The notes below the pieces were generated by a model. The model ran no database searches, was not told where the DNA came from, and worked only from the letters and a program-made list of their open reading frames with translations. Shown piece after piece: positions 1 through 64,000 of a stretch of 64,000 nt of DNA. The stretch lies in assembly GCA_017469355.1 (NCBI GenBank), contig JAFUGM010000038.1:1-64000 (forward strand), read 5' to 3'. Origin of the DNA: Solobacterium sp. (lineage in GTDB: Bacteria; Bacillota_I; Bacilli_A; Erysipelotrichales; Erysipelotrichaceae). Each line of letters begins with the position of its first letter. The first letter of the stretch is position 1. A program made the translations under genes and the position numbers.

Positions 1-43
1 CAATGGGAATAATCGTATTCCTACCTGATCTGCAAATACTGTC

Positions 44-400
44 CTAAGCTACGGCAAATAGTTTGACCACTGTAGTGGAATCAGAAGCTGTGACAGGCAA
101 ATAATCTGATTTTACGACTGCAAATAATTCGCCGAACCACACCTTGTAGCAATCCTCTGTATGAACATGTTCTTCTATCTCACAGATGAGGTTTCCTTCC
201 TCATCAAAGCAGTCTTCATTGTGTATATGCTCTTCGATACCACAGATGGGTTCTGCGGTAAGTGCTTCTCCAGGAAGTGAAAGAGATACCTGAACGAAAA
301 GAAAAACTGCACAGGAAACCAGCGTAAGTAAGAAGCTCAGTACATTACGCCTGTGGTGAATGTGCAGCAGTTTTCTCAGTTCTCTATTGATTCTTCGCAT
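44..400 (-). CDS. Short surface-protein leader with Cys/His repeats (truncated adhesin-like)
   Basis: 118 residues. A basic N-terminus (MRRINRELRK) and a hydrophobic segment at about 20-42 look like a signal peptide or anchor. Two copies of a motif of the form C-G/E-I-E-E-H-x-H-x-E-D-C follow at about residues 53-84. Tandem EEHxHxxxC repeats of this kind are common just after the signal peptide of very large SpaA/Cna-type adhesins of gut Firmicutes. Here the frame stops at an amber codon soon after the second repeat, so only the leader is present; this may be a remnant or a genuinely short secreted protein. Start chosen at the ATG preceded by GGGATAG. Family resemblance is from memory; function unknown. 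Confidence 0.55.
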   Translation of the reverse strand: MRRINRELRKLLHIHHRRNVLSFLLTLVSCAVFLFVQVSLSLPGEALTAEPICGIEEHIHNEDCFDEEGNLICEIEEHVHTEDCYKVWFGELFAVVKSDYLPVTASDSTTVVKLFAVA

Positions 401-435
401 TGTTTCTATCCCGGATAGGAGACAATATCGATATA

Positions 436-463
436 ATTATATATAAACATGCCGGAATGTGAA
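436..463 (-). promoter_or_regulatory. Promoter of the leader gene, next to a 14-bp palindrome
   Basis: On the minus strand TTCACA (458-463) and TATAAT (436-441) are separated by 16 bp, a good sigma-A promoter pointing at the leader gene. It abuts a perfect palindrome ACATGAATTCATGT at 463-476 inside the divergent region shared with the rightward coiled-coil gene; this could be an operator. Confidence 0.5.
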
Positions 464-529
464 CATGAATTCATGTCCTAAAATTGCATGATTATGCGTT
501 TTTACGAAGAAATTAACAAGGTACAGCAT

Positions 530-796
530 ATGGATGAAAAAGAACTGAGAAAACTGAGCCGCAAAGATCTTCTGGAGCTTCTGCTGGATGTCACAAAGGA
601 AAATGAACGGCTGAAGAAGCGGATAAAAGCCTATGAAGAGGCATTGGAAGATAAGACTATACGTCTGGAAGAAAGTGGGAATATCGCGGAAGCCGCACTA
701 AAACTCAATGAAGTCTTTGAGGCAGCCCAGGAAGCTGCGGATCAGTATGTGGCGAATGTGAAACGGTTATATGGAGACCCCTATGGCAGACAATAA
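530..796 (+). CDS. Small coiled-coil protein upstream of signal peptidase I
   Basis: 88 residues, highly charged and helical, beginning MDEKELRKLSRKDLLELL. Heptad-like Leu/Lys/Glu spacing at residues 10-50 predicts a coiled coil, followed by an Ala-rich helix with IAEAALKLNEVFEAAQ. An ATG 42 bp upstream (488) is open in frame, but the ATG at 530 has an AAGG eight bases before it and is preferred. The stop lies inside the next gene (14-bp overlap), so it is translationally coupled to the signal peptidase. Proteins of this look are frequent beside signal peptidases in sortase/pilin loci, sometimes misnamed DNA repair protein. Role unknown. Confidence 0.6.
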   Translation: MDEKELRKLSRKDLLELLLDVTKENERLKKRIKAYEEALEDKTIRLEESGNIAEAALKLNEVFEAAQEAADQYVANVKRLYGDPYGRQ

Positions 797-1364
797 ACCA
801 GTATCTTACCCTTCCAGTGAAGTCATCCGTAAGGAATTACAGCGGATCCGTTACCGGAACCGGTATATCCGTACGGTATTTTCCACCCTTCGGGTATTAC
901 TGGTCGTAGCTTCTGCTTCGGCATTACTTGCAGTAATGATATTACCGGTATTTCGGATCTATGGCTCCAGTATGACCCCAACACTGGAAGAAGGAACGAT
1001 TGTAACAGGGTTGAAGACCACTTCCTTTGATCAGGGTGACCTCATTGCCTTTTATTACAACAACAAGCTTCTTGTAAAACGGGTCATTGCGACAAGCGGG
1101 CAATGGGTAAACATTGACCTCGAGGGCAATGTCTATGTCAATGATCAGTTACTTGATGAGCCTTACCTTCTTGATAAGAGCTTTGACAGCTGTGATATTA
1201 TTCTTCCCTATCAGGTGCCTGAAGGCCGGGTATTTGTGATGGGTGACCATCGAAGTATTTCCTTAGACAGCCGGATGGAGGAAATCGGCTGTATTTCCGA
1301 AGAACAGATTGCCGGGAAACTGGAATATGTTATCTGGCCTTTGACTTCCTTCCGAAAACTGTAA
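783..1364 (+). CDS. lepB: Signal peptidase I
   Basis: 193 residues. One N-terminal transmembrane helix at about residues 30-55 (LRVLLVVASASALLAVMILP) is followed by the S26 catalytic Ser in GSSMTPTLEEG and the general-base Lys in LLVKRVIATSG. The C-terminal box GDHRSISLDSR matches the family GDNxxxSxDSR, with His replacing the usual Asn. It cleaves signal peptides of exported proteins at the outer membrane face. The ATG at 783 has GGAG six bases upstream; an ATG at 771 is also open but lacks a ribosome site. Overlaps the coiled-coil gene and ends at a strong terminator. Confidence 0.9.
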   Translation: MADNKPVSYPSSEVIRKELQRIRYRNRYIRTVFSTLRVLLVVASASALLAVMILPVFRIYGSSMTPTLEEGTIVTGLKTTSFDQGDLIAFYYNNKLLVKRVIATSGQWVNIDLEGNVYVNDQLLDEPYLLDKSFDSCDIILPYQVPEGRVFVMGDHRSISLDSRMEEIGCISEEQIAGKLEYVIWPLTSFRKL

Positions 1365-1366
1365 AA

Positions 1367-1394
1367 AGACTGCTCGATCGGGCAGTCTCTTTTG
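1367..1394 (+). terminator. Rho-independent terminator after signal peptidase I
   Basis: Stem AGACTGC/GCAGTCT around an eight-base loop, followed by CTTTTG. It starts two bases after the lepB stop codon. Confidence 0.8.
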
Positions 1395-1420
1395 TGTATA
1401 TATGACGTTATTGAGGAACC

Positions 1421-1675
1421 TCAGAGTGTTGCCTTATAGGACTTTAATGCCTGGGCAATCTGGTCTGGGCAGGAGGTTGGACGACGGCCACAGGTAATGC
1501 CATCAAGGCGTTCAATGACCTCATTGACATTCTGTCCCTTTAATAAAGACGCAATGCCCTTGAGGTTGCCATTACAGCCATTGACAACTTCAAGTGACTG
1601 AATGGTCTCTCCTTCCAGTTCAAACCGCATTTCGGTAGAACAGGTACCTTTGGGCTGATAGACAAACGTACTCAT
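1421..1675 (-). CDS. TSCPD-domain protein (TIGR03905-like)
   Basis: 84 residues with the eponymous TSCPDQIAQAL near the C-terminus and four cysteines (GTCSTEM, NGCNGN, ITCGRRPTSC) fit to bind a metal or cofactor. Small stand-alone TSCPD proteins are widespread in anaerobic Firmicutes; the domain also closes some class II ribonucleotide reductases. Function of the stand-alone form is not established. Last gene of the regulator-rubrerythrin group; its ATG overlaps the rubrerythrin stop by one base. Confidence 0.75.
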   Translation of the reverse strand: MSTFVYQPKGTCSTEMRFELEGETIQSLEVVNGCNGNLKGIASLLKGQNVNEVIERLDGITCGRRPTSCPDQIAQALKSYKATL

Positions 1676-2217
1676 TAATAGTTCTCCCGCTTCAGTTCAA
1701 AGTAAGCCTTCGGATGAGCACAGACCGGACATACCTCTGGCGCTTCTTTGGCTACGACAACCGCACCGCAGTTGCGGCACTGCCAGGTAACTTCATCCTG
1801 GCGGACGAAGACTTCTCCGCTCTTAATGTTTTCAAGCAGCTTACGGTAACGCTCTTCATGTTCCTTTTCGATCGCAGCGACACCGCGGAACTTCTCCGCG
1901 ATCTCCGTAAAGCCTTCCGCATCTGCTTCTTCCGCAAAGGTCTTATACATGTCGGTCCACTCATCATGTTCGCCTTCTGCAGCCTGTGCCAGGTTGTCCA
2001 GCGTGTCATGAATACTTCCGCCCTGGAGGTATTTAAACCACATCTTCGCATGTTCCTTTTCATTTAATGCGGTTTCCGCAAATGTTGCGGCGACCTGCTC
2101 ATAGCCATCCTTCTTGGCCCGGCTTGCCCAGTAGTCATACTTGTTTCTCGCCTGGCTTTCTCCGGCAAATGCATAAGCCAGGTTCTGTTCTGTTTTACTT
2201 CCCTTAAATTCTGTCAT
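1675..2217 (-). CDS. Rubrerythrin
   Basis: 180 residues. The N-terminal ferritin-like four-helix bundle (about 1-140) has the ExxARNKY and ExEHxxxY di-iron ligand patterns ([28 protein letters not shown]). The C-terminal rubredoxin-like knuckle has CRNCG and CPVC. Rubrerythrins reduce hydrogen peroxide in the cytoplasm of anaerobes. Overlaps the histidine kinase stop by four bases (ATGA type), so it is co-translated with a two-component system that may respond to oxidative or envelope stress (inference). Confidence 0.93.
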
Positions 2218-3650
2218 CTTTCGTTCTCCTTTAACTCAAACCAGAATGTGCTTCCCTTCCCCAGTTCACTCTCCACGCCATAGGGCGCTTCATGTAATTC
2301 CAGTATCTGACGGCAGATATTCAGACCCAGACCACTGGAGTTGGTACTGCGGACATGTTCACGGTCAATTTTATAATACCGATCCCAGATGTCATTGATT
2401 TTATCACTGGCGATTCCCTCACCATGGTCCTGTACTTCAACCCGAGCCATGGTTCCCTTACGGTATGCCCGTACTTCAATGTCACGGGAATCCCCTGAGT
2501 AGTTTATCGCATTTGTCATGAAATTGTTGAAGACCTGCTCAATCCGGTTCTCATCGCCATAGGCAGTTAATTCCTCTTCCGTATCTACGGTAATGCGGAA
2601 CTTCTCACTGACATGATAGTAGTTGTACTTCATTACATTGCGGTGAATCAGATCACTGAGGGAGAAGATGGTCGGATGTAATTCCATGACCTGTTCATTC
2701 AGTTTGGACAGGTCAAGCAGATCATCTACCAGGTACTTGAGACGCTGACTTTCATTGATGATGACCTCAAGGTTTTCATCTGTCTTTTCGCCTGGCAGAT
2801 CACGCATCATTTCTCCATAGCCCTTGATCATGGTTAAGGGAGTACGTAAGTCATGCGATACATTGGCAATAAGGTCCCGCTTTGCCTTATCAGCCTTCTG
2901 AATATCATCCGCCGCCTGCGACAGGGTTTCATTGAGTTCCTGGGCTTCCCGATACTGGTTTGTAGTTTCATCTACGGTATAGGAACCCTTAGGCAATTGT
3001 TTTGCGGCATCATTGATCTTGACTAACGGTGTCACAATCTTACGATTCATCAGCCATACCAGCACCAGCATCGATAACAACAGAATCAATGCAATATAGA
3101 GAATCTGAATGCGCAGGGTCTGTAAGGTCGCATTGACTGGAGATAAGCCGGCATAGACCATGACGATGGCTGTGCCTTCCTCGGTTTCCACAATCCGGGT
3201 CAATGTCAGGTTCTTCATTTCCGAAGGTGTATTCCCACCGGTTTTGGACGGCCCGCCGGGAATTCCAATCCCTTCGGAAGAAGAAAGATATTCATCTCCG
3301 TTTTCCCGAGCCAGTTCATACTGGGTCAAAATTTCTCTCGTATTCATGCGATACAGAATACAGCCCATATTCCCGGTTACCTGGTCAACCCCCTGGGTAT
3401 TGATGATTCTTACACAGGTGTCATTGGCCGCACTGACCTCCCAGATCGTTTCAGAGAGTTCGTCGTCATCGTCCTCTTTTAAAGCGGAGATGACCTCATC
3501 TCCTGCTTTCTTTACAGTATCGAGCTTGTAGCGTTCATACATCGGTTCCAGAAGCAGATTCTGGAATATGGATAACAGTACGATCATCAGTACCGTGAAC
3601 ACACTGAGATACAAGCTGATACGGACTTTAAGACTCATTTTCTTTTTCAA
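2214..3650 (-). CDS. Membrane sensor histidine kinase
   Basis: 478 residues. Transmembrane helices lie at about 10-32 and 180-200 and enclose an extracytoplasmic sensor of roughly 145 residues. HAMP and HisKA regions follow, with phospho-acceptor His266 in SHDLRTPL, then a HATPase domain with N-box ([11 protein letters not shown]), DHGEGI and GLGLNI. Overlaps the response regulator by 23 bases and precedes rubrerythrin, so these form one transcription unit. Signal not deducible. Confidence 0.93.
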
Positions 3651-4311
3651 AGCGGTATCCTACCCCTCGTAGTGTCACGATATATTTGCTGTAATCGCCA
3701 AGATTTCTGCGCAGCAGTTTGATATGGGTATCCAGGGTTCGATCATCCCCAAAGAAGTCATAGCCCCATACCGTACGCAGAATCTGTTCTCTTGTTAAGG
3801 CAATCCCGGCATTCTTCACCAGGTAAATCAACAGTTCATATTCTTTCGGAGACAGGTTCACCCGTTCTCCCTGTATGGTGACCGTACGGGCAGAATAGTC
3901 AATCTCCATGTCATGAAGGCGGTAGGTTCCCCCACCTCCGGTGGTGGGATGTACCCGCTTGAGTATTGCATGAATGCGCATCATGAGTTCCTTGGAGGAA
4001 AACGGTTTGACTACATAGTCATCAATGCCAAGGTCAAAGCCATGAACCTTGTCATATTCTTCTCCTAATGCCGACAGCATGATAAACGGAAGTTCGGGTC
4101 TTGTCTTCTTGATTTCCTTGACGGCAGAAAATCCATCCAGGTTTGGCATCATGATATCCATGACAACCAGGTCATAACTGATATGCGAACAATGCTCTAC
4201 CGCATCCAGACCATCCACTGCCTCATCGGTCTCAAATCCCTCATATGCGGCATACTTCCGGATCATTTCCCGGATCCTGGCTTCATCATCAACGATCAGA
4301 ATCTTTGTCAT
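3628..4311 (-). CDS. OmpR/PhoB-family response regulator
   Basis: 227 residues. Receiver domain (1-118) has acidic pair Asp8-Asp9, phospho-acceptor Asp52 in VVMDIMMP, and Lys in VVKPFSSKEL. C-terminal winged helix (about 130-225) contains LSPKEYELLIYL and a typical DTHIKLLRRNLG recognition region. Partner of the downstream overlapping histidine kinase. Confidence 0.94.
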   Translation of the reverse strand: MTKILIVDDEARIREMIRKYAAYEGFETDEAVDGLDAVEHCSHISYDLVVMDIMMPNLDGFSAVKEIKKTRPELPFIMLSALGEEYDKVHGFDLGIDDYVVKPFSSKELMMRIHAILKRVHPTTGGGGTYRLHDMEIDYSARTVTIQGERVNLSPKEYELLIYLVKNAGIALTREQILRTVWGYDFFGDDRTLDTHIKLLRRNLGDYSKYIVTLRGVGYRFEKENES

Positions 4312-4337
4312 AGCTGTCCATCCTTTATTTGTAATAT

Positions 4338-4358
4338 AAGCCTTCTGTGTGAAGGCTT
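4338..4358 (-). terminator. Hairpin between mrp and the response regulator
   Basis: Perfect 8-bp stem AAGCCTTC/GAAGGCTT with a five-base loop and no strong T tract (TATATT follows on the minus strand). Could be a weak terminator or processing hairpin, so the two-component genes may be partly read from mrp. Confidence 0.45.
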
Positions 4359-4368
4359 TGTGAAGTTA

Positions 4369-5211
4369 TTACGCTGCTTTTGTGACGATATCGGCCACTG
4401 CACTGATCTCAGGAACAATGAGGGTTTCAATCTCCCCATGGTCCCCTGCTTCTGCATAACCTTCCCGTAAGGGAATCCGTGCCAGTACGGGAATCCCGTA
4501 CTTGTCTGCGGTTTCATCGATATGCGATTCACCGAAGATCTTAATCTGATGTCCGCATTCCCCGCATTCCACATAGCTCATGTTTTCTACTAAGCCAAGC
4601 AGCGGGATATTCATCATATTCGCCATATTAATGGCTTTTTCTACAACCATACCGACTAATTCCTGCGGGGAAGAAACCACAATGATTCCCTCTACTGGCA
4701 ATGACTGGAATACGGTCAGAGGCACATCACTGGTTCCCGGCGGCATATCAACCACCATATAATCCACATCATCCCAGAATACTTCCTGGTAGAACTGACG
4801 AATGACGCCGCCGACAATCGGTCCTCTCCAGATGACCGGCTGGTCATCACTGTCCAGCATCATATTGGCGCTGACTACCTGAATACCGGATTTCGTAACA
4901 GCCGGGTAGGCAAGCTCACCATCGCCATACATCTTATCTGTAATACCGAAGACCCGAGCCATGGATGGGCCGGTAATGTCTCCATCCAGAACCGCAGTGC
5001 GGTTTCCCCTGCGCTGCAGTTCACTGGCAAGCAGGCTCGATACAAAGGACTTTCCAACACCGCCCTTCCCTGAAACAATACCAATCACATGTTTTACGGA
5101 GCTTCTGGGATGGAGTTTAATCTTCAGGTCCTGAGGTGCTTTACGGTCCGCACAGGATGCGGCGCATCCTTCGCAGGCCTGATTACAGTTACTTGAATTT
5201 ACTTCACTCAT
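4369..5211 (-). CDS. mrp: Mrp/NBP35-type P-loop ATPase, iron-sulfur carrier
   Basis: 280 residues. N-terminal CNQACEGCAASC resembles the Fe-S ligand segment of NBP35/ApbC proteins. The deviant Walker A is SGKGGVGKSF, with VVDMPPGTSD and a CxxC (VECGECGH) near residue 205. The family binds and transfers Fe-S clusters to apo-proteins. The start at 5211 (MSEVNSS) has GAGGAAAG before it. The frame is open upstream to 5415, but that extension runs through an antisense small-RNA unit and has no family counterpart, so it is excluded. Confidence 0.9.
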   Translation of the reverse strand: MSEVNSSNCNQACEGCAASCADRKAPQDLKIKLHPRSSVKHVIGIVSGKGGVGKSFVSSLLASELQRRGNRTAVLDGDITGPSMARVFGITDKMYGDGELAYPAVTKSGIQVVSANMMLDSDDQPVIWRGPIVGGVIRQFYQEVFWDDVDYMVVDMPPGTSDVPLTVFQSLPVEGIIVVSSPQELVGMVVEKAINMANMMNIPLLGLVENMSYVECGECGHQIKIFGESHIDETADKYGIPVLARIPLREGYAEAGDHGEIETLIVPEISAVADIVTKAA

Positions 5212-5268
5212 AAATTGTTCTCTTTCCTCTTCAAACACCAATAGTTTACCAAATCTCATCATCAGATG

Positions 5269-5292
5269 GTTATGTTTCGCCTGAAACATAAC
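5269..5292. repeat. Perfect 10-bp hairpin between mrp and the first small-RNA unit
   Basis: Arms GTTATGTTTC and GAAACATAAC around GCCT. It occupies the place where a toxin reading frame would be expected and also lies in the 5' leader of mrp. No T tract follows on either strand. Confidence 0.6.
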
Positions 5293-5306
5293 GTTTCTGC
5301 ATTCGC

Positions 5307-5395
5307 AAAAAAAGATCGCCAGCCTGTCAACTAAGGCGATCTTTAATTCGATTGCAGTAGGCAGGTACCCATCATCGGTAGTTCTGCTTTCTGTA
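5307..5395 (-). ncRNA. Candidate antisense antitoxin RNA, unit 1 (orphan)
   Basis: Promoter TTGACT (5423-5428) and TATTAT (5401-5406), 16-bp spacer, minus strand. Predicted start near 5395. The RNA would be about 89 nt and end in hairpin AAAGATCGCC/GGCGATCTTT followed by seven T. No toxin gene remains opposite it; only the codons KKDRQPVN and a stop survive. Its 5' element reads GAACTACCGATGATGG, closer to unit 4 than to units 2 and 3. Confidence 0.65.
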
Positions 5396-5472
5396 CCTTC
5401 ATAATAACTACTCAACGAGATAAGTCAAGAGAAATTATTTATATTTCATTACTAATTTTACCACATTTAGTA

Positions 5473-5501
5473 TTTATAACAATTAATATTTGAGCTATAA
5501 T
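5473..5501 (+). promoter_or_regulatory. Promoter of the first small peptide gene
   Basis: TTTATA (5473-5478) and TATAAT (5496-5501) with a 17-bp spacer. Predicted leader of about 95 nt begins near 5508 and carries GCAATACCATCACGGT (5511-5526) and CCTACTG (5541-5547), echoing the 5' part of the antisense RNA. Confidence 0.6.
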
Positions 5502-5601
5502 ATTCCTGCAGCAATACCATCACGGTGGCGGTCGCCTTGTCCTACTGTATCAAATGCGTCAAACAAAGAGCATATATTTCAGTAGATAAGGAGGAGATCA
5601 C

Positions 5602-5709
5602 ATGGACTATTTAAGCCTTTATGTATCCATTCTGGGATTGATTGTCTCATCAATCGAGCTCGGAATTAACGTATATACGTTAAAAAAAGATCGCCAGACC
5701 CTCAACTGA
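5602..5709 (+). CDS. Small hydrophobic peptide, candidate type I toxin A
   Basis: 35 codons, starting MDYLSLYVSIL and ending YTLKKDRQTLN, with one membrane-spanning segment at about residues 5-27 and a charged tail. AAGGAGGAG lies eight bases before the ATG. It aligns without gaps to the second peptide at 5972 (shared LSL, SIL, S-I, LG, YTLKK, final N). Size, single helix and basic-polar tail match the Fst/TxpA/holin-like type I toxins, though I recognise no named member. Its last codons form the bidirectional terminator hairpin, so the antisense RNA would pair with the mRNA 3' end. Confidence 0.75.
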   Translation: MDYLSLYVSILGLIVSSIELGINVYTLKKDRQTLN

Positions 5710-5771
5710 AGCGATCTTTTAGATCAAAAACAGTAGGCAGGTAACCGTCATCGGTATTGCTGCTTTCTGTA
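5682..5771 (-). ncRNA. Candidate antisense antitoxin RNA, unit 2
   Basis: Promoter TTGAAA (5799-5804) and TATTAT (5777-5782), 16-bp spacer, minus strand. Predicted RNA of about 90 nt starts near 5771 and ends in AAAGATCGC/GGCGATCTTT plus T7 at 5682-5688. It is antisense to the last nine codons of the toxin A gene. Its 5' element GCAATACCGATGACGGTT repeats the toxin leader element with a complementary loop (GAUG against CAUC). Confidence 0.7.
5689..5722. terminator. Bidirectional terminator hairpin of unit 2
   Basis: GATCGC and GCGATC, extended by A/T pairs on both sides, give T4 on the plus strand for the toxin mRNA and T7 on the minus strand for the antisense RNA. It overlaps the toxin stop codon (5707-5709). 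Confidence 0.75.
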
Positions 5772-5866
5772 TCTTCATAATAAACGATCGAAAGAAAATT
5801 TCAACACGAATCATTAAATTTATTAATTTTCTTACATTCTCACTGTATTTATTTATATTTCATAAC

Positions 5867-5872
5867 TATAAT
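5867..5872 (+). promoter_or_regulatory. -10 box of the second small peptide gene
   Basis: TATAAT followed after nine bases by GCAATACCATCATGG, the same arrangement as before toxin A. The -35 region (TGTATT, 17 bp upstream) is weak. Confidence 0.5.
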
Positions 5873-5971
5873 ATATTTGTGGCAATACCATCATGGTATC
5901 GGTTGTCCTGCTGTTTAGATGTGATGAATTTTTGTTGAAGGATATCAAATTAACAGATGGAGGTGATTAAA

Positions 5972-6079
5972 ATGGAATCTTTGAGTCTCATAATCAGCAT
6001 TCTTGTATTCATTCTCTCTATAATCAGTCTGGGTTTCAGTCTTTATACATTGAAAAAGAATAACCGCCCAACAAACTGA
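5972..6079 (+). CDS. Small hydrophobic peptide, candidate type I toxin B
   Basis: 35 codons, starting MESLSLIISIL and ending YTLKKNNRPTN, with a membrane-spanning helix at about residues 4-25. GGAGGTGAT precedes the ATG by about five bases. Paralogue of the peptide at 5602, of identical length. Its leader has a dyad ATACCAT-C-ATGGTAT (5884-5898) near the mRNA 5' end. The 3' end has diverged and no longer forms the GATCGC hairpin of the other units. Confidence 0.72.
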   Translation: MESLSLIISILVFILSIISLGFSLYTLKKNNRPTN

Positions 6080-6132
6080 CCCCTATTTAAGCAGAAAACA
6101 GTAGGCACCTGATCACCATCGGTATTGCTTTT
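6053..6132 (-). ncRNA. Candidate antisense antitoxin RNA, unit 3
   Basis: Promoter TTGTCG (6161-6166) and TATAAA (6139-6144), again with a 16-bp spacer; the -35 box directly follows the terminator T run of unit 4. Predicted RNA of about 80 nt begins near 6132 and carries GCAATACCGATGGTGATC. It is antisense to the end of toxin B. The 3' hairpin is poor, so the end point is uncertain. Confidence 0.55.
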
Positions 6133-6164
6133 TTGCGTTTTATAGGAATCGATCCTATATCGAC

Positions 6165-6253
6165 AAAAAAAGATCGCCAGCCTGACAACTAAGGCGATCT
6201 TTATTTCGTTTGTAGTAGGCAGGTAACCATTATCGGCAGTTCTGCTTTCTGTA
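6165..6253 (-). ncRNA. Candidate antisense antitoxin RNA, unit 4 (orphan)
   Basis: Promoter TTGAAA (6281-6286) and TATTAT (6259-6264), 16-bp spacer. Predicted RNA of about 89 nt ends in AAAGATCGCC/GGCGATCTTT plus seven T. Only the codons KKDRQPDN and a stop remain opposite. As in unit 1, the toxin body is missing, and a short dyad (ATAGGA/TCCTAT, 6142-6158) precedes the block. Confidence 0.65.
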
Positions 6254-6453
6254 TCTTCATAATAGACGATTTGAAGAATATTTCAATGAGTTTTGAGTAA
6301 ATATAGTTATATTTTATAAATTGCTTGGCTTTCATTCTTATCTGCTAATTCACCCTTCTATAATCTCACTTATTTTTCACCCATGCATGTTAGCGTCTCT
6401 CGAAGATAGAAATCATGGTAAAATGTGTTTCGTTGTGAGAAAAGAGGTACATT

Positions 6454-7737
6454 ATGGCTGGATATGTAGTAGTCGGAAGTCAGTGGGGAGATGAAGGAAA
6501 AGGCAAAATCGTCGACCTGCTTGGAACTCACATGGATATGGTTGTCCGCTTTCAGGGTGGAAACAACGCCGGACATACCGTAGTCGTCAATGGGCAGACG
6601 GTGATTCTTCACCTGCTTCCCTCCGGAATTCTGAACAAGGATGCCTTATGCATCATCGGTCCGGGTGTTGTCGTGAATCCATTTGTATTATTTGAGGAAA
6701 TGGATAAGCTCATTGCCCAGGGATTTGATTGTTCGAATGTTCGTGTCTCCGACCGTGCACATCTGTTAATGCCCTACCATAAATATATTGATGCGCTGGA
6801 AGAACAGGATGCCGGAGCTGGAAAGATCGGTACCACAAAGAACGGAATCGGACCCTGCTATGCGGATAAGTATAACCGGATTGGATTACGGGTATGCGAC
6901 CTTAAGGACTGGGATGTCTTCCAGGAGAAGCTGAAGGTAATTCTTGCGAAGAAAAACCGCCAGATTGTTAACCTCTATAACGGAACACCGTTTGACTATG
7001 ATGAGATGCTGAAACAGTTTGAGGAAATTCGTCCTCGCCTGCTCCCTCTGATCGTTGATGCGGTAGATAAGGTAAACAAGGCACTGGATGCCGGAAAGAA
7101 TGTCCTGTTTGAAGGTGCGCAGGCCAATATGCTGGATATCAACTACGGAACCTATCCGTATGTCACCTCCTCCTCTCCTACTGCCGCAGGCGTCTGCGAA
7201 GGTGCAGGTGTTTCCCCGAAGAAGCTGGACCGCATCATCGGTATTGCCAAAGCCTACAGCACCAGAGTCGGCGAAGGGCCGTTTGTGACAGAACTGAATA
7301 ATGAAACCGGAGAAAAACTCCGTGTTACTGGAAACGAGTATGGTGCGACCACCGGTCGTCCCCGCCGTACCGGCTGGCTGGATCTTCCGGTTGTTAAACA
7401 GGCCGTTACCATCAACGGTATGACTGATCTTGCCATCACCAAGATCGATATCCTTAGTGGCTATGATACGCTTCCGGTATGTATTGGATACGAAATTGAC
7501 GGTAAGGTATATGATACCGTTCCTGCTTCCGTCAGTGATTATGAAAAGGCAATTCCTGTCTATAAGGAATTCCCTGGCTGGAAGGAAGATATCTCCGAGG
7601 TAAGAACCTACGAGGAACTCCCGAAGGAATGCCGGGACTACGTAGAATTCATTAAGGAGTACTGCGGTGTCAATATCTGTCTTGTCTCGGTCGGGCCTGA
7701 CCGTCAAAGCAATATCATTCTGAATGAACTGATCTGA
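6454..7737 (+). CDS. purA: Adenylosuccinate synthetase
   Basis: 427 residues, the usual length. N-terminal GDEGKGK (12-18) is the GTP-binding, Asp13-containing signature, followed by GGNNAGHT and later GIGPCYADK and TGRPRRTGW. It joins IMP and aspartate with GTP to adenylosuccinate, the first AMP-specific step; purB for the next step lies 3 kb away on the other strand. GAGG sits before the ATG. Single-gene unit closed by a strong terminator; TATAAT at 6359-6364 could be its -10 box, with a weak -35. Confidence 0.97.
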   Translation: MAGYVVVGSQWGDEGKGKIVDLLGTHMDMVVRFQGGNNAGHTVVVNGQTVILHLLPSGILNKDALCIIGPGVVVNPFVLFEEMDKLIAQGFDCSNVRVSDRAHLLMPYHKYIDALEEQDAGAGKIGTTKNGIGPCYADKYNRIGLRVCDLKDWDVFQEKLKVILAKKNRQIVNLYNGTPFDYDEMLKQFEEIRPRLLPLIVDAVDKVNKALDAGKNVLFEGAQANMLDINYGTYPYVTSSSPTAAGVCEGAGVSPKKLDRIIGIAKAYSTRVGEGPFVTELNNETGEKLRVTGNEYGATTGRPRRTGWLDLPVVKQAVTINGMTDLAITKIDILSGYDTLPVCIGYEIDGKVYDTVPASVSDYEKAIPVYKEFPGWKEDISEVRTYEELPKECRDYVEFIKEYCGVNICLVSVGPDRQSNIILNELI

Positions 7738-7760
7738 TCCCTGCGTATGCAGGGATTTTT
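7737..7760 (+). terminator. Terminator of purA
   Basis: Perfect 8-bp stem ATCCCTGC/GCAGGGAT around GTAT, then TTTT, overlapping the last base of the purA stop. Confidence 0.9.
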
Positions 7761-7767
7761 ACTGCAT

Positions 7768-7790
7768 TAAAAACGGCACACACGTGCCGT
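7768..7790 (-). terminator. Terminator of the leftward acetyltransferase
   Basis: Stem ACGGCAC/GTGCCGT (7773-7779, 7784-7790) followed on the minus strand by TTTTAA. It lies five bases beyond the acetyltransferase stop. Confidence 0.8.
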
Positions 7791-7795
7791 AATGA

Positions 7796-8266
7796 TCACA
7801 GGATTTCTTCCATGACATATTCCATGGGGGTAAGCCCCATAGCCCGATAGAAGCCAATGGCCGGCTCATTGCAGGTCCATACATTCAATGTGACGTGATA
7901 TGCGCCGATCTTGCGGGCAAAGTCCTTTACTGCCGCATACAGTCTTGAACCATAATGACCGTTCCGTTTGATCTCATCTACACAGAGATCATCAATGAAT
8001 ACGGTGAGAATATCCGTCATGTTTTCCGAATGCAGACGATGATGAATCTCACACATCGCGTATCCCGCCACAACACCTTCTTCATCCTCGATCACAAAGA
8101 TCGGTGTTTCTTCATTCGCAATCATGTGACGGAGTTCGTCACTGCTGTATTTGGTGGTATTGGGAATAAACAGATCCGGGCGCTCCTTCGCATGAACATT
8201 CAGCACCTGCAGCAGTAATTCCTTTAACCGCGGAATATCGGTTTCCTTTGCTCTTCTGACACTCAT
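7796..8266 (-). CDS. GNAT-family N-acetyltransferase
   Basis: 156 residues. The GNAT core is clear: FIDDLCVDEIKRNGHYGSRLYAAV carries the acetyl-CoA loop, and GAYHVTLNVWTCNEPAIGFYRAMGL is motif B. Start taken at MSVRRAKE, which has GAGG nine bases upstream; the frame is open ten codons further but without a ribosome site. Substrate unknown. Divergent from cutC. Confidence 0.85.
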   Translation of the reverse strand: MSVRRAKETDIPRLKELLLQVLNVHAKERPDLFIPNTTKYSSDELRHMIANEETPIFVIEDEEGVVAGYAMCEIHHRLHSENMTDILTVFIDDLCVDEIKRNGHYGSRLYAAVKDFARKIGAYHVTLNVWTCNEPAIGFYRAMGLTPMEYVMEEIL

Positions 8267-8322
8267 AACTTCATTCCTCATTTCATTGTTTCCCATTATA
8301 ATCTCATTGGAGAAAAGAGCCT

Positions 8323-9033
8323 ATGTTTGGAACCTATTTTGTAGAAATCTGTACCGGGGGTACAGAAGATATTCTTGCGGTAAAGGATCTTCCGATTGAC
8401 CGGATTGAGCTGAATCGAGGTCTGGAACTGGGTGGTCTCACCCCGGAACTCCCCCTGCTCGCCTTTGCCAAATCACAGCTGAATGTACCGGTCATCTGTA
8501 TGGTGCGGCCACGGACTGCTGGATTTGTCTATTCGGAAACCGAATATGAACTGATGAAGGAGAACGCGAAGCTGCTGTTAACGCATGGGGCAGATGGTAT
8601 TGTCTTTGGCTTTTTAAAGGAAGACCGTACGATTGACGCCAATCGCACCAGAGAATTCACTTCTCTGATTCATTCCTATGGAAAGGAAGCAGTATTCCAT
8701 CGTGCCTTTGATGAAACAATTGACCCGTATTCTTCCATTGAAATCCTGATTGATTCACAGGTAGACCGTCTGCTTACCAGTGGCTTACAGCCGACTGCGC
8801 TGGAAGGAGCTTCTTTGATTCGCAGCTTAAATGAACAATATGGAAGTGCGATTTCCATTCTTCCGGGTGCTGGGATTAATGAGAATACCGTTTCTTCGGT
8901 ATTAACGGAAACCGGAGCACATCAGTTTCATATGAGCGCCAAGGTCATAAGCCATGACCGAGGGGACTATATTGCGGTTTCAAAACAAAACATCCAGGCC
9001 GTAAAGCACCGCCTGGAATCAATGAATCAATAG
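8323..9033 (+). CDS. cutC: CutC family protein (copper homeostasis / TIM barrel)
   Basis: 236 residues. It starts with the conserved FVEICTGG, and contains GGLTPELPLL, VICMVRPRTAGFVYSE, ADGIVFGFL, HRAFD and LLTSGLQPTALEG, the run of motifs of the CutC barrel. The family was linked to copper tolerance, but its biochemical role is unresolved. TATAAT in the divergent promoter lies near 8296-8301, and GGAG precedes the ATG. Confidence 0.93.
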   Translation: MFGTYFVEICTGGTEDILAVKDLPIDRIELNRGLELGGLTPELPLLAFAKSQLNVPVICMVRPRTAGFVYSETEYELMKENAKLLLTHGADGIVFGFLKEDRTIDANRTREFTSLIHSYGKEAVFHRAFDETIDPYSSIEILIDSQVDRLLTSGLQPTALEGASLIRSLNEQYGSAISILPGAGINENTVSSVLTETGAHQFHMSAKVISHDRGDYIAVSKQNIQAVKHRLESMNQ

Positions 9034-9035
9034 CC

Positions 9036-9824
9036 TCATACGGCCGAAGGTTCTTCGGTTTCAATCACGATATCCTGTTCATGCCGGACCACAAACCACA
9101 GCTTCGTTCCATCACTTTCTGAAGAAGGTTCATCTTCCTCAAGACGGATGGAAGCAAAGCCCAGATGGTTCATGAGGTCGGCATTTTTCCTTCGGATCGG
9201 TTCATCCCGCTCGTAGGAATAAACATAGGGCCAATCCACCGTATCCGGCCCATAGCACGCCACATCAGGATCGAGGGAAAGAACGGTATAAAGATCCCTC
9301 TTTCCAACACAATCCCGCAGGATGAAGTCCTTCATCAGTTCCATCATTGCGCTGAAGATTCCCTGTCCGCGATTGGCCCGACTTACATAGGCATTGGAAT
9401 ATAACAGCACCTCTCCCTGCACGTCTTCATCCAGCGTGTTGCCAGAGGTACAGAATGGATATGGAAGCTCCGGAAACATCGTTCCGGAAATCACATAATG
9501 CTCAAGATACATCCAATCAGATTCTTCACTGAGATAATCATAGAGCGCTTCACTATAGAGGAAGGTTCTAAGATCACTGTGTATCCCGGCACAGTCTGCG
9601 ATGACCTGACCAGAATCATCATAGACAAGAAGAATTACCTGTTCACTTATTTCTATCACCGGATAGGAAAATACTATGGCTGAATAGTTGTCACAGAACT
9701 GTTCAACTGTATACACAAGTTTTCCATCCTGAGCCAGTTCCCGCATCACTTCCAGGGAATATGGAAGATGGTCTTCAAGCAGAAGCAGGGATCGGTTCAG
9801 AAGTTCATGAACAGGTTGTTTCAT
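9036..9824 (-). CDS. GNAT-like acetyltransferase with N-terminal extension
   Basis: 262 residues. The region around 130-180 (SNAYVSRANRGQGIFSAMMEL) has the RGxGxxxxxM acetyl-CoA loop of GNAT enzymes. The N-terminal 100 residues are acidic and without a recognised domain. Start at 9824, where AAAGGA lies six bases upstream; the 15 codons before it run into the purB terminator hairpin. It follows purB and may be partly co-transcribed. Confidence 0.65.
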   Translation of the reverse strand: MKQPVHELLNRSLLLLEDHLPYSLEVMRELAQDGKLVYTVEQFCDNYSAIVFSYPVIEISEQVILLVYDDSGQVIADCAGIHSDLRTFLYSEALYDYLSEESDWMYLEHYVISGTMFPELPYPFCTSGNTLDEDVQGEVLLYSNAYVSRANRGQGIFSAMMELMKDFILRDCVGKRDLYTVLSLDPDVACYGPDTVDWPYVYSYERDEPIRRKNADLMNHLGFASIRLEEDEPSSESDGTKLWFVVRHEQDIVIETEEPSAV

Positions 9825-9843
9825 TCGTTGTCCTTTCGTTAAA

Positions 9844-9865
9844 GGGATGCCGGAACCGGCATCCC
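9844..9865 (-). terminator. Hairpin after purB
   Basis: Perfect 10-bp stem GGGATGCCGG/CCGGCATCCC with a two-base loop, followed on the minus strand by TTTAACG. The T tract is short, so termination is probably partial and feeds the acetyltransferase. Confidence 0.65.
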
Positions 9866-9872
9866 TCATTGT

Positions 9873-11168
9873 TTACAGTAACCCTACCCGTTGATAGATC
9901 TCATCAATGCGGTGGGTATGATAGGCGGTATCGAAGCAGTCATCAATCTCTTCTTTCGTAAGAACGGAAGTAACCTCCGGGAGTCCTTCCATGAGTTCCC
10001 GGAAGTTCAGGTTGTTTTCCCATGCCTTGATTGCCTGGGGCTGCACGGTATCATAGGCCTGTTCTCTGCTCCAGCCCTTTTCCACGAGTTTTAACATGAA
10101 CCGCTGGCTGAAGATCACACCATTAGTCTTCCAGATATTGGCTTTCATATTCTCCGGGAAGACTGTCAGATCTTTCAGAATCTTTCCAAACCGGTTCAAC
10201 ATGTAATCGAGTAACGCCGTCGCATCTGGTGCGATGATCCGTTCAGCACTGGAATGAGAAATATCCCGCTCATGCCAGAGCGGTACATCCTCATAGGAAG
10301 TGACCATATATCCGCGCAATACCCGCGCACAGCCACAGATATTCTCCGACCCGATTGGATTCCGTTTATGCGGCATGGCGGAACTGCCCTTTTGTCCCTT
10401 GCGGAAATGTTCTTCGGCTTCCCGGACTTCGGTGCGCTGTAAGTGACGGATTTCCATTGCCATCTGTTCGAGTGAAGAACCGATAATTGCCAGGGTAGCG
10501 AAATAGTGCGCATGACGGTCACGCTGGAGAATCTGCGTAGAAATCGCTGCACTGCCAATGCCCAGCTGCTCGCATACATAATCCTGGACAAAGGGAGGAA
10601 TATTTGCGAAGGTTCCCACCGCACCGGAGATCTTTCCGCACTCCACATCTTTCCGAGCGAACTCGAACCGTTCCAGGTTCCGTTTCATCTCTTCATACCA
10701 GAGCGCAAACTTCATACCGAAAGTGGTGATCTCCGCATGAACCCCATGGGTACGGCCCATCATGACCGTATCTTTATACTTCAATGCGTTTTCTTTGAGA
10801 ATCTCCATGAAAGCCAGGATATCCTCATGAAGGATGTCATCTGCCTGTTTGAACCGATAGCCATACGCCGTATCCACGACATCCGTGCTGGTAACTCCAT
10901 AGTGAATCCATTTCTTCTCTTCACCAAGTGATTCCGAAACACAGCGGGTAAACGCCACCACATCATGGTGGGTAGTCTCTTCAATCTCAAGAATGCGGTC
11001 GGTAGTGAAGGTTGCCTTCTCCCGGATTTTTGCGACATCTTCTTCGGGAATAAGACCCAGCTTCGACCAGGCTTCATCGATCAGGATTTCTACCTCAAGC
11101 CAGGCCTGAAACTTCGCATCTTCGCTCCATAAGTCTCTCATTTGTTTACGTGAATAACGATCTATCAT
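9873..11168 (-). CDS. purB: Adenylosuccinate lyase
   Basis: 431 residues. Fumarase/aspartase superfamily signature [11 protein letters not shown], plus [11 protein letters not shown] and [10 protein letters not shown]. It cleaves adenylosuccinate to AMP and SAICAR to AICAR with release of fumarate. Start [10 protein letters not shown] has AAGGAG upstream. Divergent from the Crp-type regulator. Confidence 0.96.
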
Positions 11169-11240
11169 GGCTGCCTATTTCTCCTTACGCGAACCATTCT
11201 ATCATAACAGGGCACCCAATTCCGTGAAAGTCGCTCAAGC

Positions 11241-11357
11241 CCTTTTGGTGCGCCATGTTGTCCAATCTGTGTCGTTTAAACGAAGTTCAGGGACACAGAA
11301 AACAGTTGGAAATCCAAGTGAGTGGTGCACCAAAAAGAATGCTTGTTGGTTTTCCAA
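11241..11357 (+). other. Nested inverted repeats upstream of the Crp-type regulator
   Basis: Outer arms at 11241-11255 and 11322-11336 (CTTTTGGTGC against GCACCAAAAAG) match at 13 of 15 positions. Inside, TCTGTGTC (11266-11273) pairs with GACACAGA (11292-11299), and TCCAA (11261) with TTGGA (11306). A further TCCAA (11313) and GTTGG/CCAAC (11346-11358) can form competing hairpins. Possible structured RNA, small palindromic element or protein-binding dyad; no target duplication seen. Confidence 0.5.
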
Positions 11358-11371
11358 CACCGCAGTACAAT
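11343..11371 (+). promoter_or_regulatory. Putative promoter just before the Crp-type regulator
   Basis: TTGTTG (11343-11348), 17-bp spacer, TACAAT (11366-11371). The -10 box ends six bases before the best start codon, which would give a leaderless mRNA. The -35 lies within a GTTGG/CCAAC dyad. Confidence 0.45.
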
Positions 11372-11377
11372 GCGGTT

Positions 11378-12052
11378 ATGAGCGATTATCTCAAGACGAT
11401 TCATAAATCAAAACTGTTCCGAAGAGTCCCAGAAGAGGAACTGGATTCCCTGCTTGAACATCTCGATTCCCAGCTGAAGTTCTACTCCGCCAATCAGGTG
11501 GCAGTTTCTGCCGGAAGAAGAGTCCGCCGGGTCGGACTGATTCTTGAAGGTACGATGGAAATGTATGAACAGGATTTCTGGGGACGTGAACATAAGATCG
11601 ATACGCTTAAGAGCGGTTCCCTTCTGCTGGAGAATCATGCGGTCAGCGGGAAAGTGACGATGCATACGTTTAAGACGGTCTGCTCGACTGCAGTTCTCTG
11701 GTTCAATATCCGGGAGATTCTCACCCTGGATGAAACACATACATACAATACCGTTCTGATTCAGGACTTCATGAAGGAACTGGCGAAAAAGAATCTGGAG
11801 CTCTATTCCCGGGTATCCGATATGGATCGCATGAGCACAAAAGAAAAGCTTCTTTCCTATCTTTCGAAAGAAGCTCTGCGACATAACAGTGATGAATTTG
11901 ATATCCCCTACGACCGTAGGGAACTGGCGAATTACCTCTCCGTCGAACGTTCCGCCATGAGTGCGGAACTCTCCTCCCTCTCCAAGGAAGGATATCTTGT
12001 CACGAAGAAGAATCACTTCAAATTACTGAAACCTTCCTCACTCAAGGATTGA
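11378..12052 (+). CDS. Crp/Fnr-family transcription regulator
   Basis: 224 residues from MSDYLKTIHK. The N-terminal cyclic-nucleotide-type beta barrel (about 20-120) lacks the Fnr cysteine cluster. The C-terminal HTH_Crp has YDRRELANYLSVERSAMSAELSSL. Longer starts (11255, 11339) are open but run through the inverted repeats. No Shine-Dalgarno precedes the chosen ATG. It ends inside the convergent DUF4358 gene (15-bp tail overlap). Effector and targets unknown. Confidence 0.85.
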   Translation: MSDYLKTIHKSKLFRRVPEEELDSLLEHLDSQLKFYSANQVAVSAGRRVRRVGLILEGTMEMYEQDFWGREHKIDTLKSGSLLLENHAVSGKVTMHTFKTVCSTAVLWFNIREILTLDETHTYNTVLIQDFMKELAKKNLELYSRVSDMDRMSTKEKLLSYLSKEALRHNSDEFDIPYDRRELANYLSVERSAMSAELSSLSKEGYLVTKKNHFKLLKPSSLKD

Positions 12053-12487
12053 GCGGGCAGTTTTGCGTGCGCTTTCAATATCGTTGGTGACGATCAGAAT
12101 TACCTGACCATTCCCCTCTTCTACAATCGCATTATCGATTTTGAATACTTCATCCGGATAATAGTTCTGCATCTGTTCCTTGGCTGAAACAAGATACGCA
12201 TCAACCTTTTCCTTGATGGCAGCAGTATCCTCTGACTGGAATACAGCTACGATATCTGCGCTCTTATCATTGGCGATATAAACTGAGCTGTCCGTCAGTG
12301 TGCCCTCTTCAAAGAAGAAGAGACCTTTGATGATACGGGATTCTACCGTATCCATCTTGTCACTGAGGTTCAATTCCTTCACAATTTTCTCTGCTTCTGA
12401 TGAGGCAGAAGCATTGGCGGCACCGGCACTGCCGCAGCCAACCAGAAACATCAGGCATAATAAGCTACTCACAAACTTCTTTAACAT
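12038..12487 (-). CDS. DUF4358 lipoprotein
   Basis: 149 residues with a lipoprotein signal peptide ending in the lipobox LVGCGSAG. The mature part (SEAEKIVKELNLSDKM, then VAVFQSEDTAAIKEKVDAYL) is typical of DUF4358 proteins of gut Firmicutes, whose function is not known. They often neighbour SGNH hydrolases, as here. Its start overlaps the SGNH gene by 23 bases. Confidence 0.8.
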   Translation of the reverse strand: MLKKFVSSLLCLMFLVGCGSAGAANASASSEAEKIVKELNLSDKMDTVESRIIKGLFFFEEGTLTDSSVYIANDKSADIVAVFQSEDTAAIKEKVDAYLVSAKEQMQNYYPDEVFKIDNAIVEEGNGQVILIVTNDIESARKTARSILE

Positions 12488-13247
12488 AGATATCTCTCCT
12501 TACCACATGGGTTCTGATATAATCCTCCAATGCATGAGTCCCGGTCGGACCGAAATGAAGACCATCACCGACATACTCGGTTCGAACCAGTCCTTCTTCG
12601 TCCGTCATCCCGTTATCAAGATCCAGATAATATACGTAATTCATTCCCGCAAGGGCTTCAAGCCGGCTGTTTACCCAATCCAGATGTTCACTCAGAGCTG
12701 GTTCAGGAAGCCCGGTAATACTTCTTGGATGATAGGTCGAAAGTATATAAATATCCGAATCTGGGTTCTTCTCTCTCAGCATATCCAGAATACTCTGATA
12801 CTGTTCATATGCCCAGCCATCAAAGTAAGCTTCGCTGTTGCGGATTTCATTGATGCCAAAGAGCAGATAAATATTGTTTTTATCTGTTCCCTCCAGAACA
12901 TCATACATGGTGGAACCATCCTCATGATCATCCAACGGCATGGAGTCAATCAGCCAGAGGTTCAGCGAGGTCACATATTCCACCTGTGCTTCTTCAAGCT
13001 CACCCCAGATTGCCATAGCACCCATCCGTGAATCCCCCGCAAACAGCACATCGGAAAAATAGGAATCGTCAACGGGATCACTGTAAGGCACCGGTTGGGA
13101 ATAATCATAGTAATCCAGCACCCGGCACGCGTATTCCACTGTTTCCGGTTCGGTCACTCCCGAAGAATCAGATGCGGCTGTGGTTTTCCCGCCGCACCCG
13201 GCAAGTATTACCGCAAGTGCCCCTGTTAACAAGCGTGATGCTTTCAT
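12465..13247 (-). CDS. SGNH/GDSL-family lipoprotein hydrolase
   Basis: 260 residues. Signal peptide with lipobox ILAGCGG. Block I FAGDSRMGAM holds the nucleophile Ser, FGINEIRNS is the block III Asn region, and DGLHFGPTG is block V with the Asp and His. Probably an esterase or acyl-modifying enzyme at the outer face of the membrane. Co-translated with scpB upstream (four-base overlap) and DUF4358 downstream. Confidence 0.85.
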   Translation of the reverse strand: MKASRLLTGALAVILAGCGGKTTAASDSSGVTEPETVEYACRVLDYYDYSQPVPYSDPVDDSYFSDVLFAGDSRMGAMAIWGELEEAQVEYVTSLNLWLIDSMPLDDHEDGSTMYDVLEGTDKNNIYLLFGINEIRNSEAYFDGWAYEQYQSILDMLREKNPDSDIYILSTYHPRSITGLPEPALSEHLDWVNSRLEALAGMNYVYYLDLDNGMTDEEGLVRTEYVGDGLHFGPTGTHALEDYIRTHVVRRDIYVKEVCE

Positions 13248-14026
13248 TGATTGAACAGATCTTCACTTTCTTCGTCGTTATTGAACTGAGGAAGCTCCGG
13301 GAGTTCCTTCAGACTCAGCAGTTTAAAGGAATTCATGAACTCCTCTGTGACTTCATACAGAATCGGACGGCCAGCCGCTTCACTTCTTCCACTTTCACGA
13401 ATCAGATCTCTGGCCATCAGTTTCCGTAACATCATATCTGCACCAACCCCGCGGATTTCTTCAATTTCCACTCGGGTAATGGGCTGCTTATATGCGATAA
13501 TCGCAAGCGTTTCCAGCGCTGCCTGCGAAAGACCGGAGGTCTTACTGATCTGAAACAGCTTTTTGGCATAATCAAATACAACCGCCTTGGACAGGAAACG
13601 ATACGTTCCAGCATAATTGGCAATTTCGATTCCCCGGCGATCATCTGTATATTCCTTCATCAGATCATCAAAATATTCCGCCGCCAGTTCTGGTGTAATA
13701 TCCAGCGCCTGCGCTGCCTGCTCTGCAGTTACACCTTCATCTCCTACGATAAAGAGAAGCCCTTCCAGAATGGCCTTGGCTTTCGGCGCATCCGGGGCAT
13801 TTGCGGCCTCAAGGTGAGGCAGCTGCCCATCGAGCAGAGATAACTGTTCTACCTGTTCGCCGATTTCTTCGGGAATCGGTTCTTCCACCGGGGGTTCTTC
13901 TTCCTTCGCAGTTTCCTGTTCCGGTTCATCTGCTTCAATAAACTCGACGGAATGTTCTTCTTCCTGAGGAGTTTCTACTGCGCTTACCTCTTCTTCACTT
14001 GTTGTTAAGATTTCCTGTTCACTCAT
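13244..14026 (-). CDS. scpB: Segregation and condensation protein B, with long acidic N-terminal tail
   Basis: 260 residues. About 84 N-terminal residues are rich in Glu and Pro (EEEVSAVETPQEEE and similar) and precede the two winged-helix ScpB core (AKAILEGLLFIVGDEGV, then ALETLAIIAYKQPITRVEIEEIRGV). Most ScpB proteins are about 180-200 residues, so the tail is an addition. Works with ScpA and SMC in chromosome condensation. Overlaps scpA by four bases. Confidence 0.93.
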   Translation of the reverse strand: MSEQEILTTSEEEVSAVETPQEEEHSVEFIEADEPEQETAKEEEPPVEEPIPEEIGEQVEQLSLLDGQLPHLEAANAPDAPKAKAILEGLLFIVGDEGVTAEQAAQALDITPELAAEYFDDLMKEYTDDRRGIEIANYAGTYRFLSKAVVFDYAKKLFQISKTSGLSQAALETLAIIAYKQPITRVEIEEIRGVGADMMLRKLMARDLIRESGRSEAAGRPILYEVTEEFMNSFKLLSLKELPELPQFNNDEESEDLFNQ

Positions 14027-14769
14027 GCCATACCTGTCCCTCTGGAAAACCAGATTACATCATTTTCATCTACCGTAAATACGAGCGTATGAAGCCGGGC
14101 GAGATCGAGTACTGCCAGAAATGTAGCGATGAACATCGGAACATCATGGCAATCATCCAGAAGATTCTCAAACCGGAATGTTTCCGGCAGCTTATCCAGC
14201 TTTGCGCGGACTTCCAGTTCACGATCTTCCATGGAGATCTCACGGTGTGTATATTTCGTCTCGATCGGCTTCTGAAGCTGGATGCGCATCAGTAATTTAC
14301 GCATTGCCCGCATCAGATCATAAGGATTTCCCTCATAATGAGATTCCTCTTCCGGGTTTTTCATCCAGTCATCTACGATGCCGGATACCGGCTTCGATAA
14401 CATCTCCTGACGTTCTTCGTACAGACGGTTCAAGGAAGCTGATACTTCCTTGAACTGCTGGTATTCCAGGAGTCTGCGTACCAGACGCTCCTTAGGGTCT
14501 TCTTCATAGTTATCTTCCAACTCACTGTTATCCTTAGGCAACAGCTTCCTGGACTTATATTCGATGAGCTCCGCCAGTTCAACAAGATACTCACTCGCCA
14601 CTTCCAGATGCATATCACTCATCGCATTAAGATAAGCTACATACTGATCCGTAAGAATATTCACATCAAGATCAAACAGGTCCAGTTCCTGTTCCTTGAT
14701 CAGATGCAGCATAAGATCCAGCGGCCCTTCAAACTGCTCAATTGTAACTTTAAATTCTTCCATAGACAT
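14023..14769 (-). CDS. scpA: Segregation and condensation protein A (kleisin)
   Basis: 248 residues, normal length. Conserved EQFEGPLDLMLHLIKEQELDLFDLDV at the N-terminus and YKSRKLLPKD mid-protein identify the bacterial kleisin. It bridges SMC heads with ScpB. No ribosome site is visible; a TATAAT box ends five bases before ATG 14769 (11 before the next in-frame ATG), so the mRNA may be nearly leaderless. Confidence 0.93.
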   Translation of the reverse strand: MSMEEFKVTIEQFEGPLDLMLHLIKEQELDLFDLDVNILTDQYVAYLNAMSDMHLEVASEYLVELAELIEYKSRKLLPKDNSELEDNYEEDPKERLVRRLLEYQQFKEVSASLNRLYEERQEMLSKPVSGIVDDWMKNPEEESHYEGNPYDLMRAMRKLLMRIQLQKPIETKYTHREISMEDRELEVRAKLDKLPETFRFENLLDDCHDVPMFIATFLAVLDLARLHTLVFTVDENDVIWFSRGTGMA

Positions 14770-14786
14770 GAAAAATTATACTAAAA

Positions 14787-14814
14787 ATCCCGCTGTCCTG
14801 AAACAGGAAGCGGG
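14787..14814 (-). terminator. Terminator between the broken Rpn gene and scpA
   Basis: ATCCCGCT and AGCGGGAT arms with an inner TCCTG/CAGGA stem, followed on the minus strand by TTTTTA. It insulates scpA from upstream transcription. Confidence 0.85.
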
Positions 14815-14847
14815 ATGAAATCTGTACTGGTCGGATGCCCAAATTGA

Positions 14848-15684
14848 TTACTCGTAAGAGTATGAAACCAGTTTCAACTCTTCTTCAATCTCTTCTTCAT
14901 CAACGTCAAATCGTTCAGCACACATCGAAATTGCTTGTTCAAAATCTATTCCCAAATCACAAAGCATTGAAACAAATTTTGAAATAGCATAAAGAATGCC
15001 ATCATCCCTTGATTCTTCCAACTTCATTTCAAATGTCACTGCCCATCGCCTCCATTCTTTATCACGATTTAATCGTTCAACTGCTTCATCGATACTTCTG
15101 GTTAAATCTGTACTCGCTTCCTGTTCACCGGAAATGTAATGTAACAATGCCTTCAACTCCGGAGAAATATCTCTGCTTACCCCTTTACAATTTATAAGGA
15201 TCAGTGTGATGCCATCATCCATGTGAATACTGCTTCTCTCCTAACAATTGAATGTAAATGTATATCTCACAAGTCCATTCGGCGGAAAGGGATCGTTGGC
15301 ACAGACGTAAATAACGTAAATATCCCTGAGATCCTTATACTTCGTACCTTCCCTATGTATACCTGTATCCAACGCACTGGCATAATAGCGCCCTCTTCTC
15401 ACCAGCATATTCAATTTCCCTGGGTTCCCTGTAGTTTCCATCTCCAGATCGTAGATTGTTCCATTTTCGTCTTCCAGATAAACATCGAACCGGACATGCT
15501 TGGTGTCATGCAAATAGTTCATAATCTTCTGTGTTTGTATATTCACAAGATGATTAATCTCTTTTCCGATAATCAGTTCAAGCAGTTCTTTAGCGAGGTT
15601 TGGATACTGCCCAAGAACAGTACAGAACATTTTGTCATCCGAAAATGTAAAAGTTTTGTTTAAATCATTCTTATTCTTCTGCAT
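14848..15684 (-). pseudogene. Rpn-family PD-(D/E)XK nuclease/transposase-like gene split by an in-frame TAG
   Basis: The N-terminal 147 codons contain the PDDEXK_2 core (FDVYLEDENGTIYDLEME, then RRGRYYASALD) and stop at TAG (15241-15243). The same frame continues after the stop as ERSSIHMDDGITLILINCKG and a further 117 codons with the usual Rpn helical C-terminus. Restoring the one codon gives a normal-length protein, so this is a nonsense mutation in one gene. The TAG overlaps an AGGAGA that lies 14 bases before an ATG (15222), so the C-terminal part might still be translated alone. Rpn proteins are nuclease-like and linked to recombination and phage defence; the transposase label is historical. 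Confidence 0.75.
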
Positions 15685-16037
15685 ATAATGCGGAGAAAGA
15701 ATCTATAGGGTGTCCGGAATTCGTAGTATAGCCTAACAATCCCGGACCATTGAATCAGCTGGCAGTAATGTTCCTTTCTAAAATTCATGGATACAGGTAA
15801 AGTGTAATCAACATGCCGCATCAGATACACCTCAGTAAAGTGAAACCACGTTGTGAAAAGTCTGAAGTATGAATATATTCTTCAATCAGTTCACACACAA
15901 TACCTCTACATTATGAGGGAGAATCATTACTTCTCCCTCATTCCAACTTGTATTCAAAACTTACTTAAGATCCATAAAAGGCAATGAATTGTACGGTCAA
16001 ACACCTGTCGGGTATAGTCATACAAAAATTACAGTTC
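15685..16037. other. 353-bp gene-free interval between the two Rpn-type genes
   Basis: No credible reading frame or ribosome site. The only clear structure is a 10-bp hairpin ATGAGGGAGA/TCTCCCTCAT (15913-15941, nine-base loop) without a T tract. Possibly decayed sequence of an earlier Rpn copy. Confidence 0.5.
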
Positions 16038-16961
16038 TTAGTAGGCTGTATTGCGTACAGGATTATGAAGCATCTCAGAAATAAAACTCATCTGTTCCGC
16101 TGAAACTCCAGCCAGCTTCATAAGCGCAAATACATCATCTACGCCTTCTTTCCGTCCTTCTTTCCGTCCTTCTTGTCTTCCTTCTTCGCGTCCTTCACTC
16201 CGCTCTCTTCTTGACCAATCATCTAACGCTTTACACATGTCTACTCCTCCTTCTTCTTCCGTAATCGGAATCTCATATCCTATCATCATACTGATCAGCT
16301 CTGCCCCTTCTAATGAGACTATCTGATCACCATCCGTTAATATGCTTTGAAATACTTCTTTGAACTTCTCTTCATCTCCCATGTACTTCTTCGCCAACAG
16401 TACCGCCTTTAAATCCGTCGCTGCCTTCAGTATCTCTTCATCTTCCATCTGACTTGAATCAATCAGAATGAATCGATGATCGGAAATCAGATGCCCAAAC
16501 TTCTCTACAATCTCTTCTTCCATCATTTCCTTTAAACTGGTAGGTGCTGTCCATCTTCCTTCTCCCAGGTAAATCACTAACGTTAACACTGGAAGAATCT
16601 TTTTCCCCTTCGGATAATATCCCGATGGGGTAAGATTTCCCTCTAACTGCACACTGTAGTCAGATGCCTCATATACCAATGACCGTATTGGCATCGCGTA
16701 ATCTACGCTTCCCTGGCCTTCCACTCCCATGATCATAAACAGCTGTTTTCCGTTCGTCTTGATTACAACGCCTGCCTTAATCAGATCACGTATCCGTGCC
16801 CTCAGCCTTCCATCCATTCTCCTTAAGTCTTTTCTGGTATCGAGATCTCTTAAGGTTCGATAGTCAAGTACATTCTCATGAAACACAAATGTATTCATAA
16901 GATCAGTGAAGTGCCGGTTATCCTTCAGGAAATTCCGGGTGGTTAAGTCGATAGTTTTCAT
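16038..16961 (-). CDS. Rpn-family PD-(D/E)XK protein with EGR(K/Q) repeats
   Basis: 307 residues. MGVEGQGSVDYAMPIRSLVYEAS matches the nuclease core of YhgA/Rpn proteins. About 30 residues before the C-terminus a run of REEGRQEGRKEGRKEGV is encoded by a 12-bp minisatellite (about 16141-16200). Such repeats vary in copy number and are typical of this family, in which a short C-terminal product can be made from inside the gene. Intact, unlike its neighbour. Family role: recombination-promoting nuclease, in some cases abortive phage defence. Confidence 0.8.
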   Translation of the reverse strand: MKTIDLTTRNFLKDNRHFTDLMNTFVFHENVLDYRTLRDLDTRKDLRRMDGRLRARIRDLIKAGVVIKTNGKQLFMIMGVEGQGSVDYAMPIRSLVYEASDYSVQLEGNLTPSGYYPKGKKILPVLTLVIYLGEGRWTAPTSLKEMMEEEIVEKFGHLISDHRFILIDSSQMEDEEILKAATDLKAVLLAKKYMGDEEKFKEVFQSILTDGDQIVSLEGAELISMMIGYEIPITEEEGGVDMCKALDDWSRRERSEGREEGRQEGRKEGRKEGVDDVFALMKLAGVSAEQMSFISEMLHNPVRNTAY

Positions 16962-17097
16962 GGTATTTCATCTCCTTACTCACTATCTCTTTAGCGAGCG
17001 GAGGCCCATTCTCCCCGGAAGTTTTTGAAGAAAATTGCAGAAATTTCTGCTTTAGTATTATTTTGTACTCAAATTATAGCTGTATTTCAAACAGAAG

Positions 17098-17126
17098 AAA
17101 AGAGGCTGTTTCAAGCTGACAGCCCC
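17098..17126 (-). terminator. Terminator of leuS
   Basis: Minus-strand stem GGCTGT/ACAGCC with a nine-base loop followed by TCTTTTCTTC, just after the leuS stop. Confidence 0.8.
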
Positions 17127-17138
17127 TTCGAATTACAT

Positions 17139-19529
17139 TCAATTTGCGACAATATTTACGATTTTGTTCGGTACCGCAATGATCTTGCGGATTTCCTTCC
17201 CTTCCAGGAACGGTTTGAGTTCTTCCATAGCGAGTGCCTGCTGTTTCAACTCTTCCGCATCCGTATCCTGCACAGTCTCGATTCTGGCTCTAACCTTGCC
17301 ATTAACCTGGACAACTACGGTCACCTTATCCTGTACCAGTTTCGCTTCGTCATATATCGGCCAGGCTTCATATGCGATTCCGGTTTTCCCAGAGAGCTGT
17401 TCAAACAGTTCTTCCCCAAGATGAGGCGCATAGGCAGACAGGCACTTGATGAATCCGATCATCATGTCACGGTTTACCTTACCAAGCTTGTAGCAGTCAT
17501 TGACGAAGATCATCATCTGCGAAACCGCTGTATTGAAGTTCAGAGTTTCAATATCCCCGGTCACTTTCTTTACCATGAAATGATAGGAATACTCCAGTTC
17601 TGATGTCGCTTCGTCTGTAACCATGTCACTGACCGCAAGGCGGTATACCCGCTCCAGCCATTTCCGGGCGCCATCCATTCCCTTGGTAGACCATGGCAGA
17701 GAAGCTTCGAGCGGTCCCATGAACATTTCATAGAGACGCAGCGCATCTGCGCCATGACTTTCGATCAGTTCATCCGGGTTAACAACATTGCCAAGTGATT
17801 TGGACATCTTGACACCGTTTTCACCGAGAATCATTCCCTGATGGAACAGTTTTGAGAATGGTTCCGGGCACTCCACTACACCACAGTCATAGAGCACCTT
17901 ATGCCAGAATCTTGCATACAGCAGATGGAGAACCGCATGTTCTGCACCACCGATATAAAGATCGACTGGAAGCCAGTGTTTCATCACATCATGGTCAGCG
18001 ATTGCCTCATTGTTATGCGGATCGAGATAACGGATATAGTACCAGCAGGAGCCTGCCCATTGCGGCATCGTATTGGTTTCCCGCTTTCCCTTCACGCCAT
18101 CGATTTCAACCGTGAGCCAATCTTCGCAGTTTGCTAACGGAGATTCACCATCCGGACTTGGCTTATAGTTATCGGTTACCGGAAGTTCCAGAGGCAGATC
18201 ATCGAGGCCTACCGTACGCATGGTGCCGTCTTCCATATGAATGATCGGAATCGGTTCACCCCAGTAACGCTGTCTTGAGAACAGCCAGTCACGAAGTTTA
18301 TACTGGACTTTCTTTTCTCCCGCATGATGCTCGGTGAGCCATTCCACCATCTTATCGATCGCGTCCTGCTTATTAAGACCATTCAGCCATTCACTGTTGA
18401 TATGAACACCATCGCCCGTATAGGCTTCCCTGGAGACATCTCCGCCTTCCAGTACCGGAATGATTTCGAGGTTGAACTTCCGCGCAAACTCATAGTCACG
18501 CTCATCATGCGCTGGAACCGCCATAATGGCACCTGTTCCATAAGACGCAAGTACATAGTCAGAAATCCAGATCGGGATCTCCTTCCCGTTTACCGGATTG
18601 ACCGCATAGGCACCAGTAAATACACCGGTCTTATTCTTATTGAGGTCAGTACGTTCAAGATCTGACTTGGTCGCGCATTCCTTCTGATATGCCTCAACCG
18701 CCTCTTTCTGCTCAGGGGTTGTAATCTCATTGACAAACGGATGTTCTGGCGACATGACCGCATAGGTCGCACCAAACAGCGTATCGCAGCGGGTGGTAAA
18801 TACGGTGAACTCCTTATCGGTATCCTTAATCGGGAATACAACATAGGCACCGATGGACTTGCCGATCCAGTTCTTCTGCATTTCCTTGGTGGATTCCGGC
18901 CAGTCGACCAGTTCCAGGTCTTCCAGCAGACGCTCTGCGTATTCCGTAATCTTCAGCACCCACTGGCGCATGTTCTTGCGCACAACCGGATAGCCGCCGA
19001 TTTCCGACTTTCCATCGACGACTTCTTCATTTGCCAGAACCGCACCCAGTTCCGGGCACCAGTTCACCGGCATCTCCGCCACATACGCAAGTCCGCGGTT
19101 ATACAGCTGAAGGAAGATCCATTGGGTCCACTTGTAATACTCAGGATCACAGGTGCGAACTTCCCGATCCCAGTCATAGGAGAACCCAAGGGACTTGATC
19201 TGTTCCCGGAAATGATCAATATTCGCATAGGTAAATACACTCGGATGATTTCCGGTTTTCAGTGCATACTGTTCCGCCGGAAGTCCAAATGCATCAAATC
19301 CCATCGGATGCAGGACATTATATCCCTGCATACGCTTCATACGGGCAATGATGTCAGATGCCGTATAGCCTTCCGGATGCCCGACATGAAGTCCCTGGCC
19401 GCTCGGATACGGAAACATGTCCAGCACATAGTACTTCGGCTTCGACGTATCCTTGACGTCCGTCTTGAAGGTCTTGTTTTCCTCCCAGTACTGCTGCCAC
19501 TTTTTTTCTACACTCTTGTGATCGTACAT
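17139..19529 (-). CDS. leuS: Leucyl-tRNA synthetase
   Basis: 796 residues. Class I signatures: [12 protein letters not shown] (HIGH-like) and [10 protein letters not shown] (KMSKS); the editing CP1 domain lies between. Start at [10 protein letters not shown], preceded by GGGAGG; 20 more open codons upstream lie in the T-box terminator and are excluded. Charges tRNA-Leu with leucine. Controlled by the leucine T-box immediately upstream. Confidence 0.97.
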
Positions 19530-19542
19530 TGTAAATCCTCCC

Positions 19543-19752
19543 AAAAGAAAACGTCCTGTTTCCCAAGGACGCTGTTCACGCGGTACCACCTCAGTTCACG
19601 GGAAGGTTCCCGTGCGCTCATGTTCTCTGTTAACGCCAGAGCTGCGGCTGCTCAAAAGCCCAGTTCACTGTCCGGTTCTGCCTGCGTCGCACCATCCCGC
19701 AGTTCTCTGTTATTTCTTCCGGTGTCAGCTACTACCTCTTTCTCTGCACAAC
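19543..19752 (-). promoter_or_regulatory. Leucine-type T-box riboswitch
   Basis: The T-box core AGGTGGTACCGCG (around 19578-19590) is followed by a terminator CGTCCT/AGGACG with TTTTCTTTT. In Stem I the AGTA loop element, GATGGTG distal motif and GAA-CTG-G specifier context are visible; CTG at 19661-19663 reads leucine. Uncharged tRNA-Leu should stabilise the antiterminator and raise leuS expression. Confidence 0.9.
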
Positions 19753-19758
19753 AACATG

Positions 19759-19787
19759 ATTTTAACAAACCGAAGTTAAATCTTCAA
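19759..19787 (-). promoter_or_regulatory. Promoter of the leuS T-box transcript
   Basis: TTGAAG (19782-19787), 17-bp spacer, TAAAAT (19759-19764) on the minus strand, five bases beyond the stop of the DUF2804 gene. Confidence 0.75.
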
Positions 19788-19791
19788 CGAA

Positions 19792-20826
19792 CTACCAGCG
19801 ATTTTTCACCTTTTCGCAGAACCCGATCAGATCCTGAATCTCCGCCTTTCGTCCATCATCCAGAACCACGCTTCCCGAAAATCTTCCGAACACCTGATGC
19901 TGGTCAGATTCAATCAAACCCACGTTGGTGTCACTAGCGCGATCAAGAATCGGTTCAAAGACAAGATTCACTCGGCCATGATTCTCCGTAATCCGCCATG
20001 GCTCAAGATAGCGGATATTCCCTTCCGCTTCCCCGGGGATATGAAAGGTCACCCGATCCAGTTTATGACCAATCCCATCAAAGAAGATGATATTTTCACT
20101 GGCGGCAGAAGTATCCCCAAAGCCATAGCCAAGATTGAATCCTATTCGATGCGCTCCTGATAGCCCGGAGGCACTGCCCCAGTACCAGGTATTGGAGTAG
20201 GTCCATACCCCTCTTCCCCAATCAAGTACGCCAAAACTATCCAGGGGATCGAAGGTTTCCCGGCGGTTTCCAAGAATCACCGTTCCCTTTACAGGAAGAC
20301 AATTGATTTTCTGGTTATAGTAAAAGGCTTTCTCATCTCCCACAAACGGTGTTGCGATCACCATGGAGTCCCGAGGAGTTTCTTCAATCACCACATCCAC
20401 GTCTAACGCATCATCCCCATCAAACTTCAGATAATGGCAGATCAGATGCCGGCGGTTTCCGCTGTTAATGAAACGGAACTCCACCGTTTTATCGCAATAC
20501 TCACTGTCTCCTGTTTCTGAGGTAACCGGCATATGAAACTTCCCGGCGGGAAGCACAGTCATTACCGATCTTGTAATCTCCTGTGCGGATTCAAAGTCAA
20601 GGAATGACGCACTGATCATTCCCATATAGGAGTTATCCGCAATCGTCAGTGCCACCGCAAAACGATCATTTGAGAGAAGATAATAATCCCATTCCTTTAT
20701 ACGAAGCCGATTCGCTTTTACCTGCGAACGGGAATACTCCTTCACAAGACGCCTCGCCCATCCAGCTTCGTTCAATTTGCCATGTTCATCCAGCAGCGGT
20801 CCGCCGGTTGTCAATTCTTTCTGCAT
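19792..20826 (-). CDS. DUF2804 family protein
   Basis: 344 residues from MQKELTTGGPLLDEHG, with GGAG nine bases upstream. DUF2804 features: N-terminal LTTGGPLLDEHGKLNEAGWAR, IKEWDYYLLSNDRF, DWGRGVWTYSNTWYWGSASG and a lipocalin-like beta-rich remainder. No signal peptide. Function not known; some relatives resemble lipocalin or hydroxyneurosporene-type folds. Confidence 0.85.
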   Translation of the reverse strand: MQKELTTGGPLLDEHGKLNEAGWARRLVKEYSRSQVKANRLRIKEWDYYLLSNDRFAVALTIADNSYMGMISASFLDFESAQEITRSVMTVLPAGKFHMPVTSETGDSEYCDKTVEFRFINSGNRRHLICHYLKFDGDDALDVDVVIEETPRDSMVIATPFVGDEKAFYYNQKINCLPVKGTVILGNRRETFDPLDSFGVLDWGRGVWTYSNTWYWGSASGLSGAHRIGFNLGYGFGDTSAASENIIFFDGIGHKLDRVTFHIPGEAEGNIRYLEPWRITENHGRVNLVFEPILDRASDTNVGLIESDQHQVFGRFSGSVVLDDGRKAEIQDLIGFCEKVKNRW

Positions 20827-20875
20827 ACCATTTATTCTCCGGTTCCTATGGTTCAAAGATACCACACCATTGGAA

Positions 20876-20899
20876 GAAAAAGGACAGGATGCTAGTCCT
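20876..20899 (-). terminator. Terminator of the PfkB kinase gene
   Basis: Minus-strand stem AGGAC/GTCCT overlapping the stop codon, followed by TTTTTCTTCC. Confidence 0.6.
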
Positions 20900-21818
20900 G
20901 CCCCAACAATAAGGATGAAAATTCTTCGTCACTTAATACTGCGCCAGTTCTGGAAACCACCCGGGAAGAAACGATGGATGCGATATGCATCGCCTCTTCA
21001 TAGGACGCTCCCTTCATCGTTAATGCCATGATCGTTCCGATATGAGAATCTCCTGCCCCGGTCCCATCCACTGCAGTAGTAGGAATCGCTGGTTCATAGA
21101 TAACACGGCCATTGTCATAAAGATAAGCACCGCGTGCCCCATCAGTCATGATGACCGCATTGCCTGTGCGCTTTGCCAATGCGGAAAGAATACCTTCACT
21201 GTCTTCGATCACCCCGGAAAACAGTCCTTCCCTCTTCAGCCAGCTGTAAGCTTCCTGACGGTTGAGATGCACAATGGGATGACAGTCGAGAATCGCATTC
21301 ATCTTTTCCTTCTGCACATGAAGAATCCGGGCACTTGGCGCAAACCAGATGTTCAGATGCGGGTGTGCCTGAAGGAATTCCACCATATGGATTCCCGTAT
21401 CTTCCTCTACTTCCAGCCCACAGAGATAGACATCACTGTACGCTGAGGCATCCAGCGCATCAAACCATTCCTTACGGAATTTATATTCTGCCCCATGGAC
21501 TGCCAGAAACGTCCTGGCCCCTTGCCCATCGATGATGCAGTAACAGCAGCCATTGACCTCTGGCGTTTCCAGCACCGGGGTGCGGCCGCTCCCCGCAAGC
21601 TGTTCCTTCACAAATTCTCCAAACAACCCGCTTCCCACCGGGGAGAACAGTGTATGTTTCACCTTAAACAGCTGTAACATCCTTGCGGCATTATAGCAGC
21701 ACCCGCCCAGGCGCAGTTCCTGACCAAAAGGATTAATATCTTCTTCCAATGACGGCAGATGATCCACATGGATCAGAACATCGGCGACCGTCGAGCCGAT
21801 CATCAGTGCATTTCTCAT
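20892..21818 (-). CDS. PfkB-family (ribokinase-like) kinase
   Basis: 308 residues. N-terminal GSTVADVLIHVDHLP and GGCCYNAARML, and C-terminal anion-hole/catalytic DGTGAGDSHIG are PfkB hallmarks. The substrate could be a sugar, nucleoside or vitamin. It lies 19 bp after an ECF S component facing a MocR/PdxR-like regulator, which makes a vitamin such as a B6 vitamer an attractive candidate substrate (inference only). Confidence 0.85.
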   Translation of the reverse strand: MRNALMIGSTVADVLIHVDHLPSLEEDINPFGQELRLGGCCYNAARMLQLFKVKHTLFSPVGSGLFGEFVKEQLAGSGRTPVLETPEVNGCCYCIIDGQGARTFLAVHGAEYKFRKEWFDALDASAYSDVYLCGLEVEEDTGIHMVEFLQAHPHLNIWFAPSARILHVQKEKMNAILDCHPIVHLNRQEAYSWLKREGLFSGVIEDSEGILSALAKRTGNAVIMTDGARGAYLYDNGRVIYEPAIPTTAVDGTGAGDSHIGTIMALTMKGASYEEAMHIASIVSSRVVSRTGAVLSDEEFSSLLLGQD

Positions 21819-21837
21819 GAATGCATTATAGCGGACT

Positions 21838-22377
21838 TCAGCGATTCAGGTACTTCTCAAATGCGTTCTTCAGTCCAAATTTATATACCAGCAGCCAGCC
21901 AATAAGCGCGCCAACCCCTGCCTGCAGGAACTGGAACGGCAATTTCAGCATCGCGGTCTCAGGTGTCGCATAAAGAAATGCCCGGCCAATGGTATATCCA
22001 ACCACATTAATGAGAACCCCAAGCGTGACAGCCAATGCCCCAGAAGCCAACTGATGGTTCTTCCATAATTTCTGAACAACCAGCGAAATCGCAATCCCCT
22101 GTAAGCCATGGGTTACCAGAGAAACAAACATCGGTGTCGGATAGAAGAACAGGTCTCCAAGGAATGCGCCAACTCCCCCAACGAGAAACGCATGCGGGCT
22201 GTCCAGCAATAACGCTGCCGCGGCAATCACGACATCATTGAGATAGAGATGTCCCCCTGGCACAGGAATGCCGAAGGAGCTTAACGCGATGACCATTCCA
22301 AGAAAGAGTGCGGTGATTGTAAGCAGGCGAACCTGATTTCTGCCTGTGGATCGAACGGATACAGATGTAGTACTCAT
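21838..22377 (-). CDS. ECF-transporter substrate-binding (S) component
   Basis: 179 residues, five to six transmembrane helices. Pattern LGMVIALSSFGIPVPGGHLYLNDVVIAAAALLL and GGVGAFLGDLFFYPT with a C-terminal GALIGWLLVYKF resemble group II S components that dock on a shared EcfAAT module encoded elsewhere. Vitamin or precursor uptake; pyridoxine family suggested by the regulator. Confidence 0.8.
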   Translation of the reverse strand: MSTTSVSVRSTGRNQVRLLTITALFLGMVIALSSFGIPVPGGHLYLNDVVIAAAALLLDSPHAFLVGGVGAFLGDLFFYPTPMFVSLVTHGLQGIAISLVVQKLWKNHQLASGALAVTLGVLINVVGYTIGRAFLYATPETAMLKLPFQFLQAGVGALIGWLLVYKFGLKNAFEKYLNR

Positions 22378-22405
22378 ATTGGAATTCCCCCTTTATCTTG
22401 GGTTC

Positions 22406-22434
22406 ATGATAGCTATTACGTGGTATTATGTAAA
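22406..22434 (-). promoter_or_regulatory. Promoter of the ECF S component
   Basis: TTTACA (22429-22434), 17-bp spacer, TATCAT (22406-22411) on the minus strand. The -35 box touches the first AAGACCAG repeat. Confidence 0.7.
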
Positions 22435-22465
22435 AGACCAGTTTAAAGGAATTTTATAAGACCAG
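22434..22465. promoter_or_regulatory. Direct repeats AAGACCAG, probable MocR-type operator
   Basis: Two identical AAGACCAG copies at 22434-22441 and 22458-22465, 24 bp centre to centre. One abuts the -35 box of the ECF gene and the other ends at the regulator start codon. MocR/PdxR proteins typically bind direct repeats in the divergent region. Confidence 0.6.
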
Positions 22466-23524
22466 ATGAAACGTAAACAACCCGCATATCTTGAATTGTA
22501 TGCCTCCTTGAGAAAAGCGATTATTGATGGGGCCTTCCCGTATGGCACAAAGATCCCTTCCAAGCGATCTCTCAGCGCTGCCTATGATCTTTCTCTTGTG
22601 ACGGTAGAACATGCGATCGAACTGCTGGATGAGGAAGGTTATGTCGAGCCGAGAGAGCGGGAAGGCATCTTTGTCATCTATCGTCCCGATTCAATGATTG
22701 CGGTGCAGGAAGAACCGCCTCTGCCAACCGACATTCACACTTATGTAAGAGAGGATACCTTTCCCTTTACCGTACTTGCCCGTACGATACGCAAGGTGCT
22801 CAGTGACTATCAGGAAGAAATTCTTGTAAAGAGTCCCTCGCAGGGACTCCCTTCCCTCCAGATGGTCATCAGCCACCATTTACGCTCTGCCCGGGGAATG
22901 GAAACAGATCCGGATCAGATTCTGATCGGCAGTGGTGCGGAATACCTGTATGGTCTTTTAGTGACGATTCTTGGGCGGGATAAGATCTATGGGATTGAAG
23001 AGCCTTCCTACGAAATGATTCGACGTGTCTATCAGGCAAGCGGCGCTTCCATTGAACCGCTCCGTCTTGGGAAAAACGGCATTCTATCGGAGGAACTCTC
23101 ACGCACAAGAGCCAATGTACTGCATATCACCCCATATCACAGCTGGCCTACTGGCATAACCGCCGATGCGTCTAAGAAGCGGGAGTATATTGCCTGGGCA
23201 AGCGAACATAACGCGATTCTGATCGAAGATGATTATGACAGTGAATTCACCCTCTCTGGCAAACCCGCCGATACACTATATGCGATGGCAGAAGAAGGTC
23301 AGGTCATCTACCTGAATACCTTTTCCCGAACGATCGCGCCTTCGATTCGTATTGGTTATATGATTCTGCCGAAAAAATTACTCCAACAATTTAAAGAACG
23401 TGCAGGATTTTACTCCTGCACGGTTTCAACCATGTCACAGTTAATTCTTTATGAACTTCTTTCCAGCGGGGATTACGAGCGCCACCTTAACCGCATTCGC
23501 CGCAGTCGGAAACAGAAGCGTTAA
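22466..23524 (+). CDS. MocR/PdxR-like GntR regulator, C-terminally truncated and lacking the PLP lysine
   Basis: 352 residues. The N-terminal GntR winged helix (1-70, PSKRSLSAAYDLSLVTVEHAIELL) is intact. The aminotransferase-like domain has SPSQGLPSLQ, EDDYDSEF and TFSRTIAPSIRIGYMILP. In family members the TFSK position is the Lys that binds PLP; here it is Arg288. Family members are about 450-480 residues, but this one ends after LNRIRRSRKQKR, so roughly 100 C-terminal residues are missing. It probably controls the ECF gene or is decaying. Its last four bases overlap the convergent sensor gene. Confidence 0.75.
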   Translation: MKRKQPAYLELYASLRKAIIDGAFPYGTKIPSKRSLSAAYDLSLVTVEHAIELLDEEGYVEPREREGIFVIYRPDSMIAVQEEPPLPTDIHTYVREDTFPFTVLARTIRKVLSDYQEEILVKSPSQGLPSLQMVISHHLRSARGMETDPDQILIGSGAEYLYGLLVTILGRDKIYGIEEPSYEMIRRVYQASGASIEPLRLGKNGILSEELSRTRANVLHITPYHSWPTGITADASKKREYIAWASEHNAILIEDDYDSEFTLSGKPADTLYAMAEEGQVIYLNTFSRTIAPSIRIGYMILPKKLLQQFKERAGFYSCTVSTMSQLILYELLSSGDYERHLNRIRRSRKQKR

Positions 23525-24843
23525 TGTCTTGGAATCCGGATGTCATATACCGTTGTTTCTTCTTCGACCCGGATATGGAAAGAACCGCCATATGTTTCCG
23601 CAAGTGTATCTTTTACATTACGCAATAGAGGATGTTCCGCAAAGATGCGGCTGAGATCCGCTTCCTGCAGTCCATCTTTTGCGCAGAACCGCAGGATGAC
23701 TTCACCCTCTCCTTCTTCCGTTTCAAGCTTCAATGAGCCACCTTCTTCACGTCGTTCGATTAAGGAAGTGATATGTTCCCCAATTGTTAATAAGGTAAGA
23801 CCGGGCAGTGAAAATGAAGTCACCGCAATGGATTCTTCATAGGAAAAGCGTTCCGGGAACCGGAGTTCTTCCATCGCGAAGAAATGACTCAACGTCTCCA
23901 GTTCACTCTGAAACGAGAATAGATGCTCGGCCGTAAATTCCCGATGTTTATTCTGAAGGTAGGCAGATAAATGAAGGAGCGTCCGCTTGGCGTTTTTCGG
24001 CTGATGGTCAATCTGCCCACTCGCAAGATTCAATATATCCGAAACCAGAGCCGGGTTTTCCCGCAGTAATTCATATACTTCCTCTGGCCGCTCTTCATGA
24101 ATAATTCGTACGCTTCCTTCCTCCTCAGGTGTTTCGGTTTCCGTAACTGCCGGGATTACTACTGGTGCAGCAGAAGGAGCTGCAGAAACACTTGAAAGAA
24201 GATAGCAGTTCAGAGAAAGAATCATCGTAATGGTAAACATAAAACCAATCCACTCCATCCCTGAAGTCAGCGCATAACATAACTCTGCCGCAAAGATTCC
24301 AACCAGAAGATCATACATACGTTCTGGTGATGTGTTTCGTAACTCGATATGGAAGTCTTTGAACCAGTAAAGATCTGCTCCAACAGCCCCCACTAGCGTC
24401 ACAACCCCGGCTTCAATCCACAGGATCAGTTTGAGTGCAGCATCTTTCGTTCCAGCAATCTTAACGATATTCGTTACTGCAGAAAGCACCACAAACACTG
24501 CCAGTCCATTGACGCCGATATAGGCCCATTCCTTTTCCGAACAGGTAAAGGCATTACGCACTCCATGGCGGATCCCAGCCGCCAGTGCAATGAGAATGAC
24601 GACGGTATTGATAACATAAATGATCTGAATCAGATGCCGGTAAGGCAGCACATCACTTCGTCCCAGTGCAGTCACTTCAAGAAGCTGATAAACGATATTT
24701 ACCATGAACCAGAAAAAAAACAGAATGTTGTTTCGCCGCAGCACCTTCTTCAAAATTCCCATGACAAGGCATACCAGCAACGAAATGACAATCGCCAGTA
24801 TACACATGGAACGTTCCAACGGATACAGTGCAATACCTTCCAT
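23521..24843 (-). CDS. LytS/YehU-like membrane sensor, degenerate kinase
   Basis: 440 residues. About seven transmembrane helices fill the N-terminal half. The C-terminal part resembles a LytS-type kinase (LHLSAYLQ, then SELETLSHFFAMEELRFPERF like ELEHxxxYLxIExxRF). The phospho-acceptor motif NPHFLFN is replaced by NPALVSD, the N-box ENAIKHG by EHITSLI, and no G-box is clear, so kinase activity is unlikely. No LytTR regulator is adjacent. Perhaps a signal receptor without catalysis. Confidence 0.65.
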   Translation of the reverse strand: MEGIALYPLERSMCILAIVISLLVCLVMGILKKVLRRNNILFFFWFMVNIVYQLLEVTALGRSDVLPYRHLIQIIYVINTVVILIALAAGIRHGVRNAFTCSEKEWAYIGVNGLAVFVVLSAVTNIVKIAGTKDAALKLILWIEAGVVTLVGAVGADLYWFKDFHIELRNTSPERMYDLLVGIFAAELCYALTSGMEWIGFMFTITMILSLNCYLLSSVSAAPSAAPVVIPAVTETETPEEEGSVRIIHEERPEEVYELLRENPALVSDILNLASGQIDHQPKNAKRTLLHLSAYLQNKHREFTAEHLFSFQSELETLSHFFAMEELRFPERFSYEESIAVTSFSLPGLTLLTIGEHITSLIERREEGGSLKLETEEGEGEVILRFCAKDGLQEADLSRIFAEHPLLRNVKDTLAETYGGSFHIRVEEETTVYDIRIPRH

Positions 24844-24973
24844 AGTTTCCTACTCCTGATTCGCTGAAACAATTATATCCTCAAAGAAGCATCCTTACGA
24901 TGAAAATCCGATGAACCCCTCGCAACAACCGCCCTATTATTTGATATACTATCGGATGGAAAAGAGGACACCC

Positions 24974-26461
24974 ATGACAGCGACCGCATTTGATTCCAGG
25001 AAGTATCTAGAACTTCAAAGAGACAAGATTCTTGAACGCATCCAGATGTTTGACGGAAAGCTCTACCTCGAATTCGGGGGAAAGATGTTTGAAGACTTTC
25101 ACGCCGCCCGTGTACTGCCCGGTTATGAACCGAATAATAAAATCCGGCTTCTGACCGAACTTCGTGACAAGGTGGAACTGATCATCTGTATCAATGCCAA
25201 CAACATCGAGCATTCCAAGCTGCGCGGAGATACGGGAATTTCCTATGATCAGGAACTGCTTCGTATCGTCGACGCACTCAAGGCACTGGACCTCTATGTC
25301 GGTTCCGTCGTTATTACCCAATATGCCCATCAGCCTGCTGCGGACCAGTTCCGTCGTCAGCTTAAGGCAGAAGGAATCCGTTCCTATCTGCACTATCCGA
25401 TTCCCGGTTATCCGACCGATGTGGACTTTATCGTAAGCCCTGATGGACTCGGAAAGAATGATCATATCAAGACCTCAAGGCAGCTGATCGTCGTAACAGC
25501 TCCAGGCCCTGGTTCAGGAAAAATGGCTACCTGCATTTCCCAGCTGTACAATGACTCCCGCAAGGGAATCAAATCCGGTTATGCGAAGTTTGAAACTTTC
25601 CCAGTGTGGAATCTGCCGTTAAACCATCCCGTCAATCTGGCCTATGAAGCCGCAACTGCAGACCTCAATGATGTGAATATGATTGACCCCTTCCATCTGG
25701 ATGCCTATGGCGTTACCGCCATCAACTATAACCGGGACGTGGAAATCTTCCCGGTGCTCAACCGTCTCTTTGAAGCAATTCAGAATGAAAGCCCCTATAA
25801 GTCTCCGACCGATATGGGTGTGAATATGGTCGGTTACTGCATTTCCGATGATGAAGCTGCCAAGGAAGCATCCAAGCAGGAAATTCTCCGCCGTTATTAC
25901 AAGACCGTCGTCGAGGCATGGCGGGAAGAACTGCCTGAGGATGCGGTAGATAAGATCAAGGTTCTGATGAACAAGGCGGATGTTTCGCCAGAAGATCGTA
26001 CCTGTGTCTCCATAGCCCGTCAGAAAGCAGAGGAAACTGGCGCTCCTGCCATGGCGATTGAACTTCCGGATGGCCGTATCGTCACCGGAAAGACATCCAG
26101 TCTCTTCGGCCCAAGTTCTGCCGCTATTATCAATGCGATCAAGGCACTTGCGGGTATTGCGAAAAACCGCAACCTCATTGAACCGGCATATGTCAAACCG
26201 ATTCAGGATCTCAAAGTAAAGAACCTCGGCAATCACAATCCCCGTCTTCATACGGATGAACTGCTCATCGCCTTAAGTATCGTCGCTAAAAACAACGAAC
26301 TGACCGCCTCTGCGGTAAAACAGCTTTCCAACCTGAAAGGATCAGAAGCGCACAGCACTGTCATTCTTCCAGCGGAAGACGCAAATATGTATCGAAAGCT
26401 CGGAATTAACGTAACATTCGATCCGGTTTACCAGCAGAAGAAACTTTATCATCGTAAGTAA
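24974..26461 (+). CDS. DUF1846 family protein
   Basis: 495 residues from [15 protein letters not shown], with GAGGA upstream; 21 extra open codons before it are rejected. Matches the well-conserved DUF1846 family: [47 protein letters not shown] (P-loop-like) and [17 protein letters not shown]. Cytosolic; ATP- or metal-dependent activity has been suggested for the family but its role is not firmly known. Confidence 0.93.
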
Positions 26462-26464
26462 CGC

Positions 26465-26490
26465 AAAAGCGGGAGACCTATCCCGCTTTT
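26465..26490. terminator. Bidirectional terminator between DUF1846 and the MmcQ-EVE gene
   Basis: Perfect 10-bp stem AAAAGCGGGA/TCCCGCTTTT with a six-base loop, giving T runs on both strands for the two convergent genes. Confidence 0.92.
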
Positions 26491-27563
26491 CATTCGATTT
26501 CCGATAAGGAATCAATCACCTTCTTGAGCTCCAGCGTCACTTTCTTTGCGCCATGCATGGAGCGAACCCCAAAGGTGCGCAGCACATTCATCGTCAATAA
26601 TTCCTCCGGATACCTCTTCACCAGTTTTAAACGCATTGCTTTTTTATAGCGGCCGCCCCAGGAAGACGGCACTGGCAGCCCTGCCTCAAGAACCACCGTC
26701 TGATAAACAATCGCCGAAACCGGTTTGCCAAGATAGATATATACCGTATCACCCGCTGAAGCAGAAAACGGCTGATGCCAGAGGATCTCCTTCTGACGAC
26801 GAAAATGGCTGTTCAGGTCATACATGGAAGGATTGGCTGGAAGAATCCATTCTCCAGAGGCAGAAGGCGTCGTTTTGCCAGAGACAAGGTTCCGGCTGGA
26901 GCGAATCAACGCATGAATGCGTTCATCCTTCAGCGTATCATCCAGTACCACGGAGACCCAATTCTTCTTATTCATATGATAAGCAGGAAGAATTCCTGAC
27001 TCACAGATCAGCTTCTCTACTTCTCCTTCCTCCTGCTTCAGATTCAGGATGTCCACCGACCCCTGGGCTTTGGATTCCCCGAGTTTTTCTCTTTCCACAT
27101 AAAGAAAGATCGCATACCATTTCTGACTGCCGGGAACCCGGCACACAACATTCTCGGGATACTTTTCAAACGGACAGTCATGGCTGTCCCCAAGTTCCCC
27201 TTCGATCCAGGAAAGAATGCGGTTGGCCTGCGACCCACGAAAAAGCTGCTCATCAAACGCTTCAGCGCGGATATCTTCCAGCAGGTCCATATATTCCTGC
27301 CGTACCTGCAGAACAAAGGGGCTGGTCAATGAAGCAACCCGAAGCGGAAGATATACTTCTTCAAGATCTGTTTCAACTACGGTTCCTTCAACCTCCCCAT
27401 CTTCATGTACGGTAAGATCGGCACGAAACTGCCCATCATGAAATGGAAGTGAAACGACAAATGTCCCATTCACTTCCTGAAATCCCGCTGTAAGCAGCTT
27501 CGCTTTGTTCAGTCGGCTTTTTTCAAATACAACCGTTTCAATATCCGCAGGAATGACTTCCAT
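26490..27563 (-). CDS. MmcQ/YjbR-like protein fused to an EVE-like domain
   Basis: 357 residues. The middle (about 110-230) has FEKYPENVVCRVPGSQKWYAIF and HMNKKNWVSVVLDDTLKDERI, the YjbR/MmcQ DNA-binding-like fold. The C-terminus (about 245-300, EWILPANPSMYDL, KEILWHQPFSASAGDTVYIYLG) matches the N-terminal half of EVE/PUA-like domains that bind modified bases. Three bases after nrdG, so co-expressed. The combination suggests nucleic-acid or nucleotide sensing; no function known. Confidence 0.65.
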   Translation of the reverse strand: MEVIPADIETVVFEKSRLNKAKLLTAGFQEVNGTFVVSLPFHDGQFRADLTVHEDGEVEGTVVETDLEEVYLPLRVASLTSPFVLQVRQEYMDLLEDIRAEAFDEQLFRGSQANRILSWIEGELGDSHDCPFEKYPENVVCRVPGSQKWYAIFLYVEREKLGESKAQGSVDILNLKQEEGEVEKLICESGILPAYHMNKKNWVSVVLDDTLKDERIHALIRSSRNLVSGKTTPSASGEWILPANPSMYDLNSHFRRQKEILWHQPFSASAGDTVYIYLGKPVSAIVYQTVVLEAGLPVPSSWGGRYKKAMRLKLVKRYPEELLTMNVLRTFGVRSMHGAKKVTLELKKVIDSLSEIE

Positions 27564-27566
27564 GAA

Positions 27567-28088
27567 TTACTCCAGATACAGCACCGGGTCACCTGTGCGC
27601 AGGGTTTCCTTCATATTGAGTACACGCTGATTGGCGGACCCTCGGAATACCAGACGGATATCCTTCAGTTCCTCCACAAATGGTCCATCCACCAGAACAT
27701 CAAGATAAGACAACATCTCATCCGTTACCTCGCAATGACGCCGGCCCCCTTCCACAAGATCCCGCTCATATACAAAGCCAGTATACGACCAGATTGTTTT
27801 TTCCGGCAGTTCCTTGCGTACCCGCCGAAGCAGTTCCACCAGTACCTTCTGATTTTCCAGTTCAAACGGTTCCCCGCCAAGTAAGGTGAGGCCACTGATA
27901 TTCTCATTGGCCAGGGCATCCATCAGTTCCTGTTCGGTTTCCTTTGTATATGGCTGACCATAATGAAAGTCCCAGGTCTGTGGCTGAAAACACCCTTTAC
28001 AACAATTTGTGCATCCACTGACAAACAGCGTAACCCGTACGCCCTCTCCATCAGCGATATCAAATTTCTTAATCGCTCCGTAATACAT
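27567..28088 (-). CDS. nrdG: Anaerobic ribonucleotide reductase-activating protein
   Basis: 173 residues. Radical SAM protein with CTNCCKGC (CxxxCxxC) for the 4Fe-4S cluster, preceded by DGEGVRVTLFVSG, and GGEPFE in the SAM region. It generates the glycyl radical on NrdD, which is encoded 1.4 kb away with an oxidoreductase gene on the other strand between them. Confidence 0.95.
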   Translation of the reverse strand: MYYGAIKKFDIADGEGVRVTLFVSGCTNCCKGCFQPQTWDFHYGQPYTKETEQELMDALANENISGLTLLGGEPFELENQKVLVELLRRVRKELPEKTIWSYTGFVYERDLVEGGRRHCEVTDEMLSYLDVLVDGPFVEELKDIRLVFRGSANQRVLNMKETLRTGDPVLYLE

Positions 28089-28188
28089 CTGCTTTTCTCA
28101 CTTGGTTTCATCATACCATAACCCATCGGCTTCCTAGGAGAACCTCGACTCAGGTATAATGGAGAAAAACAGAAAGGATCGTTACTCT

Positions 28189-29175
28189 ATGAATGAAGTA
28201 GTTTTAGGTACCATCGGCTCCGGCGTCATCGTTCACAGTATTCTTGATAATGTGAAGCGCACAGACGGTGTTCGTCTTGGGGCAGTCTATTCCCGTACAG
28301 TCGAAAAAGGAACCGCACTAGCAGAAGAATATGGCTGTAACAAGGTGTATACCGATCTCTCCGAATTCCTCGCCGATGAGGAACTCAATACCATCTATAT
28401 AGCAACTCCAAACCTGGTTCATTACGGTCAGGTAAAGCAGGCGTTGACTGCCGGCAAACATGTCTGGTGCGAAAAACCCTTCTGCACAAGACCCGAAGAA
28501 GCAGAAGAACTGCTTTCTCTTGCGAAGGAAAAGAATCTCATGATTGTGGAGACTGCACCTACCACCTTCCTTCCCAATTACCGTATCCTGCAGGAACAGC
28601 TGCCAAAGATCGGACGGATTCGCCTTGTTTTAGCTAGTTACAGCCAGTATTCCAGCCGGTATGATCTGCTTAAGGCAGGTGAAGTTCCCAACATATTCAA
28701 CCCGGAATTCGCTGGTGGTGCCTTAATGGATATCAATCTCTACAATGTCCTGCTTACCGTTGCATTATTTGGTCAGCCGGATGAAGTGAAATATCATGCG
28801 AACATCTATCCTTCCGTTCAGTGTGATACTTCCGGCGTAGGAGTTCTTGATTACCCGGACTTCAAGGCAGTGCTCTCTGGCGCCAAGGATACCTGGGGTG
28901 AAAACTTCTATCAGATTCAGGGTGAAGAAGGCTATATCTACATTAACGGTGCAAATGGACTTCCTTCCATTAAGGTTGTCACAAAGAAGACGGAAGATGT
29001 CTTCAATTTACAGGAAGACCCTGACCGCTGGTACTATGAAATACAGGAACTGACCCGCCTGTTCAGGGAAGAAGACCGCGATGCGATCAATGCCCGCCAT
29101 GAGATTATCATCAACACGGTAACCACCATGGCTGCACTCCGTGCCTCCGCAGGAATCCGGTTTCCAAAAGATTAA
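28189..29175 (+). CDS. Gfo/Idh/MocA-family oxidoreductase
   Basis: 328 residues. Rossmann N-terminus GTIGSGVIVHSILDN, then the family EKP motif in HVWCEKPFCTR. NAD(P)-dependent dehydrogenase acting on a sugar or derivative; substrate unknown. Start at MNEVVLG with AAAGGA upstream; a TATAAT at 28155-28160 is the likely -10 box, so the frame's earlier ATG at 28159 would lie inside the promoter. Confidence 0.9.
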   Translation: MNEVVLGTIGSGVIVHSILDNVKRTDGVRLGAVYSRTVEKGTALAEEYGCNKVYTDLSEFLADEELNTIYIATPNLVHYGQVKQALTAGKHVWCEKPFCTRPEEAEELLSLAKEKNLMIVETAPTTFLPNYRILQEQLPKIGRIRLVLASYSQYSSRYDLLKAGEVPNIFNPEFAGGALMDINLYNVLLTVALFGQPDEVKYHANIYPSVQCDTSGVGVLDYPDFKAVLSGAKDTWGENFYQIQGEEGYIYINGANGLPSIKVVTKKTEDVFNLQEDPDRWYYEIQELTRLFREEDRDAINARHEIIINTVTTMAALRASAGIRFPKD

Positions 29176-29235
29176 CAACAAGCTTGAGACATACGTCTCC
29201 AAAGGAATTCTTAACCGCGTGTGAAGCCGCAATTC

Positions 29236-29278
29236 TAAAACTGGCTGTCTGTGATCATACACGAAGTCAGTTTTTTTG
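29236..29278 (+). terminator. Terminator after the Gfo/Idh gene
   Basis: AAACTG and CAGTTT arms, imperfectly extended, followed by a run of seven T. Confidence 0.55.
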
Positions 29279-29429
29279 TTCAAACTTTTCAGATCCAGCA
29301 TCCGTCTGACTTACTTCAAAAGCAATGAAAGTTAATGTCCAGGCAACCATGCCTGGGCATTCCTGTTCACTGTCTGCTGTTTATCGGAAGAAAAGTTTAA
29401 CATCATATTAATGCATGTAATAGTCAAAA

Positions 29430-29453
29430 GAAGAAAAGCAGGTTTCCCTGCTT
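29430..29453 (-). terminator. Terminator of nrdD
   Basis: Minus-strand stem AAGCAGG/CCTGCTT with GAAA loop followed by TTCTTCTTTT, a few bases after the nrdD stop. Confidence 0.88.
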
Positions 29454-29464
29454 CACTTGATGAA

Positions 29465-31672
29465 TTACAGATGAAGGACGCGTTCCTTGATCTCCTGGGT
29501 ACGTCCCTGGTTCCAGAACTGAGTGCCGATGTATCCGCAGGTTCTGCGGGCAACGTTCATCGTATCCTGATCGGTATTTCCACAGCACGGGCACTCCCAG
29601 ATCAGTTTATGGTTCTCGTTTTCCTTCACAACGATCTCACCATCATAACCGCACTTCTGGCAGTAGTCGCTCTTTGTATTGAGTTCCGCATACATGATCG
29701 TATTGTAGATATGCTTCATCACCGCAAGAACGGCCGGGATGTTATTCTGCATATTCGGAACTTCTACATAGGAGATCGCGCCGCCTGGAGAAAGCTTCTG
29801 GAACTTAGCTTCCTGCGTCAGCTTATCAAAGGCGTTGATATCCTCAGCGACATGAATGTGATAGCTGTTGGTGATGTAGTTACGGTCGGTAACGTGTTCA
29901 ATGACCCCAAAGCGCTCCTGCAGGCACTTGGCAAACTTGTAGGTGGTGCTTTCCATCGGTGTGCCATAGACAGAGAAGTCGATATTGCTTTCGGTCTTCC
30001 ACCGTGTGCAGGCATCATTCATGTACTGCATTACCGCAAGGCCGAACTTCCGTCCTTCTTCGGTGGTATGAGATTTCCCAGTCATGTAGTAGACACACTC
30101 ACAGAGTCCACCATAGCCAAGAGAAATGGTGGAATATCCGTCGTAGAGCAGCTTGTCGATCACTTCACCCTTCTTAAGGCGGGCAATCGCACCATTCTGC
30201 CAGAGAATCGGAGCGACATCGCTCGGGGTTCCCTTGAGACGGTTATGACGGATCATCAGTGCTCTGTGGCAGAGATCTAGGCGTTCATCAAAGATCTTCC
30301 AGAAGCTCTCCATATCTCTTCCTGAGGAACATGCGATATCTACGAGGTTCAGTGTAACAACACCCTGATTGAACCGGCCATAGTAACGGTGTGCACCTTC
30401 TTCAAAGTCCTTCGCATTAGCGATGTTGCCAACACCGACATCGGTGAACCGATCCGGTGTAAGGAAGGAACGGCAGCCCATGCAGGGATAGATATCCCCT
30501 TTGAGTTCCTTCATAATCTTTGCGGAGATATAATCCGGAACCATGCGTTTTGCGGTGCATTCTGCCGCAAGCTTGGTCAGATAGTAGTACTTGCTGTCTT
30601 CATGAATGTTGTCTTCATCCAGCGTATAGATCAGTTTCGGGAAAGCCGGTGTGATATAGACACCCTTTTCATTCTTGACACCCTTCATCCGCTGCTTCAG
30701 CATCTCTTCAATGATCAGTGCCAGGTCATCTCTGGTCTGCCCTTCCGGCACTTCATCAAGATACATATATACCGTCACAAACGGTGCCTGTCCATTGGTG
30801 GTCATCAGAGTGATGATCTGATACTGAATGGTCTGAACTCCCGTCTGAATTTCCTTGCGAACCCGCGCTTCTGCAATCCGGCGAATATGTTCTTCATCCG
30901 CCTCTACACCAGCCTCGGCCAGTTCTTCTGCGACAGATTCCAGATGCTTCTGACGGCTTACTTCGACAAACGGCGCAAGGTGAGCCAGGGTGATGGTCTG
31001 TCCACCATACTGGTTGGACGCAACCTGCGCAATGATCTGGGTTGCGATGTTGCAGGCAGTGGCGAAGCTGTGCGGCTTGTCAATGGCAGTCTCACTGATG
31101 ACTGTCCCATTCTGCAACATATCTTCCAGATTTACCAGGCAGCAGTTGTACATCGGCTGTGCGAAATAGTCCGCATCATGGAAGTGAATAATCCCCTTTT
31201 CATGGGCATCGATAATATCCTGAGGAAGCAGGAATCTGCGGGTAATGTCCTTGGAAACTTCACCAGCCATATAGTCACGCTGGGTACTGTTTACGGTCGG
31301 ATTCTTATTGGAATTTTCCTGTTTAGCCTCTTCGTTATAACGGCCGATCAGGGAAAGAATCTGCTTATCGGTGGTATTGGCTTTACGAACCAATGCCCGC
31401 TCATAACGATAGGTAATATAGTTATGTGCCAGCTGGAACGCGCGTTCTGCCATGATTTCGGTCTCTACCATATCCTGGATTTCTTCGACCGCAAGCGCTC
31501 TCTGCAGTGTTTCGCAGTGCGCGATGACCCGTTCGGTAATCTCGTGGATCTGTTCTTCGGAAACCTGACCGGTCTCCACGGTAGCCGCATTGGCTTTTCT
31601 TACCGCATTTTCAATTTTCTGGGCGTCAAAGATGACCTCTTCGCCGCTGCGCTTGATGACATTTCCGTTCAT
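29465..31672 (-). CDS. nrdD: Anaerobic ribonucleoside-triphosphate reductase
   Basis: 735 residues. N-terminal ATP-cone (VIKRSGEEVIFDAQKIENAV), class III catalytic domain, C-terminal zinc site (CQKCG, CPCC) and glycyl-radical motif RRTCGYIGTQFWNQGR. Makes deoxyribonucleotides without oxygen using the radical from NrdG. Start at MNGNVIKRSG with AGAGGAAG upstream; 30 earlier open codons cross the promoter and palindrome. Confidence 0.97.
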   Translation of the reverse strand: MNGNVIKRSGEEVIFDAQKIENAVRKANAATVETGQVSEEQIHEITERVIAHCETLQRALAVEEIQDMVETEIMAERAFQLAHNYITYRYERALVRKANTTDKQILSLIGRYNEEAKQENSNKNPTVNSTQRDYMAGEVSKDITRRFLLPQDIIDAHEKGIIHFHDADYFAQPMYNCCLVNLEDMLQNGTVISETAIDKPHSFATACNIATQIIAQVASNQYGGQTITLAHLAPFVEVSRQKHLESVAEELAEAGVEADEEHIRRIAEARVRKEIQTGVQTIQYQIITLMTTNGQAPFVTVYMYLDEVPEGQTRDDLALIIEEMLKQRMKGVKNEKGVYITPAFPKLIYTLDEDNIHEDSKYYYLTKLAAECTAKRMVPDYISAKIMKELKGDIYPCMGCRSFLTPDRFTDVGVGNIANAKDFEEGAHRYYGRFNQGVVTLNLVDIACSSGRDMESFWKIFDERLDLCHRALMIRHNRLKGTPSDVAPILWQNGAIARLKKGEVIDKLLYDGYSTISLGYGGLCECVYYMTGKSHTTEEGRKFGLAVMQYMNDACTRWKTESNIDFSVYGTPMESTTYKFAKCLQERFGVIEHVTDRNYITNSYHIHVAEDINAFDKLTQEAKFQKLSPGGAISYVEVPNMQNNIPAVLAVMKHIYNTIMYAELNTKSDYCQKCGYDGEIVVKENENHKLIWECPCCGNTDQDTMNVARRTCGYIGTQFWNQGRTQEIKERVLHL

Positions 31673-31702
31673 ATGTTCTTCCTCTTTGTGTTCTGATGAA
31701 TT

Positions 31703-31728
31703 GAAATAGTTGGAAGTCCAACTATTTC
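31703..31728. promoter_or_regulatory. Perfect 26-bp palindrome in the nrdD leader
   Basis: Arms GAAATAGTTGGA and TCCAACTATTTC with a two-base centre. It lies about 10-30 bases downstream of the predicted transcription start. It does not fit the NrdR box. Operator-like; no T tract for termination. Confidence 0.65.
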
Positions 31729-31742
31729 CTCTTCGCACAATG

Positions 31743-31770
31743 ATTATAGCAGTCACAACCATAAATACAA
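31743..31770 (-). promoter_or_regulatory. Promoter of nrdD
   Basis: TTGTAT, 16-bp spacer, TATAAT (31743-31748) on the minus strand. Start predicted near 31736, just before the palindrome. Confidence 0.65.
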
Positions 31771-31967
31771 GCGGAAAACTCCGGGAATTTTCTTATTTCC
31801 CAAGCCCATTTTTTCACATCCCACAACGGATGCGATAACCATGCGAAAACCGCCTCCTGGGAAATAATTTCATGTTCGAAAAAAAAGTTTTTCAAGGTAC
31901 CCCAATCACCGCCCGTTTTACACTGTTACCCCTCTTTATACAGAGAGGAATAGCGTATAATTTGAGT

Positions 31968-32564
31968 ATGTTTGAACAGGAACGAAACCAATGGAAGAAC
32001 GTTGAACCAGGTAAGCGCTGGCAATATTTCAAGGACTACTATCTGCTCGGCAGTGTTCTTCTTCTCATCGCTGTGATTTACCTTGGCCGCATGGTTTATG
32101 ACATGGTAAAGCCAAAGCCGGAATACTCTCTGAAGATCGCAGTCAATAACGGTTCGGTATCGATGGCCGGGAAAACGGAGCTGACAAATGAAATTCAGAA
32201 ACAACTACCTACTGGACAATATGTACTGATTGATGATGGATATGCGACCGGCGGCGATATGGAAGACGAAATGCGTCTTACCATTCAAAGTGCCGCTGGT
32301 GAAATTGATGTGGTCATCACAGATCAGGAGACCTTTACTACAATGGCGGAAAACGGAGCCTTTATGGAACTCACAGCTCTTGACCCCTCCGCCTGGTCCT
32401 CCCGCTATCTTATGGTGAATGATATTGCTTACGGCATCTCCTTAACGGACTCCAACTTCTCTCTGTTTTCCATCATGGAAGACCCCGTTCTTGGCATCAT
32501 TGCGGTAAGCACGCATCTTGAGGAAGTACAGCATGCCCTCCCCGTTTTGATCGGAGCCAGGTAA
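31968..32564 (+). CDS. Single-pass membrane protein with extracytoplasmic domain, unknown function
   Basis: 198 residues. One transmembrane helix at about residues 26-46 (YYLLGSVLLLIAVIYLGRMVYD) is followed by about 150 mostly soluble residues containing EIDVVITDQETFTTMAENGAF, a pattern reminiscent of a type 2 periplasmic-binding fold. I do not recognise a family name. A TATAAT box ends six bases before the chosen ATG (MFEQERNQW); 32 earlier open codons would start before that box. Single gene with its own terminator. Confidence 0.6.
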   Translation: MFEQERNQWKNVEPGKRWQYFKDYYLLGSVLLLIAVIYLGRMVYDMVKPKPEYSLKIAVNNGSVSMAGKTELTNEIQKQLPTGQYVLIDDGYATGGDMEDEMRLTIQSAAGEIDVVITDQETFTTMAENGAFMELTALDPSAWSSRYLMVNDIAYGISLTDSNFSLFSIMEDPVLGIIAVSTHLEEVQHALPVLIGAR

Positions 32565-32586
32565 CATCACATTCTCGATCCATCAT

Positions 32587-32619
32587 AAAAGGCGAGTCAT
32601 TTTACAGCTCGTCTTTTTG
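32587..32619 (+). terminator. Terminator of the membrane protein gene
   Basis: Stem GGCGAG/CTCGTC (one G-U pair) followed by TTTTTG. Confidence 0.7.
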
Positions 32620-32628
32620 ATCTGTATA

Positions 32629-32976
32629 TCACGATTTCTTTCGTTTCCGCTTGGGGGTGTTCTTTTTTTCATCATAGCCGCCAGTGACCGCAAGAATTCC
32701 AATCACCGCCATGAATACCGCCACCGCTCCTGAAGGAAGTGAAATCATATTCGCTGTGGAAAGAATCACCAGCACCACAAGAATGACGGAAGTCACAAGC
32801 CAGACTGCTTTGATCGGCTGTTTCCCATACGGAGAATACCAGTAGGAGAATAACCCGCCGGGAATCATCAGTAAGCAGATGAAGAGCAGTGAGACTGTGA
32901 TTGTTCCAAGGGAAGGAAGCACATAAGTCAGCAGCAGGCAGACCTCTGTCAATATGCCGAGAATGATCAGCAGCAT
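32629..32976 (-). CDS. Small multipass membrane protein
   Basis: 115 residues, about four hydrophobic helices, ending in a lysine/arginine-rich tail (KKNTPKRKRKKS). Start at MLLIILGILTEV, five bases beyond the kduI stop, with GGAGG further upstream. Last gene of the pectin operon; family not recognised. Confidence 0.55.
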   Translation of the reverse strand: MLLIILGILTEVCLLLTYVLPSLGTITVSLLFICLLMIPGGLFSYWYSPYGKQPIKAVWLVTSVILVVLVILSTANMISLPSGAVAVFMAVIGILAVTGGYDEKKNTPKRKRKKS

Positions 32977-32980
32977 ATCT

Positions 32981-33847
32981 CTACAGCAGATCCTCCATCC
33001 GCACGTCATCCATATCATCAAAATCCTGGTTCTCGCCTACCATGCCCCAGATAAAGGTATAGTTACGCGATCCGCTTCCGGAGTGAATCGACCAGCTTGG
33101 AGAAATTACTGCCTGTTCATTGCGCATGACGATATGACGCGTTTCTGTCGGCTCACCCATATAATGCATGACAAACGCATCCGCAGGAAGATCAAAGTAC
33201 AGATAGACCTCCATACGACGGTCATGTGTATGACATGGCATCGTATTCCATACACTTCCCGGCTCAAGATGGGTCATTCCCATCTCCAGCTGACAGGATT
33301 CCACCTGACCTGGAAGAATATATTTGTTGATTGTTCGGTGGTTGGAATCTTCCAGTGTTCCCAGTTCCTTCTTGTTTTCCGGAAGGATTTCCACATCATA
33401 CTCAAATTCTGCCTTGGCATCCTTGAGAATCCGTTTTGTCGGATAGGTCATGTGCGCCGGTCCGGAGCACATATAGAACTTTGCAGGATTGGAAGGATCA
33501 TCACTTTCAAACGAGATATCCTTCGTTCCCCGGCCAATATACATTCCATCACGTGCCGCAATATGGTAACGGATGCCATCTGCCTCTACGTTGCCATCGC
33601 CGCCGATATTGATAATTCCAAGTTCCCGGCGCTCCAAGAAATACTGTGCCCGCAGCTCATCCCCGGCTTCCAGTACCAGCGGTTTTGAAACTGGTACGGC
33701 ACCGCCGAAAATAATGCGGTCGATATGGCTGTAAATAAGATAAATCTCATCTTCACGGAAGACTTTCTCCACAAGGAACTCCTCACGAAGACGCTCTGTA
33801 GTGTAGTGTTTTACATCCTTAGGTGATGCGGCAGTTCTTAATTCCAT
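32981..33847 (-). CDS. kduI: 5-dehydro-4-deoxy-D-glucuronate isomerase
   Basis: 288 residues. Cupin with the zinc ligands in MPCHTHDRRMEVYLYF and HSGSGSRNYTFIWGMVGENQDFDDMD. Converts the ring-opened unsaturated uronate to 3-deoxy-D-glycero-2,5-hexodiulosonate, the substrate of KduD encoded at 47.3 kb. GGAG upstream. Lies in the pectin operon after GH28. Confidence 0.95.
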   Translation of the reverse strand: MELRTAASPKDVKHYTTERLREEFLVEKVFREDEIYLIYSHIDRIIFGGAVPVSKPLVLEAGDELRAQYFLERRELGIINIGGDGNVEADGIRYHIAARDGMYIGRGTKDISFESDDPSNPAKFYMCSGPAHMTYPTKRILKDAKAEFEYDVEILPENKKELGTLEDSNHRTINKYILPGQVESCQLEMGMTHLEPGSVWNTMPCHTHDRRMEVYLYFDLPADAFVMHYMGEPTETRHIVMRNEQAVISPSWSIHSGSGSRNYTFIWGMVGENQDFDDMDDVRMEDLL

Positions 33848-33862
33848 GTTGTTGTATTCTCC

Positions 33863-35428
33863 TTATCTTTTGTAAATCACATTTCTGATCTCTGTACGTT
33901 CCGCTTCAATGACAGGCTCACCTGCCCCGCCGCTTACCGTACTGTCAGAAAGTTCCAGCTGTTCGAGATTCTTAATCCAGAACGGAATTCCACTGATCGG
34001 CTCCAGATGATCCATCATCAGAACCTCCCGCTGCTGACGCTTTTCAGCAGGAAGGAAGTCTGCGGTAAGATCATGAATTCGAACCTGTCTGATCGGCTGT
34101 TCTGGAAGTCCATAAATACAGGCGATGACCGCATCCGCGTTATGAATGGACACGTGTTCGAGCGTGATGGATCCGATTGTCGGCGTCAGTTCATCTACTG
34201 GCCGGGGATTCTGGTCCTGAACATAGTCGCTGTGTCCATCCGGATCACAGAAGTAAAACATATTAACCGTTACCGGCATCGCGACCCGATCCATCGACAC
34301 ATTGACCAATGAAATTTCATCAATCACGGAATTCTTTCCCCGTCCACGTCTTGTCTTAATGCGCAGCCCACGGTCTGTGTCGACAAATTCACACTGCCGA
34401 ATGTCGACATGATTTACGCCACCGGACACTTCACTTCCAACGGTTACCGACCCATGTCCGCGTTCCAGTCTGCAGTTGCGGATGGTGATATGGGAAGAAG
34501 GTTGTGTATGACAAACCCCCATGTAATACTTTCCGCTTTTAATCGCGACACAATCATCCCCAACTGAAATTACCGTCCCCAGCAGCAGCACATCACTGCA
34601 GCTTTCCGGATCAAATCCATCGGTATTTGGTGAATGATAGGGATTTTGAATCGTAAGATTCAGAAAACTCAGATGATCACTGTAATACGGATGCACGGTC
34701 CAGCTCGGAGAGTTTTCTACGGTAATCCCCTGCACATTGATATTCTCGCTGTAGGCGATAAACAGCGTATTAGGACGCCAGGCGCCAATCTTCCGGGTCG
34801 GATAAGCCCACCAATCGGACTGATCCGCATTGCCATTCAGGGCACCCTCACCAATCAGATTGACATTATGACAATTCATCATCGTGATTAGGGACGCGAA
34901 GCTGTCAAGCGGGTTTCCTTCCCAGGTGCCGAAGTTCACTTCCCCTTCTTCGGTACGAATCATGCCGGGAAGAATCGGATAGGCATTGCGATCCGCAACA
35001 CCCAGAAGCACCGCTCCCTGCTCAAGATACAGGGTCAGATCACTCTTTAAAAATAATGGGCGGGTAAGATACGTTCCCTTTGGCACATAGACGGTTCCTT
35101 GTGCTGGACAGCAGGAAATCGCCGCCTGTAAGGCGCCGGTAACCTCATGAACACCATCACCAACTGCCCCAAACGTTTTCACATTCAGGCATGCGGATTC
35201 TTTAAGGGTATGAAACAGCACGGTTTCTGAGGAACCTTGCGCTTCCACTGTAACCTCATACTCCTGATCCGGTTCCAGATGAAATAATGAAATGACGTTG
35301 CGGTCCGTACGAAGTACTTCCGTTCCATCAAGAAGAACACGCACCTCTTCCGGATTGCGGAAGATCGCTTCATTTTCCAATTCCAATGTCACACTGCGAT
35401 TGAATACCGCTGTGATCGTAAATTTCAT
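33863..35428 (-). CDS. GH28 polygalacturonase-type glycosidase, cytoplasmic
   Basis: 521 residues. N-terminal fibronectin-like segment (1-75) then the GH28 beta helix: SPNTDGFD, GDDCVAIKSG, RGHGSVTVGSE and RIKTRRGRG give all catalytic boxes. No signal peptide, so it should act on imported oligogalacturonides, probably as an exo-enzyme. Sits between GH105 and kduI. Confidence 0.93.
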   Translation of the reverse strand: MKFTITAVFNRSVTLELENEAIFRNPEEVRVLLDGTEVLRTDRNVISLFHLEPDQEYEVTVEAQGSSETVLFHTLKESACLNVKTFGAVGDGVHEVTGALQAAISCCPAQGTVYVPKGTYLTRPLFLKSDLTLYLEQGAVLLGVADRNAYPILPGMIRTEEGEVNFGTWEGNPLDSFASLITMMNCHNVNLIGEGALNGNADQSDWWAYPTRKIGAWRPNTLFIAYSENINVQGITVENSPSWTVHPYYSDHLSFLNLTIQNPYHSPNTDGFDPESCSDVLLLGTVISVGDDCVAIKSGKYYMGVCHTQPSSHITIRNCRLERGHGSVTVGSEVSGGVNHVDIRQCEFVDTDRGLRIKTRRGRGKNSVIDEISLVNVSMDRVAMPVTVNMFYFCDPDGHSDYVQDQNPRPVDELTPTIGSITLEHVSIHNADAVIACIYGLPEQPIRQVRIHDLTADFLPAEKRQQREVLMMDHLEPISGIPFWIKNLEQLELSDSTVSGGAGEPVIEAERTEIRNVIYKR

Positions 35429-35439
35429 GTGTTTTTCCT

Positions 35440-36588
35440 CTAATCTTCCTGCGCCCGAAGCAGTTCAATATAACTCAGAATAAATGGCGCAGTTCCCTTC
35501 GCTTCATTTTCTACAATCGGCTCACTGTAGTAATACGGACGGCTGCCATCCCGGTGCTGCTTTCCACCAAGTCCTGCGACCAGGCAGATGCCGCCAAGCT
35601 TCAAGGTACCATCTTCATTCCGTGAGAGATACTTATCAATAATGCCTTCCACCGCATGTTCGCCAACAGCGCGGAACTTTGCGGGCAGATAGCCAAGCCG
35701 GGTTCCCTTTAACAGTGCATAGGCAATTAATGCAGTGCCGGAAGTTTCAAGATAGTTCCCCTCTTCTTCAGGGTAGTTAACCACCTGCCAGAACATGCCG
35801 GAAGGATCCTGATAGTGAAGCAGTGATTCAGCCAGATCTTCCAGCATCTTCTGAAGATAACGGTATTCGTAATACAGCGTTTCCTGCATCACTTCTGCTG
35901 TATCCACTAACGCACACATGAACCAGCCAAGTGAACGGAGCCAGAAGTTGGGACTGGTTCCGGTTTCAGGATCTGCCCAGTACATCTGCCGACTTTCATC
36001 GTAGCCATGATAGTAAAGACCGGTCTTCGGGTCTTTCATGAGCCGCTCTACATTGACAAACTGCGTATAGGAATCCTTACAGCCATTCATCTTGTTAAAG
36101 AGGGTTTCATACTGCATATAAAACGGCTGTGCCATATAAAGGCCATCCAGCCAGATCTGCCAGGGATAGATATCCTTGTGCCAGAAATTTCCCTCTTTCG
36201 TTCTTGGCTGTAAATCGATCTGTGAACGCACTGTATCCAATGCCCTGCGGTACTTTTCTTTCCCGGTCAGTTCATAGAGCGGAAACAGACTGCGGCCCAT
36301 ATTGATGTTGTCAAGATTACGCTCTTCCGGGGAATAAGTTTTGATTGTTCCATCTTCATTGACATACCAACCCACAAATTCATCCGCAAAATCGAGATAT
36401 CGCTTCTCCCCAGTCATTTCATATAAGGAGAGCACGGCGGTCATCATACAGCCATCAATGTAGTTCCACTTATTAGGTTTCCCTTCGAGGATCTTTTCAA
36501 TATTCCACATGGGGGCTTCAGCAGAAGAGTGCTCCAGCAGATATTCGATATAGTCCTTAATCTGTGTCTGTGTTTCCTGTGTAATCAT
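35440..36588 (-). CDS. GH105/GH88 unsaturated glycuronyl hydrolase (YteR/YesR-like)
   Basis: 382 residues forming an alpha/alpha barrel: VGWYVNEDGTI, KEGNFWHKDIYPWQIWLDGLYMAQPF and RSLGWFMCALVDT are family motifs. No signal peptide. It releases the unsaturated uronate from the non-reducing end of pectin fragments, giving the substrate of KduI. ATG overlaps the epimerase stop by four bases. Confidence 0.92.
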   Translation of the reverse strand: MITQETQTQIKDYIEYLLEHSSAEAPMWNIEKILEGKPNKWNYIDGCMMTAVLSLYEMTGEKRYLDFADEFVGWYVNEDGTIKTYSPEERNLDNINMGRSLFPLYELTGKEKYRRALDTVRSQIDLQPRTKEGNFWHKDIYPWQIWLDGLYMAQPFYMQYETLFNKMNGCKDSYTQFVNVERLMKDPKTGLYYHGYDESRQMYWADPETGTSPNFWLRSLGWFMCALVDTAEVMQETLYYEYRYLQKMLEDLAESLLHYQDPSGMFWQVVNYPEEEGNYLETSGTALIAYALLKGTRLGYLPAKFRAVGEHAVEGIIDKYLSRNEDGTLKLGGICLVAGLGGKQHRDGSRPYYYSEPIVENEAKGTAPFILSYIELLRAQED

Positions 36589-37421
36589 AATGAATTCTCC
36601 AGATTCTCAATATACTTGCGTGCCCCAACCGCATCTTCCGGCGTTGTATTCTCAAGGGTTGCGTGGATGAATGGTTTGTTTTCCTTCGCAAAGCGAATGA
36701 TGTCGGTGTAGTCCATCTCCCCCAGCCCGCAGGCCAGGCAGGACATCTGTCCGTCTTTGATCTGATAATCCTTCAGATGAATTACGGCAATTTCTTCATG
36801 AAGCAGATCGATCGCTTCGCGAATCACATCACTGCGCCGATCAATATTGGATGGATCAAGCAGGTTCACCGGATCAAAGATGATTCTGAGATTCGGTGAA
36901 TGAATCGCATCCAGCACGGCTCTTGCGCGCGCTGGGCTGGAAACGATATGTCGGAAAACCGGCTCGATCGCAAGGATGACGCCGAACCGTTCCGCATCTT
37001 CCACCACTGGCCGCAGATTGCGGATGAAGAGTTCCAGCGTTTCCTTTGAGACGGTGGCTTCCGGATCATAACGATACTCTTTATTCGGAGACCCGGTTTC
37101 CGTTCCAACCACCCCTGCCCCAAGAATTGACGCAAAGCGCAGATGCGCAGTATAGCGAGCCTGGATCTTCTTCAGCTCCGCCTCATCGGGATGCGCCAGG
37201 TTGAGATAACAGCCAAGCACAGCACAATCAATATCATGTGTGTCAAACTGCTGCTTCATCCACATCGCATATCCCGGAGTCAGCGCTTCTTCACGGGAAG
37301 GGATTCCTCCCGCCTTACTCAGAGCAATATGCGTGCAGGTAAACCCCTGCTCACGGATAACGGAAAGCCGCTCTTCAAACGGCAGCTTTACCGTGTCATG
37401 AAATCGAATCCCTGTCTGCAT
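36585..37421 (-). CDS. Sugar phosphate isomerase/epimerase-like TIM barrel
   Basis: 278 residues from MQTGIRFHDTV, which has AGGAGG six bases upstream; five earlier codons are open. AP-endonuclease-2/xylose isomerase-like barrel with metal-ligand context AIEPVFRHIV, RIIFDPVNLL and VIHLKDYQI. Substrate unknown; within the pectin operon it may epimerise a minor sugar acid. Overlaps the YesL gene by 26 bases. Confidence 0.82.
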   Translation of the reverse strand: MQTGIRFHDTVKLPFEERLSVIREQGFTCTHIALSKAGGIPSREEALTPGYAMWMKQQFDTHDIDCAVLGCYLNLAHPDEAELKKIQARYTAHLRFASILGAGVVGTETGSPNKEYRYDPEATVSKETLELFIRNLRPVVEDAERFGVILAIEPVFRHIVSSPARARAVLDAIHSPNLRIIFDPVNLLDPSNIDRRSDVIREAIDLLHEEIAVIHLKDYQIKDGQMSCLACGLGEMDYTDIIRFAKENKPFIHATLENTTPEDAVGARKYIENLENSL

Positions 37422-38073
37422 CGTCCGCCTCCTCACTTTCTTCTGCGATCGGTTCCTCGTCCGGTATATACTTCCGGAAAGCTTCCCGATAGAAGAAACA
37501 GTTCAAATAACATACCGCTCCGATCCCAAAGCTCAAGGTCGCAAAGTTAACCAGAACGATCGTTGTCAGATTCACATAGACGAGTGCCATAACCATGATC
37601 AGAATCATGATCGTTTCCTTCACATGCCGAAACGGCAGAAGGAAGGAATAGGCAATCGTACGTTGTATTGTATTTACAAATCTGGACTGAATTGCGAACA
37701 CCCAGGTAATGGAAATCACATACAGCAGCGTAAGTGCAAGCACCACTGCCCAGCCAAGCTTCAGTCCTCCCGAATCCGCCTGATTCCAGAACACAAAGCC
37801 GCTCACCAGCATCGCACCCGCCAACACATAGATGAGCCATATCGCGGTTGCCTGCTTCAGATTTTCCTTAAATGAGTGCAGATAGTTGGAAATTGGCTCC
37901 CCTTCATCCATCTGAAGCTTCATACACGCGTAGGTAAGCGCGGTAAAGGAAGCTCCCATTGTGACTAACGGAATGCTTGTCACAAGAAACATGAGATCCA
38001 AAAGCCATATCATTCCAATCCGCCCGAAGAACCGGACGACCGGGTTATCCGCAGAAAACAGTCCTCTGAACAT
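37396..38073 (-). CDS. yesL: YesL-family (DUF624) membrane protein
   Basis: 225 residues, about five transmembrane helices, typical start with NPVVRFFGRIGMIWLLDLMFLVTSIPLVTMG. Found next to carbohydrate ABC transporters and rhamnogalacturonan genes in Bacillus; role unknown, perhaps transporter or regulator support. Acidic C-terminus (EEPIAEESEEADD). Confidence 0.88.
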   Translation of the reverse strand: MFRGLFSADNPVVRFFGRIGMIWLLDLMFLVTSIPLVTMGASFTALTYACMKLQMDEGEPISNYLHSFKENLKQATAIWLIYVLAGAMLVSGFVFWNQADSGGLKLGWAVVLALTLLYVISITWVFAIQSRFVNTIQRTIAYSFLLPFRHVKETIMILIMVMALVYVNLTTIVLVNFATLSFGIGAVCYLNCFFYREAFRKYIPDEEPIAEESEEADDADRDSIS

Positions 38074-38091
38074 ACTACCTCTAAAAACAGT

Positions 38092-38121
38092 ACGGCAGTA
38101 CGGGATTCCCCATACTGCCGT
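38092..38121 (-). terminator. Hairpin between the second permease and yesL
   Basis: ACGGCAGTA and TACTGCCGT, perfect 9-bp arms with a 12-base loop; on the minus strand ACTGTTTTTA follows. Probably attenuates transcription into the downstream enzymes. Confidence 0.65.
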
Positions 38122-38141
38122 GTGTCACATCCCTTCGAAAA

Positions 38142-39041
38142 TCAGCCTTTCACACCACCGGCAGAAATACCGTCGATAAACTGATTCTGAGCCAGGAAGA
38201 ATACAATGATATTCGGCATGATTGAAATCAGCGATGTCGCAAGTACACGGTTCCAGTTGAAGCCGGAATCCGCATCCATGGAAAGCTTGACGAAAATCGT
38301 AGCCGGATACTTCGCAGGCGTATTAACATACAGCAGCGGTCCAAGGAAGTCATTGCTTGACCACATGAACTTGAACAGCGCACAGCTGACAATCGCCGGC
38401 ATTAACATCGGCACAATGATCCGGATAAGAATCTGGAAGACATTGCAGCCATCAATCTCCGCAGCTTCTTCAAGTTCATGCGGAACGTTATGAAGGAACT
38501 GCACCAGCATGAAGATGAAGTACGTCTCTGTAGCGAACATTGTCGGAACAATGAGCGCGAGGTACAGATCGCTTCCGACCCAGCCGAACTTGTTATACAG
38601 CAGGTACTGCGGGATGTTCAGAACAACCTGAGGAAGGAACAGCATCGCCATCATCAGGCTGAACATGATATCGTGACCCTTGAATTTGAACCGTCCAAAA
38701 CCATAAGCGGTAAGAACGGAAGAGATAATGGTGAAGATCACTTCGGGAATAACATAACTGTAGGTATTTAACATTGCCTTCCAGATATTGATATTACCGC
38801 CGGAGCTCTTCATCGCATCCACATAACCCTGTGTCGTCGGGTTCACCGGGATCGGGTTCAGCGTGGTAAAGATTTCGGAATTGGTTTTGAAAGTTGCGCC
38901 GACCATCCAGATCAGAGGATAGACCATGAACAGTCCAACCAATACCAGTACAAAGTAACGGACGAACAGGTTCCAGATATGCCGCCGCTTCAGCTTCCGC
39001 TGCATCGCAGCGACTGCTTCTTCATTACGCATCGTTGTCAT
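38142..39041 (-). CDS. Carbohydrate ABC transporter permease (MalG/YesQ-like)
   Basis: 299 residues, six helices. The EAA loop ELEEAAEIDGCNVFQILIRIIVPM docks the ATPase. Pairs with the permease upstream for oligogalacturonide import. No ATP-binding subunit is in the operon, so a shared MsmX-type ATPase is expected elsewhere. Confidence 0.93.
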   Translation of the reverse strand: MTTMRNEEAVAAMQRKLKRRHIWNLFVRYFVLVLVGLFMVYPLIWMVGATFKTNSEIFTTLNPIPVNPTTQGYVDAMKSSGGNINIWKAMLNTYSYVIPEVIFTIISSVLTAYGFGRFKFKGHDIMFSLMMAMLFLPQVVLNIPQYLLYNKFGWVGSDLYLALIVPTMFATETYFIFMLVQFLHNVPHELEEAAEIDGCNVFQILIRIIVPMLMPAIVSCALFKFMWSSNDFLGPLLYVNTPAKYPATIFVKLSMDADSGFNWNRVLATSLISIMPNIIVFFLAQNQFIDGISAGGVKG

Positions 39042-39047
39042 ATCCGC

Positions 39048-39950
39048 TTACCTCCCGTCATCATCCGCATAGTAGACCCAGTGGTTCTGACTCCAGAACG
39101 CCAGGATCGTGAAGAACATGAGAATGATAAACAGAACCCATGCCTGCGCACTTGCCTTACCCATCTGGTATGCAGTAAACGCATTGTTGTAAATCAGTAA
39201 GGACATCAATGTTGTAGATCCAAGCGGTCCGCCCTTGGTAATAATGTACGGGCCGTTGAATTCCTGGAACGCCTGAACAAGCTGGGTAACCAGGTTATAG
39301 AAGATGACCGGGCTGATCAGAGGAATTGTAATGGAGAAGAACTGTTTCCACTTCCCTGCTCCATCAATAGACGCAGCTTCATAGAGATCCTGAGGAACAC
39401 CCTTTAATGCCGCAAGGAAGATGACCATTGCGGAACCGAACTGCCATACACGAAGCAGACAGATCATGAACAGTGCCCAGGAAGGATCGGAAAGGAAGTG
39501 CGGTGCGTCGATGCCGAAGTTCGCAAAGAACATACGGATCAGACCATCATCGTTAAACAGTGCCTTCCAGAGAACCGCAATCGCTACCGATCCGCCGAGA
39601 ATGGACGGGATATAGTAAGCAGTACGGAACAGATTTACACCACGAATCTTGAAGTTCAGGATATACGCAATGAACAGCGCGAAGACAAGCTTCAGAGGAA
39701 CTGTCATAAACGCATACTTGAACGTAGTTGTAAGGGATTTGATCTCCGCCGGATTCTTGAATACATTCACATAGTTATCAAATGTGAATTTCGAAATTCC
39801 ACTGAACAGATTGTAGTCTGTAAAGCTGTAATACAGCGAGGACAGGAACGGATACGCCTTAAATACCAGGAATCCGATCAGCCACGGGATGACGAAGACG
39901 AACCCAATATTTTCTTTCCAGAAACTTTCCCACTTCGTTTTCTTTTTCAT
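39048..39950 (-). CDS. Carbohydrate ABC transporter permease (MalF/YesP-like)
   Basis: 300 residues, six helices, N-terminal KENIGFVFVIPWLIGFLVF, EAA loop DLYEAASIDGAGKWKQFFSITIP. Six bases before the second permease. First permease of the importer. Confidence 0.93.
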   Translation of the reverse strand: MKKKTKWESFWKENIGFVFVIPWLIGFLVFKAYPFLSSLYYSFTDYNLFSGISKFTFDNYVNVFKNPAEIKSLTTTFKYAFMTVPLKLVFALFIAYILNFKIRGVNLFRTAYYIPSILGGSVAIAVLWKALFNDDGLIRMFFANFGIDAPHFLSDPSWALFMICLLRVWQFGSAMVIFLAALKGVPQDLYEAASIDGAGKWKQFFSITIPLISPVIFYNLVTQLVQAFQEFNGPYIITKGGPLGSTTLMSLLIYNNAFTAYQMGKASAQAWVLFIILMFFTILAFWSQNHWVYYADDDGR

Positions 39951-39990
39951 CGTTCACCTCTTTACTGAAATGAATTCAGGTAACAGAAGA

Positions 39991-40021
39991 AGTCTGCTGG
40001 TAGAGAACCCACCCGCAGACT
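39991..40021 (-). terminator. Hairpin between the solute-binding protein and permease genes
   Basis: AGTCTGC/GCAGACT arms followed on the minus strand by TCTTCTGTT. Such partial terminators let binding protein mRNA exceed permease mRNA. Confidence 0.6.
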
Positions 40022-40069
40022 TTCATCGGTTTACCGGAAACTGTTTGGTTTCAGTTCTTTAATTGTTGT

Positions 40070-41428
40070 TTAGTTGCTGGCGAGAACACTCTGATATCCT
40101 GCATACAGCTGAGCAGCTGCCTGTTCGGATGTGATCATGCCATAGCTGTACTGATCGAACAGATCAGTGTAGAGCGCCGGAGAGTCACCCTTGAGCGCAC
40201 TGTTGTCGAACAGCGGATTCCAGTAAATCGGATTGGAATCGAGAACTGCATTGTGTGCTTCAGAGGTAGCCCAGTCGATTGCGCCTTCGGAATCCAGAGT
40301 TGAGAATGCAACCTTGGAGGAAGGAACACCACGCTCGGTTCCCATGATTTCAATACCGTCTTTTTCGTTGAGCAGGAAGTTCAGGAACAGCGCTGCTTCT
40401 TTCGGATGAGCGGTCTTCGCAGAGATGGAGAACATCAGAGATACTTTCTGATAGGACTGGAGTTCAGGGAATACATTTCCAACAACCAGTTCATTGCCTG
40501 TGCCTTCAAGCGCGGACAGATACTTCTTCGGAGAGGAATCCCACTCGAAGATACCAGCATACTCACCATTGATGAAACGGCTGGACTTATCCATGGAGTC
40601 TGCGCCTTCACCGAGGATGTACTGCTCTGTCGGGATTGCATGAGCATCTTCCAGAGACTTGATGAACTCGAAGCCTTCCTGGAGATCAGCCTCTGTAACA
40701 GTCAGAGTGTTGTCTTCCGCAAGGATCGGCTTGCCGGTCTTTGCCTGGAGATAGAATGCCATGAGAATTGCACGGTCATATTCGCCGATAACGAGCGGAT
40801 AGTAGTTGTCACCGAGTTTTTCCTGGAAGACAGGTCCTGCAGCGAGCAGATCTTCAAGTGTCTTCGGTGTGTCAATTCCTGCAGCGTCGAATGTTGTCTT
40901 GTCCCAGTAGAATGTACGGCCGGTAATGGAAACAGGAAGACCTGCGATTCCGCCGTTTTCATCGGAACATGTCTCGAGTTCAGTAGCACTCCACTGAGAG
41001 AGATCGAGAACATCGGAAACAGTATTCAGATCGAGGTAAGTGTTTCCACCCTTGTCATACTTTCCGATCCAGTCGAAGTTTGTCTGCTGTACATCCGGGT
41101 TGTTTCCAGAGATGTACTCAGCTGCCTTCGCGGTCTCCCAGTCAGACCATGCGCCATAGTTGGTTTCGATTGTGATGCCAGGATACGCTTCTTCAAATGC
41201 AGCGATCGCAGCAAGTGTAGCTTCATGACGGGAATCGCCTCCCCACCAGTCGAACTTCAGTGTGCAGTTTTCATAAGCTGCGGCATCTGCCGGCTCAGCT
41301 GCAGTTTCAACTGTGGTTTCGGGTTCTGTCGAAGCAGCGGGTGTGGTGTCTGCAGAACTGGATCCGCATCCTGCAAGAGCAGATGCAGCAAGGAACGCAG
41401 ACAGAAGTGTGACTAAATGCTTTTTCAT
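40070..41428 (-). CDS. Extracellular solute-binding lipoprotein (YesO-like) of the pectin importer
   Basis: 452 residues. Signal peptide with lipobox SALAGCGSSS; family 1 binding-protein fold with CTLKFDWWGGDSRHEATLAAI and INGEYAGIFEWDSSPKKYL. Start MKKHLVTLL has GGGAGG upstream; 19 earlier open codons overlap the cre site side. First gene of the nine-gene operon. Ligand presumably oligogalacturonide or rhamnogalacturonan fragments, from context. Confidence 0.92.
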   Translation of the reverse strand: MKKHLVTLLSAFLAASALAGCGSSSADTTPAASTEPETTVETAAEPADAAAYENCTLKFDWWGGDSRHEATLAAIAAFEEAYPGITIETNYGAWSDWETAKAAEYISGNNPDVQQTNFDWIGKYDKGGNTYLDLNTVSDVLDLSQWSATELETCSDENGGIAGLPVSITGRTFYWDKTTFDAAGIDTPKTLEDLLAAGPVFQEKLGDNYYPLVIGEYDRAILMAFYLQAKTGKPILAEDNTLTVTEADLQEGFEFIKSLEDAHAIPTEQYILGEGADSMDKSSRFINGEYAGIFEWDSSPKKYLSALEGTGNELVVGNVFPELQSYQKVSLMFSISAKTAHPKEAALFLNFLLNEKDGIEIMGTERGVPSSKVAFSTLDSEGAIDWATSEAHNAVLDSNPIYWNPLFDNSALKGDSPALYTDLFDQYSYGMITSEQAAAQLYAGYQSVLASN

Positions 41429-41497
41429 CGTCTTTCCTCCCAAAATAGCATTCGGTAATGCTTTATCGAAAGCATCTTTCCGCACCCCCGATGTGCC

Positions 41498-41513
41498 GCG
41501 AAAACGCTTTCAA
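41498..41513 (-). promoter_or_regulatory. CcpA cre site upstream of the solute-binding protein
   Basis: Minus strand TTGAAAGCGTTTTCGC, a close match to the cre consensus WTGNAANCGNWNNCW. It lies just downstream of the predicted transcription start, so glucose would repress the operon. Confidence 0.7.
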
Positions 41514-41529
41514 TCTGTACAATAACAAA

Positions 41530-41559
41530 GTAAACCGATTTAGTACCGTTTTCAACCAT
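41530..41559 (-). promoter_or_regulatory. Promoter of the pectin operon with a KdgR-type operator
   Basis: TTGAAA, 17-bp spacer, TACTTT on the minus strand. The spacer and -10 box contain the operator-like TAAATCGGTTTAC (plus strand GTAAACCGATTTAG, 41530-41543), one base from the motif at the kdgA and kdgR promoters. Confidence 0.65.
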
Positions 41560-41644
41560 AAAATTAGCCCTTTTAGGCTGAAAAATACTGATTTTTTGCG
41601 GTATTCTTCTATAATTTACTTATTAAGGTGAATCAGGGAGAATT

Positions 41645-42511
41645 ATGCGCGTTTCAGATCAGAATATTGACCGGATTTACATCAACCAGCTTAACCGGGC
41701 ACCCAATTATAAAATGGTAGAAAATCACTTTCATTATTACTATGAACTTTACTATCTTCGCCAAGGCAGTTGTCAGATGTATATCAGTAATCATCCCTAC
41801 CCGCTGGAGGCAGGAGACTTCGTTATCATTCCGCCGCGGGAAGTCCATGTGAATCACTACCGCACCAATTGCGTGCGTATTAATCTCTACTTCCGATCGA
41901 AAGATCTGTTGTCCGAAGATCATCCGTTTTATCAGGCAGTCACGGATACACTATTCAAACCGGGTGTCATTCATATTCCAAGTGCTTACCGCCCCAGCAT
42001 CGACCGGCTGTTTGAAGGGATGCTGCAGGAAGAGACGATCAACGATATCGGCACCCCATCCATGATGACCGGTATGTTTCATCTGTTTCTGGTCAGCGCT
42101 GCCCGCTATGGAATCCGGCGGGAAGCAGAAGCCATGGTCAATATTGAAACCAGCCAGGAAATTCATATGGCAGTTCAGTATATCCGCGAACATTACAATC
42201 AACCCATCACGTTGGACTCCCTGGCTGATCTTGCCGGTCTTTCCACCACCTACTTTTCCCGAAAGTTCCACCAGGTCACCGGCATGGGCATGAAGGAATA
42301 TCTTACTTATGTGCGTTTATCCAACGCGGAAAAGGAACTGCTTTCCACCCGTCATTCGGTCACACAGGTAGCGATGGACTGCGGGTTTTCCAACCCCAAT
42401 TATTTCAAAGACGCATTTAAAAAGACCTATGGGATGTCACCCAAGGCCTATCGCAAATCCATCGTAACAGACATGATTACCCAACAGAGCCTTACGCAGA
42501 GTGAATCTTAA
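41645..42511 (+). CDS. AraC-family regulator of the pectin island
   Basis: 288 residues. N-terminal cupin sensor (about 25-110, HFHYYYELYYLRQGSCQMYI), C-terminal double HTH (IREHYNQPITLDSLADLAGLSTTYFSRKF, then VAMDCGFSNPNYFKDAFKKTYGMSPKAYR). Divergent from the importer operon and a likely activator of it. GGGAG precedes the ATG. Tail overlaps pectinesterase by four bases. Confidence 0.93.
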   Translation: MRVSDQNIDRIYINQLNRAPNYKMVENHFHYYYELYYLRQGSCQMYISNHPYPLEAGDFVIIPPREVHVNHYRTNCVRINLYFRSKDLLSEDHPFYQAVTDTLFKPGVIHIPSAYRPSIDRLFEGMLQEETINDIGTPSMMTGMFHLFLVSAARYGIRREAEAMVNIETSQEIHMAVQYIREHYNQPITLDSLADLAGLSTTYFSRKFHQVTGMGMKEYLTYVRLSNAEKELLSTRHSVTQVAMDCGFSNPNYFKDAFKKTYGMSPKAYRKSIVTDMITQQSLTQSES

Positions 42512-43272
42512 CGCACCTGCACATAGTCTGGCCGGTGGGCATATGAAGCCCCTGGGCCATAGGAATCTGTTTCCAGGAAGCGCATTGTTTCATGTGCTTC
42601 CTTTTTATTCCAGTCATCAAACCCCTGTGGATGGATATGTGCTCCAAGATAACAATGTTCCAATGAAACCATTCCATAGTTTCTCCAGGGGCGAGCAAGA
42701 TAGCAGCTTTCTTCCGGCACACCTGGTGCGGCAGTAAACCGGCAATTGCGAACAATGAACCCTTGTGATACATGCGCTGGCGTGGATGGCGCAAAGACCC
42801 AGCCAGGTGCTGTGCTGTAAAACTCGCAGCCTTCAAAATACGCAGTAGCCCCGCCAAACACGAAATCAACACTTCCTTCAATCCGGCAGCGTTCAAATCT
42901 TACAGTACGATCAAACCGCGGCGTATATTCCTTCGGCCCAAGGAAACCATCCTTCTCCAGTTCCTGTTCTGGCAGCGGCGCAAGAAACAGCGTATCCTGC
43001 TCTCCCTTGATCAGGCAGTCCGATAAGCGGATATCATCCCCATCAAGATATAAGGCGATTGCCTGCCCCACATCCTCTGCAGTTCCTGCAGTATTCTCAA
43101 ATACGCAGTGCTGAAAGTTCAGATGCGATCCTTCCACTAGTACGGTTGGAGTACGAAAGGTATGGAATGGTTTTCCATCCGCATGAATCAAACGGGCAGA
43201 ACGATTTCCGCTCCAGGTACGGTTGACATAGGTTTTATCATCTTCTGATAGAAAACAGATCTCATTCATCAT
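42508..43272 (-). CDS. Pectinesterase (CE8), cytoplasmic
   Basis: 254 residues, shorter than secreted forms and without signal peptide. Beta-helix catalytic boxes GSVDFVFGGATAYFEGCEF (Asp nucleophile) and YLARPWR, plus GQAIALYLDGDDIRLSDC and GEQDTLF. It removes methyl esters from imported oligogalacturonides before GH28 and GH105 act. Confidence 0.9.
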   Translation of the reverse strand: MMNEICFLSEDDKTYVNRTWSGNRSARLIHADGKPFHTFRTPTVLVEGSHLNFQHCVFENTAGTAEDVGQAIALYLDGDDIRLSDCLIKGEQDTLFLAPLPEQELEKDGFLGPKEYTPRFDRTVRFERCRIEGSVDFVFGGATAYFEGCEFYSTAPGWVFAPSTPAHVSQGFIVRNCRFTAAPGVPEESCYLARPWRNYGMVSLEHCYLGAHIHPQGFDDWNKKEAHETMRFLETDSYGPGASYAHRPDYVQVR

Positions 43273-43303
43273 GAATTACATCTTATAAAACAATACGCTT
43301 TAA

Positions 43304-43317
43304 GTAAACCGTTTCAC
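43304..43317 (-). promoter_or_regulatory. KdgR-type operator upstream of pectinesterase
   Basis: GTAAACCGTTTCAC, an imperfect version of the island motif, 32 bases before the pectinesterase start. Confidence 0.5.
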
Positions 43318-43357
43318 TTTAATAATATATTTCCTTTTATAATTCATTCCTGCTTCG

Positions 43358-43386
43358 TTGACACTGTATTACTGCGGTGCTACGAT
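43358..43386 (+). promoter_or_regulatory. Promoter of uxaC
   Basis: TTGACA (43358-43363), 17-bp spacer, TACGAT (43381-43386). The operator-like GCAAACCTGTTTAC (43427-43440) lies between it and the start codon. Confidence 0.7.
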
Positions 43387-43426
43387 GACACTGTGCTGGC
43401 AGGACGTTCCCCGACCATCCTGTTTA

Positions 43427-43440
43427 GCAAACCTGTTTAC
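43427..43440 (+). promoter_or_regulatory. KdgR-type operator upstream of uxaC
   Basis: GCAAACCTGTTTAC matches the dyad TAAACCGGTTTAC at most positions, about 20 bases before the ATG, a roadblock position. Confidence 0.55.
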
Positions 43441-43459
43441 TAAAAGAAAAGGACAAATT

Positions 43460-44905
43460 ATGAAGGAATACATGGGGCGGGACTTTCTGTTACAGAATGA
43501 GACCGCAAAACATCTTTATCACGATTACGCTGAACGCCTGCCGATTATTGACTACCACTGTCATATCCCCCAGCAGGAAATCTATGAAGACCGCAAGTTT
43601 GAAAACATCGCACAGGTATGGCTGGGCGGCCATCAGAAGCGCGCTGACGGCAGTGATTACTATTTCGGTGATCATTACAAATGGCGTCTGATGCGTGCCA
43701 ATGGTGTAAGTGAAGATTACATTACCGGAGACAAGCCAGATCGGGAACGCTTCCAGAAGTTCGCAGAGACACTGGAAAAAACCATTGGAAATCCGATGAA
43801 CCACTGGTGTCAGCTGGAACTGGAAAAGTACTTCGGCTATACCAAACCGATCAACGGAGCCAATGCCCAGGAGATCTGGGATCTCTGCAACGATCGCCTG
43901 CAGAATGACCCAAACTGTACCGTACGCGGATTAATCCGTTCTTCCAATGTCTACTTCGTTGGAACAACCGATGATCCGGTGGATTCCCTGGAGTGGCATC
44001 AGAAGATCAAAGATGATCCGACCATTGACATTACAGTAGCTCCAAGCTTCCGCCCTGATAAGGCACTTAATGTACATCTGGCAGGATTTGATTCCTATAT
44101 CAAACAGCTCGCGGCGGTTTCCGAAACGGAAATCACCGGCGCAGATTCTGCACTTGCGGCACTGGAGAAACGGCTTAAGTTCTTTGTAAGTCTTGGCTGT
44201 AAAGCCAGTGACCATGGCATTGAGGAAATTCCCAATACCGGTGCCGATGCATCACGGGCAGATGTCGCCTTCCAGAAAGCAATGAATGGTGAACCGGTCA
44301 GTGAAGCAGAACGTCGCGATTGGCAGTCATATCTCATGGAAGGTCTTGGCCGCATGTATCACGATAGCGATGTGGCAATGCAGTTACATTACAACGCGAT
44401 CCGCAATACTAACCAGAAACTGTTTGAACTGTATGGACCGGATACTGGATTTGATGCGATGGATGCGCATAACTGTGTTCATGGCATCCAGGGTCTTCTC
44501 AGTAATCTCTTCTATACCGATCAGTGCCCGAAGACGATCCTGTATTCTCTGAATCCCAGTGACATGGATCTTGTGGCGACGATCGCCGGATGTTTCCAGG
44601 CAAACAGCGATGTGCCGACACGAGTTCAGCTTGGCGCTGCCTGGTGGTTCAATGACACAAAGGATGGAATGGTTCGTCACCTTCAGATTCTTGGCCGGCT
44701 TGGCGTGCTTGGAAACTTCATTGGTATGTTAACAGACAGCCGCAGCTTCCTGAGTTACACCCGTCATGAATACTTCCGCCGTATCTTATGTAATACGATC
44801 GGACAATGGGTGGAAGATGGAGAATTCCCCAACGATGATGCCGCATTGAAAACGATCGTCGAAGGAATCTGCTTCTATAACGCAAAGACCTACTTCAGCC
44901 TCTGA
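43460..44905 (+). CDS. uxaC: Glucuronate/galacturonate isomerase
   Basis: 481 residues. Metallohydrolase-like barrel with IDYHCHIPQQEI at the start and NTDDPVDSLEWH-type VGTTDDPVDS, MHYNAIRNTN-like LHYNAIRNTN and TDSRSFLSYTRHEYFRR. Converts D-galacturonate to tagaturonate (or glucuronate to fructuronate). Start at MKEYMGRDF with AAAGGA upstream; 34 earlier codons begin at the promoter. Monocistronic. Confidence 0.96.
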   Translation: MKEYMGRDFLLQNETAKHLYHDYAERLPIIDYHCHIPQQEIYEDRKFENIAQVWLGGHQKRADGSDYYFGDHYKWRLMRANGVSEDYITGDKPDRERFQKFAETLEKTIGNPMNHWCQLELEKYFGYTKPINGANAQEIWDLCNDRLQNDPNCTVRGLIRSSNVYFVGTTDDPVDSLEWHQKIKDDPTIDITVAPSFRPDKALNVHLAGFDSYIKQLAAVSETEITGADSALAALEKRLKFFVSLGCKASDHGIEEIPNTGADASRADVAFQKAMNGEPVSEAERRDWQSYLMEGLGRMYHDSDVAMQLHYNAIRNTNQKLFELYGPDTGFDAMDAHNCVHGIQGLLSNLFYTDQCPKTILYSLNPSDMDLVATIAGCFQANSDVPTRVQLGAAWWFNDTKDGMVRHLQILGRLGVLGNFIGMLTDSRSFLSYTRHEYFRRILCNTIGQWVEDGEFPNDDAALKTIVEGICFYNAKTYFSL

Positions 44906-44916
44906 ACATTGTTCAA

Positions 44917-44954
44917 AAAAGGGATGTCTCTCATGTGAGATAACATCCCTTTTC
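44917..44954. terminator. Bidirectional terminator between uxaC and the MATE gene
   Basis: AAAAGGGATGT/ACATCCCTTTT with a small inner TCTCA/TGAGA stem; T runs on both strands. Confidence 0.9.
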
Positions 44955-44955
44955 T

Positions 44956-46362
44956 TTATGAATTGATTAGTTCACGTTCTTCTTTGTGACTGCGCTTCAG
45001 TTTCCGTATCACATAGACCGCAAAGAAGATAGAAGCGATGCCCGTCAGCGTATTGGAAATAAACATGACTAGACCTGGAATCTTATCGCCAAACGCGGTA
45101 AAGCGCTGAAGGAGTTTGAAGACGGGAATACGGAAGACAAAGACACGCAGAAGATTCAGAATCATCCCAAGTCTTGTTTCACCAATACCATACAGTAATC
45201 CAAGAACCGCAGCGTTAAGGCCTAAGGGAATTGCGCCAAGTGCTTCATAGCGATAGACATTGGCAATTAATTCCGTAAATGCAAGATCACCATTAGAAAA
45301 CAGTGAGCTCAGCGCATAAAGGTTCAGCAGTTCGATGCCTGAAATTACTGCCCCAAGAATCATGTCATAAACCGCAGTCACATAGAACGCACTTAGAATT
45401 CGATCAAACTTCCCTGCCCCATAGTTCTGAGAAATGATGGCAGCGGATCCATCTTTATACCCGTTCTGCGGGTTGGTGGTAATTCCGCCAAGATTATTCG
45501 ATACTCCCATCGCCCCAACCATCAACGCGCCATAGGCCGTACACATGGTATTGACAATGGACTTCCCAAACGCAAACAGTGCCTTTTCCGCGGTTACCGG
45601 GAGTGAGCGGATGATCATCGGGAGATTCACTTCCCGGTCCAACCGCACCGCATGAAGCGAGAACCCGAATACGCTGTCTCCATCCCGGCTGTTTACAATC
45701 GCAATCACAAGTAATAACGCCTGCGAGATGAGAGAAGCTTCTGCCACTTGAACCAGCGTTCCATTCAGAAGATAGACAAAGATCGCAGTCAAAGAGAGCT
45801 TTACTGCGATTGCCAGAAGATTGAGATTCATGATATGACGTGAATTTCCTCTGGCCCGCTGTACGGAGATATAGACATCGTTGAGAATGGTCACTACCAT
45901 GACCAGCAGCTGTACACGGAAGTATGCGGCACCAGCAGAGATTAATTCCTCCGGAGTGCGGCAGAAGCGAAGAAAGGACTCGGTAAATGGAAGAATGGCC
46001 CCAAGTATCACAAGTCCTGCAGTCAGCACCATCGCATACAGAGAACTCACCTGTTTCTTTACCAGCAGATATTCTCCCTGCCCATAAGCCTTACTGATTT
46101 CAATTCCTGCCCCGATCGCCAATCCTCCGCCAACGGCAGAAAGAATATTGTTGATCTGGGAGAGATACGCTACCGCCGATACCGAAACCGAGCTGATATG
46201 CCCGGCCATCATAGTGTCAAAGATGGAAAACAGCACCGTTAACAGCTGATATAACGCTAACGGAGTTCCAATACGGAGCACGACCTTCCACATTGAATCA
46301 TTCAATATCATGTCCCGGTTCTTCCGGTCTTTTTCTGATAAGTTCGCTTTCATTTCCTGCAT
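44956..46362 (-). CDS. MATE-family transporter
   Basis: 468 residues, about twelve helices in two halves; LALYQLLTVLFSIFDTMMAGHI at the first helix and GNSRHIMNLNLLAIAVKL mid-protein are MATE-like. Cation-coupled exporter of unknown substrate. Divergent from an AraC regulator that probably controls it. Confidence 0.9.
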   Translation of the reverse strand: MQEMKANLSEKDRKNRDMILNDSMWKVVLRIGTPLALYQLLTVLFSIFDTMMAGHISSVSVSAVAYLSQINNILSAVGGGLAIGAGIEISKAYGQGEYLLVKKQVSSLYAMVLTAGLVILGAILPFTESFLRFCRTPEELISAGAAYFRVQLLVMVVTILNDVYISVQRARGNSRHIMNLNLLAIAVKLSLTAIFVYLLNGTLVQVAEASLISQALLLVIAIVNSRDGDSVFGFSLHAVRLDREVNLPMIIRSLPVTAEKALFAFGKSIVNTMCTAYGALMVGAMGVSNNLGGITTNPQNGYKDGSAAIISQNYGAGKFDRILSAFYVTAVYDMILGAVISGIELLNLYALSSLFSNGDLAFTELIANVYRYEALGAIPLGLNAAVLGLLYGIGETRLGMILNLLRVFVFRIPVFKLLQRFTAFGDKIPGLVMFISNTLTGIASIFFAVYVIRKLKRSHKEERELINS

Positions 46363-46453
46363 AGCTTCATATTAGAGATGATTTTCAGTATTTAATACCA
46401 ATAATCCATCAAAAATCCATAAAACCACTGATTTTCAACGATATAATGGAATC

Positions 46454-47281
46454 ATGAGAGCACCAGAAGAACAGATCGATCATATTTTTGCGGAACGACA
46501 ACATCGGCCGGAAGGTTTTGTGATGAAGCGTCATCACCTGCATCCCTACTATGAAATGTATGTCGTAGAAAAAGGAACCTGCCGTCTGTTTGTGAATGAT
46601 GCGATGTATGAGCTTCGCGAAGGAAGTGTGCGCATCATTCCGCCCGGCTTTCTTCACTACACCCGTTATTTATCTGATTGTGTGCGTACCGCCGTCTATT
46701 TCCGAGAAGACATGATTCACTTCTCAGAGCTGAGTGAGCTGCCGGGATTTGAGCAGCCTCTTTCTTCACTGCGTCTGTTTCATATCCCGGATGGATTCCG
46801 GGAAGAATTGTTCCATATGCTGGATCGACTGATTCATGAAACACAACATCCGGATGAGCGCAGCCAGAAAATCTCTGAACTGATCCTGCAGGAGTTTCTG
46901 CTTACTTCAAGCAGAGTCTCCCCCGACTTCAGTGCCATTCCTGCCCGCATCGCTGCGGGTGATGAAACGGTGTTAAACGCAGCGGCCTTTATCGCTGCGC
47001 ACTATGCGGAAGATATCAACCTGCATGACATCGCCGCAATTACCGGGTTCTCTGACAACTACTTTTCCCGCCGGTTTCACGAAGCCACAGGCACCGGTGT
47101 CAAGGAATACCTGGTATTTGTCCGGCTTCGCCATGGAGCGCAGGAACTTCGCTCCACCTCTCATACCATTACCAAAATCGCAGGCCACTGTGGTTTCCAT
47201 GACTCCAACTACTTCAAGGACGCATTCAAAAAACAGTATGGGGTTTCACCCCGGGAATACCGAAAACAGCAGGCTGGTTAA
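46454..47281 (+). CDS. AraC-family regulator (paralogue of the one at 41.6 kb)
   Basis: 275 residues. Cupin domain (HHLHPYYEMYVVEKGTCRLFV) and C-terminal double HTH (AHYAEDINLHDIAAITGFSDNYFSRRF, HCGFHDSNYFKDAFKKQYGVSPREYRK). Same architecture and many identities with the AraC protein at 41645. TATAAT ends six bases before the ATG, leaving almost no leader. Its stop codon is inside its terminator. Confidence 0.92.
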   Translation: MRAPEEQIDHIFAERQHRPEGFVMKRHHLHPYYEMYVVEKGTCRLFVNDAMYELREGSVRIIPPGFLHYTRYLSDCVRTAVYFREDMIHFSELSELPGFEQPLSSLRLFHIPDGFREELFHMLDRLIHETQHPDERSQKISELILQEFLLTSSRVSPDFSAIPARIAAGDETVLNAAAFIAAHYAEDINLHDIAAITGFSDNYFSRRFHEATGTGVKEYLVFVRLRHGAQELRSTSHTITKIAGHCGFHDSNYFKDAFKKQYGVSPREYRKQQAG

Positions 47282-47294
47282 GCACTGCTGTTTT
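47265..47294 (+). terminator. Terminator of the second AraC gene
   Basis: AACAGCAG/CTGCTGTT arms with a 12-base loop, followed by TTC; it includes the last codons and stop. Confidence 0.65.
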
Positions 47295-47332
47295 CAGTTA
47301 GGAGGTTTGAATTAACTGTTATTGGTTTTTCG

Positions 47333-48136
47333 TTACTGTGGCTGTTTTCCGATATAGGCAAGAATTCCGCCGTCCACATAGAGAATGTGTCCGTTTACGA
47401 AGTTACTTGCGTCAGATGCCAGGAATACTGCAGGTCCCTGCAGATCTTCCGGTGTTCCCCAGCGCTCTGCGGGAGTCTTGGCTACGATGAAGCTGTCAAA
47501 CGGATGACGGCTTCCATCCGGCTGACGCTCACGAAGCGGAGCAGTCTGCGGTGTAGCGATGTAGCCCGGGCCAATACCGTTGCACTGAATGTTATATGCG
47601 CCATATTCAGAGCAGATATTCTTTGTCAGCATCTTTAATCCGCCCTTTGCGGCCGCATATGCGGATACGGTCTCACGGCCGAGTTCGCTCATCATGGAAC
47701 AGATGTTGATGATCTTTCCATGACCCTTTTCAATCATTCCCGGAATTACTGCCTTGGATACGATGAACGGAGCGTTCAGGTCGACATCTACAACAGCCCG
47801 GAATTCGTCTGCGGTCATTTCGGTCATCGGAATGCGCTTGATGATACCGGCATTATTGACAAGAATATCGATGATGCCGACTTCTTCTCTGACCTGCCCA
47901 ACCATCTTCTGTACTGCTTCTTCATCTGTGACATCACAGATATAGCCATGCGCTTCAATTCCCAGTTCGCGGTATGCCGCAAGACCCTGGTCCAGTTTTT
48001 CCTGGTTGCGGTCATTGAATACGATGGTCGCACCGCACTTTGCGAAGGCGGATGCGATACCAAACCCGATACCATAGGAAGCTCCGGTTACAAGTGCAAT
48101 TTTGCCTTCAAGGCTGAAATCTTTCGGATCAAACAT
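47333..48136 (-). CDS. kduD: SDR dehydrogenase, 2-dehydro-3-deoxy-D-gluconate 5-dehydrogenase type
   Basis: 267 residues. Rossmann TGASYGIGFG, NNAG in ILVNNAGII, catalytic SAYAAAK (Tyr-x3-Lys). The insertion TPQTAPLRERQPDGSRHPFDSF is typical of KduD/gluconate-5-dehydrogenase-type enzymes. Reduces the KduI product to 2-keto-3-deoxygluconate. Co-transcribed with kdgK and kdgA. Confidence 0.88.
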   Translation of the reverse strand: MFDPKDFSLEGKIALVTGASYGIGFGIASAFAKCGATIVFNDRNQEKLDQGLAAYRELGIEAHGYICDVTDEEAVQKMVGQVREEVGIIDILVNNAGIIKRIPMTEMTADEFRAVVDVDLNAPFIVSKAVIPGMIEKGHGKIINICSMMSELGRETVSAYAAAKGGLKMLTKNICSEYGAYNIQCNGIGPGYIATPQTAPLRERQPDGSRHPFDSFIVAKTPAERWGTPEDLQGPAVFLASDASNFVNGHILYVDGGILAYIGKQPQ

Positions 48137-48155
48137 AGTTCACTTTTTCTCCCTC

Positions 48156-49181
48156 TTATCTTTGAACACGTCCATTAGCGCTGCCACCCGCAAGCGCAAG
48201 TGCTTCTTCTTCACTGACAACGTTGTAGTCACCCGGAATGGTGTGCTTCAGTGCACTTGCGGCAACCGCAAATTCCAGTGCCTTCTTCGGGTCATTCCAC
48301 TTGGTCATGCCATGAATGAGACCGCCGGAGAAGCTGTCTCCACCGCCGACACGGTCAACGATCGGAGTGATGTCATAGCGCTTGGACTGATAGAATTCAT
48401 TTCCGTCATAGATCAATGCCTTCCATCCGTTATGGCTGGCAGTGATGCTTTCTCTCAGTGTAGATGCCATGAGTGTGAAACCGAACTGCTTCATCATCTG
48501 CTCGAAGATCGCATGGTATCCTTCCGCATCGGTATTTCCTGCTTCAACATCCGCATCCGGTTTGAAGCCAAGGCACTTCTCCGCATCTTCCTCATTGGTA
48601 ATGCATACATCAACATACTGCATGAGCGGAGTCATGATGGACTGCGCTTTTTTCGGAGTCCAGAGCTTCTTACGATAGTTCAGGTCACAGGAAACTGTAA
48701 CGCCATTGCGCTTCGCAGCTTCGCAGGCAAGCTTTGTAAGCTCCGCTGCCTTATCAGAAATTGCCGGTGTGATTCCAGACCAGTGGAACCAGTCCTTACC
48801 CTTCATGATTTCATCAAAATCAAAGTCTGCAGGATCCGCTTCAGCAATCGCAGAATTAGCCCGGTCATAGATGACCTTGGAAGGACGCATATCACATCCG
48901 TTTTCGCAGTAGTAGATACCTACACGGTCACCACCGCGGGCAACGAATGTAGTATCAACGCCATACCGGCGCAGGGAATTTACCGCCGCCTGTCCAATCT
49001 CATGTGCAGGCAGTTTAGAAACGAAGTATGCCTCATCTCCATACCCGGCACAGCTGACTGCCACATTGGCTTCACCGCCGCCGAAGATGACATTGAATTT
49101 ATCTGCCTGTACAAACCGGCCGAAGTTCTCGGACGGTGTAAGTCTTAACATGATTTCACCGAATGTTACTACCTTTGCCAT
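48156..49181 (-). CDS. kdgK: 2-keto-3-deoxygluconate kinase (PfkB family)
   Basis: 341 residues. N-terminal GEIMLRLTPSENFGRF and GGGEANVA, catalytic VDRVGGGDSFSGGLI. Phosphorylates KDG to KDPG. Sits between kdgA and kduD with short gaps. Confidence 0.94.
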   Translation of the reverse strand: MAKVVTFGEIMLRLTPSENFGRFVQADKFNVIFGGGEANVAVSCAGYGDEAYFVSKLPAHEIGQAAVNSLRRYGVDTTFVARGGDRVGIYYCENGCDMRPSKVIYDRANSAIAEADPADFDFDEIMKGKDWFHWSGITPAISDKAAELTKLACEAAKRNGVTVSCDLNYRKKLWTPKKAQSIMTPLMQYVDVCITNEEDAEKCLGFKPDADVEAGNTDAEGYHAIFEQMMKQFGFTLMASTLRESITASHNGWKALIYDGNEFYQSKRYDITPIVDRVGGGDSFSGGLIHGMTKWNDPKKALEFAVAASALKHTIPGDYNVVSEEEALALAGGSANGRVQR

Positions 49182-49196
49182 AGTTCTTTCCTCCTG

Positions 49197-50093
49197 TTAG
49201 TTCTTTGTAATGTGGACACGGAATCCACCAACGACACCAGACAGGTCAGCCTCTGCTGCCAGTCCAGTTCCATCTTTGATGATGGAAGCTTCATCAACCA
49301 CTGCACCGATACCTTTGAAGTAGGCAAGCGCGCGTTCTACATTATTGACGCCGATGGTCAGTGTTCCTTCCCCACTTGTCGGTTCGATGACTCCAAGATC
49401 CGCAAGAACCCTGGCATTGTCACCTTCGGAAGAAAGTGAAACCTTCTTAACACGAACATCCAGCATCTTGAGAACTGCCTTACGGCTCAGTTCTTCAATG
49501 CGGTCAAAGTTACCTGCCTTGATATCATCCGCCTTGACCATCCATGTTCCGCCAACCGCATAGATCTTCGGGTTGGTCAGATAGTCATTCATATTTCCTT
49601 CATTGACTCCCCCTGTCGGCATGAACCGCATAGTGGTATAGGGACCGCAGAGCGCCTTGATGGTTTTGATTCCGCCAAGTGCTTCCGCCGGGAAGAACTT
49701 CACTACATCCAGGCCAAGCGCAAGTGCCTGCTCGATGTCACTGGCACACGATGTGCCGGGAATCACCACTACATTTTTCGACTGTGCATACTTCACCACT
49801 TCCGGATTCAGTCCCGGAGAGACGATGAATTCCGCTCCGGCATCAATCGCCGAGTCAACCTGTTCCTTGGTAAGAACGGTGCCAGCCCCAACCAGAAGGT
49901 CAGGTCTTGCCTTCTTCATTTCAATCATCGCATCGTGTGCGCAGTCCGTACGGTAGGTCACTTCCGCTGCCGGAAGACCTCCCTTGCATAACGCCTCCGC
50001 AAGCGGAGCCGCATCTTTTACATCATTCAATACAATAGCCGGAATAATTCCGATCTGATAAAGCCGCTGTTTGACTTCTTCCTGTCGCGTCAT
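49197..50093 (-). CDS. kdgA: KDPG/KHG aldolase with extra C-terminal domain
   Basis: 298 residues. The class I aldolase barrel (1-213) has AEVTYRTDCA, GAGTVLTKEQ, the Schiff-base Lys in VVKFFPAEALGG, and FMPTGGVNEGN. About 85 further residues (KKVSLSSEGDNARVLADLG, then GTLTIGVNNVERALAYFKGIG) are not part of the usual 205-215 residue enzyme and resemble a half VOC/glyoxalase fold. Splits KDPG into pyruvate and glyceraldehyde-3-phosphate. Confidence 0.93.
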   Translation of the reverse strand: MTRQEEVKQRLYQIGIIPAIVLNDVKDAAPLAEALCKGGLPAAEVTYRTDCAHDAMIEMKKARPDLLVGAGTVLTKEQVDSAIDAGAEFIVSPGLNPEVVKYAQSKNVVVIPGTSCASDIEQALALGLDVVKFFPAEALGGIKTIKALCGPYTTMRFMPTGGVNEGNMNDYLTNPKIYAVGGTWMVKADDIKAGNFDRIEELSRKAVLKMLDVRVKKVSLSSEGDNARVLADLGVIEPTSGEGTLTIGVNNVERALAYFKGIGAVVDEASIIKDGTGLAAEADLSGVVGGFRVHITKN

Positions 50094-50114
50094 AGGTTGT
50101 TTCCTTTCTCTTTA

Positions 50115-50128
50115 GTAAACCGGTATAC
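50115..50128 (-). promoter_or_regulatory. KdgR-type operator, downstream of the kdgA start site
   Basis: GTAAACCGGTATAC, near-palindromic, about ten bases after the predicted transcription start of kdgA-kdgK-kduD. Confidence 0.65.
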
Positions 50129-50136
50129 CTGTACTT

Positions 50137-50170
50137 TATTCTCCCGTATTCACTTTGTCAACCGGTTTGC
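50137..50170 (-). promoter_or_regulatory. Promoter of kdgA-kdgK-kduD with upstream operator
   Basis: TTGACA, 17-bp spacer, TAAAGT on the minus strand. GCAAACCGGTTGAC overlaps the -35 box, so two operators flank this promoter. Confidence 0.72.
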
Positions 50171-50208
50171 TGAAAAAATGTGAAAGAAGTACAAATTTCT
50201 TTTTAAAA

Positions 50209-50222
50209 TGCGTATTTACGCA
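50209..50222. promoter_or_regulatory. 14-bp palindrome TGCGTATTTACGCA
   Basis: Perfect arms TGCGTA and TACGCA with TT centre, 19 bp upstream of the kdgR -35 box. Unlike the AAACCGG motif, so a second regulator is possible. Confidence 0.45.
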
Positions 50223-50240
50223 AGTTTTTCAGCTTTATGA

Positions 50241-50290
50241 TTGACAAAAATCAACATAAGTTCTACTTTGTTTGTGATAAACCGGTTAAC
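50241..50290 (+). promoter_or_regulatory. Promoter of the LacI-type regulator with overlapping operator
   Basis: TTGACA (50241-50246), 17-bp spacer, TACTTT (50264-50269). ATAAACCGGTTAAC at 50277-50290 covers the predicted start site: autoregulation. Confidence 0.75.
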
Positions 50291-50306
50291 AAAGACAGGA
50301 GGTTCT

Positions 50307-51317
50307 ATGAGCGAAAAGATTACTATTAATGATATTGCAAAACTCGCAGGAGTCTCCAAAACCACAGTATCGTTCTACCTGAACGGAAAATTCGAAAAGA
50401 TGTCAGAAGAAACACGGGCAAAGCTCGAGGATGTAATTGCCAGAACCAATTACTACCCTAATACGATGGCCCGCTCTCTCAACTACAAACAGACATATCT
50501 GATCGGCGTCATTATCGGAGATATTACCAACTCCTTTGCCAACCAGATCGTTAAGGGAATTGACGAGTATGCCCGCACCCATGGATATCAGATGATTGTC
50601 GGCTCCTCTGGCTATCAGCTGGAGAATGAACGCAAATGCCTTACCGGCATGGCTGCCATGGGCGCTGACGGTTTTATCGTGCAGCCTACGGTGCACTTTG
50701 AAACCATGTGGAAGGAAATCGGCATCCGCAAGCCGATCGCTTATTTCGATTCTCCCAATCAGGCATCCAATGAACTGTGGGTTAAGACCAACAACTACGA
50801 GGCTGTTTATGATGCGACGGAAAAACTCGTACATCAGGGCTATGAACGCTTTGTGATGATTACCGCAGATCCATATGTGCTGGAAACACGTATGGAGCGC
50901 AACCGAGGATTTACAGACTGCCTGGATATTGAAAAAAAACCTTATGAAGTGATCCTGGCAGACAGTGAAACCAGTCCGGAAACACTGGAGGGCAAACTTC
51001 TCCCCTACTTGAACGGAGAACAGCCTACTGCCATCTTTGTCTGCAACAACTGGCTGCTTGATAAGACATATCTTGTCTTACGAAATTACCGGAAACTGAT
51101 TCCGGAGAAGCTCGGGCTCATCGGGTTTGACTCTCTGGAATGGTCAGAACTGGTAAGCCCACGTATCACAACGATTGTTCAGCCCGCATACGAAGAAGGA
51201 CAGGCCGCCGCAAGGATTCTGATTGACCGGATTGAAAACCGGAATGAAGCAGCACCCAACTGGATCCTGCCCTGCCGCATCAACGAACTCGACAGCACGC
51301 TCAGAACCCACCAATAA
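50307..51317 (+). CDS. kdgR: LacI-family regulator of uronate catabolism (KdgR-like)
   Basis: 336 residues from MSEKITINDIAKLAGVSKTT, with AGGAGG upstream. LacI HTH at residues 5-25 and hinge at about 50; periplasmic-binding-type sensor domain (LIGVIIGDITNSFANQIVKGI, LIGFDSLEWSELVSPRITTIVQPAYEEG). Divergent from kdgA, upstream of uxaB-uxaA. Presumed to bind the AAACCGGTTT dyads; ligand probably KDG or a related acid. Confidence 0.9.
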   Translation: MSEKITINDIAKLAGVSKTTVSFYLNGKFEKMSEETRAKLEDVIARTNYYPNTMARSLNYKQTYLIGVIIGDITNSFANQIVKGIDEYARTHGYQMIVGSSGYQLENERKCLTGMAAMGADGFIVQPTVHFETMWKEIGIRKPIAYFDSPNQASNELWVKTNNYEAVYDATEKLVHQGYERFVMITADPYVLETRMERNRGFTDCLDIEKKPYEVILADSETSPETLEGKLLPYLNGEQPTAIFVCNNWLLDKTYLVLRNYRKLIPEKLGLIGFDSLEWSELVSPRITTIVQPAYEEGQAAARILIDRIENRNEAAPNWILPCRINELDSTLRTHQ

Positions 51318-51348
51318 ATGAAATTAACCAGGAAAGAAGGAATGACAG

Positions 51349-52830
51349 ATGACTGACTTAAACAAAACACTTACAAACGCAAAAGACCGCCCGGTACGGG
51401 TGGCACAGTTCGGAGAAGGAAACTTCCTCCGTGCCTTTGTCGACTATATGGTAGACATCGCCAATGAAAAGGGACTTTTTGACGGAAGTATTGTACTGAT
51501 CCGTCCGATCCCCTTCGGCGATATGGACGCAATGTTTCAGGCACAGGACTGCCAGTACACCCTCCAGTTAAGAGGACGTGTGGAAGGTGAACCGTACGTT
51601 GAAACACGGCAGATCACTTCCGTTAAGGATATCGTTTCTCCGTTCCGTGACTATGAAGAATATATCAATGTCGCAAAAATCGACACCCTCCGCTTTGTAG
51701 TATCCAACACCACCGAAGCAGGAATCGTATTCAATGAGAATGATTCCTTTGAGGAGAAGCTGAACATCACCTTCCCTGCTAAACTCACACAGTTCCTCTT
51801 AACCCGCTACGAAACATTCCATGGCGATCCGGATAAAGGTCTAGTGATGCTGCCAGTGGAACTGATTGATGATAATGGCATTGAACTGAAGAAGTGTGTA
51901 CTGAAGTATATCGACCTCTGGCATCTTTCTGATGACTTCCGTAACTGGGTAGAAAACGCATGTATCTTTACCAGCACACTGGTTGACCGTATCGTCACCG
52001 GTTATCCCCGTAATGATGCGGAAACCATCTGGAATGAACTCGGTTACCGTGATAACCTGCTCGATACAGCCGAACCGTTTGCGTTATGGGTGATCGAATC
52101 GGAAAAGGATATTTCGAAGGAATGGCCGATGGATCAGGCATTATCTGACAAGACCGGCATGAATGTCATCTTCACCGATAACCAGAAGCCCTACAAGCAG
52201 CGCAAGGTTCGTATCCTCAACGGTGCGCATACCTCCTTTGTATTAGCTTCCTACCTCAAGGGAAATGATTATGTCAATCAGTCCATGCAGGATCCGATCA
52301 TGAAGGAATTCATGCTGAAGACAATTCATGAAGAAGTGATTCCAACCCTTTCTCTTCCCAAAGCAGATCTTGAAGAGTTTGCGGATGCAGTAGTAGATCG
52401 TTTCAATAATCCGTTTATCCAGCATGCCCTGCTTGCCATTGCGCTGAACTCCGTATCCAAGTGGAAGGCACGCTGCCTGCCCAGCTTCCTTGGCTATGTA
52501 GAAAAGACCGGCACATTGCCACAGCGTCTTACCTTCTCCATCGCTTCCCTGATGGCATTCTACTCCTCCGATCAGCTGGTCGATGGCGTGCTCAAGGGAA
52601 CACGTGGAAGTGATACCTATGACATCAAGGATGATGCAGCAGTGCTGGAATTCTTCCAGGAAAACTCTAAGAAGCCAACTGCTGAATTTGTTCACGCATA
52701 TCTTTCGAGCGAATCCTTCCATGGTCAGGATCTCACCGCAATCGATGGTCTTGAGCAGCAGGTAACCACCTATCTCGATGCCATCCGCACAAATGGAATG
52801 GAAGCGGCTTTGAATCAGTATTTCGGATAA
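51349..52830 (+). CDS. uxaB: Tagaturonate reductase
   Basis: 493 residues. Mannitol-dehydrogenase superfamily: VAQFGEGNFLRAFVDYMVD at the N-terminus, then KVRILNGAHTSFVLASYL with the conserved Lys/Asn/His region. Reduces tagaturonate to altronate with NADH. Follows kdgR by 31 bp with AGGAAAGAAGG as ribosome site. Confidence 0.95.
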   Translation: MTDLNKTLTNAKDRPVRVAQFGEGNFLRAFVDYMVDIANEKGLFDGSIVLIRPIPFGDMDAMFQAQDCQYTLQLRGRVEGEPYVETRQITSVKDIVSPFRDYEEYINVAKIDTLRFVVSNTTEAGIVFNENDSFEEKLNITFPAKLTQFLLTRYETFHGDPDKGLVMLPVELIDDNGIELKKCVLKYIDLWHLSDDFRNWVENACIFTSTLVDRIVTGYPRNDAETIWNELGYRDNLLDTAEPFALWVIESEKDISKEWPMDQALSDKTGMNVIFTDNQKPYKQRKVRILNGAHTSFVLASYLKGNDYVNQSMQDPIMKEFMLKTIHEEVIPTLSLPKADLEEFADAVVDRFNNPFIQHALLAIALNSVSKWKARCLPSFLGYVEKTGTLPQRLTFSIASLMAFYSSDQLVDGVLKGTRGSDTYDIKDDAAVLEFFQENSKKPTAEFVHAYLSSESFHGQDLTAIDGLEQQVTTYLDAIRTNGMEAALNQYFG

Positions 52831-52836
52831 GATATC

Positions 52837-54318
52837 ATGCAGAGCGCAGTTAGAATACATCAGAGTGATAATGTAGCCGTTGCTTTAAAACCACTTTCCA
52901 AAGGTGAAGTCATCACCCTTGGGGAGGATTCATTTACCTTGAAGGAAGATATTGAACAGGGACATAAGTTTGCCCTGGTCGATATCAAGGAAAACGAAAA
53001 CATTATCAAATACGGTACCGTCATTGGTCATGCGATCACACCGATTCCTGCAGGTACCCATGTTCATGTTGAAAATATCAAAACCAATCTCGGAGATCTT
53101 CTGGAATACACCTATCAGCCAGAGTCCTTCCCGCAGCCCGATGCACGTAAACGCACCTTTCAGGGATTTATTCGGAAGAATGGGGATGTTGGAATCCGGA
53201 ATGAGATCTGGATCATTCCTACCGTAGGATGCGTCAATAACATCGTTCAGCGCGTCGAGCGGGAAAGTCAGTCTCTGATCCGTGGAAGTATTGATGGCAT
53301 TCACGCCTTTACTCATCCATACGGATGTTCTCAGATGGGTGGCGATCAGGAAAATACCAGAAGAATTCTGGCAGATCTGATTGTTCATCCTAATGCGGGT
53401 GGTGTACTGGTATTGGGGTTAGGGTGTGAGAATTCCAATATTGACGTTCTGAAAGGCTATCTCAGCGAATACGACGAAGAGCGTGTACGTTTCATCGTAG
53501 CCCAGAAGGAAGAAGATGAAGTCGCCGCATGTATGAAGCAGATTGAAGAGCTTGCGGAGCTTGTTTCAAAGGACGTTCGTACTGAGTGCCCTGCTTCCAA
53601 GCTGAAGATTGGTCTCAAGTGTGGTGGCTCCGACGGGCTTTCCGGCATTACCGCAAATCCAGTTGTCGGTCAGTTCTCTGATCTTCTGGTCGCAGATGGA
53701 GGAACTACGGTTCTCTGTGAAGTGCCGGAGATGTTCGGAGCTGAAACCCAGTTAATGAATCGAGCTAAGGATAAGGTAGTCTTTGATAAGACAGTTTCCC
53801 TGATCAATAACTTCAAGGAATACTTTACCGCCAATCATCAGACGATTTATGAAAACCCCTCCCCTGGAAACAAGGCAGGAGGAATCTCCACACTGGAAGA
53901 CAAATCCAACGGATGCGTTCAGAAGAGTGGAAGTGCTGCAGTAAGTGATGTGCTGGAGTACGGAGATCGTCTTGTGACAACCGGTCTTAATCTCCTCTCT
54001 ACACCTGGAAATGATCTCGTTGCGGCGACTGCCGAAGCAGCGGCTGGATGTCAGATGGTATTGTTTACCACAGGTCGCGGAACACCGTTTGCGACTGCTG
54101 TACCAACTATTAAGATCGCCACAAATACACGTCTTGCGGAAGCAAAGAAGAACTGGATCGATCTTAATGCCGGACGTGCCATCGAAGATAGTTCGATCGA
54201 AGCAGTCGGAGAAGAACTGTATGATCTTGTGATTGAAACAGCAAATGGTAAACCCTGCCGTTCTGAACAGGCAGGCTATCACGATATCGCCATATTCAAG
54301 CAGGGAGTTACGCTGTAA
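52837..54318 (+). CDS. uxaA: Altronate dehydratase
   Basis: 493 residues. N-terminal SAF domain (1-90) and C-terminal UxaA catalytic part with THPYGCSQMGGDQENT, LGLGCENSNI, KCGGSDGLSGITANP and TTGRGTPFATAVPTIKI. Dehydrates altronate to KDG. Six bases after uxaB; last gene of kdgR-uxaB-uxaA. Confidence 0.96.
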   Translation: MQSAVRIHQSDNVAVALKPLSKGEVITLGEDSFTLKEDIEQGHKFALVDIKENENIIKYGTVIGHAITPIPAGTHVHVENIKTNLGDLLEYTYQPESFPQPDARKRTFQGFIRKNGDVGIRNEIWIIPTVGCVNNIVQRVERESQSLIRGSIDGIHAFTHPYGCSQMGGDQENTRRILADLIVHPNAGGVLVLGLGCENSNIDVLKGYLSEYDEERVRFIVAQKEEDEVAACMKQIEELAELVSKDVRTECPASKLKIGLKCGGSDGLSGITANPVVGQFSDLLVADGGTTVLCEVPEMFGAETQLMNRAKDKVVFDKTVSLINNFKEYFTANHQTIYENPSPGNKAGGISTLEDKSNGCVQKSGSAAVSDVLEYGDRLVTTGLNLLSTPGNDLVAATAEAAAGCQMVLFTTGRGTPFATAVPTIKIATNTRLAEAKKNWIDLNAGRAIEDSSIEAVGEELYDLVIETANGKPCRSEQAGYHDIAIFKQGVTL

Positions 54319-54355
54319 TCCTTCTGAATTAAACCCATAATGGTTTGTAATTAAG

Positions 54356-54406
54356 AAAACTCAAGGATACTTGGCAAAAGTGTCATATCAGGTCCTTGAG
54401 TTTTTC
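54356..54406 (+). terminator. Terminator of the kdgR-uxaB-uxaA operon
   Basis: 12-bp arms AAAACTCAAGGA and TCCTTGAGTTTT with a 25-base loop, followed by TCT. Confidence 0.85.
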
Positions 54407-54525
54407 TAAAGCCACCTTCATTTCAATCGTCGCAAATGATCGCAAAATCATTCCAGACATGCAATCAGTAATTACATTGCGCGCGAGCATTACCTTACAG
54501 CCACTTTTTCGCGATCACTGGACCA

Positions 54526-54534
54526 TGCTAGAAT
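54526..54534 (+). promoter_or_regulatory. Extended -10 promoter of the symporter
   Basis: TGCTAGAAT, an extended -10 (TGnTAGAAT), with a weak -35 17 bp upstream. Confidence 0.5.
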
Positions 54535-54561
54535 AAATCAACAGAACATGGAGTGTACACT

Positions 54562-55947
54562 ATGAGTTTTAAAGACCTGTTGATTCAGTTTGACGACATT
54601 CTTTATACGTGGCTTTTGATCTATCTTCTGGCCGGTGCAGGCATCTATTTTACGGTTCGATCCCGCTTCGTACAGATCCGTTCCTTCCGCGAAGCCCTTT
54701 CCTGCATGTTGGAAAAGAAGGAAGGTGATGGTGTCTCCTCCTTCCAGGCATTAATGATCGCAACTGCTTCTCGTGTGGGCACAGGCAATATGGCAGGTGT
54801 CGCAACCGCAATCATTACCGGAGGTCCGGGTGCTGCGTTCTGGATGTGGATCATGGCAATCTTCGGGTCTGCTTCTGCCTTTGTGGAAAGTACACTGGCC
54901 CAGATTTATAAGGTCAAGGATGGGGATGGATTCAAAGGAGGTCCAGCCTACTATATTGAACGGGCGCTGAATGCCCGCTGGCTGGGTATTCTCTTTGCCA
55001 TATCATTGATCGCAACCTTTGCGTTTGGCTTCAATGGATTACAGGCGTTTAACATTGTTTCTGCCTTTGAAGTCTATATTCCTGAAATTTCCAGCACCCA
55101 TTGGCCTATGATCATCGGATTGATTCTTGCGGTGGTATCCTGCTATCTCTTCTTTGCGGGAGATGTCATCGGAAAGCTGTCCTCTGTTCTGGTACCGGTC
55201 ATGGCTGGACTTTATATTGGCATTGGCATCTTTGTGATTTTCACAAATCTTACCTCTCTGCCATCCATATTGAAGCTGATCCTTACGGATGCATTTAATT
55301 TCCGGGCAAGTGCCGGTGCCTTTACCGGTTCCTGTATGGTGCTTGGAATCAAGAGAGGTCTCTTCTCCAATGAGGCTGGCATGGGTTCTGCTCCTAATGC
55401 CAGTGCCAGTGCTGTAGTATCCCACCCTGCCAAGCAAGGCTTGGCGCAGATCATTTCGGTTTATATCGATACACTTCTGATCTGCACAACAACCGTATTT
55501 TTAATCCTTCTGACTCAATCCGTAGATTCCGGTTACTCGGGAATCCCTCTGATTCAGGAAGCAGTTGCCGGAGTCATCGGTCCCATCGGTGTGCACTTTG
55601 TGACGGTGATTGTGTGTCTGTTTGCCTTTACTTCCATCATTGGAAACTACTTCTACGCAGAAGCCAACATCCGCTTTATCACAAAGAATCGTGTTGTATT
55701 GAACTGTTTCCGAATTCTTGCGGCAATCATGGTATTTGTAGGGGCAGGAAACGATATGGATGTCGCATGGTCTCTTGCGGATATTACAATGGGTCTTGAG
55801 GCTGTCATCAATATTGTTGTGATTCTGTTATTATCCCGCATTGCCTTTGCGGCATTAGAAGACTATGAGGCTAAAAAAGCACAGGGTCTTGACCCTGTCT
55901 TCCATGAATCAGATATTGGAATTCATCATACCGATGTCTGGAACTAG
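54562..55947 (+). CDS. Sodium:alanine symporter family protein
   Basis: 461 residues, about eleven helices. Family signature GGPGAAFWMWIMAIFG and GLFSNEAGMGSAPNASASA; VGTGNMAGVATA near residue 75. Sodium-coupled uptake of alanine, glycine or glutamine. Start MSFKDLLIQF has GGAG upstream. No link to the pectin genes apparent. Confidence 0.93.
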   Translation: MSFKDLLIQFDDILYTWLLIYLLAGAGIYFTVRSRFVQIRSFREALSCMLEKKEGDGVSSFQALMIATASRVGTGNMAGVATAIITGGPGAAFWMWIMAIFGSASAFVESTLAQIYKVKDGDGFKGGPAYYIERALNARWLGILFAISLIATFAFGFNGLQAFNIVSAFEVYIPEISSTHWPMIIGLILAVVSCYLFFAGDVIGKLSSVLVPVMAGLYIGIGIFVIFTNLTSLPSILKLILTDAFNFRASAGAFTGSCMVLGIKRGLFSNEAGMGSAPNASASAVVSHPAKQGLAQIISVYIDTLLICTTTVFLILLTQSVDSGYSGIPLIQEAVAGVIGPIGVHFVTVIVCLFAFTSIIGNYFYAEANIRFITKNRVVLNCFRILAAIMVFVGAGNDMDVAWSLADITMGLEAVINIVVILLLSRIAFAALEDYEAKKAQGLDPVFHESDIGIHHTDVWN

Positions 55948-55961
55948 CGATTCATTCAAAA

Positions 55962-56007
55962 AGCGGATCATGTTCTTCCATAGTGAGAGAACAGATCCGC
56001 TGTTTTA
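55962..56007 (+). terminator. Terminator of the symporter gene
   Basis: AGCGGATC/GATCCGCT with inner TGTTCT/AGAACA, then GTTTTATTG. Confidence 0.85.
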
Positions 56008-56027
56008 TTGTTTCCTGTATTCGTCGA

Positions 56028-57179
56028 TTACTTCATCAGGCTCAGATAGAGTTCTTTGATGATTTCCGGCGATACTTCTCTCGGGTTACCCGGTGTGCAG
56101 GCATCCTTGAATGCGTCCGCAGAGAGCTGATCCACATCTTCCAGCGGAACAACATCTTTCAGACTCATGACGATTCCAACATCTTCGCCAAGCTTCTTAA
56201 CTGCAGCTACTGCAGCAGCTCTTGCCTCTTCTAACGGAAGTGTATATGCGCCTTCCACATCAAACGCCGCAGCGATATCACGATACTTTTCACCAGTTAC
56301 CGGAGCGTTGAATTCCATGACGGTCGGAAGCAGTGTAGCACATGCCTTTCCATGCGGCATATTGTAATACGCACTCAGTGTATGCGCCATGGAGTGGTCA
56401 ACCCCAAGACCGACATTGGAGAAACCCATACCGGCAATATACTGTGCAAGCGCCATCGCTTCACGGCCTTCCGGTTCGTTATTCACCGCACCACGGAGGT
56501 TTTTCGCAATGATCTGAATTGCCTTGAGATGGAACATATCAGAAAGTTCCCAGGCACCGGCAGTAATATAACCTTCGATCGCATGCGTCAGTGCATCCAT
56601 ACCGGTAGCTGCAGTCAGTCCCTTCGGCATGGAGTTCATCATATCCGGGTCAACGAATGCGACAACCGGGATATCATGAGGGTCAACACAGACAAACTTT
56701 CTCTTATTCTGGACATCGGTGATGACATAGTTGATGGTAACTTCTGCCGCAGTTCCAGCTGTTGTAGGTACCGCAAGAATCGGTGTGCACGGCTTCTTTG
56801 TAGGAGCGACGCCCTCAAGCGATCTTACATCCGCAAATTCAGGATTTGCGATGATGATTCCAATTGCCTTGGAAGTATCCATGGAAGAACCGCCGCCAAT
56901 TGCCACAATCGCATCAGCTCCGCTCGCCTTGAATTCTTCTACGCCATGCTGGACGTTTTCGATCGTCGGGTTGGGCTGAATATCGCTGTACAGAGTATAA
57001 GGAATCTTTGCTTCATCGAGAAGATCAGTTACCTTTGCGGTAACCCCAAACTTCACAAGATCCGGGTCTGAAGCCACAAATACCTTCGCAAAGCCCCGAT
57101 TCTGGATCTCAGGAACGATCTCCTTGATTGCGCCTGAACCATGATACGATGTTTCATTCAATACAAACCGATTTGCCAT
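56028..57179 (-). CDS. Iron-containing alcohol dehydrogenase (lactaldehyde reductase-like)
   Basis: 383 residues. Group III dehydrogenase: GGGSSMDTSKAIG for NAD binding, iron ligands in MDALTHAIEGY and VDHSMAHTLSAYYNMPHG. Closest in pattern to FucO (lactaldehyde/propanediol), also butanol dehydrogenase-like. GGAGG upstream. Fermentative NADH recycling. Confidence 0.92.
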   Translation of the reverse strand: MANRFVLNETSYHGSGAIKEIVPEIQNRGFAKVFVASDPDLVKFGVTAKVTDLLDEAKIPYTLYSDIQPNPTIENVQHGVEEFKASGADAIVAIGGGSSMDTSKAIGIIIANPEFADVRSLEGVAPTKKPCTPILAVPTTAGTAAEVTINYVITDVQNKRKFVCVDPHDIPVVAFVDPDMMNSMPKGLTAATGMDALTHAIEGYITAGAWELSDMFHLKAIQIIAKNLRGAVNNEPEGREAMALAQYIAGMGFSNVGLGVDHSMAHTLSAYYNMPHGKACATLLPTVMEFNAPVTGEKYRDIAAAFDVEGAYTLPLEEARAAAVAAVKKLGEDVGIVMSLKDVVPLEDVDQLSADAFKDACTPGNPREVSPEIIKELYLSLMK

Positions 57180-57231
57180 AATTTCCTCCTGTCTTTGAAT
57201 AGGCTGTTGATTTTATTGCGAGTGATGACGG

Positions 57232-58308
57232 TCAGTCTCCGAAGCTGACTCCCATCAGTTTTGCTTCCTTGATGATGCGTGCCTTAGGATCTACGGTCTT
57301 CAGTTTTCCGGCAACTTCCTTCAGCGGAACCTTAACCATTTCACGGTTCTTATAACCTACCATGAAGCCATACTCTCCCTTGAGAATGAGATTGCCGGCT
57401 TCTGCCCCAAGACGGCTTGCGAATACACGGTCATACGCAACCGGTGCACCACCACGCTGTACATGACCCGGAACGGTGACACGAACTTCACGCCCGGTCT
57501 TCTTTGTGATCTGATCCGCGAGTTCATAGGAAACGGACGGATACTTATAGTTAGCAAGCTTCTTCTTATATTCCTTCTTGGAAAGTTTTGCGTCTTCCTT
57601 GGAAATCGCACCTTCCGCTACAGCGATAATGGTAAAGCGATGGCCTTCCTTATCACGCTTTTCAATGACATCTACTACTTTCTTGATGTCATAAGGAATC
57701 TCCGGCAGAAGGATGATATCTGCACCGCCCGCAAGACCTGCATTTAACGGCAGCCAGCCAACCTTATGACCCATGACTTCAACGATGAATACACGGCCAT
57801 GCGAGGAAGCGGTTGTATGAATCTCATCAATCGCACGGGTAGCGATATCAACTGCGGATTGGAATCCGAAAGTCATATCGGTTCCCCAGAGATCGTTATC
57901 AATAGTCTTGGGAAGTGTGACCACATTGAGACCTTCTTCACTCAGCAGATTCGCTGTCTTATGGGAGCCATTTCCTCCTAACATAACCAGACAGTTCAAC
58001 TGCAGTTTATAGTAGGTCTGCTTCATCGCTTCCACTTTATCAAGACCCTTTTCATCCGGCTCACGGATGGTCTTGAACGGGCAGCGTGATGTTCCGAGCA
58101 TCGTTCCGCCAACGGTGAGAATGTTTGAGAAATCCGATTCCGTAAGGATGCGGAATTTTCCGTAAATCAGGCCCTTATAGCCATCTTCAAAGCCATAGAA
58201 TTCTACTGGCTCTTTCGAGTTTTTCGTGACGGTTTTAAAAACACCGCGCATTGCCGCATTAAGGGCCTGGCAGTCACCGCCGCTTGTAAGCATACCGATT
58301 CTTAACAT
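57232..58308 (-). CDS. pfkA: 6-phosphofructokinase, variant active site
   Basis: 358 residues. MLTSGGDCQALNAAMRG nucleotide loop, PKTIDNDLWGTDMTFGF and VPGHVQRGG. The usual GGDGS/GGDDS reads GGNGS (Asn113), and Lys134 in PKTIDND is the residue seen in pyrophosphate-dependent enzymes, whereas Gly114 is ATP-type. Donor specificity (ATP or PPi) is therefore unclear. Phosphorylates fructose-6-phosphate in glycolysis. Confidence 0.88.
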   Translation of the reverse strand: MLRIGMLTSGGDCQALNAAMRGVFKTVTKNSKEPVEFYGFEDGYKGLIYGKFRILTESDFSNILTVGGTMLGTSRCPFKTIREPDEKGLDKVEAMKQTYYKLQLNCLVMLGGNGSHKTANLLSEEGLNVVTLPKTIDNDLWGTDMTFGFQSAVDIATRAIDEIHTTASSHGRVFIVEVMGHKVGWLPLNAGLAGGADIILLPEIPYDIKKVVDVIEKRDKEGHRFTIIAVAEGAISKEDAKLSKKEYKKKLANYKYPSVSYELADQITKKTGREVRVTVPGHVQRGGAPVAYDRVFASRLGAEAGNLILKGEYGFMVGYKNREMVKVPLKEVAGKLKTVDPKARIIKEAKLMGVSFGD

Positions 58309-58441
58309 AATTATTTTCTGTCCTCCTTGACAGTACCGGGATCAATTCCCAATACCAATATTAAAATACAAAGTAACCCCTTTCATCAAGTATGAGATCA
58401 CGGAAACGCTGATGAAATCAGGACTTGTACCCTCATTGTAA

Positions 58442-58463
58442 TAAAAAGCGGGAGATTCCCGCT
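58442..58463 (-). terminator. Terminator of the PAP2 gene
   Basis: Minus-strand AGCGGGA/TCCCGCT with a three-base loop, then TTTTATTA, six bases after the stop. Confidence 0.88.
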
Positions 58464-58468
58464 CCAGA

Positions 58469-59158
58469 TTACGCTTTGTGACGCCGACGGTTTCTGCGCC
58501 GTTTCAGAACATCGAGCCGATGTGAAACTGCCGCAAAGATCAAAAGGAAAGAAGCACTGATGAGCACTCCGCCAATGATATCCGTAAACCAATGCACTCC
58601 ACTCAGAAGACGACCAATGACGGTAAGCCCCATAATCACATAACAGACAATGGAAACGATACGGGTAAGGTCAGCGTTCCTGAGATAATCCTTGATCAGA
58701 TATGGTACACTGCCGAGAATGACACAGATTACCATGACATGAGAAGACGGATAGCTCGCCTCCGGCACTGTGTTATCCGGCATGATGACCGGGCGATAAT
58801 TGATGACCAGCTTTTCAAAGAGAACATAAAGAATGATTATCAGAAGATACAGCACCCCTGCCGCAATCAGTTTATGATCCACTTTGTTCAGGCTTTTACG
58901 CTGAATAAGCTGTACCAGTCCGATAACCGCAAACACCCCGGCACAGGCAATCGCCAGTATGCCGAAGGCCATAGTCAGCTTATACCAGAACATGTTCAGG
59001 CCAAACAGTTCATGAATTGCGCCATTGATAGTGGAGAACCCGACTTCGGTATTCTGAGGCCCGATGGGCGCCACATCCACCACTTTGACCAGAATGGTCC
59101 AGATAATAAACAGAACAAAGAGAGCCAGTCCTGTAATGTACTTTTTATCAATCTTCAT
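58469..59158 (-). CDS. PAP2-superfamily membrane phosphatase
   Basis: 229 residues, about six helices. Phosphatase motifs: KLVINYRP, PSSHVMVI (SGH-like) and SGVHWFTDIIGG with the third-domain His. Probably dephosphorylates undecaprenyl pyrophosphate or a phospholipid at the membrane. Basic tail (RRRNRRRHK). Confidence 0.9.
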   Translation of the reverse strand: MKIDKKYITGLALFVLFIIWTILVKVVDVAPIGPQNTEVGFSTINGAIHELFGLNMFWYKLTMAFGILAIACAGVFAVIGLVQLIQRKSLNKVDHKLIAAGVLYLLIIILYVLFEKLVINYRPVIMPDNTVPEASYPSSHVMVICVILGSVPYLIKDYLRNADLTRIVSIVCYVIMGLTVIGRLLSGVHWFTDIIGGVLISASFLLIFAAVSHRLDVLKRRRNRRRHKA

Positions 59159-59239
59159 TCAAAGATCCTTCTTTCCATATCGACGATTGTCAATGCCGAT
59201 ATCATACCGCAAGGAACATGGAATGACAAAGTCACTCGG

Positions 59240-60670
59240 TCAATTTTCACGAACGCTTTTCATCGCCACTTTATGTTCATACATGGCCTGATCCGCCCGG
59301 CGGAATACATCCTCAACCTTATGATCCCGCTTAGGGTCGTAAAGCGCATGACCAATCGAGGCAGATACCCGTTCCCATGGAGCTGCGGTTTCATCGTGTT
59401 CAGAAAGGCGAATCACATCCTCAAAGATCGCGGTTAATTCATCAATCTGATCGTAATCACTATGCTCCAGCAATACCACAAACTCATCACCGCCAAAACG
59501 GAATACAGGAGAATGCATGAATATGGAACAGATGATCCGGCATACTGCCTTTAATGACTCATCTCCCATATCATGGCCATAGGTATCATTCGTTCTCTTT
59601 AGATAATTCAGATCAATCATGGCGATGCCAAATCGGGCAGTTCCTTCAGCAATCTGCCGTTCCAGACGAGGCAGTTCCTGCTCATATGCCATTTTATTTC
59701 GAATGCCAGTCAACCCATCTTTGGTCGCAAGGGTTCTTGTTTCATCAAGTTCTTCATGAATTTCCGTCAGACGATGTGCATGGTCGGTAATAGTTTCTTC
59801 CATTCCCTTCATGGACTCCGCAAGCACTTGCAGTTCATCTCCGGTTTCAATACTCAGGTTATCAAATGCATGTCCTCGAATGGATGGGTCATCCCGATAC
59901 AACGAAGCTGCTTTAGACAGCTGGTTGATCGGATTCACCAGCATTGTTTCTACCGCACCGGAAGCTAATACCGCAAGCACCAGCCCCAGCATCAGGATCA
60001 CTCCGGTAATTAACGGGAGCACCGCATCCTGACGCGCCTGAACCTCCTCCATGGAGATATCCGCAAGCACATATCCGATCACATCACCCTGCGATCCGAT
60101 GATCGGAGCCCCTGCTGTCATCAGTGCCCCATATTCTTCGGTTTCGGTAATAAATGGCGGAATCCCGTCGGAAGGAGAAGAAAACACCAGTTCACTCTCT
60201 TCTTTCAAACGATCGATCATGCCAGGAGCACAATAGTCTTCTTCTGCCGCATCCACCACATAGACCATGGAATGGGTCGGTTCATCGGTAAACGCAATAT
60301 AGAGACTCTTGATCTGACTGGCATCCTGAATTTTTTTTAGAACGCTCCGTACTCTGAGATAGGCATCCTGCTGTTCAATATCTGCGTAAGCAGAAAGATA
60401 CGCATTCAGTTCTTCGCTTCCCCACTGCTCGCTTGTTACAGGGATTCCATACGTGTCAAAACGACTGCGCACATCATTGATCAGCAGTTCCGCATCCTCA
60501 ATATCAATCATTGTGGCTGCTGCCGAAGCTATGCTCTTCGACTTATCTTCATATTCTTCATTCAAGGCAGACCGCATGACCGATTTGGAAAGTGTAATCA
60601 TACTGAGCGCAAGTACACCAGCAATCGATACAATCAGTACTATTGTTTTGTGTTTCAGTGACAGTTTCAT
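59240..60670 (-). CDS. Membrane-bound diguanylate cyclase (GGDEF)
   Basis: 476 residues. Helices at about 4-26 and 220-245 flank a Cache-like extracytoplasmic sensor; HAMP-like linker; GGDEF domain from about 310 with RFGGDEF (393-397). No RxxD inhibitory site five residues upstream is visible. Makes cyclic di-GMP. Start MKLSLKHK with AGGA upstream; an ATG four codons earlier lacks spacing for a ribosome site. Confidence 0.9.
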   Translation of the reverse strand: MKLSLKHKTIVLIVSIAGVLALSMITLSKSVMRSALNEEYEDKSKSIASAAATMIDIEDAELLINDVRSRFDTYGIPVTSEQWGSEELNAYLSAYADIEQQDAYLRVRSVLKKIQDASQIKSLYIAFTDEPTHSMVYVVDAAEEDYCAPGMIDRLKEESELVFSSPSDGIPPFITETEEYGALMTAGAPIIGSQGDVIGYVLADISMEEVQARQDAVLPLITGVILMLGLVLAVLASGAVETMLVNPINQLSKAASLYRDDPSIRGHAFDNLSIETGDELQVLAESMKGMEETITDHAHRLTEIHEELDETRTLATKDGLTGIRNKMAYEQELPRLERQIAEGTARFGIAMIDLNYLKRTNDTYGHDMGDESLKAVCRIICSIFMHSPVFRFGGDEFVVLLEHSDYDQIDELTAIFEDVIRLSEHDETAAPWERVSASIGHALYDPKRDHKVEDVFRRADQAMYEHKVAMKSVREN

Positions 60671-60759
60671 GAACGCGATCATCCTACACGCATGTATTTT
60701 AATGCATGTACGTTAAACATCATAGAAAAATCAACTTCACAAAACAAACAATACGCATC

Positions 60760-60786
60760 AAAAAACATGTACCTTCCGATACATGT
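60760..60786 (-). terminator. Terminator of the nitroreductase gene
   Basis: ACATGTA/TACATGT with an eight-base loop and TTTTTTG on the minus strand, just after the stop. Confidence 0.85.
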
Positions 60787-60792
60787 CATAGG

Positions 60793-61458
60793 TTAGATCC
60801 AGATGTCATTCCCTTTCCCTGATCCCAGTTCAAAATGAAGCTTGATAATTCCAAGATCCATTCTGGAGAAAAAGCCAAGGCCTGCCGTTGCCTGAACACG
60901 GTCCTTCTGAAGTTCGAGCCGGAATTTCTGCTGATTGACTGCGGTAGGCGCATTCAGTGCCGCATTCACACCATTACGGAACCAGTCCGGAGAGTGAATC
61001 GTCACATTGCTGACCTCTTCCACCGACTTTGATTTATGCGCTATTCCGCTTGTCACCCCATATCCAAGAGCGATTACAGCCGCAAGTTTCTCTCCATTCC
61101 TTACCTGAAAGGCACCGGGTATCTTTTTGAATGTGAGGCCAACCCAGCAGCTGTTCAAGCCAAGGGTCTGTGCCTTCAGAACAATCCGTTCGCCATAATA
61201 GCCGCATGCTTCTTCCAGCTGCTTTCCCTTTGGCCCAACTAAAGCGAGATAATCCGTAACACCAGAGAACGAGCCATAGTGCGCAAGCCCACCCTGAAAG
61301 GCTTTCGGCTCATTTATCACAAGCTGAAGGTGAAGACCACTCTCTTCATTAGCTTGTTCTACTTCTTCCCTTAACTGTGCCACAATCGCCGCCTCAATCG
61401 GCTGATCAAGATAACTGCGCACCGAATGACGCACCTGCATCGCTTCCTTCAAATCCAT
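60793..61458 (-). CDS. Nitroreductase-family protein
   Basis: 221 residues. MDLKEAMQVRHSVRSYLDQPI is the classic FMN-binding start; GLNSCWVGLTFKKIPG and VIALGYG follow. FMN oxidoreductase; the C-terminal part (NAPTAVNQQKFRLEL) resembles the putative TM nitroreductase group. GACAGGA precedes the start. Confidence 0.88.
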   Translation of the reverse strand: MDLKEAMQVRHSVRSYLDQPIEAAIVAQLREEVEQANEESGLHLQLVINEPKAFQGGLAHYGSFSGVTDYLALVGPKGKQLEEACGYYGERIVLKAQTLGLNSCWVGLTFKKIPGAFQVRNGEKLAAVIALGYGVTSGIAHKSKSVEEVSNVTIHSPDWFRNGVNAALNAPTAVNQQKFRLELQKDRVQATAGLGFFSRMDLGIIKLHFELGSGKGNDIWI

Positions 61459-61547
61459 AATCCTGTCCCCCATATCCGTATCTATTTGATATCAGCGTAT
61501 CATACCGGGGTAAGGTCTGTGGTTTAGAAGCTCATCGATCGTTCATC

Positions 61548-62312
61548 TCAATCAACGCAATGACGCAGTTCTTCCATCCATTGTTCAGGTTTGAAGAACA
61601 GGAGCTCCTCATGACCATAATTCTGTTCACGGATGTCCGGCTGTTCAAAATGTTTCAGATACCGCTCCCGGTATTCTTCCCCCATCTGCAAAGCATAGAA
61701 GATATGTACCGTTGTCTCTGGCGAATGGATATGCTCATCCAACGGTGTCACAAGATCAGAGTAGAACTGATTGCACATGGAGGTTCTTGAAACATCCTTC
61801 ATCCCTGAGCCAATGCCTTCGATCATCTCAAGATATTGTTTTGTTGCTTCGGCACCCATTTTCTTTTCTGTCATCCGTACCATCCATCTCGGTAGTTTCC
61901 CGCTCTTCAGTACCCCATAAAACGCTCTGCCAAGCAGTTCCGTTTTAAGACGTGCTGAAACCGGCCCGTCCTGATCAAGGTCAGAGCTGCCAAGAATCGC
62001 ATGTGTTATATGAATATTTTTCCGTTGTACCAGTAATCCAACAACACTTCCCCCAAGTGAAGATCCATAAGCGATATCCACCCTTCCATTCAGATGGTTT
62101 TTCACCCAGGCTTCGATTTTCTCTGTCTGATCCAGCATGGTGGAAAATGTAGTGCCCATAGAATCAAACCCATCATAATTTACACCAATTACATGGAATG
62201 ACTCACTGAGCAATGGGATGACCGCAGAAAAATTCACCTGTACCGTACAACATGTCCCTGGCAGTAACAGGATGGTGCGTTGATGCTGGATTCCGTATTC
62301 TTCAATTCGCAT
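61548..62312 (-). CDS. Alpha/beta hydrolase
   Basis: 254 residues. LLLPGTCCTVQVNF oxyanion strand and YGSSLGGSVVG nucleophile elbow (GxSxGG), C-terminal GHEELLFFKPEQW with the likely catalytic His. Cytoplasmic esterase or peptidase-like enzyme of unknown substrate. Ten bases after the aldo/keto reductase, same operon. Confidence 0.85.
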   Translation of the reverse strand: MRIEEYGIQHQRTILLLPGTCCTVQVNFSAVIPLLSESFHVIGVNYDGFDSMGTTFSTMLDQTEKIEAWVKNHLNGRVDIAYGSSLGGSVVGLLVQRKNIHITHAILGSSDLDQDGPVSARLKTELLGRAFYGVLKSGKLPRWMVRMTEKKMGAEATKQYLEMIEGIGSGMKDVSRTSMCNQFYSDLVTPLDEHIHSPETTVHIFYALQMGEEYRERYLKHFEQPDIREQNYGHEELLFFKPEQWMEELRHCVD

Positions 62313-62322
62313 GATTGTGTCC

Positions 62323-63261
62323 TTATTCCTTTCCTTTTTTTCTTACCGCAAAGCGGAACATATCTGCCCCAAGTACGGTAACTTGAAGCCGATCCGCTTC
62401 CTGTTCCAATTGTTGTAGTTCCAGTTCACTTAGCGTTGTATGAACTGCCTTTACCAGAGCCTCCACCTGATACGGTTTTCGGCATCCGCAGATTGGCACA
62501 ATACCCTTGGAACTGCAGTAGGAAATTGCGACCTCTGGAATGTTGAGCCCATGATGTTCGCCAATCCGCCGCATCAGATCATAGAGCGGAAGCAGTGTTG
62601 TCTTTTTCCGCTGAAACAATACCTTCATGATAGAGGAAGGCGTTTTAACGCGTGGATCGGTCAGAATTCCTTCTTCTAATACTGCCCAGGCCCAGAAGGA
62701 AACATCATTTTCATGGCACCAATCCACCAGTCCTTCCTGTTCCCATCTTCTTGCGATCAGGCTGTAATGATTCTGCACACCATAGAGCGGAATCTCCTGT
62801 TCCGCAAGTATTTCTGCTGCCTGTATGCATTCTTCAAGATTGAAATTGGATACGCCAATCAGACGGATTTTTCCTTCCCGGTAAAGTTCCGCCATCTCCC
62901 GCAGATTCTCCTTAAGATCACTGGGAAGATGAAGCCAGTAGATATCCACATAGTCCCGCTGAATATCATTCAGATCCTGGATAAGCGATGTTCTCACCTG
63001 ACCTGGCTGATAGGATGTGGATGGTGTAAACTTCGCGGAAATGATGCAGTTGCTGGAGCCAAAGGATCCAAGCAGTTTCTGTGCCTTTCCAAATCCATAA
63101 TCCTTTGCGACATCAAAGATCTTCAGATCATGATTTATTGCGCAGCTCATGGTTTCTCGAAGCGTAGCTTCATCTACACCGCTTCCCCGCAGCAGCGTTC
63201 CATATGCCTTACTGCCCCAGGAATTGGTTCCAATAATCGCTTCTGGTTGTTTCAGTTCCAT
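62323..63261 (-). CDS. Aldo/keto reductase
   Basis: 312 residues. Tetrad visible: FDVAKDYGFGKAQKLLG (Asp, Tyr), ISAKFTP (Lys), DIYWLHLPSD (His). GVSNFNLEECIQAAEIL is the family signature. NADPH-dependent reduction of an aldehyde or ketone. GGAGG upstream. Confidence 0.92.
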   Translation of the reverse strand: MELKQPEAIIGTNSWGSKAYGTLLRGSGVDEATLRETMSCAINHDLKIFDVAKDYGFGKAQKLLGSFGSSNCIISAKFTPSTSYQPGQVRTSLIQDLNDIQRDYVDIYWLHLPSDLKENLREMAELYREGKIRLIGVSNFNLEECIQAAEILAEQEIPLYGVQNHYSLIARRWEQEGLVDWCHENDVSFWAWAVLEEGILTDPRVKTPSSIMKVLFQRKKTTLLPLYDLMRRIGEHHGLNIPEVAISYCSSKGIVPICGCRKPYQVEALVKAVHTTLSELELQQLEQEADRLQVTVLGADMFRFAVRKKGKE

Positions 63262-63281
63262 TGCGCCTCCTTGTATTGGGT

Positions 63282-63297
63282 TAGTTATTTCTAACTA
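63282..63297. promoter_or_regulatory. Inverted repeat upstream of the aldo/keto reductase
   Basis: TAGTTA/TAACTA with a four-base centre, 20-35 bp before the start codon. Operator candidate. Confidence 0.4.
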
Positions 63298-63401
63298 TTA
63301 TTGTAACGAAACGCGGCCGATGGTAAACACCCTGCCGCTTTTGGATTTCTGAATTAACTGTAGTAACAGACGTTTCAAAGCGATTGCCTTACGGCCTGCG
63401 T

Positions 63402-64000
63402 TTAGTTCGTCGTATCACTGGCACTCGGAGCAGAATCCGCAAATTTTCTGCGGATTTCCTGAATTTTGGGATAGCAGGATTGAAATGCCTTTACCACATC
63501 CGCATCAAACTGCGAACCTGCGTTCTTTACGATTTCCTCATATGCACGATCCTCATCCCAGGCTTCCTTATAACTCCGTCTGCTCGTTAATGCATCATAG
63601 ACATCCGCCACCGCTACGATTCTTCCTGGAAGACTGATATCCTCACCCGTCTTACCGGTTGGATATCCTTTTCCATCGATGCGCTCATGATGTTCTAACG
63701 CGACCTCTCGTGCAAGTTCCATGACATCGCCTTCCACATTCTCAAGCAATTGGCCGCCATAGGAAGGATGTTTGCGGATAACCGCAAATTCTTCATCCGT
63801 TAATCTTCCGGGCTTATCGAGAATTTCAGAAGGAATCAGAAGCTTTCCAAGATCATGCATGGTCGAGGCAAGCCGAAGGTTTTCCGATTCCTCTTCCGTC
63901 ATACCAAGTTCTTTCGCAAGCGCCTTGGTATATTCCGATACACGACGGATATGTTGACCAGTCTGGCCGGATTTGTTTTCCGTAATCTCCGCAAACGACA
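63402..64000 (-). CDS. HD-GYP domain protein, 5' end beyond the window
   Basis: The frame is open to the window edge; 199 C-terminal codons are visible. HD-GYP hallmarks: ENKSGQTGQHIRRVSEY, MHDLGKL, LEHHERIDGKGYP, VADVYDALTS. Hydrolyses cyclic di-GMP; the N-terminal sensor is not seen. An internal ATG at 63902 is not the start because conserved HD-GYP residues precede it. Confidence 0.93.
   Translation of the reverse strand, partial: SFAEITENKSGQTGQHIRRVSEYTKALAKELGMTEEESENLRLASTMHDLGKLLIPSEILDKPGRLTDEEFAVIRKHPSYGGQLLENVEGDVMELAREVALEHHERIDGKGYPTGKTGEDISLPGRIVAVADVYDALTSRRSYKEAWDEDRAYEEIVKNAGSQFDADVVKAFQSCYPKIQEIRRKFADSAPSASDTTN

Follow-up and report, generated by a model that had tools for sequence, protein, structure and literature searches.

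The pk1 locus and its neighbors

The window analyzed here, a stretch of 64,000 nucleotides from Solobacterium sp., contains on its minus strand an open frame (23521..24843, from the list of open reading frames of the window) that starts with ATG and encodes 440 amino acids, exactly as the first-pass annotation had claimed. The gene, recognized as coding for a predicted pseudo-histidine kinase by its open frame, its PF06580 match and a family of seven orthologs, was named pk1. Upstream of its start codon, a ribosome-binding-site-like AGGAG (24853..24857, minus strand) and a TATAAT hexamer (24872..24877, minus strand) are found. Purine-rich ribosome sites are present in all seven pk1 copies, as is the TATAAT, a candidate signal located 22 to 30 bases 5' of the start. 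A two-hexamer promoter scan detected no promoter upstream of pk1, the score lying below the shuffle mean.

The gene is flanked on the plus strand by a convergent gene for a MocR/PdxR-type regulator (22466..23524), which overlaps the 3' end of pk1 by 4 bases and is described as context and not as a claimed partner, and by a divergent gene for a DUF1846 protein (24974..26461), which likewise is context and served as marker gene for the species tree. MocR adjoins pk1 convergently in all six copies whose contig extends that far, with a PfkB gene beyond it, and the DUF1846 gene adjoins pk1 in six copies; the G028 contig stops short of it, a DUF1846 match being located on a different contig of that genome, and the G010 contig breaks off within pk1. 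An ECF S-component gene was seen in the neighborhoods of the window and of G028. Two genomes without pk1 retain the same arrangement, G032 with MocR and DUF1846 directly adjacent to each other and G093 with a radical SAM gene at the position of pk1 between them, so that the MocR-DUF1846 order is independent of pk1 and synteny was rejected as proof of a link between pk1 and MocR. An insertion of pk1 that would have truncated MocR was also ruled out, as homologues of 351 and 361 amino acids occur in these two genomes without pk1.

It is conceivable that pk1 encodes a membrane receptor for the pathway of its neighbors (the PdxR-type MocR, PfkB and sometimes the ECF S-component, perhaps in vitamin B6 salvage), and the constant adjacency of MocR, the PfkB gene beyond it and the convergent overlap in the window are in line with such a role. 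However, the gene order exists without pk1, pk1 is located on the opposite strand and has its own start signals, and in G001, G007 and G068 the ECF gene is absent between PfkB and MocR, and we consider this role very improbable.

The encoded protein has lost the catalytic motifs of LytS-type kinases

A Pfam search with the window protein identified PF06580 (His_kinase) as the sole family up to E = 1, with 25.1 bits against a cut-off of 25.2 for residues 263-333, and in the search of the genome the window copy scored 28.6 bits, above the cut-off. No HATPase family was found in the window protein with Pfam up to E = 1, NCBIfam yielded nothing but a Maf match at E 0.08, and a PDB sequence search gave no match. 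When the window protein was compared by hhalign with a profile built from 21 intact LytS kinases from the genus, a probability of 100 and an E of 2.1e-41 were obtained, and the sequence NPALVSD was paired with the H-box (QPHFIYN-type) and IGEHITSLI with VENAIKHG.

The motifs were also inspected in an alignment of 37 proteins consisting of 6 full pk1 orthologs, 6 members of a second degenerate family described below and 25 intact kinases, which had been chosen from the fetched loci because an H-box is present and of which profile A4 takes 21; the large YesM-type kinases, L011, the broken L009 and the truncated ortholog of G010 were left out. The columns that hold His, Asn and Asn in 25/25 intact kinases correspond in the window protein to Ala265 and Asp269 within the degenerate H-box (NPALVSD, residues 263-269; 24037..24057, minus strand) and to His357 within the degenerate N-box (TIGEHITSLI, residues 353-362; 23758..23787, minus strand). 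In the same alignment the DxGxG and the later GT box are absent from the window protein, which keeps 12 of the 28 positions at which at least 92% of the 25 intact kinases agree. As a control, HATPase_c was detected in all 21 intact kinases, in one of the seven pk1 proteins (E 0.037) and in none of the six members of the second degenerate family. The first-pass annotation had read the NPHFLFN motif as changed to NPALVSD and the N-box as changed to EHITSLI, and both readings hold in this register, Ala265 and His357 standing at columns that are invariant in the intact kinases. The HMM alignment that it had suggested as a check, run here against the intact-kinase profile, brought out no intact catalytic boxes, and hhalign together with the 37-protein alignment rules out that the boxes had been mis-registered. 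As far as PF06580 is concerned, its term LytS-like is appropriate; no LytTR domain was seen at E 0.001 in the window genome, and a LytTR regulator as partner of pk1 was therefore ruled out. Judged by motif loss, the window protein is classified as a LytS-type (PF06580) pseudo-histidine kinase.

Five residues (K299, H307, T353, H357, and P405), all of them present in the window copy, are fixed in 6/6 pk1 proteins and occur in 0/25 intact kinases. Since two of them are histidines, His307 and His357, one might suppose that chemistry persists by way of other residues such as these. Yet the glycine boxes are absent, so that there is no recognizable nucleotide site, and persisting chemistry of this kind would be extremely improbable.

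A predicted structure retains the fold of the catalytic domain

The predicted model, for which the input alignment comprised seven sequences, had a mean pLDDT of 63, with values of 58-81 across residues 351-440. It begins with seven long predicted helices (residues 8-220; 24184..24822, minus strand), which we take to be transmembrane, and this is the best conserved half of the protein, residues 1-212 showing 46-48% identity to three orthologs. The helices are followed in the model by a linker and DHp-like helices, both at low confidence, and then by a C-terminal alpha-beta domain. This putative pseudo-catalytic domain (residues 344-440; 23524..23814, minus strand) lacks the glycine boxes and is modeled with the histidine-kinase ATPase fold, superposing on the catalytic domain of ThkA (3a0t) with a Z of 10.7 and an rmsd of 2.0 over 94 residues; the DivL structure 4q20 was among the structural matches (Z 10.3, rmsd 2.3, 95 residues). 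A Foldseek search with the whole model gave no match at E 0.001 or better, the best being DesK at 1.4e-3. The helical half resembles seven-helix rhodopsins with a Z of 10-11.5, a value that helical bundles may reach by common arrangement. The structure prediction that the first-pass annotation had recommended thus indicates that the ATPase fold of the C-terminal domain is kept, and its statement that the order of parts of a LytS kinase is retained agrees with this fold and with the homology detected by hhalign.

pk1 is restricted to one lineage and has lost its motifs stepwise

Orthologs of pk1 were found in seven of the 70 genomes of the genus, namely the window genome (G000), G001, G007, G010, G022, G028 and G068, and pk1 is thus a lineage-restricted gene. 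None of the seven has an internal stop, one being cut by a contig end, which bears out the earlier description of a conserved open frame. In a DUF1846 tree, which covers 60 genomes, 10 of the 70 having no DUF1846 match, G032 and G093 are nested inside the pk1 clade, and because of this position pk1 was probably lost in both.

None of the six orthologs in which the C-terminus is present retains the ATP-site motifs, and all six have His in place of the Asn of the N-box. Four orthologs (G001, G007, G068, and G028) have retained the phospho-acceptor His and three (window, G022, and G010) have lost it, so that the loss was stepwise. As G022 and G010 group with G028 in the DUF1846 tree and the window genome is located elsewhere, this His was lost at least twice in pk1. 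The placement of the window genome differs between trees: it is basal in the DUF1846 tree (98/92), whereas in the kinase tree the window copy groups with those of G001, G007 and G068 (97/89) on a branch of 1.96, by far the longest among the pk1 rows.

A second degenerate LytS family precedes an intact kinase

The PF06580 search covered all 70 genomes, and the account of degenerate LytS proteins given here concerns pk1 and one further family. In six genomes (G014, G062, G078, G079, G084, and G085) the search revealed only two matches, a weak and a strong one, which are in tandem, the degenerate member being encoded directly before an intact LytS kinase. The His, the Asn of the N-box and the glycine boxes are missing from the weak member in 6/6 cases, and the strong member is intact in 6/6. 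This second degenerate LytS family is new here. For the weak member a dN/dS of 0.27 was obtained between G062 and G084, with 0.41, a value not different from 1, for its pseudo-catalytic part, and a dN/dS of 0.18 between G085 and G079 at a dS of 1.8. In the kinase tree pk1 forms one clade (100/97) and the second family another (100/100), and the two appear as sisters at 92/92, which is below the line of the tool, with long branches. The tandem of G085 follows a [FeFe]-hydrogenase gene (group A6) and a NuoF-like gene, and, judged by eye, a gene of like look coding for 585-587 amino acids is found at that position in four other tandems and the end of one in G014.

Selection and rates of change in pk1

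Using the Nei-Gojobori method, dN/dS values for pk1 of 0.10 (G068-G007) and 0.08 (G022-G010, 342 codons) were calculated, and for the active LytS paralog of the same genome pairs values of 0.08 and 0.12, respectively. In the DHp part of the His-less pair G022-G010 dN/dS is 0.015 (1 nonsynonymous versus 13 synonymous differences). Purifying selection therefore acts on the two close pk1 pairs about as strongly as on the active paralogs, and the dN/dS values together with the intact frames rule out that pk1 is a pseudogene as a family. All other whole-gene pairs had a dS of at least 1.5 or were saturated, and no close relative of the window copy was found. The non-catalytic role that had been suggested in the first-pass annotation is supported by this selection on two ortholog pairs, by the loss of the ATP site from all six testable orthologs and by the predicted fold that is kept.

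On a fixed tree, the window copy has a branch length of 0.75 in the membrane half, 1.26 in DHp and 1.18 in the pseudo-catalytic part. In relative-rate tests with G028 as outgroup, a choice that hinges on a branching order differing between the trees, as does that of G093, the DHp part of the window copy had 22-23 unique changes versus 6-7 in three relatives (p 0.002-0.008), no acceleration was seen in the membrane half (24 v 22, 22 v 21, and 24 v 21, window first) and the pseudo-catalytic part had 12-14 versus 6-7 changes, which is not significant. For the window copy, the tests to rely on are those with outside outgroups. With four intact kinases as outgroups, p values for its DHp part were 0.002-0.007 against G028, 0.03-0.10 against G007 and 0.09-0.20 against G001; no signal of DHp acceleration was obtained with two in2 outgroups, and no acceleration of the pseudo-catalytic part with outside outgroups (p 0.24-1). 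The DHp part of the window pseudokinase thus evolved fast in part of the tests, depending on the outgroup. For G022 compared with G028, the DHp signal was weak with the four intact-kinase outgroups (p 0.04-0.15), and p values of 0.11 and 0.75 were obtained with the two in2 outgroups.

A response regulator tends to co-occur with the pseudokinase families

The first-pass annotation had noted that no response regulator is encoded nearby, and indeed the only other receiver match on the contig (3973-4302) is 19 kb away from pk1, beside a kinase match (2226-2558). The window genome contains 19 receiver matches. One of them (30.7 bits) belongs to a protein of 266 amino acids, G000:C20:24206-25003, which has a winged-helix-like C-terminus (Trans_reg_C 21.3 bits, below the cut-off) and is encoded on a contig different from that of pk1. 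The gene of this C20 regulator has no kinase gene beside it and is located between a gene that we take to be polC-like and a rimP-like gene, the latter being named after a family match of the G007 copy that is below the cut-off of that model. Another receiver, at C75:467-796 near a contig end, likewise stands without a kinase match in its vicinity.

Matches to the C20 regulator of at least 216 bits, a line set after the gap to the match of the next genome (188 bits) had been seen, were found in 13 of the 70 genomes. These are six of the seven pk1 genomes (all except G010, which is 69% complete), G093, and all six genomes with the second family. The regulator and a member of a pseudokinase family are both present in 12 genomes, G093 has the regulator alone and G010 the pseudokinase alone, and a Fisher test that takes genomes as independent despite their ancestry gave 1.6e-11. 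Because these genomes fall in two clades of the DUF1846 tree, the co-occurrence amounts to two evolutionary instances and not to twelve. In a tree of 23 regulator matches, from which partial matches and those without locus were left out, the copies of each clade are monophyletic (98/99 and 100/99), and their sisterhood is unsupported (38/3).

The kinases accompanying the regulator vary. In G007, G068 and G093 an intact seven-helix kinase adjoins the regulator, G093 having regulator and kinase without a pseudokinase. There is no kinase beside the regulator in G000 and G001, and none of that kind was matched elsewhere except the C38 kinase of G000; G028 and G022 have a related kinase elsewhere in the genome, and G010 has that kinase and no regulator match. 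In the second clade the regulator is encoded away from the tandem of degenerate and intact kinase, and no kinase was found in the regulator flanks (up to 1.5 kb, less at contig ends). G022 and G010 have lost the phospho-acceptor His of pk1 although the related active kinase is present, and G001 has kept it although no such kinase was found, so that loss of the His and loss of the kinase are not closely coupled. These mismatches, like those of G093 and G010, count against a partnership of pseudokinase, regulator and kinase.

The window genome encodes three intact PF06580 kinases, and pk1 might be thought to form heterodimers that tune one of these (e.g. the C38 LytS kinase or a YesM-type kinase), in the manner of RetS or the ChrS pseudokinase, the C20 regulator being incidental. 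The parts of PMC9491836 and PMC12675982 that deal with such pairs provide precedents, the former describing the ChrS pseudokinase of C. glutamicum as a kinase-dead sensor that heterodimerizes with a paralogous active kinase, although it arose as a laboratory-evolved frameshift in one strain, whereas pk1 is an evolved gene family. Against heterodimers of this kind, each of the three kinases has a receiver protein encoded on the same contig (at about 1 kb or less, 3.4 kb and 6.5 kb), and in G001 the only PF06580 kinases besides the pseudokinase are large ones (frames of 612-617 amino acids). We regard this explanation as quite unlikely.

The branch of the window regulator is 1.21 long, versus at most 0.36 for the others in its clade. 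With one second-clade outgroup, unique changes in its receiver numbered 30 v 14 and 31 v 13 (p 0.023 and 0.0096) and those in its DNA-binding part 18 v 11 and 14 v 10, which is not significant; with this outgroup, receiver and DNA-binding part showed no difference in rate (Fisher p 0.62 and 0.42). When inside outgroups were used, both parts were fast. The fast change is thus not seen to be confined to those parts of the regulator that would make contact, an observation that speaks against a contact-based reading. The frame of the window regulator is intact, and its receiver keeps the acidic pair, the Asp, the Ser/Thr and the Lys at what we take to be the positions needed by a receiver; because of these residues the regulator may still be phosphorylated, likewise a point against that reading.

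These rates bear on the possibility of relaxed decay, according to which the orthologs work but, in the window lineage, the kinase has been lost and both remaining proteins, pseudokinase and regulator, drift towards disappearance. Such a decay would account for the longest pk1 branch in the kinase tree, for a regulator that is fast in all parts and a DHp part that is fast in part of the tests, for the missing matching active kinase in the window genome, and for G032, which is nested in the clade and lacks both pseudokinase and regulator. On the other hand, the 440-codon frame of pk1 is intact, TATAAT and ribosome site are kept, as are the five family-specific residues, the membrane half is not accelerated, and the regulator retains its frame and its active-site residues. 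Decay appears rather unlikely to us, and it is the main rival to the contact-only role considered next.

A possible non-catalytic partner in a three-part system

We tentatively favor the explanation that the membrane-bound pseudo-histidine kinase is a non-catalytic partner in a three-part system, the likeliest partner being the C20 regulator with its receiver and winged helix; we infer this partnership from co-occurrence and from the rate evidence. The seven-helix domain would read a signal, and the DHp-like region would hand on its state by protein contact, without making or carrying phosphate. Where a relative also possesses an active seven-helix LytS kinase, this kinase would join as third part, and in relatives that keep the His it might phosphorylate the pseudokinase in trans, as proposed for FasC. 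In the window lineage, which has lost the His and yielded no matching active kinase, a contact-only pair of sensor and regulator would remain, and by analogy with DivL and its regulator such a contact-only role seems most likely there. A more far-reaching version of the proposed partnership, in which the pathway lost phosphotransfer, sensor and regulator stayed and changed together after the loss of the kinase, and control became one purely by binding, is unlikely. If it were true, the relatives would preserve the steps: a pseudokinase with His beside an active kinase, then loss of the His, then loss of the kinase.

To our knowledge, pseudo-histidine kinases are a recognized group of which few have been worked out. 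FasC, presumably AgrC-like, and DivL are both assumed here to belong to kinase classes other than that of the PF06580 protein Pk1. With the LytS-type kinases (PF06580) themselves, Pk1 shares homology and the order of parts, but it has lost the His, the Asn of the N-box and the glycine boxes, and the adjacent cognate response regulator is missing at its locus.

FasC of the FasBCA system is described in the relevant part of PMC12675982 as having a multi-helix sensor, a DHp, a dispensable kinase domain and a His that is kept, and its authors propose there that it is a pseudokinase heterodimerizing with the active kinase FasB and feeding the regulator FasA. Three of the seven orthologs come close to this arrangement, as G007, G068 and G028 possess the His and the regulator and encode a seven-helix active kinase in the genome; the window copy differs in that it lacks the His and that no active kinase of its kind was found, and the three genes of FasBCA differ in being co-transcribed. 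DivL, according to the portion of PMC4211667 devoted to it, is a pseudokinase that has Tyr instead of His, binds ATP weakly and acts by binding a response regulator. It resembles Pk1 in that its structure was among the matches of the model, but it is presented in that portion as a PAS-domain sensor of alphaproteobacteria, and it has no seven-helix domain.

The His is missing from 0.9% of HisKA and 0.3% of HisKA_3 domains according to a section of PMC12632262 in which no LytS figure is given, and a search of the literature library used here found no paper on LytS-class pseudokinases. In one genus, two LytS pseudokinase families are now available with intermediates, the ATP site being lost in all and His and active kinase being variable, so that one can now test in which order functions are lost as a non-catalytic sensor evolves, and whether a pair of sensor and regulator can outlive its chemistry. 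Six of the pk1 orthologs are also present in a named collection, where their records carry the title Solobacterium or uncultured Solobacterium and five of the six titles mention an animal source (roe deer, dairy cattle, reindeer, and twice sheep).

LytS-type kinase loci and associated regulators

In six genomes of the genus, two seven-helix LytS genes, one degenerate and one intact, are arranged in tandem (loci L117-L121 and L044; for example, L118:3903-6468), and a PF06580 search of these genomes matched only this degenerate-intact pair. The tandem is placed behind [FeFe]-hydrogenase genes, whose assignment to group A6 was tested in genome G085, and the combination of tandem and hydrogenase genes suggests a three-part system with a hydrogen or redox link. 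The acidic pair of the second-clade regulators from the same genomes (loci L139-L144) is DN and not DD in all six, and these regulators are possibly partial pseudo-receivers.

The receiver of the C20 regulator was matched by the second half of helix-turn-helix-like proteins of 196-199 aa (L022:125-724, L023:222-812, and L123:3938-4534), which gives them an inverted HTH-receiver layout. In all three loci, an intact LytS kinase follows immediately. In locus L041 (contig C38 of genome G000), the stretch 1472-10030 encodes another intact LytS-type kinase together with a receiver-winged-helix regulator and two further proteins, one a SpoIIE-type phosphatase and the other an RsbW-like protein with an ATPase domain, and two-component signalling might meet partner-switching signalling there.

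The convergent MocR/PdxR-type regulator

The MocR/PdxR-type regulator convergent with pk1 (window 22466-23524, forward strand; 352 aa) covers positions 1-361 of the 448 of the PdxR model and, as its counterparts in seven relatives examined are likewise of 351-361 aa, this group appears to lack the final portion of the aminotransferase-like domain.
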